Virus record (IMG/VR): IMGVR_UViG_3300010885_009210 | Span: 1 to 30,469 of that record | DNA from: a virus | Reading direction: 5' to 3' (one strand) | Length of the DNA: 30,469 nucleotides | In this document: positions 1-30,469 of the stretch, piece by piece | How the letters are laid out: every line of letters begins with the position of its first letter | Position numbering within the stretch: position 1 is the stretch's first letter | Position numbers and translations under genes: made by a program | Notes under the pieces: generated by a model | Databases searched by the model: none | What the model saw: the letters and a program-made list of their open reading frames with translations, nothing else | Told to the model about the DNA's origin: nothing

Positions 1-522
1 CCTTAACATTAATTTTTCTTCAGGTGTTTTTTCACGATACTTATCAAACTTATTTTCAAGACTATCAATCTTATTTAATATCTGATCCATATTTTCTAAT
101 TTACTTGTTAGATCATCCAATTTGGAAAATATACCATCCATAAATTCATCTTGTTTTGCTTTAATCTCTTGTTGTGCAGTAATTAAATCTGTGATATCAA
201 TCTCTTCCGTGTCCTCATCTCCTCCCTTATCTTCAGAATCTTCTCCTCCAACTTCTTCAACATCTGGATCATTCTCTACATCAACAGGTTCCGGAATCTC
301 ATCAGCACCTCCTGCCGCTGCGTCTGCGGGTGGTGCTCCTGCGTCCGCCGGTGGTGCTCCTGCTGCTGGGTCTGCCGGTGGTGCTCCTGCGTCCGCCGGT
401 GGTGCTCCTGCTGCTGGGTCTGCCGGTGGTGGAGGTAGTTCCCCTCCTTGTTCCTTTAAAATATACCCATTAATTTCGTTGAATCTTTTTAACTCCTCGA
501 GTATTCTTCTTTCTAAATTCAT
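1..522 (-). CDS. Coiled-coil acidic protein with Ala/Pro/Asp-rich repeat (partial, 3' end outside window)
   Basis: I do not recognise the family. The minus-strand frame is open from an ATG at 522-520 to the window edge (174 codons seen, no stop), so the protein is cut off. Residues 1-25 look helical (LERRILEELKRFNEING). Residues about 30-70 are a low-complexity stretch of PPAD and PAAGA units. Residues about 75-110 are strongly acidic (many E and D). From about 115 on there is a heptad-like pattern (KLDDLTSKLENMDQILNKID) that should form a coiled coil. The start lies 10 bases after the stop of the 74-residue gene, so the two are probably co-transcribed downstream of the tail genes. A structural or scaffold-like role is possible but unproven. 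The proline/alanine part uses GC-rich codons unlike the rest of the window. Confidence 0.8.
   Translation of the reverse strand, partial: MNLERRILEELKRFNEINGYILKEQGGELPPPPADPAAGAPPADAGAPPADPAAGAPPADAGAPPADAAAGGADEIPEPVDVENDPDVEEVGGEDSEDKGGDEDTEEIDITDLITAQQEIKAKQDEFMDGIFSKLDDLTSKLENMDQILNKIDSLENKFDKYREKTPEEKLMLR
332..427. repeat. Two tandem copies of a 48-bp GC-rich unit
   Basis: The unit runs 332-379 and repeats exactly at 380-427. Each copy is itself two related halves of 21 and 27 bases that begin GGTGCTCCTGC. A further, more diverged half-copy lies just before it. On the minus strand it encodes the PPAD/PAAGA linker of the coiled-coil protein, and 48 is a multiple of 3, so changes in copy number keep the frame. 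Confidence 0.9.
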
Positions 523-532
523 TTTAATTTTT

Positions 533-757
533 TTAACCGTTCAATAATGTTTTAACTCCTGTAGGTGTTTCAACTCTCAAAGTTCTATTAGTTTTTACTG
601 TATTGTCGAATCTTTCAATAAGTCCGTCTTTCATTCTTACAGTATAACAATCTCCTGTATCTAAATCACAAACCTCTTTGTATCCATTCTCAGTTTGTTT
701 TTCAGTGATACGACTATCTTTTTTAAGGTAATCGTCCAATAAATTTTTTACATTCAT
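533..757 (-). CDS. Hypothetical 74-residue protein
   Basis: Not recognised. A short soluble protein with a charged helical start (MNVKNLLDDYLKKD) followed by a probable beta-rich part with the pattern VCDLDTGDCYTVRMKDG and a C-terminus TPTGVKTLLNG. The two cysteines flanking DTGD could sit in a tight turn. There is no signal peptide or membrane segment. The ATG lies 15 bases after a TATTTATA box on the same strand. It is followed after 10 bases by the coiled-coil gene and preceded by the giant baseplate gene, so it is probably a small accessory virion or assembly protein; that is inference from position only. Confidence 0.75.
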   Translation of the reverse strand: MNVKNLLDDYLKKDSRITEKQTENGYKEVCDLDTGDCYTVRMKDGLIERFDNTVKTNRTLRVETPTGVKTLLNG

Positions 758-772
758 AATCTTATTTTATTA

Positions 773-780
773 TATAAATA
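773..780 (-). promoter_or_regulatory. TATTTATA box before the 74-residue gene
   Basis: An exact TATTTATA on the minus strand, followed by TAATAAAATAAG and then the ATG 15 bases after the box. It is one of nine exact copies found directly upstream of genes in this window, always in the coding orientation. Confidence 0.5.
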
Positions 781-801
781 TGTCGTTGTTTATAAAATTC
801 A

Positions 802-3800
802 TTACGGAAAATACGATTGTGCAATTTTTACCGTCGCAACATAAGAATCGTAGGTGGCTAGAGCAACTTCATTATTAGCGATATCACCAAGAACCAAAGC
901 CTTAATCCCCTGAGCGTCCAGAGTAAATCCCTTACCGTTGTCCCAAGTTGCGATTATAAATTGAGCAATTGCGTCTACTTCTGAATTACCATTTATTACC
1001 TTTAAATTTGTAATAATAGGTGCCATACCAACAATAAATGACGAGGCCAATTTAATTGAATCCGTTTCTCCGGTAAATGAAAATAATGGTGTCGGGAATC
1101 CGTCTGATTCAACACAAATCAATTCTTTAAGTTCAGGTCTAACCCCTTGTATTAAATTAATGGCGTTTAATTCAAAATAATTTTTATTTAAAGGTTCTAT
1201 TGTTCCGACATCGTTAGATGCGTTTATACCCCTTGTTAACGCTATTGTAAATAAACTTAACTTAATGTCCCTTTCGGTCACGTTATTGTTTAATAGTATT
1301 TTTAAATCCTCATAAGTTAATGTATATTTTTCAACATTAACATACGGTAAGTTTTTAAATGCGTTATTTACATTTTTCTCACAAACCTCCTGATCACTTT
1401 GTTTTCCTGAATTTTCTTTTTTCTGACCTTCGGGATCCAATATCGTTTCTAAATTTGTCGGAGCCCCTTCTGTATTTTTTCTTTCTAATATCTTTGCTTT
1501 ATATTTCTCTAAATAATTAGTTTTAAGATACGTCGCTAAACTATCAGGTTGTGGTAATGCGTACTTTGGCATTCTAGACCCCTTAAATTGAGTTTCAAAC
1601 CCTTGTGCGTTGACTGTATGTGTGACATTATAGATATAATATGGTCCGTAAAATAACGGTACGTGTCTTAAATTAAAATACATCATAGGTTGTATCATAA
1701 CATTAGCCAAAGAAGTAATGGTACAATTATATGATAATGATTTATAAAAAGAATAAAGGGATGTGGTTTGTTGTGATATTTTATCTCCACTGGCAACATT
1801 ACCCAAATTGGTATTTACCTGAAAAGTTGCTGATGTATTTTTTTTATCATCCATACCAACATTAAATCCTTTAAACATATTTTGATTTCTTATTCCAAAA
1901 TCTACATTAAACCCAACCACCTTATTTGAGATGGATTTATTTTGTTTGTTGTCTTGTACTCTAAGTGGGTTTGATGATGGGTTTCTAAAATCATAACTGT
2001 CATCACCATATAAAACAAAACTATTATCTCTTTGTTGTAATTTATCAGATTCTTTACCTGTATAGATACAAAGGAATTTTGCTGTAGACGCTAAATAATC
2101 AACATTAGTCCACGTACCAAAAAGAGTGTTTGCCGGATCAATATCAACCGCTTGTGGATTTTTTGATGGTTCCTGTATTCCGTAAAAATTAACATAAGCC
2201 GGTAAAGAAAAGAATATCATATCACCACAAATACTCAAAAGCTCACCAACAACCGCAAGTATATCCACAGAACCGTCAGATTTAAACAAGTCCCTAACCC
2301 TCTCTAAATCAACTTGGATTTTATCCCCAATATCATTATTCGCCACGTCGTGAAATAAAAAATCTTCAAATAAGGTTTTTGTTGTTAAATCACTTCCAGC
2401 AACCCACTTATCATTAAGAGTTTGAAAAACGTTATACACCGATAGTTTTGCAACGTCCCCCTCAAGGGTAGATATCGTTGCAGTATTTTTTACTTTTAAT
2501 ACTGGTAGATTTTTATTTAAATAAGTAGAGATTTCTGTTACCATATTATCATCAATTAGGTTTAAATCACTAATAAAAGTTTTCAATAAAATTTTAAAAA
2601 TCGCAGAACTAACTGGTATGTTTTTTTTAATTGATTCTTGTTTGTATCTTGCAAATATTTTTATAATTTGATATAGTGATTTAATGTTACTTTCAGTAAA
2701 CTCAACATTCATATCAATAAAGAAATCGGTTATTGTTGATCCTGTATTCGCATAAAAAACATCCTTTATGGTTGAGAACCCAACGTATTTTTGTAGTGTT
2801 TTCCATTCATTTGGGTATGTTGCCCTGCTGGTTATTAAATCTATACTTTGACCAGCTCCCGGTAAAGTATTTAGTATATATGGAGTAAACGTGATTGGGT
2901 CAGTTGGTGTGTATCCAAGTTCGTTTAAAAAACTATTAAATATTTTTCTATCAAAATTTCCAGCATTTCCTATTTTTAAAATAAAGTCATACGACATAAA
3001 TTCTTTTACACTTAAAGTAAAGTTTGAAATTTGTGCATTTGCTAGTTCGTATGCGTCCTGATTTTGTTGATTTATTAAATTAACATCGTTGTTCTTAACC
3101 AAGAATATATTTTTTATTTGGTCAAATAATCTTCTTTGTTTTACGTTAGTAATTTTATTTGTACTTGTGTATGATGGACTCGTTTGTTCTTTATCTAAGA
3201 TTAATATATCCGCTTGGGTTGGTTCTCTTTTTGAAAACCCTAAAAACGCCTTTTCAAATTGATCTAATAATTCAGGTTTAAACACCGCAAATATATCCTC
3301 AATAGATGGTGGTAATTTTTTTTTATTACTAAAATTAACATACTGATTATATGCGGGTTTTGTTATTTGTGTGTTATCAAAATACCCATATTGTGATGCT
3401 CCCCATAGAGATCTAACCGAACCATTATAAACCGCCGGATTATCTTTTACTTCAATTGTTATATTTGTGTTATTGAAACATTCTAAGACTGTTTGGTTTA
3501 TGTTGATTCCACCATTTGACGGTATAAGTAAATGTGTCTTATAATTTTTATCTATTAGTGGGTCTTTATCAAAAGTTAAATATTGAAAAAATGGATTAAC
3601 CCTTATTGATCTTGTTAAGTTATTAGGGTCACCACCTAATCCCATATAGTAACTTGCACTCGTATTTAAACCAATTTTTAATTTATTCTGAGTGTATAAA
3701 TCATCAAATTCAGTTTGTGTATATCCAGTAAATAAGTCCTTCTTTGTGAAATACCAATAAAAATCATTTATTAATTTTGGATAAAATCCTGTGTTAATTA

Positions 3801-6800
3801 AATCCATTGACCCCGAATTAAATGGATCACTTTTAAACCCATAAAAATCTATGGTTCCTCCAGTATAGTTCCTAATCTTATAATTAGTACTTAACGACTC
3901 GTTGGTTGCATAATATTTTTTATAATTGAAATCATTCCAAACACCGTCCAAAATATCAACACCATCATCAATATATTTTTTATATCGGTGCCATATGGAA
4001 CCATACTTTAACATTAAAGAATAGGGTATTTGATGTATTGATGAAAAGTTTTTTAGTGTTGCACCTAACGCATCCAAGTTTTCATCTTTGTTTATGTCAT
4101 ATAACTGATCCACTAAGTCGGCTAACGGTATAGAGTTTAGGTAGATATACCCAAGAGCTGCGTATGGGTTTTCTTCATTTAATTTGTCTTTCTCAACACC
4201 CTTTAATAATGCATTTACAAAATAAGGGGTGTTTAATAACGAACATTGTTGTATTGGTGTTCCTACATTTCCTTTATATAATGAACTGTTTAACTCTATT
4301 TTATCTACAGTTATATAGTTGCTATTACTTGTACCATTTTTAAAAAAGTTCTGTAAGGTTGTTCGATCATTTATTGTTGTATTATTAATCTTATTTACCA
4401 ATACTTTGGTATTAAAGTTTTTAAATTGTTGGTCCGCATAATATTTAAAACACCTAATCGTTTTATAATCATCGGTTTCGTTTATTCTAGCAATAGTTTT
4501 TTTATCATCTAAAAATATATACGTTTTACTTGTGTCATTAAATGATATGTTATCCATAAACGGGGAATAATCATTAATAAAATCACTATCGGTATATGGT
4601 AAGGTATCTAAAAATGATAACTCCGAAATGTTAGAACTCCTTAAATATGCTTGGAATTTGTCTACTAATGGTATTGTGTTATCCAAACTAATTGATCGGG
4701 CATTAATAGATCTTAAATCATAAAGACCAAAATCGTTCTGTATGTCGTTTTTTATATATTCCGTAACATAATTATCTCTAATAAAATCAGCCCAATTATC
4801 ACCAGTACCATTGTTAGATATTGATCTCAATTCGTCCCTCAAAGTCTGTAAGTTATATTTTTTAGTTTTTAATATTTGTTTTAACTCAGGACTGTTGATT
4901 GCCGATCCTATAATATTTTTAGCCTCTAAATCTGCTAAAAATTTACCAATTTGGTTTTGGTTAAATGTGCTTTTATTTAATTTAGTGTAGTGACTTAAAG
5001 CATATATTCTTTCGTACATCTCATAAAAAAACGGAACTATCGATGTATTCTCATATGGTACGTTATCAAAAGGGAAATAAATTGTATTACACGAACCGTA
5101 CTTCGCTAATTCTTTAGGATTATTATAAACATTTCTATTGACCTCCTTATTCTTTTTTGTTGACGCATTTAGATAATCTTCTAAAAACTTTACTTCAGGC
5201 CACACACTTAAATCGAACGCCTCCGTTTTATCACTATATTTAGGATCACCAACATACCTAATATTATATTTTTCTGTACCATCCTTTTCAGTTTCTTGTA
5301 CATAATATGTTGGCCAAGGATATACTATGTTAATATTTTTTATGTCGGTCGATGTTCCTCCAATATTATTTTTACCGTCAATTCCTTCGTTTTTATTTGG
5401 GGGTAATATTGTACTAACTCTTCTTGGGTTATCTCTTTGGTTCCAAGACTGTGTGTGGGTTCTATCCATTAAACGATAAAATGTATCCAAACCAGCCATT
5501 AATATTGCCATAACATTTCTTATGGTTGGTGCATATCCTAACCCTCCATTCTTATCTATTAATTTTTTTGATAAGTCTTCAGATAATTGGGTTTCTATCT
5601 TTTCTTCTTTTTCATCTATTTTTGCAAATAAAAGTTGTATTTTATCTAAAAAACTATTTGCAACATATTGAACCCCTCCAAATTGTATTTCACCATATTT
5701 TAGTAGGATTGGGAATGTCTCAATGTCATTACCATTCACATCTTTAATTGTTTCCTTTAATATGAAATCTTTTGTTAATTGAGTAATAAAAACATTAACC
5801 TGATCGTCTGTTGGTGTAGTATTGATTCTCGCAGCTAAAGTTTTTTTGTAATCCGCAAATGTTAATATGTTATAATTAAACACTTCAAAAATTTCAGTAT
5901 CGTTTATATTTACAGGTATTTGGTCGTTACCATCGGCGTCCTGACCAAAAGATGCGTTTTTACGCATATTATCAAGTGAATTATTAATCTCCTTTTTAAT
6001 AGCACTAATTATGTCTACTCTTTTTTGGTATGTTAATGTATTTTTAAACGGATAATAAATTTGATTGTTATATATGAAATAGTTAGTGGTGTCCAAATAA
6101 TTTTTTAAAATAACCTTATATGACCTGTTTTTCAGTTCTTGTAGGTCGGTTCTAAACTGATCTATATCACTTAAAATAACGAAGTCACCCTTTTCTATGT
6201 TTTGTTGCATAGTTGTTGTGAAACTATCAGCATCCTCAATAAATTCATCTATTGTCAAATGTGGAAAATCAGAAGCGATTAAACCTTTAGATTTATAAAT
6301 TTTATAAACCTCATCTAATATTTGACCACCTAAAGAGGTCTCTTTAGTGGTCGTTGTTGTGGTTGTTGAGTTTGTTGGTGATGGTGCTTCCTCGGTTACT
6401 ATTGTTGGCGACATTTTTGGTGCTGTCCTAGCATAATCTAAAAGACTATCACTTAAAAGACCTGAATTTTTTCCAAGTAACTTTAAACTAATTTTAAAAT
6501 TACCTAACTCTTGATCAAAGGTAGCATTAAAACTTATTAAATTCAAACTATACCTAATAGCTTTACCATAATAACCTTTAAGTGTTAAATAAAATATTGG
6601 GTATGGTAAATTAAAAAATACGGAATATAGTGACTTTTCACCTTGTTCAAATAATGTCCTCCCTTGTACGTCAACTAATTCAATATCAACCGTTGGGACA
6701 AACATTCCTCCAGCCTTTCCACCTGAGATATCAACTTTAATACTAGTGATACCTAACATTTGAGTATCTTCGTAATTCAGTATGTCTCTAACGTATCTTG

Positions 6801-7185
6801 TTGTGCCGTCTTTATTTTGGATTTCGGTTTCTTTAGTTTGATTGGCTCCCAAACCATCACGAGAACCTGCACCCGTTAATTGATTTGACCAACTCGTATC
6901 AAAGGCACGTTTACCTTTTGGTTGTAAAAAATTAATGTCGGCAGATCCATTTAAAGTCGCTATGGTTGTATTCACCACATTACTCTCCGTACCATCAATT
7001 CCGACAGCCAATTTAGTTCTTGGTACCGACCTTGTAGATAGGTTGGCATAAAAAACCAATTCTTCGTGTTCTACGAGTCTATCTTTTACAACGTCATTTA
7101 CAACAATTTTATTGGGGTCTATTAATATAATGTTGTCGTAATCCGTTTCTACATATATTGATTTTTGATTTAGATTATCTGCCAT
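802..7185 (-). CDS. Giant baseplate/tail hub-type structural protein (2,127 aa)
   Basis: Residues about 1-265 look like a conserved virion domain (LFEQGEKSLYSVFFNLPYP, then GYYGKAIRYSLNLISFNATF). A poly-threonine linker follows (about 272-285), then a very long middle region rich in Asn, Tyr and Lys. Around residues 1820-1870 the segment MIQPMMYFNLRHVPLFYGP followed by YYIYNVTHTV resembles tail hub/baseplate proteins of phages of Bacteroidota. The last 200 residues form a separate domain after a charged linker (about 1885-1930). It is far longer than any T4 baseplate protein (gp7, 1,032 aa). Its start overlaps the gp53-like gene by 11 bases, which suggests translational coupling. A hub or wedge role comes from position and these segments; no enzymatic motif was identified with confidence. 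Confidence 0.65.
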   Translation of the reverse strand: MADNLNQKSIYVETDYDNIILIDPNKIVVNDVVKDRLVEHEELVFYANLSTRSVPRTKLAVGIDGTESNVVNTTIATLNGSADINFLQPKGKRAFDTSWSNQLTGAGSRDGLGANQTKETEIQNKDGTTRYVRDILNYEDTQMLGITSIKVDISGGKAGGMFVPTVDIELVDVQGRTLFEQGEKSLYSVFFNLPYPIFYLTLKGYYGKAIRYSLNLISFNATFDQELGNFKISLKLLGKNSGLLSDSLLDYARTAPKMSPTIVTEEAPSPTNSTTTTTTTKETSLGGQILDEVYKIYKSKGLIASDFPHLTIDEFIEDADSFTTTMQQNIEKGDFVILSDIDQFRTDLQELKNRSYKVILKNYLDTTNYFIYNNQIYYPFKNTLTYQKRVDIISAIKKEINNSLDNMRKNASFGQDADGNDQIPVNINDTEIFEVFNYNILTFADYKKTLAARINTTPTDDQVNVFITQLTKDFILKETIKDVNGNDIETFPILLKYGEIQFGGVQYVANSFLDKIQLLFAKIDEKEEKIETQLSEDLSKKLIDKNGGLGYAPTIRNVMAILMAGLDTFYRLMDRTHTQSWNQRDNPRRVSTILPPNKNEGIDGKNNIGGTSTDIKNINIVYPWPTYYVQETEKDGTEKYNIRYVGDPKYSDKTEAFDLSVWPEVKFLEDYLNASTKKNKEVNRNVYNNPKELAKYGSCNTIYFPFDNVPYENTSIVPFFYEMYERIYALSHYTKLNKSTFNQNQIGKFLADLEAKNIIGSAINSPELKQILKTKKYNLQTLRDELRSISNNGTGDNWADFIRDNYVTEYIKNDIQNDFGLYDLRSINARSISLDNTIPLVDKFQAYLRSSNISELSFLDTLPYTDSDFINDYSPFMDNISFNDTSKTYIFLDDKKTIARINETDDYKTIRCFKYYADQQFKNFNTKVLVNKINNTTINDRTTLQNFFKNGTSNSNYITVDKIELNSSLYKGNVGTPIQQCSLLNTPYFVNALLKGVEKDKLNEENPYAALGYIYLNSIPLADLVDQLYDINKDENLDALGATLKNFSSIHQIPYSLMLKYGSIWHRYKKYIDDGVDILDGVWNDFNYKKYYATNESLSTNYKIRNYTGGTIDFYGFKSDPFNSGSMDLINTGFYPKLINDFYWYFTKKDLFTGYTQTEFDDLYTQNKLKIGLNTSASYYMGLGGDPNNLTRSIRVNPFFQYLTFDKDPLIDKNYKTHLLIPSNGGININQTVLECFNNTNITIEVKDNPAVYNGSVRSLWGASQYGYFDNTQITKPAYNQYVNFSNKKKLPPSIEDIFAVFKPELLDQFEKAFLGFSKREPTQADILILDKEQTSPSYTSTNKITNVKQRRLFDQIKNIFLVKNNDVNLINQQNQDAYELANAQISNFTLSVKEFMSYDFILKIGNAGNFDRKIFNSFLNELGYTPTDPITFTPYILNTLPGAGQSIDLITSRATYPNEWKTLQKYVGFSTIKDVFYANTGSTITDFFIDMNVEFTESNIKSLYQIIKIFARYKQESIKKNIPVSSAIFKILLKTFISDLNLIDDNMVTEISTYLNKNLPVLKVKNTATISTLEGDVAKLSVYNVFQTLNDKWVAGSDLTTKTLFEDFLFHDVANNDIGDKIQVDLERVRDLFKSDGSVDILAVVGELLSICGDMIFFSLPAYVNFYGIQEPSKNPQAVDIDPANTLFGTWTNVDYLASTAKFLCIYTGKESDKLQQRDNSFVLYGDDSYDFRNPSSNPLRVQDNKQNKSISNKVVGFNVDFGIRNQNMFKGFNVGMDDKKNTSATFQVNTNLGNVASGDKISQQTTSLYSFYKSLSYNCTITSLANVMIQPMMYFNLRHVPLFYGPYYIYNVTHTVNAQGFETQFKGSRMPKYALPQPDSLATYLKTNYLEKYKAKILERKNTEGAPTNLETILDPEGQKKENSGKQSDQEVCEKNVNNAFKNLPYVNVEKYTLTYEDLKILLNNNVTERDIKLSLFTIALTRGINASNDVGTIEPLNKNYFELNAINLIQGVRPELKELICVESDGFPTPLFSFTGETDSIKLASSFIVGMAPIITNLKVINGNSEVDAIAQFIIATWDNGKGFTLDAQGIKALVLGDIANNEVALATYDSYVATVKIAQSYFP

Positions 7186-7492
7186 AATAAAAAATATGTG
7201 TATCTATCGCATTTTTGTAGTCTTGTAATGCACTTATTAATGGGTATGGCACAATTAATATTGTACCATCAGGTATATCACTTTCTAATCCACCATAAAT
7301 GGGATTTGCAATTTGTATTAACCAACCAAAATAAGGTGAACCATACTTTTCATAACTTATTTTATCAAGTCTAGATTGTCCAGCCCTGTAAACATATTTT
7401 TGATCGGATGTACGGTTACCAATACTAATAAACGGTACAACTGTTTGTGTACCATTTAAAAAAAATTTACTGTATCTTCTATAATAATCCAT
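7175..7492 (-). CDS. gp53-like baseplate wedge protein (LysM-like fold)
   Basis: A 105-residue protein. Residues about 33-80 carry the pattern of T4 gp53 and gpX/LysM-type tail proteins: YRAGQSRLDKISYEKYGSP, then W, IANPI, IPDGTILIVPYP. In T4, gp53 joins neighbouring baseplate wedges around the hub. The N-terminus (YYRRYSKFFLNG) also fits that family. The gene starts 1 base after the stop of the 1,943-residue gene and overlaps the 2,127-residue gene by 11 bases, so the three are probably translated together. The family assignment comes from motif recognition, not a search. Confidence 0.7.
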   Translation of the reverse strand: MDYYRRYSKFFLNGTQTVVPFISIGNRTSDQKYVYRAGQSRLDKISYEKYGSPYFGWLIQIANPIYGGLESDIPDGTILIVPYPLISALQDYKNAIDTHIFYYGR

Positions 7493-7493
7493 T

Positions 7494-10400
7494 TTAATTA
7501 AGTGTTTTTTTCAAGTTAAAGTAATCCCAATTAACATCATTCTTACTTGTAAGGTCTCTTAAATTTTCATCATAAGGTGGTATTACTGGATTTTGTTTTT
7601 GATAATCCATTATTCTTTCCTTCTCTTGAAATGGTGTGTATGTGTTATTAGGTATAAACCCATTTAAAAAATCGTCCTTAAACTTTTTAAATATCTCATC
7701 TGTTTTTGTTTTAGACCTTTCAAAGTCTTGGTATAGTCCACTAGTTCTTTTTGTTATCTCATTTACATTATAATCGTACGTAAATCCTAAATTACTAAAT
7801 AAGAATTTTTTCCACGTATCCCTAACTTCCTCAAATGGTGGCATTGATGATATTGGTATTACTGAAGCTATACTATCGATAAACTTAACGTAATCATCTA
7901 AAATCTCTTTACCAAACACCATAAAAAACACATTGACTTGTTTTGATACGGTTTCATATCCTTTAGCGTTATTGTTATCTGGTTTTAAATACATTTCAAA
8001 TTTTAAATCAGTGTTGTATGTGTATGATGTTCCGGTCGGAACTATTTTAAATTCATCTAATTTTTGATTGTATGTGTTTAGGTCGGTTCCAACTTTTAAG
8101 AAGTCCGTCACTAATTCATCAAAGGTGTTTGTTGTTCCGTTTGTGGTACCGGATAGGTCAAAGATAACGACACCACCTCTATTATTTATATAACCATCAG
8201 CTTTATCTGAGACGTAATTTAATCTATCGGTTATCTTTATTAAAGATACTTCATTTTTTATGATGTTTGTCTGTGCTGATGATAATGCGTTTTTTAGTCC
8301 ATTACTCTTACCATCAATTAATTCTTTAATCTTTCTTTTTATTTTTCTTATATCTGAATTATCAAAACCAGCTAGTGATAATCCTCCTAGTATTGGTGAT
8401 ACTTCATTATCCACATCTTCTTTGGCTTGGTTTATAATGGTATCTACCCTGTCTGAGAATGAAAAAGGTTTACCAAAAATATTAACCACATTTGTGGTGT
8501 TCCCACTCAACCAATTAAAGCGACCTTGTGTGTATTTTTTTTCTGAGTTATAAAGTATAATACCTCCTATTAGTGTTTCGTTTTTAATTTTTTCAAAATT
8601 ATTAAAAATTGTGTTAAAATATTCACCACTAACATTTGTTAGGGTTTTCATAACATCTTTATATTGTATAGTTCCTGTTATCGCACTAGTTGTTGGGTCA
8701 ACAAAATTAGTTAATATTGTTCCTATCGTATTTCCCGCATCGTTACCTTCATTTCTTTTTCCATCCAATATTCCATATTCATTTTTTATGTCTTCTAATA
8801 GTTCATCGTCTAATTTTGTGTATTTATCAGTCACAGTCTCTTCCGCTCTTTCATCATACATTTCTGTATTTGCATAATAATTAAACGATAATGCGTTTTG
8901 TAATGTTGCGACCGGACCTTTAAGTCCGTGACCACCAATAAATTTAAGACCTAACGTTACGTCCACTATCATTGGTTGTACCCCAATTCCTTCGGGATTT
9001 AAGTCAAATCTCGCCTCGTTATAGTCAAACTTAACGGTTTCAATTATTGCCTTTGTGTGGTAAAAATCACCAACCCTAATAACACATACGGGTGGTGTAC
9101 CAAAAGCACTATTAAACACATCGTTATATTGTAATGCGGTTCTATTTCCATCAGAAACTACGGTTGGTATTGTGTCTCCAGGTCTTACACATTGGTTTAA
9201 AAATGTTAATCTAGAATTAAGGCCTTCAGGTGTCATCGAATGAAATGTCGGGCTAAAATTTTTGATTTTACTTTTAATCCCATCATAAACCATTGGTTGT
9301 TGTTCTTGTAACATTTCAAAATAACTACACTCACTTAAAAGTTTTCTTAGTAATTTTTTAGTTAGTCCAGCGGTTTTAGCGTTAGCACCTGTTAATCTGT
9401 TCGATGAATTGGTGGTTACATATTGAGGTGTTGGGTTGTCTACGTTTGTATTTTCTGCAGCCTTTGGGTTCGGTAAAGTTTCTGATGGTTTTTCGGTCTC
9501 TTTACTAGTTGATTTTTGTTCTTCGGGGATAGTCTCCGCAGGAGTTACCTTTAGTTCTGTGATCGTCACTCTTCTACATAACATTGCCTGTATTGATGCC
9601 TTCCCGTCCGTATTGGTATTATTAAACTTTTTTGAACAATCAATATTTGAATATTTGTTGGTTTTTAATATTGATGTTTTTCCTTGTGGGTCCGATTTAA
9701 TATTTAATTTTTTATTTTCATAATATTTTTTTAACGTCGCACCATCACCATCATCCTTACTTAATATTGTTTTTAATACTGAATCATACCTCCTACTTGA
9801 TAATTTTTCATTATAGGGTTCATCTCCGTTAGCATTTGCGGACGAAACAATGGTAAACGATACCGTTGCGTTTGATTTTAATGCGGTTGCAAGTTTATTT
9901 AAGAAATCATCAAAATCAGACTTTTCTTTCACTATGTCAGTATATAAATTTTCTAAGGAAGATTTTTTAAATATAATGTATTCTGAACCCGCACTTTCTT
10001 CAGTAACTGATGATGGTAAAGTGTTTAATCTGTTAGTGGTTCCATATTTAATATACGCTCCGTCAGGAAAAGTATTATCTGTTGTGACTGAATTTATATA
10101 AACAGATTTATTACCAATAAAAGTACCATAAAGGGTTGCGTAATCCGTAGCACTTTCAAGACCACCCCCTAATGAAGTATCATCCGGAATAGCTTGGTCA
10201 AACAATAAAATTATTTCTTCAAAAATACCACCTTTTTCAGACCCTTTTTCTAATTCAGTTATAACCGAAGTGTTACTTGTTTGGTTTTCGGAGCCGGTTA
10301 TATCACCAGTAGTTGTTGTTTTTTCTCCTGTTGTTTGTGTGTTTGGTATTTCATTAATTACCTTTTTTAGTTCTTGTCTACTATTTAATGCTTCTGTGGC

Positions 10401-13325
10401 CTCAAAAACATCACTTAAACTAAATTGCCTATATTTTTTAAGTAAGGTGATTGGATCATACTTTAAACAACCCGCAAAAAACGAATCAATTATTTTTGTT
10501 GACTCACTATTATTTTCTTTTTCAAGTTCTTTATTAACAATCAAATTTAAAATTGATGGATGGTCTACCACAATTTTGAAAGATAATCCTCCTGATCTTT
10601 CACTATTTTTATATATGTAAATAGGTTCGGGTCTTCCTAAAAAATCAACGGTTGTCCATCTAGCGGATGAGGAATCATCATACTTTAATTCATATGGTGG
10701 AAACCACATAATTCTACCACCATTAGGTCCCACCTCACAAGCAGGTAAATCGTCAACCCTATATCCAGACTTATTGGATGTTTTCCACGCCAAATTCTCA
10801 ATAGAGAACATATATTTTTTTACTTTACCCTCATTAGTAATATTACTTGACCCTAAATTATCTTTACTACCCATAGGAGCAATATTAAGATTGTAGGTTT
10901 TATCTAATACGGAATAAGAAAAATTTCTTATGTTTCCGTCTTTTTTTTGTAATTCATTGTATGTTAAGTATGGTCTATCTTTTGTGAATAATCGACAATA
11001 CTCATACCCCATAATCGCTTGTGACGGATCAACAGATGTCGGTGTTGTGTATCTAATAACTTTAGATCCCTTCGTCATTTCCATTAAACCATCTTTAAAC
11101 ACTTTAGATACTTGATTAATAGCATTACCAACGTGTTCACTTCTTCTTGTGGAGTTATTGGCTGCCTGTACTAATTTTTGGGTTGCGTCTAAAATTGATC
11201 CTTCGGTTAAATCAAAATTTGTAGATTTTGATTTATTATATTCAGGCCCAAAACTTGATTGTTCAAATACGGTATCAGTTCCCCCATTTATTTGTTTATT
11301 TCCAGGACCTACAAATTTACCAGGACTATATAAATTATCCTTAGCGACCCAAGTAAATCCACCTTGTATACCAACACTATCGTAAAACGGTTTAGAGGAT
11401 ATACCAAAAAGTTGTTCTGATAATTTTGCTCCCTCATATTCTTTTGCTATTTCACTATAACCAAAAACAGGACCTATATTTGCCTTTCCGAATATTCCCT
11501 TTGGTAGGTCAGTTTTAGGGCTAACCGCGTCTCTTATAAAGTTTTTAGTACTACCAACGTAGTAATTACCTTTAGGTGCTAATAGGTTTGGACTTTGTAG
11601 TGAACTTAAAAGATAGTCAGGTCTATAGTTGTTATAAAATAATTGATCAAATAATAACCCTCTAACTGCCGGTGAGGTGTTAGCGATAAATAATTCAGAT
11701 GCAGAATCAATAAATGGTGATGTTATACTATTAACCAAATTATTAACAAGACCTAATACCGAACCAACCGGATTATCGACTGATTGACTTAAAAAATTCC
11801 TGTTTGGGTAATCAAAATATTGATTAGGTATGATAGAATATGGCGAATAAAGTCCAGACAATCTACCAACAAATCCAACCGATTCAATGGCATTATTTGA
11901 TGCTGATGTAATTTTATAATCTCTTTGTATTATTGGTAATTTATTTGATAAAACACCTAAGACATCAAATGGATTTAATTTTGGGTTTACAGAAATACCA
12001 CCACTATCCGGTGCAATCGTAGAATTAGTTAATGTTGACTTACCTAATGTTTGTTGTAATAACTCAAAAGCAACTCTCGCTTTAAATTCTTTTTGTAATC
12101 GTTTCGCACCTATTTGTGCTAACGATGAGTCTTGACTTAACTTACCATCACTACCACTAATATTTTCAACCTTATCCGTTGTTAATATGGAAATCGGCAA
12201 ATAGTCAGAAGGAATGAAAGCGAACGTTGTGTCACTTAACAAGTAAGGACTATTAATTGTTTCGGTGGTTAGGTCGTCTATTGTTAAATCTTCATACCCA
12301 CCCTCACCATTATTGTATTTATTTTTTGCATAAACCAAACTTTGTGATTCTTGTGTTGATCTACCAGGTATTGATGTTTCATATATAAACTCACCCTTAC
12401 TTGGTTTTTGTTGTATATTATCATTTGGTGTTACCTCTGTTGGGTTATTTGGTTGATAAACATTATTTAGTAAAATAACTAAATTTTGTTCTCCTAATAT
12501 TTGTAATTCACTATTAAATCCTGAACTTTCGTTTGGAATATACTCTCCGTAATTTGAACCTAATGAGTACTCATCGTTGATCGGTACAACACCACCATAA
12601 GATTTACTACCTCTAATTGCCGGTCCGTACTTGTTTTTAGTGTATAATATAATCTCTTGTTTTTGACCGTCAGTCTCTAATAAACTGCCTTGAGCGTCTT
12701 TTTGGTTTCTATATTCTCCTGTATTTGTTCCTAAAGTTTTTAGTTCAAATTCAACCGAATCACCGTATTGTCCCCCTTGTTTTTCAGGTCCGTATTTGTT
12801 TAATACTCTTAAAAACCTCTCTAACTCATTTCCTTTAGTTTCTAAATTACTCCGAATACTATCAGTATAACCGTAGTTTCCTTCATTGGCCTTTGTTTGG
12901 AAATTTAAATTGGGTGTTATTGTTGTTTTACTTTGTTGACCTTCCGGACCATATTGGTTTTGAACCATTAATTCTATTTCTTTATTTTTTCCAAAATTTT
13001 CAAGTGTGGAAAAAAATGTTTTAGAATATTCATAAACACCATTATTGGTTTGTGTTCCTTTATTAACATTAATACTAACCATATTACCAAATCCATCGGT
13101 TTCTGGTGTGTATTTATTTTGACCTATTAATGTGTTCTCAATTAGTTTAGCGGTGTTATCTAACGGTGTAGTATCAATAACTGAATAATCAACTAATGAG
13201 AATTCTTTGTTTGTTGTTTTTTCTGCAGGACTATAAAACCCATCAACTTTATAAGGTTTAAGGTTTTTTAATAATAGTTTTTTTCTAAAATTTTCTGTCG
13301 AATCAAATGATAACGGACTTTCCAT
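7494..13325 (-). CDS. Giant tail/baseplate structural protein with N-terminal repeats and an OmpA-like domain (1,943 aa)
   Basis: Residues about 65-340 hold six degenerate repeats of about 48-56 residues, each marked by an NKYGP-type motif (70, 123, 176, 231, 287 and 335). Residues about 1116-1257 look like an OmpA/MotB-type domain (SSANANGD, YNEKLSSRRYDSV, CRRVTITEL). Further on, PVCVIRVGDFYHTKAIIETV and GGHGLKGPVATLQNA resemble virion proteins of Bacteroidota phages; the last 500 residues are mostly helical and Asn/Lys-rich. The gene lies between the tape-measure-like gene and the gp53-like gene, where T4-type phages encode baseplate proteins. Such a length for one baseplate protein is unusual. 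A TATTTATA box lies 13-20 bases before the start. Role: tail or baseplate component, possibly contacting the cell wall (inference). Confidence 0.65.
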   Translation of the reverse strand: MESPLSFDSTENFRKKLLLKNLKPYKVDGFYSPAEKTTNKEFSLVDYSVIDTTPLDNTAKLIENTLIGQNKYTPETDGFGNMVSINVNKGTQTNNGVYEYSKTFFSTLENFGKNKEIELMVQNQYGPEGQQSKTTITPNLNFQTKANEGNYGYTDSIRSNLETKGNELERFLRVLNKYGPEKQGGQYGDSVEFELKTLGTNTGEYRNQKDAQGSLLETDGQKQEIILYTKNKYGPAIRGSKSYGGVVPINDEYSLGSNYGEYIPNESSGFNSELQILGEQNLVILLNNVYQPNNPTEVTPNDNIQQKPSKGEFIYETSIPGRSTQESQSLVYAKNKYNNGEGGYEDLTIDDLTTETINSPYLLSDTTFAFIPSDYLPISILTTDKVENISGSDGKLSQDSSLAQIGAKRLQKEFKARVAFELLQQTLGKSTLTNSTIAPDSGGISVNPKLNPFDVLGVLSNKLPIIQRDYKITSASNNAIESVGFVGRLSGLYSPYSIIPNQYFDYPNRNFLSQSVDNPVGSVLGLVNNLVNSITSPFIDSASELFIANTSPAVRGLLFDQLFYNNYRPDYLLSSLQSPNLLAPKGNYYVGSTKNFIRDAVSPKTDLPKGIFGKANIGPVFGYSEIAKEYEGAKLSEQLFGISSKPFYDSVGIQGGFTWVAKDNLYSPGKFVGPGNKQINGGTDTVFEQSSFGPEYNKSKSTNFDLTEGSILDATQKLVQAANNSTRRSEHVGNAINQVSKVFKDGLMEMTKGSKVIRYTTPTSVDPSQAIMGYEYCRLFTKDRPYLTYNELQKKDGNIRNFSYSVLDKTYNLNIAPMGSKDNLGSSNITNEGKVKKYMFSIENLAWKTSNKSGYRVDDLPACEVGPNGGRIMWFPPYELKYDDSSSARWTTVDFLGRPEPIYIYKNSERSGGLSFKIVVDHPSILNLIVNKELEKENNSESTKIIDSFFAGCLKYDPITLLKKYRQFSLSDVFEATEALNSRQELKKVINEIPNTQTTGEKTTTTGDITGSENQTSNTSVITELEKGSEKGGIFEEIILLFDQAIPDDTSLGGGLESATDYATLYGTFIGNKSVYINSVTTDNTFPDGAYIKYGTTNRLNTLPSSVTEESAGSEYIIFKKSSLENLYTDIVKEKSDFDDFLNKLATALKSNATVSFTIVSSANANGDEPYNEKLSSRRYDSVLKTILSKDDGDGATLKKYYENKKLNIKSDPQGKTSILKTNKYSNIDCSKKFNNTNTDGKASIQAMLCRRVTITELKVTPAETIPEEQKSTSKETEKPSETLPNPKAAENTNVDNPTPQYVTTNSSNRLTGANAKTAGLTKKLLRKLLSECSYFEMLQEQQPMVYDGIKSKIKNFSPTFHSMTPEGLNSRLTFLNQCVRPGDTIPTVVSDGNRTALQYNDVFNSAFGTPPVCVIRVGDFYHTKAIIETVKFDYNEARFDLNPEGIGVQPMIVDVTLGLKFIGGHGLKGPVATLQNALSFNYYANTEMYDERAEETVTDKYTKLDDELLEDIKNEYGILDGKRNEGNDAGNTIGTILTNFVDPTTSAITGTIQYKDVMKTLTNVSGEYFNTIFNNFEKIKNETLIGGIILYNSEKKYTQGRFNWLSGNTTNVVNIFGKPFSFSDRVDTIINQAKEDVDNEVSPILGGLSLAGFDNSDIRKIKRKIKELIDGKSNGLKNALSSAQTNIIKNEVSLIKITDRLNYVSDKADGYINNRGGVVIFDLSGTTNGTTNTFDELVTDFLKVGTDLNTYNQKLDEFKIVPTGTSYTYNTDLKFEMYLKPDNNNAKGYETVSKQVNVFFMVFGKEILDDYVKFIDSIASVIPISSMPPFEEVRDTWKKFLFSNLGFTYDYNVNEITKRTSGLYQDFERSKTKTDEIFKKFKDDFLNGFIPNNTYTPFQEKERIMDYQKQNPVIPPYDENLRDLTSKNDVNWDYFNLKKTLN
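9555..9980 (-). other. OmpA-like (peptidoglycan-binding) domain within the 1,943-aa tail protein
   Basis: Residues about 1116-1257 of the host protein. After a helix (DFDDFLNKLATALK) and a beta strand (VSFTIVSSANANGD), the YNEKLSSRRYDSVLKTIL segment matches the family pattern YNxxLSxxRAxxVxxxL. The segment ends in CRRVTITEL, like the closing NRRVxI strand. OmpA-like domains bind diaminopimelate-type peptidoglycan. An insertion of about 60 residues lies between the helix and the last strand, so binding cannot be taken for granted. Confidence 0.55.
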
Positions 13326-13338
13326 TTAGTATTTTATA

Positions 13339-13346
13339 TATAAATA
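13339..13346 (-). promoter_or_regulatory. TATTTATA box before the 1,943-aa tail gene
   Basis: Exact box on the minus strand, followed by TATAAAATACTAA-type sequence and the ATG 12 bases after the box, in the 44-base gap after the tape-measure-like gene. Confidence 0.5.
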
Positions 13347-13369
13347 GGTATTGTATAGATTTTTTATAA

Positions 13370-15307
13370 TCACTTACCCTTTTCAGCCATAATTTTAGGC
13401 ATATTCTTTATTGTATTTACGACCTTAGTTTTTAGTTCTTCAGTAAATGTTCTATCTTTCATTAACGCATCTGAAAGAGTTCCACTAGTATTAACGTTAA
13501 TGTTCACATTGATGTCTCCAGACGCTTCAACTTTTTGGGTTTCTACTATTTCTTGTTTTATGTTTTTTTGTTGGATTGCAGTTTCAATAGGGTTACCCAT
13601 TTCCATTTTTGGTGGATTAAACGTTGTTGGTAGGTTTGATGTAAAATCTTGGACCCCTAAGAATATATTTTTTAAAAAATCTAATTTTTTTAATAGGTTT
13701 GGAGCAAAAACAGCCTCATCTTCAGGAATAAAATTAAACATTTCTCCTTTACCTAAACTTAAAACTTTGTTTCCTGTTGAGAATGCAGCGTCTGTTTTTT
13801 CGTATGTCTTGTTAATATTCTTTATTGGGTCTTTTTGTTTTAATTTTTGTTCGTTTTTTATATTTATCATTTCCTCTTCAGTAAATAATCTAGTTTGAGA
13901 TCCCTTATTGGCATCATCATAAATTTCGTTAATTCCGGTCATACCCAATTGGGCTCCTTGTTGCGCATTTCCTTTGAGGTTGGTGGACATCTTATCAATA
14001 CCTTTTTCAAAATTACTAATAATATCACTTCTTTGTTCTTTACTTAAACTTAATATTAAAGTGTCCCTAATAATTCTTGCATCTTTATTTAAAGTTTCTT
14101 GTAATGTAAGTCCTTTTTCAGCTATTTGCCTATCAGACATATCCGCAGTTTTTTGATAACTTTCTAACGCCTGTTGTAATAATTCTGGAGATTTTACCAT
14201 TGCCGATTCTAAATCGTCAGTTTTAAATCCAGGTATGTCTAAAATCATTTTTCCACCTTTAAATTCAGTTAAAGACGCTAATAAATCTTTTGATTCTTTT
14301 TTCATACCTTCACCAAAACCAGTCTCAGATACGGCATTCATTACCTCCTGAGCCTTTTTCGCTTCTCTACCTATTTTAGTGTACTGCTCCAATGTTTTAC
14401 CAAATACATCAGCCTGTTCTTTTAATTTCATTTTTGATAATGGATCAATGTCTATTTCGCCAGTTTCTTTATTTATTTTAAATGCGTTAGCCGATAGTTT
14501 AATCATTTCATCTTGCAATGCCTCAACGTCATTCATACCCATATTCATTAATTTAAACGGGTTACCTAAATTACCTATCGCTCCACCTAACATTTGTAAT
14601 TTAGATGCCGCTTCAATGGCTTTTTCTGGATCCCAAAAATCTTGAGCCTTACTTAATGCGCCAATGTCGTCAACCGATGTTCTTAAAAGTTGTGCTTGTG
14701 TTGACATTTTAACTAAACCCTCAACACCATTTTTAAATCCATATGAATCTATTTTTGATAAACTACCTTGTACCTCAGTTAAAAGGGCCTTACTGCTAAG
14801 ACCTGATAGTCTTGCAGTCCTTGAGATGTCTTGCATTCTCTCAACACTTTTTATTTGAGATCCCTCAAGTCTTATAAACTCAGAAGTCATTTTACCTAAC
14901 TCTTTTGATGTAAGTCCAGTCGTTTTTTCCATAGCAACAAGACTACTTGCAAATGTTTCACCATTTTTGGTCATATCACTAGTCATAAAAACAACCTTAT
15001 TCATACCCTCAGAAAATCCACCAACGGCCTCCGTAATGTCTTCAAAGGTTCCTCCAAGTTCTAATGTTTGTTTGTATGATTTAAATAATTGCTCCCTAAA
15101 GTTACTAGCCTCAAAAACCATTCCACTAGACATAGTTCTTTGTAATTCCTTGGCCTTGTTTTCCATTTCAGTGATCCCTCTTATTGTTGTTTCAGGATCA
15201 ATTAACTTGTTAAGGGAGTTTTTTAGTGTTACTAAACTATCGGCGATATTCAAACCTTTAGTAGACCATTCCTCTTCGGGACCAGTAGCTGTAAATAACC
15301 ACATCAT
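13370..15307 (-). CDS. Tape-measure-like tail protein (gp29-like position)
   Basis: A 645-residue, largely alpha-helical protein rich in Lys, Glu, Met and Ser, with repeated helix-turn patterns (for example TTGLTSKELGKMTSEFIRLE and ARLSGLSSKALLTEVQGSL) typical of tail tape measure proteins, which set tail length and guide DNA ejection. The C-terminus holds INVNINVNTSGTLSDAL, a short beta-like stretch. It follows the tail tube, gp26-like gene and a small overlapping frame, the usual place for a tape measure after its chaperones. At 645 aa it is close to T4 gp29 (590 aa). The start is a double ATG; the first is taken. No peptidase or lysozyme motif is visible. The family call rests on position and composition rather than a unique motif. 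Confidence 0.6.
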   Translation of the reverse strand: MMWLFTATGPEEEWSTKGLNIADSLVTLKNSLNKLIDPETTIRGITEMENKAKELQRTMSSGMVFEASNFREQLFKSYKQTLELGGTFEDITEAVGGFSEGMNKVVFMTSDMTKNGETFASSLVAMEKTTGLTSKELGKMTSEFIRLEGSQIKSVERMQDISRTARLSGLSSKALLTEVQGSLSKIDSYGFKNGVEGLVKMSTQAQLLRTSVDDIGALSKAQDFWDPEKAIEAASKLQMLGGAIGNLGNPFKLMNMGMNDVEALQDEMIKLSANAFKINKETGEIDIDPLSKMKLKEQADVFGKTLEQYTKIGREAKKAQEVMNAVSETGFGEGMKKESKDLLASLTEFKGGKMILDIPGFKTDDLESAMVKSPELLQQALESYQKTADMSDRQIAEKGLTLQETLNKDARIIRDTLILSLSKEQRSDIISNFEKGIDKMSTNLKGNAQQGAQLGMTGINEIYDDANKGSQTRLFTEEEMINIKNEQKLKQKDPIKNINKTYEKTDAAFSTGNKVLSLGKGEMFNFIPEDEAVFAPNLLKKLDFLKNIFLGVQDFTSNLPTTFNPPKMEMGNPIETAIQQKNIKQEIVETQKVEASGDINVNINVNTSGTLSDALMKDRTFTEELKTKVVNTIKNMPKIMAEKGK

Positions 15308-15319
15308 AATTCTTTATTT

Positions 15320-15327
15320 GATAAATA
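15320..15327 (-). promoter_or_regulatory. TATTTATC, one-mismatch copy of the upstream box
   Basis: Minus-strand TATTTATC followed by AAATAAAGAATT and the ATG of the tape-measure-like gene. It differs from the common box at the last base, but the A-rich sequence after it is shared. Confidence 0.4.
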
Positions 15328-15328
15328 G

Positions 15329-15514
15329 TTATTCATTCTTTTTTTCGTATTCTTTCGTTAGTTTATTCATAAAGAACTTCCTTTCATAGACAGGCATAAC
15401 CATTAGGTCGGAGTATGAAAATCCACCAAATTTTACAAGATAGTAAAATTCATCTAAAATATATTGTTTAACTTCAGAAGAAAGGCCGAAAAAACTCCAC
15501 CCCAAAGGCAACAT
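15329..15514 (-). CDS. Small tail-assembly frame overlapping the gp26-like gene
   Basis: Sixty-one codons, read +1 (or -2) relative to the gp26-like gene and overlapping its last 41 bases. The conserved-looking part is YILDEFYYLVKFGGFSYSDLM... ending VYERKFFMNKL, resembling short proteins that follow gp26-type genes and precede the tape measure in T4-like phages. The first residues (MLPLGWSFFGL) fall in the overlap, and the sequence there contains TTTTTTC (15494-15488). The segment may therefore be made either from its own ATG or as a frameshifted extension of the upstream protein, as known for tail chaperones in lambda (-1) and Mu (-2). Which one applies cannot be told from sequence alone. 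Confidence 0.6.
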   Translation of the reverse strand: MLPLGWSFFGLSSEVKQYILDEFYYLVKFGGFSYSDLMVMPVYERKFFMNKLTKEYEKKNE

Positions 15515-16226
15515 TCACTGTTACTTCTTCTCCAGACGGGGCGATTACTTTCCTTTGTAAATCCATTTTAGGTTCACATTCGTTTATGAATTTTCTAAGA
15601 TCTTTAGAATCCGAAATCGGCATATTAGTGATAAACGTACCTATCATACCTTTATCAGAGTTTCCGTCTATTTCCATAATTTGTGTCTCTAAACGTTTTG
15701 TTACAACAGGAGAGACCATTCCTTTAGGATAACTTTCAAGTAGAGACTCAATTTTCTTATCGTCTCCAATATTTAATAATTTAAATTTAACGATTTTTTT
15801 TGATTTTGGTAACTCGTAAGTAAATAACCCGTTATCGTCCGGTTGTTGTGTAAGTGGTAGGTATGATACCTCGTCTAATAATATGGTTATATCAAAATAT
15901 TTGTTTGTTGCCGGATCATTAACACTAAAACCATATTCAGGCCCAAAAGCCGTATTCCTTAAAAACATTAGAATCGCTTGAACATCAACCATTAGTAGTT
16001 GGTCAATATTAAATCCCGGTTCATAAATTTTGTTTCTTAGTAACGCATTTACAATACCGTCTTTGGTTGCATTTGGTGACATTAATAAGTTTTCGTCGTT
16101 TGCAGTTAAATAACCAACTTTAAGTGATTCTTTTTTTGGTGTGTAGAATATTCCTTTTGAGGGTAGTTTAACAACGTCGTGTGGCAAATTTAAATTTTGT
16201 TGCCCATATTCCATTGATTGATCCAT
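15474..16226 (-). CDS. gp26-like baseplate hub/tail assembly protein
   Basis: A 250-residue protein matching the T4 gp26-type baseplate family: N-terminal LPSKGIFYTPK, then a DENLLMSPNATKDGIVNALL region, VDVQAILMFLRNTAFGPEY, and a C-terminus VEFFRPFF. T4 gp26 is part of the baseplate hub pathway. It lies between the tail tube and the tape-measure-like gene. The start is ATG after an A-rich leader (TTTAAAATAAAAAACT) without a Shine-Dalgarno sequence. A terminator hairpin separates it from the tail tube gene upstream, so it probably has its own promoter. The last 41 bases are also read in another frame. Confidence 0.75.
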   Translation of the reverse strand: MDQSMEYGQQNLNLPHDVVKLPSKGIFYTPKKESLKVGYLTANDENLLMSPNATKDGIVNALLRNKIYEPGFNIDQLLMVDVQAILMFLRNTAFGPEYGFSVNDPATNKYFDITILLDEVSYLPLTQQPDDNGLFTYELPKSKKIVKFKLLNIGDDKKIESLLESYPKGMVSPVVTKRLETQIMEIDGNSDKGMIGTFITNMPISDSKDLRKFINECEPKMDLQRKVIAPSGEEVTVNVAFGVEFFRPFF

Positions 16227-16272
16227 AGTTTTTTATTTTAAATATAATTTAGATCCACTTTATGTAAATAAA

Positions 16273-16297
16273 AAACCCACCTATTAAAGATGGGTTT
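16273..16297 (-). terminator. Rho-independent terminator after the tail tube gene
   Basis: On the minus strand AAACCCATC pairs with GGTGGGTTT (9 bp with one G-T pair) around a 7-base loop, followed by TTTTTTATTT. It begins 24 bases after the tail tube stop. On the plus strand the hairpin is followed by A residues, so it acts on minus-strand transcription only. It would let the abundant tail tube be made separately from downstream genes. Confidence 0.85.
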
Positions 16298-16320
16298 AAA
16301 AAAATATATGAAAAGGTATT

Positions 16321-16809
16321 TTAGTAAACTAAAATACAACGGTCTGGTTGTAAACCAATTTCAACAGTTGCAAGATCTTCAGTTGTGTAACCAACAGAAC
16401 CAAAGTTTGCTTTAGTGATTAAACATCCTTGTAATATCCATTTTTCAACCGCAACTCCCGTTGGGTCTAACATTTCTAAATCAACGTCTTTTTTATACCC
16501 TGCAGCATAACCCATACGTCCTGTTACCGATTCTGCATGTAAACGAACCCATTCCATAACCGCCTGAGCAGCTGAAGGTCCGATTGGGTCACGTAACTTA
16601 ACGGTTATCTCATTCCACTTAAATGAACTTGAGACATACGTTTCAGTGTTTAAAAATTTAATCTCTTTTTTTGCGATATCTATTTGTGGTCTTGACGCAC
16701 TTTCAACATACCAAGAGTTGATACCCAAACTAGATGGGAAAGTAATTATAAACCTATTGGTTCTTTTAGGTTCATACTGAAAAGGCATTTTCATTAGTAA
16801 ATCAGCCAT
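16321..16809 (-). CDS. Tail tube protein (gp19 family)
   Basis: A 162-residue protein, almost the length of T4 gp19 (163 aa). It begins MADLLMKMPFQYEPKRTNRF and continues with FIITFPSSLGI, then KEIKFLNTETYV, WNEITVKLRDPIGPSAAQAV, LEMLDPTGVAVEKWILQG and a C-terminus typical of the gp19 tube family. gp19 stacks as hexameric rings inside the sheath and forms the DNA channel. It lies in the same operon direction as the sheath, separated from it by a HAD phosphatase and a 48-residue gene. The gene is bounded by a box at 16840-16847 and a strong terminator just downstream, which suggests high expression as a monocistronic message. Confidence 0.93.
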   Translation of the reverse strand: MADLLMKMPFQYEPKRTNRFIITFPSSLGINSWYVESASRPQIDIAKKEIKFLNTETYVSSSFKWNEITVKLRDPIGPSAAQAVMEWVRLHAESVTGRMGYAAGYKKDVDLEMLDPTGVAVEKWILQGCLITKANFGSVGYTTEDLATVEIGLQPDRCILVY

Positions 16810-16839
16810 GTTCTATTTTTTAATTTGTTTTATTTATTA

Positions 16840-16847
16840 TATAAATA
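16840..16847 (-). promoter_or_regulatory. TATTTATA box before the tail tube gene
   Basis: Exact minus-strand TATTTATA followed by TAATAAATAAAAC, about 30 bases before the ATG. The downstream sequence is nearly the same as at the 773-780 box. The 106-base gap at 16810-16915 holds nothing else recognisable. Confidence 0.5.
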
Positions 16848-16915
16848 TTGTCTTGTTTATTTTTTTCTATTTACTTTCGTATACAAATAAAATATTCTTA
16901 TAATATATCCAGTTA

Positions 16916-17794
16916 TTATAGTTCTTTTTTAATATTTCCTTTAGTTAAATATGTTTTTACTGGACTTTTTTCATATTCACTATCTAAAAATTCTTTCATC
17001 TTATCTATATTTCTTGGGTCATCATCTGAAAATCCGATTGTTGGTATAATTTCTTGGTTATTCACATCATTCTTAAAGAAAGCATTTTTACCAATAACTT
17101 GGGCCATTTCTTTACAATAACTAATAAAACTTCTCATTGCTTTTATCTTACCTTCTTCAGGGTTGGAAGCATTACCTTCTCCAAAAGAAACAGGTTCAAA
17201 TCGACACCTATCTAAATATTCATTGATGAGGTCTTTATCTGTGAAGTTTAATTCAAATGATTCATCTAATTGTTCTTCCTCACTAAAGTGACTATATCTT
17301 TTTAAGTTTTCAACCAACGTGTTTTTATTTAACCCATTGTGATTTGATATAATGTAATTATATGTCGCCTCTTTTAAGGTTTCAGGGTTATGTCCCCTTG
17401 CAGTTATAATAGCAAATATAGATCCACCATTAACACACTCAATAAAATCGTTCCAAGAAGGACCAGGAGACGCTACCATTGCATCTATAATAAATCTTTT
17501 ATCACCTTTGGTTCCAAAATTTCTATATGGGTCAGGAGCATATCCAACAATTGTGGTTCCTTTATAATTAAAAGGTTCGACACCAATTTGATGTCTATGT
17601 TCAGCAAAATCTTCTGTGGACATTCCAACCTCTTGTTCATTTTCGGTCATCACGATTATTTGTGTTGGCATAAAAACAATATTGTCGTCCCAATCAAACG
17701 CATAATATTTTGTATCCGGATTCCCTTGTTCATCAAACCCCTCAAATAAATTACGTTTTTTTACAAAATTATATACGTGTCTTTTAATGTCCAT
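16916..17794 (-). CDS. HAD-superfamily phosphatase
   Basis: A 292-residue protein with all four HAD motifs: motif I FDWDDNI (nucleophile D34, acid D36), motif II IITARGH (T130), motif III K215 in EGKIKAM, and motif IV IGFSDDDPRN (D256-D258). Large insertions between motifs I and II (about 40-122) and between II and III (140-210) would form caps that set substrate choice. The closest well-known phage HAD is the 3'-phosphatase domain of T4 polynucleotide kinase, but no kinase P-loop is present and the substrate is unknown. The start overlaps the 48-residue gene by 11 bases. Its place between sheath and tail tube is odd for an enzyme; it may be a cargo gene. Confidence 0.8.
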   Translation of the reverse strand: MDIKRHVYNFVKKRNLFEGFDEQGNPDTKYYAFDWDDNIVFMPTQIIVMTENEQEVGMSTEDFAEHRHQIGVEPFNYKGTTIVGYAPDPYRNFGTKGDKRFIIDAMVASPGPSWNDFIECVNGGSIFAIITARGHNPETLKEATYNYIISNHNGLNKNTLVENLKRYSHFSEEEQLDESFELNFTDKDLINEYLDRCRFEPVSFGEGNASNPEEGKIKAMRSFISYCKEMAQVIGKNAFFKNDVNNQEIIPTIGFSDDDPRNIDKMKEFLDSEYEKSPVKTYLTKGNIKKEL

Positions 17795-17930
17795 TATTTT
17801 GTAGTTTTTCTAAAATTTTCTCTAATTGACTTTCAGTTATAACAATGTTTTGTTTTTTGTTAGAATATGTTTTATACCCTTTAAGGTCGTTACCAACCGA
17901 TTCCCTAATAATTTTTTTTTCTATTTTCAT
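17784..17930 (-). CDS. Small 48-residue protein with ITESQL motif
   Basis: Not recognised. Translation MKIEKKIIRESVGNDLKG..., ending with a short amphipathic helix NIVITESQLEKILEKLQNN. The ATG at 17930 is preferred over one at 17978 because the longer version would be translated through the hairpin at 17954-17979, and the TATTTATA box at 17942-17949 sits directly before it. It overlaps the HAD gene by 11 bases, so the two are probably made together. Confidence 0.6.
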   Translation of the reverse strand: MKIEKKIIRESVGNDLKGYKTYSNKKQNIVITESQLEKILEKLQNNGH

Positions 17931-17941
17931 TGTCTTTATTT

Positions 17942-17949
17942 TATAAATA
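17942..17949 (-). promoter_or_regulatory. TATTTATA box before the 48-residue/HAD pair
   Basis: Exact minus-strand TATTTATA followed by AAATAAAGACA and the ATG, 11 bases after the box. It lies just downstream of the hairpin that follows the sheath gene, as expected if a new transcription unit begins here. Confidence 0.5.
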
Positions 17950-17953
17950 TATA

Positions 17954-17979
17954 AATGGGGAATATTTCTACTCCCCATT
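17954..17979 (-). terminator. Hairpin after the tail sheath gene
   Basis: AATGGGGA and TCCCCATT form an 8-bp stem with a 10-base loop, 15 bases after the sheath stop. In the minus direction it is followed by TTATATATTTAT rather than a clean U run, so it may be a weak terminator or an mRNA 3'-end stabiliser. Confidence 0.6.
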
Positions 17980-17994
17980 AATTTTATTTTTTAT

Positions 17995-20900
17995 TTATAC
18001 ATCATCGAAAGATGCTCCAGTAGGTGTAATAACAAACTCGATATCGATATACTCTAACGCTCTTGTAGGTTTTAAGAAAATCTTACCTGTTAAAGTGTTT
18101 GAATCTAAATCTTCAGGAGTGTTTGATACCGTCACACGGAAATCAATTAAACCACGATCTCTTCTTATTGAATCTAAGATTGGGTTAACTGAATCTAAGA
18201 ATTGTTGTCTTACTTTATCGTCGTTTTGTTCAAACAATAACCTAACCGCTACCGCTGAAATCAACTTACGAGCTTGTAGTAATAAACGTCTTACGTTGAT
18301 TCTGTCAAGTGCTGACTCTCTAACTTGTAATGTTTTATTACCCCAAATTACAGTACCAACATCAGAGAAAGTCGCAATTGGATTAATTCTACCTTTATAA
18401 AGTGTGTCTCTATCTTCTTGTGTTAATTTTTTACGTGCTCTAATAGCATTTACAAGACCTCTTGTGTAACCCGCAGATGCGAACCAAGGAAATGCGATAT
18501 TATCAGTTAACGCCAAGTTTTTAGTTACCTCTGCAGTTGCTGGAATATAAATTTGTGTATTGTTTACACTATCTCTTGTTAATACCCAAGGGTAGTAAGT
18601 GGCGGTATAGTTAGAATCAATACCTGTATTCTCTAAATTATCCACAACCTCTTGGGGGTAAATAAGCCCCTCCTCAATATCAGTGTAAGATGGTAAGAAT
18701 AGGTTAAAGTCTGGTGTCGTACAAATATATATTGAATCTGCTCTATCTGATTCGATCATATCAATAGCATCCTCAACTAAGTTAGAGTTATTTACATAAT
18801 CAATACCCGGTGTTGTAAATATATTGATGTTAACCGATTCAGGATTTGCGAATGTTGATTGTCCCCATTTGTATGCGTAATAGTCAGTATTTGCCCAAGT
18901 CTCTTGGTTTGGTCCTGAAATTTGTTTAAACGCTCCCCATCCTGATGCTGTCGGGTAAGATACTGATGATGCTGCTCCGAATTTAAATCCTGATTGACCT
19001 AATGCGAACGTATCTCCATTAGTTCTACTTTCACGATAAATGTCCCAACCGTCAAAACCACCATATGCTAATACTGTAAATTTACGAGTATTTAATCTGT
19101 AGTATGGGTTATCGATATCGGTAGGTTCAGAACTAAATGATCCTGTACCAACCTCAAATGCTGCCGTTGTAGCGGATGTTAATACGTTAAGTTTGGTTAC
19201 GACCGTTGCCCCACTATCCATATGGAAACCTTTTGTTGTGTAAGCCCAAGGAGTACCAACAGTATCAGTAGCTAAGTTAGCTGGTATTTGTTTTCCTTTA
19301 TATTCGTAAAAATCGTAATCAATACCGGTAATATTTGATATCCCTAAATACGCCTTTCTTGGGTTTTCACCATTTGATATTACTGGATTATCTCCACCTG
19401 ACGAAGATCCGAACGGTGGGTTATAAATAACTTCACCCGCTTGTAAATATTTTGTTTTATATACTACAAATGGTGGTGTTGATTGTGCGTACTCTCTTGA
19501 GATGTAACCTTCAAACCCACAAGGTAATGCGTCTGATGGTGCTTCTGAACTCATATCTAACATTACATATTTAGATTTAACTTCATATTCACCGTTAGAT
19601 GTACCTATTTTGTTAGCCACATAGTTAGTTTGATTTGGATCCATAGAACAATTAGTGAAACTTTCAACAACCCTTACATTTTGATCGTTATCATAGAAAT
19701 CTCTAATGAATACATCAAAAGTACCGTTAGCAAATGAAATATTTCCAATGGACATTTTAACAAGTCTATTTGCTGCGTTACCATCGGAGATTAATTTAAA
19801 TTTGAATAATTTAAAAACTTTATTACCTCTTAATTCTGAAACCATATATGGTGTTTCAGGTGTTTGATATTGTTCTAAGTAAAATGCGATTGAATCACGG
19901 TAATCTTGAATATTTGAATCGTCTGTAACACCAGGAAGGTCAATCAACGTTCCGTAAATACCTCTGATTTTTCCACCATTATAACCTGTAGTTAATAGAC
20001 TAGAGTATGTCTCCTCAACAAATAAAGGAACTTCATTTCTGTCTTTACCAAAGTTAGATCTTCCAAATACTTTAGAAATATATTGAGAGTCTGTAGATGC
20101 TAATGACGTTTCAAAACTAAATGTATCTCCATCAGTTGTAATACCTGAAATAACAAATGTTTCAAACGGATTAGTAGATACTCCAGAATACGTTCCTGTT
20201 GTAATAATATTAACCCCTGTTGTTGCACTAACTTGAAAATTAGGTCCGTGTTGAGAACTTGAGTACGATGTAATACCTCTTGATCTTAATGTTGATACGA
20301 CCATATTATCATATTCAGAATAAGTTGCTCCTGAATAATTTGTAAGATAAACCGCCATAGATCCAGAATAAACACCACCACCTATACTTGAAATTGTTTT
20401 TAGTACTGAACCAAAACCATAACCGTTATAGTAACTGTTAAGTCCTGATTTCTTGTAATCAAACAATGAATAATACCAAGGATCATTTTCGTATGAAGAT
20501 AGCGTATTGTTTGCAAATATTACATTATCAACTCCAAATGTTTCTGTGTATGCGGTTGCACCACCAGCAGTAATTGAGGCTCCTGTAACCGCACTGTAAG
20601 TAGGTGTATTTACAGACCCCCAAAAATATGCGGTTCTACCTGTTAATGCGGATGCCGTAGAATAACGATTAACCTCTGACGAAATATAAGATTGAAAATC
20701 AGACTTTAATGTAGATGTACCACCATTTGCCGTTGTATACGTACTGTAAAAATCCGCAGATAATGACGCTGACGGTGAAGTGATTGTAATGTTAGCACTT
20801 GATCCTGTTGTTCCCGTAAAGAATACAAATGAAACTGACGATGGTGTAGTACCAGTAATTGCAAGTGTACTTGAATTTAAATTACCCATAGTCACAACAG

Positions 20901-21225
20901 ACCAAGACGGTCCAGCATCATAACCTGATAACCCAAGTATTCTTGTAACGAATAATTGATTTGATTGTTGTAAGTATGATTTAGCAATATATGCAGTTTC
21001 ATATTTAGGGATTTGTGTGTTTACAAATTTTTCAGGACTTGTTCCTCCAAAATATACTTGGAACTCATCAAAATTTGTAATGAAAATAGGTTCAAAAGCG
21101 GGACCTTGTAGGGTCTCACCAGCTAAACCTAAAGTAGTTACACCAACACTTTGTGCAACAAAAGTTAAGTCCCTTTCTGAGGTGTATACCCCCGGAGAAA
21201 CGAATACTTTAGTAGAAGATGCCAT
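17995..21225 (-). CDS. Tail sheath protein (gp18 family)
   Basis: A 1,076-residue protein. The N-terminus VFVSPGVYTSERDLTFVAQS followed by VGVTTLGLAGETLQGPAF is the classic contractile-sheath start. The C-terminus (NPIATFSDVGTVIWGNKTL, INVRRLLLQARKLI, then FLKPTRALEYIDIEFVITP) is the conserved sheath polymerisation domain that contracts onto the tube. T4 gp18 has 659 residues; here about 400 extra residues lie between the conserved ends, rich in Ser, Thr, Gly and Tyr, probably surface-exposed domains. No frameshift is seen. A 137-base gap upstream holds a TATTTATA box (21258-21265) and the divergent regulator gene. The hairpin just after the stop fits high, separate expression. Confidence 0.95.
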   Translation of the reverse strand: MASSTKVFVSPGVYTSERDLTFVAQSVGVTTLGLAGETLQGPAFEPIFITNFDEFQVYFGGTSPEKFVNTQIPKYETAYIAKSYLQQSNQLFVTRILGLSGYDAGPSWSVVTMGNLNSSTLAITGTTPSSVSFVFFTGTTGSSANITITSPSASLSADFYSTYTTANGGTSTLKSDFQSYISSEVNRYSTASALTGRTAYFWGSVNTPTYSAVTGASITAGGATAYTETFGVDNVIFANNTLSSYENDPWYYSLFDYKKSGLNSYYNGYGFGSVLKTISSIGGGVYSGSMAVYLTNYSGATYSEYDNMVVSTLRSRGITSYSSSQHGPNFQVSATTGVNIITTGTYSGVSTNPFETFVISGITTDGDTFSFETSLASTDSQYISKVFGRSNFGKDRNEVPLFVEETYSSLLTTGYNGGKIRGIYGTLIDLPGVTDDSNIQDYRDSIAFYLEQYQTPETPYMVSELRGNKVFKLFKFKLISDGNAANRLVKMSIGNISFANGTFDVFIRDFYDNDQNVRVVESFTNCSMDPNQTNYVANKIGTSNGEYEVKSKYVMLDMSSEAPSDALPCGFEGYISREYAQSTPPFVVYKTKYLQAGEVIYNPPFGSSSGGDNPVISNGENPRKAYLGISNITGIDYDFYEYKGKQIPANLATDTVGTPWAYTTKGFHMDSGATVVTKLNVLTSATTAAFEVGTGSFSSEPTDIDNPYYRLNTRKFTVLAYGGFDGWDIYRESRTNGDTFALGQSGFKFGAASSVSYPTASGWGAFKQISGPNQETWANTDYYAYKWGQSTFANPESVNINIFTTPGIDYVNNSNLVEDAIDMIESDRADSIYICTTPDFNLFLPSYTDIEEGLIYPQEVVDNLENTGIDSNYTATYYPWVLTRDSVNNTQIYIPATAEVTKNLALTDNIAFPWFASAGYTRGLVNAIRARKKLTQEDRDTLYKGRINPIATFSDVGTVIWGNKTLQVRESALDRINVRRLLLQARKLISAVAVRLLFEQNDDKVRQQFLDSVNPILDSIRRDRGLIDFRVTVSNTPEDLDSNTLTGKIFLKPTRALEYIDIEFVITPTGASFDDV

Positions 21226-21257
21226 TTTTTCTATTTAATTAAAGATTTATTTTTTTA

Positions 21258-21265
21258 TATAAATA
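21258..21265 (-). promoter_or_regulatory. TATTTATA box before the tail sheath gene
   Basis: Exact minus-strand TATTTATA followed by TAAAAAAATAAATC, with the ATG about 32 bases downstream. Like the tube gene, the sheath has a longer spacing than the other genes. Confidence 0.5.
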
Positions 21266-21306
21266 CATTTAAAAACAGCAAAAAACTGACCAAAAAAATA
21301 ATAAAT

Positions 21307-21346
21307 ATAGGTAAGTATGAAAAAATTCTACCTTTTTTCTACCTAT
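21307..21346. promoter_or_regulatory. Operator-like repeats upstream of the RHH regulator gene
   Basis: CTACCT occurs twice in direct orientation (328-333 and 339-344 after 21000), 11 bp apart, about one helical turn. An inverted copy ATAGGTA lies at 21307-21313, pairing with TACCTAT at 21340-21346. Ribbon-helix-helix repressors commonly bind short repeats of this spacing. The site lies between the sheath promoter region and the 49-residue gene. Confidence 0.45.
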
Positions 21347-21351
21347 AAAAA

Positions 21352-21359
21352 TATTTATT
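21352..21359 (+). promoter_or_regulatory. TATTTATT, one-mismatch copy of the upstream box
   Basis: Plus-strand TATTTATT followed after 3 bases by the ATG of the 49-residue gene, right after the operator-like repeats. Confidence 0.35.
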
Positions 21360-21362
21360 AAT

Positions 21363-21512
21363 ATGAAAAAAATTAAAAATATAAAGATTTCAGAAGAATC
21401 TCATAATATATTAAAAACATACTGTGAGGAAAATGGTTTAAAACTTTATAAGTTTTTGGAAAATCTTATAAAAAAGACGTGTGTTAAAGAAAAAGATATC
21501 TACGGTGAATAA
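21363..21512 (+). CDS. Small ribbon-helix-helix DNA-binding protein
   Basis: A 49-residue protein. The pattern KNIKISEESHNILKTYCEEN then GLKLYKFLENLIKKT fits the Arc/MetJ/CopG-type fold: an N-terminal beta strand of alternating residues (IKNIKIS), helix 1 (EESHNILKTYCEEN), a turn (GL) and helix 2 (KLYKFLENLIKKT). Such proteins are dimeric transcription regulators. It is the only plus-strand gene inside the minus-strand tail block, ends directly next to the stop of the gp15-like gene, and has operator-like repeats at 21307-21346. It may regulate its own gene and the neighbouring sheath promoter; this is inference. Confidence 0.7.
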   Translation: MKKIKNIKISEESHNILKTYCEENGLKLYKFLENLIKKTCVKEKDIYGE

Positions 21513-22742
21513 TTAAACCAAAACCGCCTTAGTTTTTATAACCGCATTCTGTGTTATATTATCTTTATAAACGATAATTTTTAAAGTATCCCCATCGGTA
21601 ATTTGTATTTTTGGAACATTATCGCCTAAATAATTATTATTAATAAAAACCGAATAACTTGACGCGCAAGATACCCCTTGACTAAATGTTCCACCAGTCG
21701 CATTACTAAAAGATGGTAAAGTTGAGGATTTAACACATATATTACCCGAACCACCAATGTTTGTTGATATTGTGGTTGTCGTACCACTACAATTAATATA
21801 AGTTAAAGTATTATTTGTTATTGATGAATAAGTTGCTTGATAACAATTAATTAAATTAGTGGTTTCGTTAATCGTTACATCTGCCGTATATCTGAAAACC
21901 TCATTAAGTTGGGTAACACCTGATACAAATAATAAATCTAAATCAAAACTGTCAGGTCTTGGAGGTTCTATTTTTACCCTACGATTTGACTTTTTTGTTT
22001 CAAATTCAAATAATGTTATCTGTCTACTAATTGCTGGTGACACTTGAAATTCTTCCTCGTCAATTAATAGTCCCTTTAATGTTATCTTATAACTTTGTAT
22101 ATAATACTTTCTTTTTTCAATGTCCTTTACCGATTCGTCCGTTGGATCCTCTAATGTAATCGGCATATAATGTCCTTTAATTTGTGTGTAAGCTTGTTTT
22201 GATGTGAATTTTTGCATCATAATTTTATTAAACTCATTTACCTCTCTCATCCTATTACAAAAGATTTTAATAGTATAGGTAATATCTACAGGAACAGGTT
22301 GTGGTATTGTATATACATCCGCACCTTTTCTTTGACCATCCCACGTAGGAACCGTATAATAAAAAAATCGTAATCTTTCGGGTATGTTTGCCGCACCTCC
22401 TTGAAATTTTCCGTATTTAACTTCGGGTTGTCTAACGGTAATAATAAAAGGTAGTGATACGTTTTTATCTAAGTCTTGAAAATCCCAAGTCTCCGTAAAT
22501 TGTGACCACCCCTGCGTTGTTATGATTTTATCCACAGTGGGAACCAATTTTCCATCAACAACCAATTTAATATCATTTTTAACAAAATCTAATATACCTC
22601 TATCCATATCAGCGTGCAACACACCTTTAGGTAGGTACGTCCCATCATTAGTGATGTCGTCCAACATTTCTTGTCTTCTTTCAACCCCAACCTTTTGAGG
22701 AATAAGGGGTAAATGTTTTTTAATCTTTTTTGGTAATGCCAT
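21513..22742 (-). CDS. gp15-like tail terminator/sheath-completion protein with extra C-terminal domain
   Basis: Residues about 80-260 resemble T4 gp15 in order: PERLRFFYYTVPTWDG, PVPVDITYTIKIFCNRMREV, a helix NEFNKIMMQKFTSKQAY, GHYMPITLED, and KYYIQSYKITLKGLLIDEEE. gp15 caps the tail tube and sheath before it joins the neck. T4 gp15 has 272 residues; here 409, with an extra beta-rich tail (about 280-409) containing spaced cysteines (CYQATYSS, YINCSG, GNICVKSS, GVSCASSY) and an Ig-like ending. The gene starts 2 bases after the gp14-like gene and is therefore coupled to it. The gp15 assignment is moderately sure; the extra domain is unassigned. Confidence 0.65.
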   Translation of the reverse strand: MALPKKIKKHLPLIPQKVGVERRQEMLDDITNDGTYLPKGVLHADMDRGILDFVKNDIKLVVDGKLVPTVDKIITTQGWSQFTETWDFQDLDKNVSLPFIITVRQPEVKYGKFQGGAANIPERLRFFYYTVPTWDGQRKGADVYTIPQPVPVDITYTIKIFCNRMREVNEFNKIMMQKFTSKQAYTQIKGHYMPITLEDPTDESVKDIEKRKYYIQSYKITLKGLLIDEEEFQVSPAISRQITLFEFETKKSNRRVKIEPPRPDSFDLDLLFVSGVTQLNEVFRYTADVTINETTNLINCYQATYSSITNNTLTYINCSGTTTTISTNIGGSGNICVKSSTLPSFSNATGGTFSQGVSCASSYSVFINNNYLGDNVPKIQITDGDTLKIIVYKDNITQNAVIKTKAVLV

Positions 22743-22744
22743 TT

Positions 22745-23260
22745 TTATAATCCGTTAAATTCATCGTTTGTTACTGGCGACGCAATTATTGTTCTATAAT
22801 ATTTTTTATATCCACCGTAAGCGTGTTTATTATCTGAAGTAACCCTACCGTCGTTAACTACGGTATAATATCTAACCCTATCTTCGGTTTCATAATAAGC
22901 CAAATAATCTCCTGAAGAAATATCAATCACCAATTGATCTAAGTATGTTTGATAAACACTAAAGGTCATATTCCCCGGCTCAATCTGTGATAATTTAGAA
23001 GAACCAAGATCTGAGTTTGTTGGAGCATCAATTTTAACCAAACCTTTTATTTCTATCGGTGTTAAAAACTGTATACCACTACTTAACGCTTCTCCATATA
23101 CGTCATCAGTGTTGGTCTTTTGTCTGTCCACTCTGTATAATACGACAGTAAAATTCATATCACCTAACTGCCATTCCATGCCCATCTCAATTTCTAAATT
23201 GAAATCTTCTTCAGAAAAAAACTTGTTTAACCTTGTAATCGGGACCTTATTCTGTGCCAT
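22745..23260 (-). CDS. Neck/head-tail connector protein, gp14-like (tentative)
   Basis: A 171-residue soluble beta-rich protein. Features: LYRVDRQKTNTDDVYGEAL, FLTPIEIKGLVKID, then LSQIEPGNMTFSVYQTYLDQ and ISSGDYLAYYETEDRVRYY. The pattern of a connector that reads YxxR...D-YGE, then GD-L-YY, is shared with T4 gp14-type neck proteins and with phage head-tail stopper proteins. Position supports it: directly upstream of the gp15-like terminator, and opposite a gp13-like gene on the other strand. T4 gp14 is longer (256 aa). It could instead be another head-completion protein. The ATG is 3 bases after a TATTTATA box. Confidence 0.5.
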   Translation of the reverse strand: MAQNKVPITRLNKFFSEEDFNLEIEMGMEWQLGDMNFTVVLYRVDRQKTNTDDVYGEALSSGIQFLTPIEIKGLVKIDAPTNSDLGSSKLSQIEPGNMTFSVYQTYLDQLVIDISSGDYLAYYETEDRVRYYTVVNDGRVTSDNKHAYGGYKKYYRTIIASPVTNDEFNGL

Positions 23261-23263
23261 ATC

Positions 23264-23271
23264 TATAAATA
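23264..23271 (-). promoter_or_regulatory. TATTTATA box before the gp14-like gene
   Basis: Exact minus-strand TATTTATA, then GAT, then the ATG. The spacing of 3 bases is too short for an ordinary -10 box with an untranslated leader. Confidence 0.45.
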
Positions 23272-23305
23272 CATTGATTGATTATTTATTATTGTTTACT
23301 ATTTT

Positions 23306-23313
23306 TATTTATA
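23306..23313 (+). promoter_or_regulatory. TATTTATA box before the helicase operon
   Basis: Exact plus-strand TATTTATA followed by TTATT and the ATG of the helicase. With the box at 23264-23271 it forms a divergent pair in the 58-base gap between the two operons. Confidence 0.45.
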
Positions 23314-23318
23314 TTATT

Positions 23319-26183
23319 ATGGAAGAATTAATTTCAAGAACGCCCGAAACACGGTCACTTCAATTACTTGACGAATATGAAGGATCAAATAACTACATCT
23401 TAAATTTAAAACACAAAAAACAAAATAGTAAATCGTTTACACCTACCAGGTCTCAAGCGGAGTACATTATAAATTTTCACGGTCGTACACCAAAGGTTGC
23501 AAAAAAATGGGTCAAACTCGATTCGTATTTTGGTAAAAAAATGATGGAAGAAAAAATGTATACCAAAGAACCAACAGAGATTTATGTTGAGAAACTTTTG
23601 GTTGAGAAAGATAAATCATACCATATATGGGGTAAGATATTTAGTGGTGAAACTGTTCACGATTTTTGGATACCAAAAACTGCTATCATTAAAGACAATG
23701 AAGTTAAAAATATTGTTGTCGATTATACAAAATACGACTCAAGACCACCAATGAATCACCAAAAAGAGGCGATTCAAAAGTTAGTAGGTAATAAAAAGTT
23801 TATTTTGGCGGACGATATGGGTTTGGCAAAAACAGGTTCATCAGTAATAGCTTCATTAGAATCAGGAGCAAAAAAGATTTTAGTAATTTGTCCCGCATCA
23901 TTAAAAATAAATTGGCAAAGAGAGATTAACATATATAGTAACCGTAGTGTTTATATTGCTGAAGGTAAAAAAATAGAAACTAATCACGATTATGTGATTG
24001 TTAATTATGATATTTTAAAAAACTTCCATGACATAAAAAATAAAGAAAATTCTGATATTTTAAAAGCCAATTTTGATCTTTTAATTGCTGACGAATGTTT
24101 TTCTTACGACACTAAAATAACAACAAATAAGGGTGAAATCAAAATTGGTGATATTGTTGAAAAAAATTTAGATGTGGACGTTTTGTCTTATAATCATGAA
24201 ACAAAAAAAACCGAATACAAAAAAATATTTAGAAAATTATCTAAAAAAACAGACACTATACTTCAAATTAAATTACGCAACGGAGTATTTATAGAGTGCA
24301 CACCAAACCATAAAATATATGTAAAAGATAAAGGTTATGTTAGATCAGATAAAATCAAATCAAACGACTACGTGTTTGAACTGTCAAAAATTATTAACAA
24401 AAAAACAAATAACGAAAAAAACTCAAACTTGTTCAAAATCTTGCAGCACAACATACAGATACAAAAAAAATCCACCACAAAAAAAAGAAATAGAATTAAA
24501 ACATCAAAAAGAATGTTTAAATTGTGGAGAAATAATGAAATTTCAAACACAATCACAAATGAAAAAACAAATTTGTTGTTCAATAAGTTGCGCAAGCAAA
24601 ATGAAATGGAAGAGTGTAGAAACAAGACAGAAGTGGAAAAATTCTATGAAAAAACACAATATGTCAGAAAAAATGAAAGAAGTGCACAGGAACAATCCAA
24701 ATATAAGACTGAAATCATCGGAAAGGATGAAAAAAAACAACCCAATGTTCAATTTGGAGTCATTGGAAAAAATGAAAAAATCTTTAAAGGGAAAAACTTT
24801 TTTATCAAGAGGGGGGAACGGGAAATTAACGAAACAACAAAAAAAATTATACGAATCTTTAGGTCAGGGTTGGGAAATGGAGTATACTATTTTAACAAAG
24901 GGTTATATTGGAAATCAAAAAAGTTTACCAAATCACTACAACGTAGATATTGCCAATTCAAAACTGATGTTGATTATAGAAATAGATGGGAAAAGTCACA
25001 AACTGAAAAAATGGAAATTTATAGACAAAAGGAAAACAGAAATATTGACTTCATTAGGGTGGAAAGTGTTGAGGTTTTGGAACGAGGAAATAGACAACAA
25101 CATAATGGGATGTGTAGAAAAAATACAAATGTGTATGATTTAGAAATTGTGGATAATCACAATTATTTCGCAAATGGTATTTTAGTTAGTAATTGCCATG
25201 TTGTAAGTAACCCCCAAGCACAAAGAACAAAAATTGTTAATGATCTATGTGATAAAATTGATAGGGTTTGGTTATTGACGGGAACACCAATGACCTCAAG
25301 ACCGATGAACTATTTTAATCTTTTGAGTTTAGTTGAGAGTCCTGTTGCATCAAATTGGATGGCTTATGCAAAAAGATACTGCAACGGATTTCAATTTAGT
25401 GTTGGTAAAAGAAAAATTTGGAACGTTACTGGAGCATCAAACTTAGATGAGTTAAGGGAACGAACACAATCACACATTCTTAGGAGACTAAAAGAAGACG
25501 TTTTAGATTTACCCGATAAAATTATTACACCCGTTTATTTAAGATTAAAGTCTAAAGACTATGAAGAACTTATGGGTGAATACTATGATTGGTACGACAA
25601 AAACCCTGATGAATCCGGATCATTGACCATCCAATTTGGTAAATTGATGAAGGTTAGAAAAGTTATTGCCGAAGAAAAAGTTAAAAATACTATTGAGTTG
25701 GCTGAGAACATTATTGAGCAAGGAAAAAAAGTTATCATATTTACAAACTTTACAGATACATTACGTGCTATTTATAACCATTTTGGAAAAAGTGCGGTTT
25801 ATTTAGATGGGTCTTGTTCAAAACCTCATCGACAAAAATCTGTGGATGATTTTCAAGAGAATGATAAAATTAAAGTGTTTGTTGGAAACTTAAAGGCTGC
25901 GGGTGTTGGTATTACTTTAACATCGGCTGAAGCGGTTATTATGAATGATTTGTCGTTTGTGCCGGCAGAACACGCACAGGCAGAAGACCGATCACATAGA
26001 ATAGGTCAAAAAAATTCAACATCAGTTTACTATCCCCTTTTTGAAAATACTATAGAGGGTGCGATCTACAACATCTTAAATAGAAAGAAAAAAATTATAT
26101 CCACAGTTATGGGAGATGACCTGTTATTGGACGACGCATCTTCAATAGAAGAAATGTTAAAAATAATTTCTAATGGTAGGTGA
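23319..26183 (+). CDS. SNF2-family DNA helicase/ATPase interrupted by an intein
   Basis: 954 residues as translated, about 588 after splicing. Motifs in order: LADDMGLAKT (Walker A, K171; GLAKT instead of the usual GLGKT), CPASLKINW (Ia), VIVNYDIL, LLIADE|CH (motif II, split by the intein after E259), LLTGTP (about 652-657, III), a C-terminal lobe with KVIIFTNFTDTL, and QAEDRSHRIGQ (887-897, motif VI). This is an SNF2/SMARCAL1-like set, so it probably translocates on or remodels branched DNA during phage replication or repair, a role like T4 UvsW. The start is ATG 23319; the frame is open further upstream, but that stretch overlaps the gp14-like gene on the other strand and precedes the box. 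First gene of the plus-strand operon. Confidence 0.9.
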   Translation: MEELISRTPETRSLQLLDEYEGSNNYILNLKHKKQNSKSFTPTRSQAEYIINFHGRTPKVAKKWVKLDSYFGKKMMEEKMYTKEPTEIYVEKLLVEKDKSYHIWGKIFSGETVHDFWIPKTAIIKDNEVKNIVVDYTKYDSRPPMNHQKEAIQKLVGNKKFILADDMGLAKTGSSVIASLESGAKKILVICPASLKINWQREINIYSNRSVYIAEGKKIETNHDYVIVNYDILKNFHDIKNKENSDILKANFDLLIADECFSYDTKITTNKGEIKIGDIVEKNLDVDVLSYNHETKKTEYKKIFRKLSKKTDTILQIKLRNGVFIECTPNHKIYVKDKGYVRSDKIKSNDYVFELSKIINKKTNNEKNSNLFKILQHNIQIQKKSTTKKRNRIKTSKRMFKLWRNNEISNTITNEKTNLLFNKLRKQNEMEECRNKTEVEKFYEKTQYVRKNERSAQEQSKYKTEIIGKDEKKQPNVQFGVIGKNEKIFKGKNFFIKRGEREINETTKKIIRIFRSGLGNGVYYFNKGLYWKSKKFTKSLQRRYCQFKTDVDYRNRWEKSQTEKMEIYRQKENRNIDFIRVESVEVLERGNRQQHNGMCRKNTNVYDLEIVDNHNYFANGILVSNCHVVSNPQAQRTKIVNDLCDKIDRVWLLTGTPMTSRPMNYFNLLSLVESPVASNWMAYAKRYCNGFQFSVGKRKIWNVTGASNLDELRERTQSHILRRLKEDVLDLPDKIITPVYLRLKSKDYEELMGEYYDWYDKNPDESGSLTIQFGKLMKVRKVIAEEKVKNTIELAENIIEQGKKVIIFTNFTDTLRAIYNHFGKSAVYLDGSCSKPHRQKSVDDFQENDKIKVFVGNLKAAGVGITLTSAEAVIMNDLSFVPAEHAQAEDRSHRIGQKNSTSVYYPLFENTIEGAIYNILNRKKKIISTVMGDDLLLDDASSIEEMLKIISNGR
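24286..24293 (+). promoter_or_regulatory. TATTTATA inside the intein, upstream of the nested endonuclease
   Basis: Exact plus-strand copy, 43 bases before the ATG of the nested endonuclease, a spacing not far from those of the tube and sheath genes. It is also coding sequence of the intein (VFIE), so it could be chance; about three other exact copies lie inside genes. Confidence 0.25.
24337..25143 (+). CDS. Homing endonuclease (Vsr/DUF559-like) nested out of frame inside the intein
   Basis: 268 residues, read +1 relative to the helicase/intein frame and lying wholly inside the intein. Two zinc-finger-like units: C13-x2-C16...C32-x3-C36 and C60-x2-C63...C81-x3-C85. A Lys/Asn/Met-rich middle (about 95-160) with NUMOD3-like repeats (ERMKKNNPMFNLESLEKMKK, then LKGKTFLSRGGNGKLT). 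A PD-(D/E)xK/Vsr-like nuclease domain: E180/E182, YNVDIAN (D204), EIDGKSH (D217, H221), D230, and GWKVLRFWNEEI. This set fits the EDxHD homing endonucleases found near split inteins. ATG 24337 is the only ATG before the first finger; AAAGG lies 2 bases upstream and a TATTTATA 43 bases upstream. The stop falls within intein block F. It would cut intein-free helicase alleles to spread the intein. Confidence 0.85.
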   Translation: MLDQIKSNQTTTCLNCQKLLTKKQITKKTQTCSKSCSTTYRYKKNPPQKKEIELKHQKECLNCGEIMKFQTQSQMKKQICCSISCASKMKWKSVETRQKWKNSMKKHNMSEKMKEVHRNNPNIRLKSSERMKKNNPMFNLESLEKMKKSLKGKTFLSRGGNGKLTKQQKKLYESLGQGWEMEYTILTKGYIGNQKSLPNHYNVDIANSKLMLIIEIDGKSHKLKKWKFIDKRKTEILTSLGWKVLRFWNEEIDNNIMGCVEKIQMCMI

Positions 26184-26191
26184 TATTTATA
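26184..26191 (+). promoter_or_regulatory. TATTTATA box before the peptidase-SOD gene
   Basis: Exact plus-strand TATTTATA directly after the helicase stop, followed by AACA and the ATG. Confidence 0.45.
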
Positions 26192-26195
26192 AACA

Positions 26196-27284
26196 ATGGA
26201 AGTGAATACTAAATATAACGGAGACACCACAAAAGAACAAAAAGACTTAATTAATAAATTTGTTGAGTTTTTAAAAAAAGAACTACCACTTAAAGATGAT
26301 GTGGAAATTGATTTTTTAAATCAGAGAACAGGAAAAATGACTACCGGTAGTAGAACCGACACTCATCGTTTAAAAATATTAGTTAAAGACAGATTAAATA
26401 GGGACATATTAAAAACCTTATCTCACGAATGGCATCACGAATACCAAAGAACGGTTTTAAAAAGAAAAAAAGGCCCGAATATCGGGGGTAAAAACGAAGA
26501 CGAAGCAAATGCGAAGGCCGGTGAGTTAATGAAAAAATTTGAACAAAAAAACAAAGAGAAAATAAAATCTGTTTACAAACCATTTCAAAATAAGATCAAT
26601 GAATTGGAGATTAAATTAAATGAAGATTTAATTTCACATAAAAATATTATTTCAGAAATAAAAAGTATAAGTGTTGAAAAATTACCTTACGATTATAACT
26701 CTGTAGAGGGGTTTATAGATTCAGAAACAATGAAAACTCACTACACAAAACATTATAAGGGGTATGTTGAGAAATTAAATATAGAGTTAGAAAAGGTTAA
26801 AGGTCCTGATTTGGATATTGAGTCAATCATTAAAAAAATATCTAAATTTAATGATAAAGTTAAAAATAATGGTGGTGGGGCATTTAATCACGCATTATTT
26901 TGGAAAATGTTATCCCCAACGAAACAAGAAATAAAAGACCCAATCAAAAGTAAAATAGAAAAAACTTTTGGTTCTATAGATAAATTTAAAGAGAAATTTG
27001 AAGAGGAAGCAAAATCCCGTTTTGGTTCCGGTTGGGTTTGGTTAATATTAACAAAAAATAATACTTTAAAAATAGTCACCACACCAAATCAAGATAACCC
27101 TCTGATGAATACTGAAAAAATACTGGGGTACCCCATATTGGGTTTAGATGTTTGGGAACACGCTTATTACCTAAAATATAAAAACCAAAGAGACAAATAC
27201 GTTAAAAACTTTTGGAAGGTTGTTAATTGGTCGTTTGTAAATGATTTATACACAACCCAAATAGAAAGAAACAAATCAAAATAA
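26196..27284 (+). CDS. Fusion of an HEXXH metallopeptidase-like domain and a Mn-type superoxide dismutase
   Basis: 362 residues. N-terminal domain (about 1-115): a helix carries SHEWHHEY, giving HEXXH H77-E78-xx-H81, followed by EDEANAKA (E101/E103, possible third zinc ligand), as in minimal zincin peptidases. A Lys/Glu-rich helix (116-160) joins it to a full Fe/Mn superoxide dismutase (161-356): LPYDYNSVEGFID, HYTKHYKGY, NNGGGAFNHALFWKML, FGSGWVWL, TPNQDNPL, LGLDVWEHAYYLKY. Metal ligands H182, H232, D318 and H322 are present, as are gateway Y190, H186 and W320. Gln299 in NQD and the GGG before H232 point to the manganese type. It has no signal peptide, so superoxide would be removed in the cell or possibly in the virion. 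It lies 12 bases after the helicase and 27 before a neck gene. The protease function is less certain than the SOD. Confidence 0.88.
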   Translation: MEVNTKYNGDTTKEQKDLINKFVEFLKKELPLKDDVEIDFLNQRTGKMTTGSRTDTHRLKILVKDRLNRDILKTLSHEWHHEYQRTVLKRKKGPNIGGKNEDEANAKAGELMKKFEQKNKEKIKSVYKPFQNKINELEIKLNEDLISHKNIISEIKSISVEKLPYDYNSVEGFIDSETMKTHYTKHYKGYVEKLNIELEKVKGPDLDIESIIKKISKFNDKVKNNGGGAFNHALFWKMLSPTKQEIKDPIKSKIEKTFGSIDKFKEKFEEEAKSRFGSGWVWLILTKNNTLKIVTTPNQDNPLMNTEKILGYPILGLDVWEHAYYLKYKNQRDKYVKNFWKVVNWSFVNDLYTTQIERNKSK

Positions 27285-27285
27285 T

Positions 27286-27311
27286 AAGATATTTATATAA
27301 AAATATATCTT
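27286..27311. repeat. Short inverted repeat before the neck gene, containing a TATTTATA box
   Basis: AAGATAT (27286-27292) and ATATCTT (27305-27311) are perfect 7-base inverted arms around a 12-base AT-only centre. The right arm touches the ATG at 27312. The box TATTTATA is at 27290-27297 on the plus strand. It could be a protein-binding site or a weak hairpin at the translation start. Confidence 0.5.
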
Positions 27312-28430
27312 ATGGCCACATCAATTATTCAAGAACCAGATAGAGGTAAACTCTATAAAAGAATTAGAAATCTTTTGGGGGCTCCGTTGAGGGGTGTTGA
27401 ACTAGAGGATGAAATGATGGATTCTTTATTGGAATTATCTATTCAAGATTATTCCCAACACGTTAATGATTGGTTGATTGAAAGCCAATGGTCGTCTTTG
27501 TACGGTTTAAATTTAGATGAACAATCTGTAACACGGGCGTTTACAACAAGAAGTTTGGATTGGGAAACGCAATACACTTATTCATACTCTAAAATTGTAG
27601 GGTTACAAGCCGGAGGAGATTACGTTTTAAAGAAAGATTATATAGACTTAATACATAATCAACAAATTTATGAAATTCCTGCGGGTAGGGAACTTAACGA
27701 ATTGTTATGGTTCTCAAGATCAGAATTGGATGCAGCATATTTTGACCCGTTTATGGGTGGGTTTGGTGGATTTGGTGGAATTGGTCTTGGTGGTGGTGCT
27801 GGTTTTTCTCAAATGGGAACAACAGGAAATTATTTTATAACGCCAGCATTTGATATATTATTAAGGATGCAAGACATCAATATTAAACGAAGAATTATTA
27901 CGGGAGAATTAACGTATAGGGTTACCGCATTACCTGAAGGTAAAAAAGCGTTACATTTAATGAATGTTCCTGGTGGGAAATTTGATTTTGGAAATATCAA
28001 ATATCAAGGATATCGAGTATGGTATTGGTATTACGATACTTTCGATAGAGAAGATTGTTTAAAGAAAAACCCCGATATTGTAAGATTGCCGTCAGACGTT
28101 CCTATTGATGAGACCCGTTGGGATGAGTTAAATTCACCCGCACAGACTTGGGTTCGTAGATGGTTTACCGCTTATTGTAAAGAAACTTTAGCGAGAGTTA
28201 GAGGAAAATATAGTGGTAATTTAAAAACACCTGATACTGAAATTACATTAGAGTATACGACCTTACAATCCGAAGCGAAAGATGAAAAAACTATGTTGTG
28301 GGAAGAACTTAAAACAAGACTTGAAAGGTTAAGACCAGAAAAACAGTGGGAAATTAAAGGTGCTATGGCTGAAAATATGAATAAATCATTAAAATACAGA
28401 CCATTTACAAGTCCATACAATGTGATATAA
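27312..28430 (+). CDS. Neck/head-tail adaptor protein (gp13-like, tentative)
   Basis: 372 residues. The N-terminus RGKLYKRIRNLLGAPLRGVE followed by EDEMMDSLLELSIQDYSQHV resembles the helical core of head-tail adaptor proteins. A glycine-rich loop (GGFGGFGGIGLGGGAGF, about 148-166) follows, then an aromatic-rich region (YQGYRVWYWYYDTFDRED) and a helical C-terminal third with PAQTWVRRWFTAYCKETLAR and RGKYSGNLKTPDTEITLE typical of T4-like virion neck proteins. T4 gp13 has 309 residues and sits beneath the portal. It follows the peptidase-SOD gene by 27 bases. The gp14-like partner is on the opposite strand about 4 kb away, unlike the adjacent genes 13 and 14 of T4. Confidence 0.6.
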   Translation: MATSIIQEPDRGKLYKRIRNLLGAPLRGVELEDEMMDSLLELSIQDYSQHVNDWLIESQWSSLYGLNLDEQSVTRAFTTRSLDWETQYTYSYSKIVGLQAGGDYVLKKDYIDLIHNQQIYEIPAGRELNELLWFSRSELDAAYFDPFMGGFGGFGGIGLGGGAGFSQMGTTGNYFITPAFDILLRMQDINIKRRIITGELTYRVTALPEGKKALHLMNVPGGKFDFGNIKYQGYRVWYWYYDTFDREDCLKKNPDIVRLPSDVPIDETRWDELNSPAQTWVRRWFTAYCKETLARVRGKYSGNLKTPDTEITLEYTTLQSEAKDEKTMLWEELKTRLERLRPEKQWEIKGAMAENMNKSLKYRPFTSPYNVI

Positions 28431-28436
28431 TTTTTT

Positions 28437-28769
28437 ATGGCAGTTTTTAAATCAATTCCATCCAAAAGAATTATAAATGGTAACATTATTGAGACTTCTG
28501 ACTCAGCTATTGTAACCAATAAAAACTACACCACTAATGGTGAGTATGTTATTGTTACCAAAGGTGTTGATCTTTGTGTCATATCTTTAGACCACACAAA
28601 CACGGATCACGTAGTTATAAAATCATTAACAAACACTTTAGTAAAATCCGATACACTGATAGATGAAGAGTTTAGTGAGGTTGAACTAACTAAAGGTTCC
28701 TGTGTTGAATTTAAGTATATCGGAAATAACTGGTATATCCTTTCGTCCGATGGTTTAAAAGGGTCTTAA
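28437..28769 (+). CDS. Hypothetical beta-rich 110-residue protein
   Basis: Not recognised. The protein has alternating hydrophobic residues throughout (NGEYVIVTKGVDLCVISLD, HVVIKSLTNTLVKSD, CVEFKYIGNNWYILSSDG), which suggests an all-beta fold like small virion decoration or fibre-domain proteins. It has no membrane segment or signal peptide. It starts 6 bases after the gp13-like gene and is last in the plus operon, so a head or neck role is plausible. Its stop codon overlaps the stop of the DNA polymerase gene on the other strand by 3 of 4 shared bases; no terminator hairpin is visible between them. Confidence 0.7.
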   Translation: MAVFKSIPSKRIINGNIIETSDSAIVTNKNYTTNGEYVIVTKGVDLCVISLDHTNTDHVVIKSLTNTLVKSDTLIDEEFSEVELTKGSCVEFKYIGNNWYILSSDGLKGS

Positions 28770-30469
28770 TCATAAATTAAAGACATTAAATCACCATCCT
28801 CATCAAATTCGTAGGTATTATTATCGTCTACCGTAACCTTTAATAGTGTTTTAGTCATTAGTTGTTTATTTTTATCTATATATTTTTTATCAACAAGTTC
28901 AATAGTATTATCTATGTACATATAATAAGGATCAATCCCAACACTTTTCCAAAACAATAATTCCATATCTGAAATTGTTAGTAGTTCATCTATATTGTCT
29001 TGGTCTTTTTCTTTCATTGGGTATCCCCTACCTAATTCTGTTTGTGACTTGGTAAAGATTGGTTGATATATTGGGTTCTCAATTAAGATGTCTTTTCTAA
29101 TGTCAGGGTTATATACCACAAGTAAGGGTTCAATTCTTTTATTAAATGCCGCTAACGCTCTTGCTACGTTATAATCACCTAATAAGTCAGGGTTATTTTC
29201 TATTTCCTTTTCATCAATTAAATAACAATTAAGTTGTATTACCGAATCTGTACTAGCAAGTCTATACGCGACATCGGTTGGTACACCGGTATTAGCTTCT
29301 TTATTTTTAGAGTTACTACGTACCCAGTTATCTTCTGACCAAGATTTTTCCCAACCATTATCAAGTAGGAATTTTTCTTTTTCCTTGTATGAACCTTTAA
29401 TTGTTGTAGAATCCGAGAAAAATAATTCCACTTGTTCATCATTCCATCCAGCTTTTGGTTTATTAACCTTTTGAACATCACCGTGTGATTTTTTTACACC
29501 GTTATTAACGTAATAGATGGTATCACCTAAACCTGGTTTTTTACCAGCATTCATTAAAAGTTCCATATGAGCCTGTCTTGACATTAAACTACCCGAAATT
29601 GTTTTTTTTGTGATATGTACTTTATAATCGTCAATTGATTGTTTAACACGAGCCTTGTTTGCCATTTTTGCTAAAGGTATTTCTTTGTTGTAAATTTTAC
29701 TTACATACTCATAATAGAAATCCAAAAACTCACCACCCTTACCATCAAGTAACATTCTTAACCCTTTATCTAAAAATTCTGCAACATATGTTTGAAGTTT
29801 TTTAGATTTAATTGAGTTACCCGTAAGTTTAACTTTACCTTTATCTGTGAGTAATGCGTAGTTCTTACGAGCCACGTTAATGGTTGCTGGCCATACACCA
29901 TCAATATCAAGACCCATCTCATTTCTCATAAATAGATCATTGTATTCTGCAACATCAGCCTCAGCGCCTACGTAGGTTTCACCCGCTTTAACTAAACCAT
30001 TAAGACCTTTACCTACATAAGTGTAATCTTCTCTATCTTGTGGAGTCTCAAAGTTGACCCCATCCGTGTCAAGAACCAAAGGAACATACCCTCTACCCAT
30101 AAAATACATAATCATCTGTCGTAAATACTGTCTTCCTGTACACGTAATCTGCTCTCCCATGTCAATATCTCCCCACGGAAATACGTGAGGTGCTGAGAGA
30201 GATCCAAAGAATGCGTTGATGAAGATTTTAATTGGTAATTGTTTCCTGTCATATGAGACTGAAAGTTTCGGATCCGTTTTTTTAAATTCACTTGCTAAGT
30301 TTTTATATTTTATACGAGTATCTCTAAAGTACTTTAACATACTTTTCATTGCTCCTGTTACATCACAAGATGGAAATACGTCGTGAACTAACTGAATGGA
30401 GGGGTATAGTGACGAGTAGTCAAGTTTTAATACCTTCCTTGAGTAACCAACCTGAACCAAACGAGAAAG
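28766..30469 (-). CDS. DNA polymerase, family B (C-terminal part; 5' end outside window)
   Basis: 567 residues are visible, open to the window edge with no start of its own (preceding codons read LSR), so the 3'-5' exonuclease domain lies outside. Motif A is LKLDYSSLYPSI, motif B QLPIKIFINAFFGSL, and motif C LVLDTDGVNF. This order and spacing match T4 gp43-type replicative polymerases. Motif C has DTDG where DTDS is usual; both catalytic aspartates remain. After motif C come thumb-like segments (KKTISGSLMSRQAHMELLMN and others) and a long C-terminal region that may bind the clamp. It is transcribed toward the plus-strand neck operon and shares 4 bases with it. Replication enzyme of the phage. 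Confidence 0.9.
   Translation of the reverse strand, partial: LSRLVQVGYSRKVLKLDYSSLYPSIQLVHDVFPSCDVTGAMKSMLKYFRDTRIKYKNLASEFKKTDPKLSVSYDRKQLPIKIFINAFFGSLSAPHVFPWGDIDMGEQITCTGRQYLRQMIMYFMGRGYVPLVLDTDGVNFETPQDREDYTYVGKGLNGLVKAGETYVGAEADVAEYNDLFMRNEMGLDIDGVWPATINVARKNYALLTDKGKVKLTGNSIKSKKLQTYVAEFLDKGLRMLLDGKGGEFLDFYYEYVSKIYNKEIPLAKMANKARVKQSIDDYKVHITKKTISGSLMSRQAHMELLMNAGKKPGLGDTIYYVNNGVKKSHGDVQKVNKPKAGWNDEQVELFFSDSTTIKGSYKEKEKFLLDNGWEKSWSEDNWVRSNSKNKEANTGVPTDVAYRLASTDSVIQLNCYLIDEKEIENNPDLLGDYNVARALAAFNKRIEPLLVVYNPDIRKDILIENPIYQPIFTKSQTELGRGYPMKEKDQDNIDELLTISDMELLFWKSVGIDPYYMYIDNTIELVDKKYIDKNKQLMTKTLLKVTVDDNNTYEFDEDGDLMSLIYD

Follow-up and report, generated by a model that had tools for sequence, protein, structure and literature searches.

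Canonical large inteins carry a LAGLIDADG or HNH endonuclease domain in frame. The fractured genes reportedly described by Dassa et al. in 2009 are said to be arranged differently, with split inteins and a free-standing EDxHD-type endonuclease between the two halves. A third arrangement is the ShiLan element, an out-of-frame HNH endonuclease in actinophage DNA methylases (Arsenault, Gosselin and Gogarten 2025, PMC11855218); neither this element nor the Pacc40 insertion has a splicing domain (PMC11855218). The locus described here lies in a viral DNA of 30,469 nt, the whole of IMG/VR record IMGVR_UViG_3300010885_009210 (hereafter the window), and all its features are on the plus strand. First of all, it resembles canonical inteins in having a Hint splicing domain and a predicted homing endonuclease at a conserved motif, but one polypeptide carries both there, whereas the window would encode two proteins from overlapping frames. 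Second, like the fractured genes, it combines an intein with an EDxHD-type endonuclease in a phage-like helicase, and split forms (L260, L272, L300) occur in the present family; the window intein, however, is contiguous, with no stops between its halves, and the endonuclease lies inside it in the other frame. Third, it shares with ShiLan an out-of-frame endonuclease in an insertion without host-frame stops, a mobile distribution and a likely own start. ShiLan, on the other hand, lacks a splicing domain, is thought to stay in a dispensable methylase and encodes an HNH enzyme, whereas the window element is, on our reading, a real intein with a Hint domain in Walker B, has an EDxHD-type enzyme and keeps the same phase in more than 100 loci. 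Finally, I-Bth0305I from a phage group I intron (PDB 3r3p) has the same catalytic fold as the nested enzyme (Foldseek probability 1.00, target TM 0.68) and similar active-site residues, although it is intron-encoded, does not overlap an intein and gives a weak sequence match (E 0.027). In the open-licence literature we found no published precedent for an out-of-frame endonuclease inside an intein, the nearest case being the non-splicing ShiLan element.

We are confident that the window contains a mobile intein in the Walker B motif of a helicase, with a homing endonuclease encoded out of frame and overprinted on the Hint linker. Reading of the helicase frame would give a precursor in which Hint-N and Hint-C surround a disordered linker of about 215 aa, and splicing out of the intein would restore a DEAH-type helicase. 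An internal start at ATG 24337 would give a separate 268-aa EDxHD-type endonuclease with zinc fingers, which would cut intein-free helicase alleles at the DE/AH site, whereupon repair would copy the intein across. The helicase frame would thus be kept stop-free because the helicase must be completed, and the nested protein would be kept functional for homing. Sequence comparison shows the architecture, its conservation, selection on both frames and a footprint of mobility; splicing, translation of the nested gene and cleavage are activities that we infer.

The host helicase and the two predicted products of the overlap

The SNF2-type DNA helicase precursor gene occupies 23319-26183 (N-extein 23319-24095, C-extein 25194-26180) and is recognized by Pfam as SNF2-rel_dom (4e-18) and Helicase_C (2e-18) and by PHROG as a helicase (1e-98). 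Its frame is open from 23319 through 26183, the whole of 24096-25193 included. The insertion site is the Walker B motif, DE^CH. At the same site, 80 close helicases that lack the insertion read a continuous DE-AH (A in 79, S in one), which places the intein within Walker B and indicates that it supplies the +1 Cys, at 25194-25196. The ORF that adjoins the helicase, 26196-27284, begins with an unrelated N-terminal part, which is followed by a complete Fe/Mn superoxide dismutase domain (E 6e-42), and a related ORF also follows the helicase in L003 and L009.

The nested gene extends from ATG 24337 to a stop ending at 25143, is in the +1 frame relative to the intein and encodes 268 aa. The protein has two zinc-finger-like CxxC units and a DUF559/EDxHD catalytic domain (Pfam DUF559, E 2e-16); its AlphaFold2 model (pLDDT 85) has 3hrl, I-Bth0305I (3r3p) and Vsr (1vsr) as best Foldseek matches, indicating a Vsr-like catalytic fold. 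The putative active-site residues E215, D217, H221 and D230 (E-D-xx-H-D signature, 24979-25026) are invariant in alignments of 31 and of 11 relatives. The enzyme is a predicted homing endonuclease that would cleave the empty allele, for which the co-conversion-like tract described below is indirect evidence. The original prediction, that both frames are open, over 24096-25193 and from ATG 24337 to 25143, is borne out by the sequence, and separate searches of the two translations bore it out too, with DUF559 in the nested frame only and Intein_splicing in the intein frame only; with Pfam, PHROGs and PDB profiles, the intein frame gave no match to an endonuclease and the nested frame none to an intein. 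Its NUMOD3-like repeats had to be given up: Pfam finds no NUMOD3 domain in the nested protein, and the conserved segment SERMKKNNPM is a look-alike only.

How the nested gene is translated can be approached through its start. A Shine-Dalgarno match of at least 5 nt precedes the nested start candidate in 34 of 83 loci, compared with 4.1 ± 1.8 for matched random starts, and this roughly 8-fold enrichment suggests that the nested gene probably has its own start. In phage CP-T1, the site falls within the codons that specify DEV in the intein. No Shine-Dalgarno match precedes the nested start of the window, and since none is visible on inspection at its helicase start either, the window lineage may not use such sites. 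Alternatively, programmed ribosomal frameshifting could join the endonuclease to the N-extein and Hint-N in one fusion protein; the missing match in the window lineage would fit this, as would the overlap of the frames upstream of the ATG, which is confined to 24325-24336, the +1 frame opening only at 24325. We nevertheless consider frameshifting unlikely, as it would need a +1 (or −2) shift instead of the common −1, the nested ATG is kept 241 nt into the intein in 9/9 loci and Shine-Dalgarno sites are enriched at nested starts across the 83 loci. Translation from an own start, rather than by frameshifting, is thus the probable route.

The intein itself (24096-25193) has 366 aa, with Cys1, T69xxH72 and the C-terminal Asn366. 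In a 28-sequence alignment C1 is invariant, and in the Block B TxxH motif H72 is invariant and T69 nearly so. The C-terminal Asn is present in 77/77 loci and is followed at +1 by Cys (71) or Ser (6). Pfam Intein_splicing matches the frame at E 1e-7, which for the window intein taken alone is under the curated cut-off; profile matches to solved inteins reach 2e-13, and a Foldseek comparison of the intein model with solved mini-inteins reaches E 2e-7, as expected of a Hint fold. AlphaFold2 predicts a confident Hint fold at residues 1-98 and 317-366, the N-terminal part (24096-24389) having a pLDDT of about 92 over residues 1-90. The middle, residues about 99-316, is mostly disordered (pLDDT mostly 35-50); here, over 24390-25043, the endonuclease is encoded in the +1 frame and the intein frame is an open linker. 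ShiLan, as an out-of-frame endonuclease insertion lacking splicing domains (PMC11855218), offers a model in which the insertion stays unspliced and is tolerated within the helicase. For the window this is very unlikely: both Hint halves are modelled with high confidence and match inteins of known structure, the terminal Asn and a +1 Cys or Ser are found in 77/77 loci, and an insertion within Walker B should kill an unspliced helicase. The 366-aa insertion would instead be an intein capable of splicing.

Conservation of dual coding in a fixed phase

The arrangement is widespread. In ten further loci from other metagenomes the nested protein is 52-96% identical and both frames are open. It is also found in cultured phages, namely Vibrio phages including CP-T1, Pseudomonas phage MR14 and Corynebacterium phage phi673; in all five of the cultured-phage records examined, the nested ORF lacks an annotation and is +1 relative to the annotated helicase, and a second query of the cultured-phage collection returned the same 40 records (the same organisms). 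Nine sequences that span both ends of the intein, one of them the window, were compared; in all nine the nested gene starts 241 nt after the intein begins, and its last sense codon ends 53 nt short of the intein end. Compensating indels that would bring the endonuclease into frame were looked for, and none were found, these nine sequences from separate assemblies keeping the same start and end offsets; relatives with one frame full of stops were likewise looked for, and dual coding holds in all intein-bearing relatives found first. Both the nested and the host frame are open in all nested relatives found, with no indel breaking either.

Two surveys by nested-protein patterns only, which overlap in part, gave 114 + 108 = 222 classified loci. 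The endonuclease was nested in the +1 phase in 102/114 (101 without one short hit) and in 96/108, and in the other overlapping phase in none, making 197/222 credible nested cases (198 scored, with L156, a short hit with both frames open, not counted). Pooling these with the loci found first gives 205 nested loci, 147 of them non-redundant at 80% identity; over 33,837 codons these 147 have 0 stops in the host frame, compared with 2,666 in the third frame. Because an open host frame across the match was a condition for entering this pool, the informative figure is the share of nested loci in the surveys. The nested loci, which belong to phages and prophages, span GC contents of 26-68% and lie in helicases, helicase-methylases and phage terminase large subunits, an example of the last being L269 (2774-4897; Terminase_3 E 3e-25). 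In L098 (2873-6838), the helicase has two inteins: the nested-endonuclease intein at Walker B and another at Walker A, which has LAGLIDADG-like motifs in frame.

The absence of stops is far beyond chance, in agreement with the original prediction. When the synonymous codons of the window's nested gene are shuffled, 16 stops are predicted in the intein frame, whereas 0 are observed and 0/5000 shuffles reached 0; the third frame of the overlap has 38. In 14 other loci the same shuffling gave means of 4.6-16.3 stops with 0 observed in all; in one locus, L111, 0.2% of shuffles reached 0. A host-frame stop in the +1 phase arises only where a nested third-position T is followed by AA, AG or GA. Across 88 non-redundant loci, nested Y-ending codons before these dinucleotides end in T in 0 cases and in C in 1332, compared with 3570 T and 2814 C elsewhere in the same loci. 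Since a wobble change from T to C is always synonymous, the +1 phase is suited to hiding host-frame stops. Dynamic programming over 88 proteins shows that every host-frame stop can be avoided synonymously in this phase, whereas in the other overlapping phase a median of 3 stops, and 8 in the window, cannot be avoided. This is one reason why only the +1 phase is found; the shared 3′ edge is another.

At the two edges of the overlap the same bases encode structured parts of both proteins, and the dual-coding examples of the original prediction (SNDYVFEL with TTTCLNC, VESVEVLERGN with GWKVLRFWNEE) are correct. The 5′ edge (24337-24389) encodes the last Hint-N strands and the start of the endonuclease up to the first zinc-finger cysteines. 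At the 3′ edge (25044-25143), the Hint strand RVESVEVLERGN shares bases with the nuclease strand GWKVLRFWNEE, so that RVESVEVL and GWKVLRFW are read from the same nucleotides; in the AlphaFold2 models, the strands on these bases are intein residues 317-329 (RVESVEVLERGN) and nested residues 243-248 (KVLRFW). Codon choice in the GWxVLRF motif of 88 loci is biased: its Leu is TTR in 74/79 cases compared with 747/1467 elsewhere, and its Arg is AGR in 69/88 compared with 553/1661, choices that put V/I and E into the Hint strand. From GW to the intein end there are 134 nt in 56/82 loci and 137 nt in 9/82. Residues of the 3′-edge intein strand do change among close relatives, mostly V/I and E/D, which suggests that strand character rather than the exact residues is constrained. 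The real double constraint on protein structure thus lies at the two edges of the overlap, of which the 3′ edge is the best shown.

Codon-position rates among relatives, proposed as a check in the original prediction, agree with selection on the nested frame, whose third positions are the most variable in the overlap (0.37, vs 0.25 and 0.22 at the other positions). Between the window and L003, the nested frame has a dN of 0.046 and a dS of 0.355 (dN/dS 0.13), and the Hint-only parts have dN/dS of 0.16 (Hint-N) and 0.17, which indicates purifying selection on the nested protein and the Hint ends. The middle of the intein frame has a dN of 0.093 and a dS of 0.073 (dN/dS about 1.3). The claim that both frames are selected thus stands for the nested frame and the Hint ends, while selection for full amino acid sequences in both frames is rejected for the middle; between the Hint halves (residues about 99-314) the intein frame is selected only against stops and indels, and its amino acids drift.

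A chance open frame, an assembly artefact or a pseudogene overlap might have been suspected as long as this was a single-genome observation in A-rich DNA, but we regard such explanations as already refuted, and their likelihood as negligible, given that the arrangement is common to independent assemblies, species and cultured phages and given the shuffling tests and the purifying selection on the nested frame. Equally negligible is the likelihood that the DNA is a group I intron encoding an endonuclease, with an intein-like frame that is incidental: although EDxHD enzymes such as I-Bth0305I are known from group I introns (PMC3943268), 23300-26300 has no Rfam match to a group I ribozyme core or other RNA up to E = 1, and the intein motifs, the fold and the open host frame in 147 loci speak against it.

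Probable homing and related forms of the element

The footprint of mobility is seen in the extein upstream of the intein. Compared with the inteinless L014, the window helicase has an identity of 0.97-1.00 up to about 23660, 0.60-0.82 from there to the intein and about 0.93 in the C-extein, the drop marking a probable co-conversion tract left by homing at 23660-24095. With the intein-bearing L002, which is about 0.83 identical elsewhere, identity rises to 0.88-0.98 in most of 23799-24095, the 300 nt that precede the intein, and to 0.98 in most of the intein itself. The upstream extein flank has thus probably been replaced, in a pattern that is the footprint expected of homing with upstream-biased co-conversion.

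Other states of the element exist. In split forms, Hint-N and Hint-C are still in the same phase, and the host frame has 15 stops in the endonuclease region in L260 and 24-25 in L272, L273 and L300, which shows that the frame is kept open only in loci whose host gene has to be read through. In all four the insertion directly follows a DEAD-like Walker B motif (DEHHR^C, DESHS^C). In L303 (2902-3750; also L372) a nested endonuclease lies in the intein of a clamp-loader-like gene whose host frame contains one TAG, which may mark an incipient split, a recoded stop or a sequencing error. L312-L316 carry a related endonuclease that shares the frame of its intein, which is inserted at HPN^CRC in a phage head-morphogenesis-like protein (host identified by eye). 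In L112, L262 and L267 a free-standing endonuclease lies directly upstream of an inteinless helicase. In the helicase of L267, the frame is broken by one base precisely where the intein would be inserted (4860-4960; DE, CGGA, CAC), either a repair scar or a sequencing error. Canonical, nested, split and free-standing forms are connected by these states. The original prediction held that the locus looks like an intermediate, and the existence of split, nearly split, in-frame and free-standing relatives lends support to this, in whichever direction evolution ran.

Inteins are normally thought to carry an endonuclease in frame or to have lost it. We give roughly even odds to the wider proposal that the window belongs to an ancient and widespread class of mobile inteins with an overprinted endonuclease, phase-locked by the bases shared between the last intein strand and the nuclease core strand, with host-frame stops hidden synonymously, and that this class is the direct source of split-intein fractured-gene loci once the requirement for the host frame is lost. 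In any case, a large class of apparently endonuclease-free inteins carries a complete endonuclease in the other frame, and intein surveys that read the host frame only will have miscounted mobile inteins. Since cultured phages carry the nested-endonuclease intein, it is directly testable. The family also provides a large natural set of long same-strand overlapping genes whose register is fixed and evidently old, and it offers a concrete path by which in-frame inteins, split inteins and free-standing homing endonucleases could be linked.

Follow-up and report, generated by a model that had tools for sequence, protein, structure and literature searches.

The window, a 30,469-nucleotide stretch of viral DNA (IMG/VR record IMGVR_UViG_3300010885_009210), encoded on its plus strand a protein of 362 amino acids (positions 26196–27284) made up of an N-terminal zincin domain, a linker and a Mn-type superoxide dismutase (SOD). 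On the same strand, an SNF2-type helicase gene was located upstream (23319–26183) and an Ad2-like neck or head-tail adaptor gene (phrog_211) downstream (27312–28430), which agrees with the gene order given in a preliminary description of this DNA. The fused genes of relatives at IMG/VR loci were flanked by the same helicase and neck genes. The neck gene adjoined the SOD gene in all loci, except for small genes between the two in some of them. The gene is best read as belonging to an uncultured, large-genome T4-like phage lineage, and its carriers are large phages of fresh water that form a widespread group. The helicase gene contained an intein-like insert (approximately 24129–25193), which matched the intein-type family PF14890 below the cut-off. 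Few relatives had this insert; most lacked it, and the insert-free homologues were about 587 amino acids long.

The SOD domain (26670–27254, plus strand; residues 159–353) was unambiguously assigned to the Fe/Mn SOD family (PF00081 and PF02777) as a Mn-type member that is predicted to be catalytically complete. Both Pfam domains scored far over their curated cut-offs (Sod_Fe_N: E = 9e-21, 74.5 bits, cut-off 27; Sod_Fe_C: E = 6e-42, 142.2 bits, cut-off 20.9) in the domain search that the preliminary description had proposed. MnSODs of known structure, for example the enzyme from Sphingobacterium sp. T2, were about 47% identical to the SOD half, and VIA-align superposed the two with a Z-score of 27.9 (rmsd 2.0, 204 residues aligned). 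The four metal ligands (H182, H232, D318 and H322), Gln299 and gateway Tyr190 were all as listed in the preliminary description. The ligands and Tyr190 were kept in 51 of 51 non-redundant SOD-carrying relatives, and the Mn-type Gln299, which aligned to TPNQDNPLM of MnSOD, in 50 of the 51. Fold, metal ligands, Mn-type glutamine and gateway tyrosine are common to the phage domain and the bacterial enzyme (Sphingobacterium sp. T2, 5A9G/6GSC). In contrast to the latter, the phage SOD is phage-encoded, adjoins a neck gene and follows a leader or linker that carries [ILV]xE motifs; many phages have a zincin in front of it as well. One copy of the SOD gene was present in each of 16 large relatives (up to 304 kb), in which a search for further SOD or zincin homologues gave a single marginal match (E = 8.5e-4, in G008). 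SOD had been described as rare in tailed phages, which is wrong for freshwater, as SODs of freshwater phages have already been reported (PMC6802176). These and the SOD of PA5oct-like jumbo phages, which was about 28% identical, likewise represent the SOD fold in a tailed phage; no fusion is described for either in the literature consulted.

The N-terminal domain (26196–26564, plus strand; residues 1–123) was predicted with AlphaFold2 to be a gluzincin-like zincin. It carried the zinc-binding motif HEWHH (26424–26438, plus strand; residues 77–81, with H77, E78 and H81) and a candidate third zinc ligand, E101 (26496–26498, plus strand), in the spacing HExxH-x19-E (x18 in the cyanophage homologue). 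H77, E78, H81 and E101 were invariant in 69 sequences, stand-alone cyanophage homologues included. Since a structure search with the whole model returned SODs throughout, the zincin domain was folded and searched alone. The resulting model was confident (pLDDT 92.9, pTM 0.87) and placed HExxH on a helix (residues 68–86). Most of its nearest solved structures in VIA-align were zincin metalloproteins (YbeY-type, M1 aminopeptidases, Wss1, M30) with Z-scores of 8–10, which are moderate and only moderately above the common background, but the matches came from one superfamily and covered the whole domain. Foldseek against the PDB gave no match at E 0.001 or better, and residues 1–123 had no match of their own in Pfam, NCBIfam or PHROG. 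Profile comparison with named peptidase families (M78/ImmA-IrrE, SprT, M1) was likewise negative, the best PDB profile match being Spartan (E = 0.64). The minimal gluzincin or SprT-like metallopeptidases (M1 catalytic domain, Wss1, M30) share HExxH, a downstream glutamate and an alpha/beta core with the phage zincin; unlike them, the phage domain comprises only about 123 residues, is at most about 16% identical and has no family profile match. The model places the HEWHH helix in a zincin-like fold, as had been proposed from the motif, and this gluzincin-like fold appears to lie outside the named peptidase families searched (Pfam, NCBIfam, PHROG). A homologue of the zincin half (38.7% identity, HExxH and glutamate present) was the hypothetical protein QPX48222.1 (132 amino acids) of Synechococcus phage S-SRM01, which, unlike the fusion, is a stand-alone gene in another neighbourhood. 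The zincin fold also matched parts of two phage proteins in BFVD, A0A6J5M1C6 and A0A6J5MCV5, whose annotations are amidoligase and cytidyltransferase-like, a hint that this zincin may be joined to several enzymes.

The same fusion was found in many IMG/VR contigs with identities of about 50–100%. Classification of 330 loci yielded 112 distinct fused open reading frames (ORFs) and 68 stand-alone zincins of 128–147 amino acids, the latter from freshwater T4-like phages and cyanophages. One locus (L207) encoded a zincin with a different C-terminal domain and without SOD. The preliminary description had taken separate genes in relatives as a possible sign that the fusion was an artefact. Such an arrangement was seen in one of the 330 loci (L248), where zincin and SOD are separate, overlapping genes. 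In general, the joining of two genes through a sequencing or assembly error or a mis-called frame is refuted by the 112 distinct fused ORFs from independent metagenomes, and we consider its probability negligible. Pairwise dN/dS was 0.04–0.32 for the zincin and 0.02–0.12 for the SOD, mostly below 0.2, consistent with both halves being under purifying selection. No full-length match to the fusion was present in 50,697 phage records, and a scan of genome contigs with narrow patterns for a cellular source of the whole fusion returned only three ordinary SODs. PADLOC assigned the fusion gene to no defence system. The claim that the fusion was undescribed held as far as the literature was searched, in which no phage SOD-zincin fusion, modularity of such a fusion or SOD in phage virions was found. 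Freshwater phage SODs and jumbo-phage zincins were already known; the fusion and its modularity are, within the same search, new. Five unannotated phage records (OR850395, OR846594, OR845917, OR851122 and OR846937), several of them very short, contained SODs resembling those of their namesake bacteria and look like host contamination.

In a search begun from the neck gene, 48 of 80 relatives had the fusion, and the other 32 had, in the same place, an SOD lacking the zincin. The zincin state changed at least 10 times on the SOD-domain tree (at least 8 changes being forced by strongly supported branches, SOD-only group), a quick tree on which gain and loss of the zincin are not distinguishable. 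Relatives L434 and L034 had identical SOD sequences, with a zincin in one alone. In-frame deletion of the zincin was found in phages near-identical to the window, namely in L050, which equals L387, and in L388 from a different metagenome. The SODs of L108 and L056 were 98% identical and their zincins 65% identical (synonymous divergence 0.34 versus 1.31), a mismatch that points to recombination between zincin and SOD.

Many members of a more distant clade had C-terminal additions of about 100–600 residues, which fell into three families (examples: L114:6087-7136, L139:6087-7193 and L155:6063-7070). No similarity of these families to one another and no convincing Pfam or PDB match was detected; profile comparison found the pairs A4/A6 and A4/A5 to be unrelated. 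Weak PD-(D/E)xK-like motifs (GQD...QVKP; PFDV...SCK) were suggestive, and an assignment of the modules as PD-(D/E)xK nucleases was rejected for want of a convincing database match. L248 carried a further C-terminal type beyond the three families. Some relatives had a small domain (ALKWLNKKFGDLTPV...FYV) between the SOD and the C-terminal module (L161:3391-5181, L119:6084-7460), which was duplicated in L161. Because the zincin and the C-terminal modules vary around the SOD at one site, the SOD is the constant core of the protein, the zincin an optional N-terminal module and the three unrelated families optional C-terminal modules. The idea that zincin and SOD act as a metal-linked pair was not supported, since the two are gained and lost independently of each other.

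For a zincin-like metallopeptidase of group 1 jumbo phages, a part in virion maturation has been suggested (PMC7824862). Together with the neck gene as the constant neighbour, this raises the question of whether the zincin serves head or neck assembly as a second protease of virion maturation, with the SOD fold retained as a scaffold for structure or metal binding. We regard this as improbable. The zincin was missing from 32 of the 80 relatives, which have the same neck gene, and was deleted in frame in L050, L387 and L388; assembly is therefore not generally zincin-dependent. A scaffold would, moreover, have no need of the SOD catalytic residues, all of which are invariant.

A late-promoter-like motif, GATATTTATA, was located directly before the start codon of the fusion gene (26182–26191, plus strand). 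Of 61 relatives, 58 had a relaxed form of it upstream of the SOD gene, in most cases at −12 (4–7% expected by chance). In the 304-kb relative G001 (L341–L356), TATTTATA was found within 60 nucleotides upstream of 50 of the 365 ORFs, where about 4 were expected, and sheath, tube and protease genes were among them. In the window it was positioned before the sheath, tube, baseplate, neck, helicase and SOD genes (773, 13339, 16840, 21258 and 23264 on the minus strand; 23306, 26184 and 27290 on the plus strand). The whole-window count of the exact 10-mer GATATTTATA was not above chance, and the enrichment concerned only its placement upstream of genes. The TATTTATA motif is likely the late promoter of the lineage.

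The linker (26565–26669, plus strand; residues 124–158) was rich in [LI]xE motifs and contained a predicted prohead-protease site, ISE|I (26649–26660, plus strand; residues 152–155), 9 residues before the LPY motif of the SOD. At this distance from LPY, glutamate was present in all 61 fused representatives (proteins less than 85% identical to one another) and was preceded two residues earlier by isoleucine, leucine or valine. The residue between was free to vary (T, L, S, N, V or M). Five control families from these phages, among them the helicase, neck and polymerase, had no comparable site, taken as a conserved [LIV]xE whose P2 residue was of four or more kinds; the controls were more conserved and had fewer non-redundant sequences and hence less room for a variable P2. 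In the model, the [ILV]xE motif fell in a segment with pLDDT below 50 (residues 141–160). SOD-only forms kept a leader of roughly 29–40 amino acids that ended in [ILV]xE in 17 of 17 cases and contained 2.8 such motifs, compared with 1.1 expected by shuffling. A secretion signal was rejected for the leader, which had no hydrophobic core (maximum mean Kyte-Doolittle value over 12 residues: 1.15). At the junction between the SOD and the C-terminal module, [LI]xE was present in 31 of 31 long forms (e.g. LLNEA, IISEA, VITEA), often followed by alanine or serine.

This pattern is that of the T4 prohead protease gp21, which cuts Alt after ITE-6 and LTE-619 (PMC5694885); LIE-9 of gp21 also fits the gp21 logo (PMC9026906). 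Contigs of 8 relatives extended over the head genes and encoded Peptidase_S77 (gp21, PF03420) and gp23; 7 of these relatives had a fusion-type gene and 1 (G014) a stand-alone zincin. The gp23 N-termini of relatives contained LINE|AA at the T4-type position. The window fragment contained no prohead protease gene, and we infer a gp21-type protease for its phage from these relatives. The structural alignment matched model residue 152 with the first residue of E. coli MnSOD, and a cut after E154 would therefore leave a near-native SOD N-terminus. The P1' residue of the conserved site was methionine or isoleucine, compared with alanine at the capsid site. As the motif abuts the SOD domain, it could instead be a structural feature.

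These observations led us to propose, with a probability of about 0.45, that the gene encodes a late, head-packaged modular protein with the SOD as its core, processed by the prohead protease. The leader or linker would carry the protein into the prohead core, where the gp21-type protease would cut after [LI]xE, so that the SOD is released with an almost native N-terminus and the flanking modules come free. The products would stay inside the head and pass into the next host together with the DNA. There, the SOD may clear superoxide from the cell just infected, unless it serves to protect the packaged DNA, and the zincin may cut host or phage proteins. Cleavage, packaging and injection, as well as the removal of superoxide from the new host and proteolysis by the zincin, are steps that we infer from sequence patterns. 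The swappable modules would then be injected payloads, analogous to the T4 internal proteins. This full form of the proposal, a head-packaged polyprotein of an SOD core and swappable modules that is cut apart in the capsid and injected together at time zero, is put forward tentatively, with a little more reserve. The preliminary description had named carriage in the virion as one possible role; prohead-protease-type motifs absent from that description now favour it, short of establishing it. Against the packaged reading counts that the "propeptide" of the fused forms would be a whole folded domain, for which there is no exact T4 precedent; the lack of the N-terminal tag borne by about 20 other proteins of G001 also speaks against it.

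The main alternative is an uncleaved, cytosolic and late-expressed bifunctional enzyme, in which the SOD defends against reactive oxygen species, the zincin performs a separate proteolysis and the fusion merely co-regulates the two. Freshwater phage SODs have been interpreted in this way, as such a defence of the infected host (PMC6802176), and the intact active sites and SOD signature residues, the purifying selection on the modules and the promoter-like motif upstream would all be expected of such an enzyme. It leaves unexplained why [ILV]xE is strictly placed whether or not a zincin is fused, why the motifs are paired at the junction with the C-terminal domain and why a leader of roughly 29–40 amino acids is kept after zincin loss. 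We regard it as a serious possibility, if not a probable one.

The packaged reading resembles what is known of T4, whose internal proteins are diverse and have a conserved targeting peptide (PMC3012670). With the T4 internal head proteins and Alt, the phage SOD gene appears to share a gp21-type protease (here in relatives), [LI]xE at the leader boundary, a late-type promoter motif and diverse modules around a kept leader. It differs from them in having no homologous CTS, in a leader that may be a whole zincin and in having an SOD as the core module. The likeness is drawn at the level of sequence, from which packaging is here predicted. If the packaged reading is true, this would be, to our knowledge, the first virion-delivered superoxide dismutase; we know of no earlier one. 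The T4 internal-protein principle of a conserved targeting peptide and variable cargo would then also hold for polyproteins of several enzymes that are processed within the head, and it would become testable whether superoxide is a threat, or a part of host defence, during the earliest minutes of an infection. Even without packaging, a widespread uncultured phage lineage keeps an SOD at a fixed site while the flanking enzymes are exchanged.

A homologous capsid-targeting tag was rejected for the protein. The N-terminal tag MKKVIRLTESDL...INE of about 20 other G001 proteins was absent from it in a profile scan, the profile of the G001 tags giving no support. In G001 itself, about 20 small proteins carried the tag MKK[VI]I[RK]LTES[DE]L[TV]RIV[KR]RVI[NK]E, almost only at the N-terminus (examples: L341:13668-13961, L344:3380-3697 and L346:10153-10674). 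The tag looks like a capsid-targeting propeptide and could be the label of numerous packaged proteins. In a G001 gene a short way downstream of that for the major capsid protein (L348:1671-2966), the same tag was internal to the encoded protein (LTESELVRIVKKILNE, residue 297 of 432).
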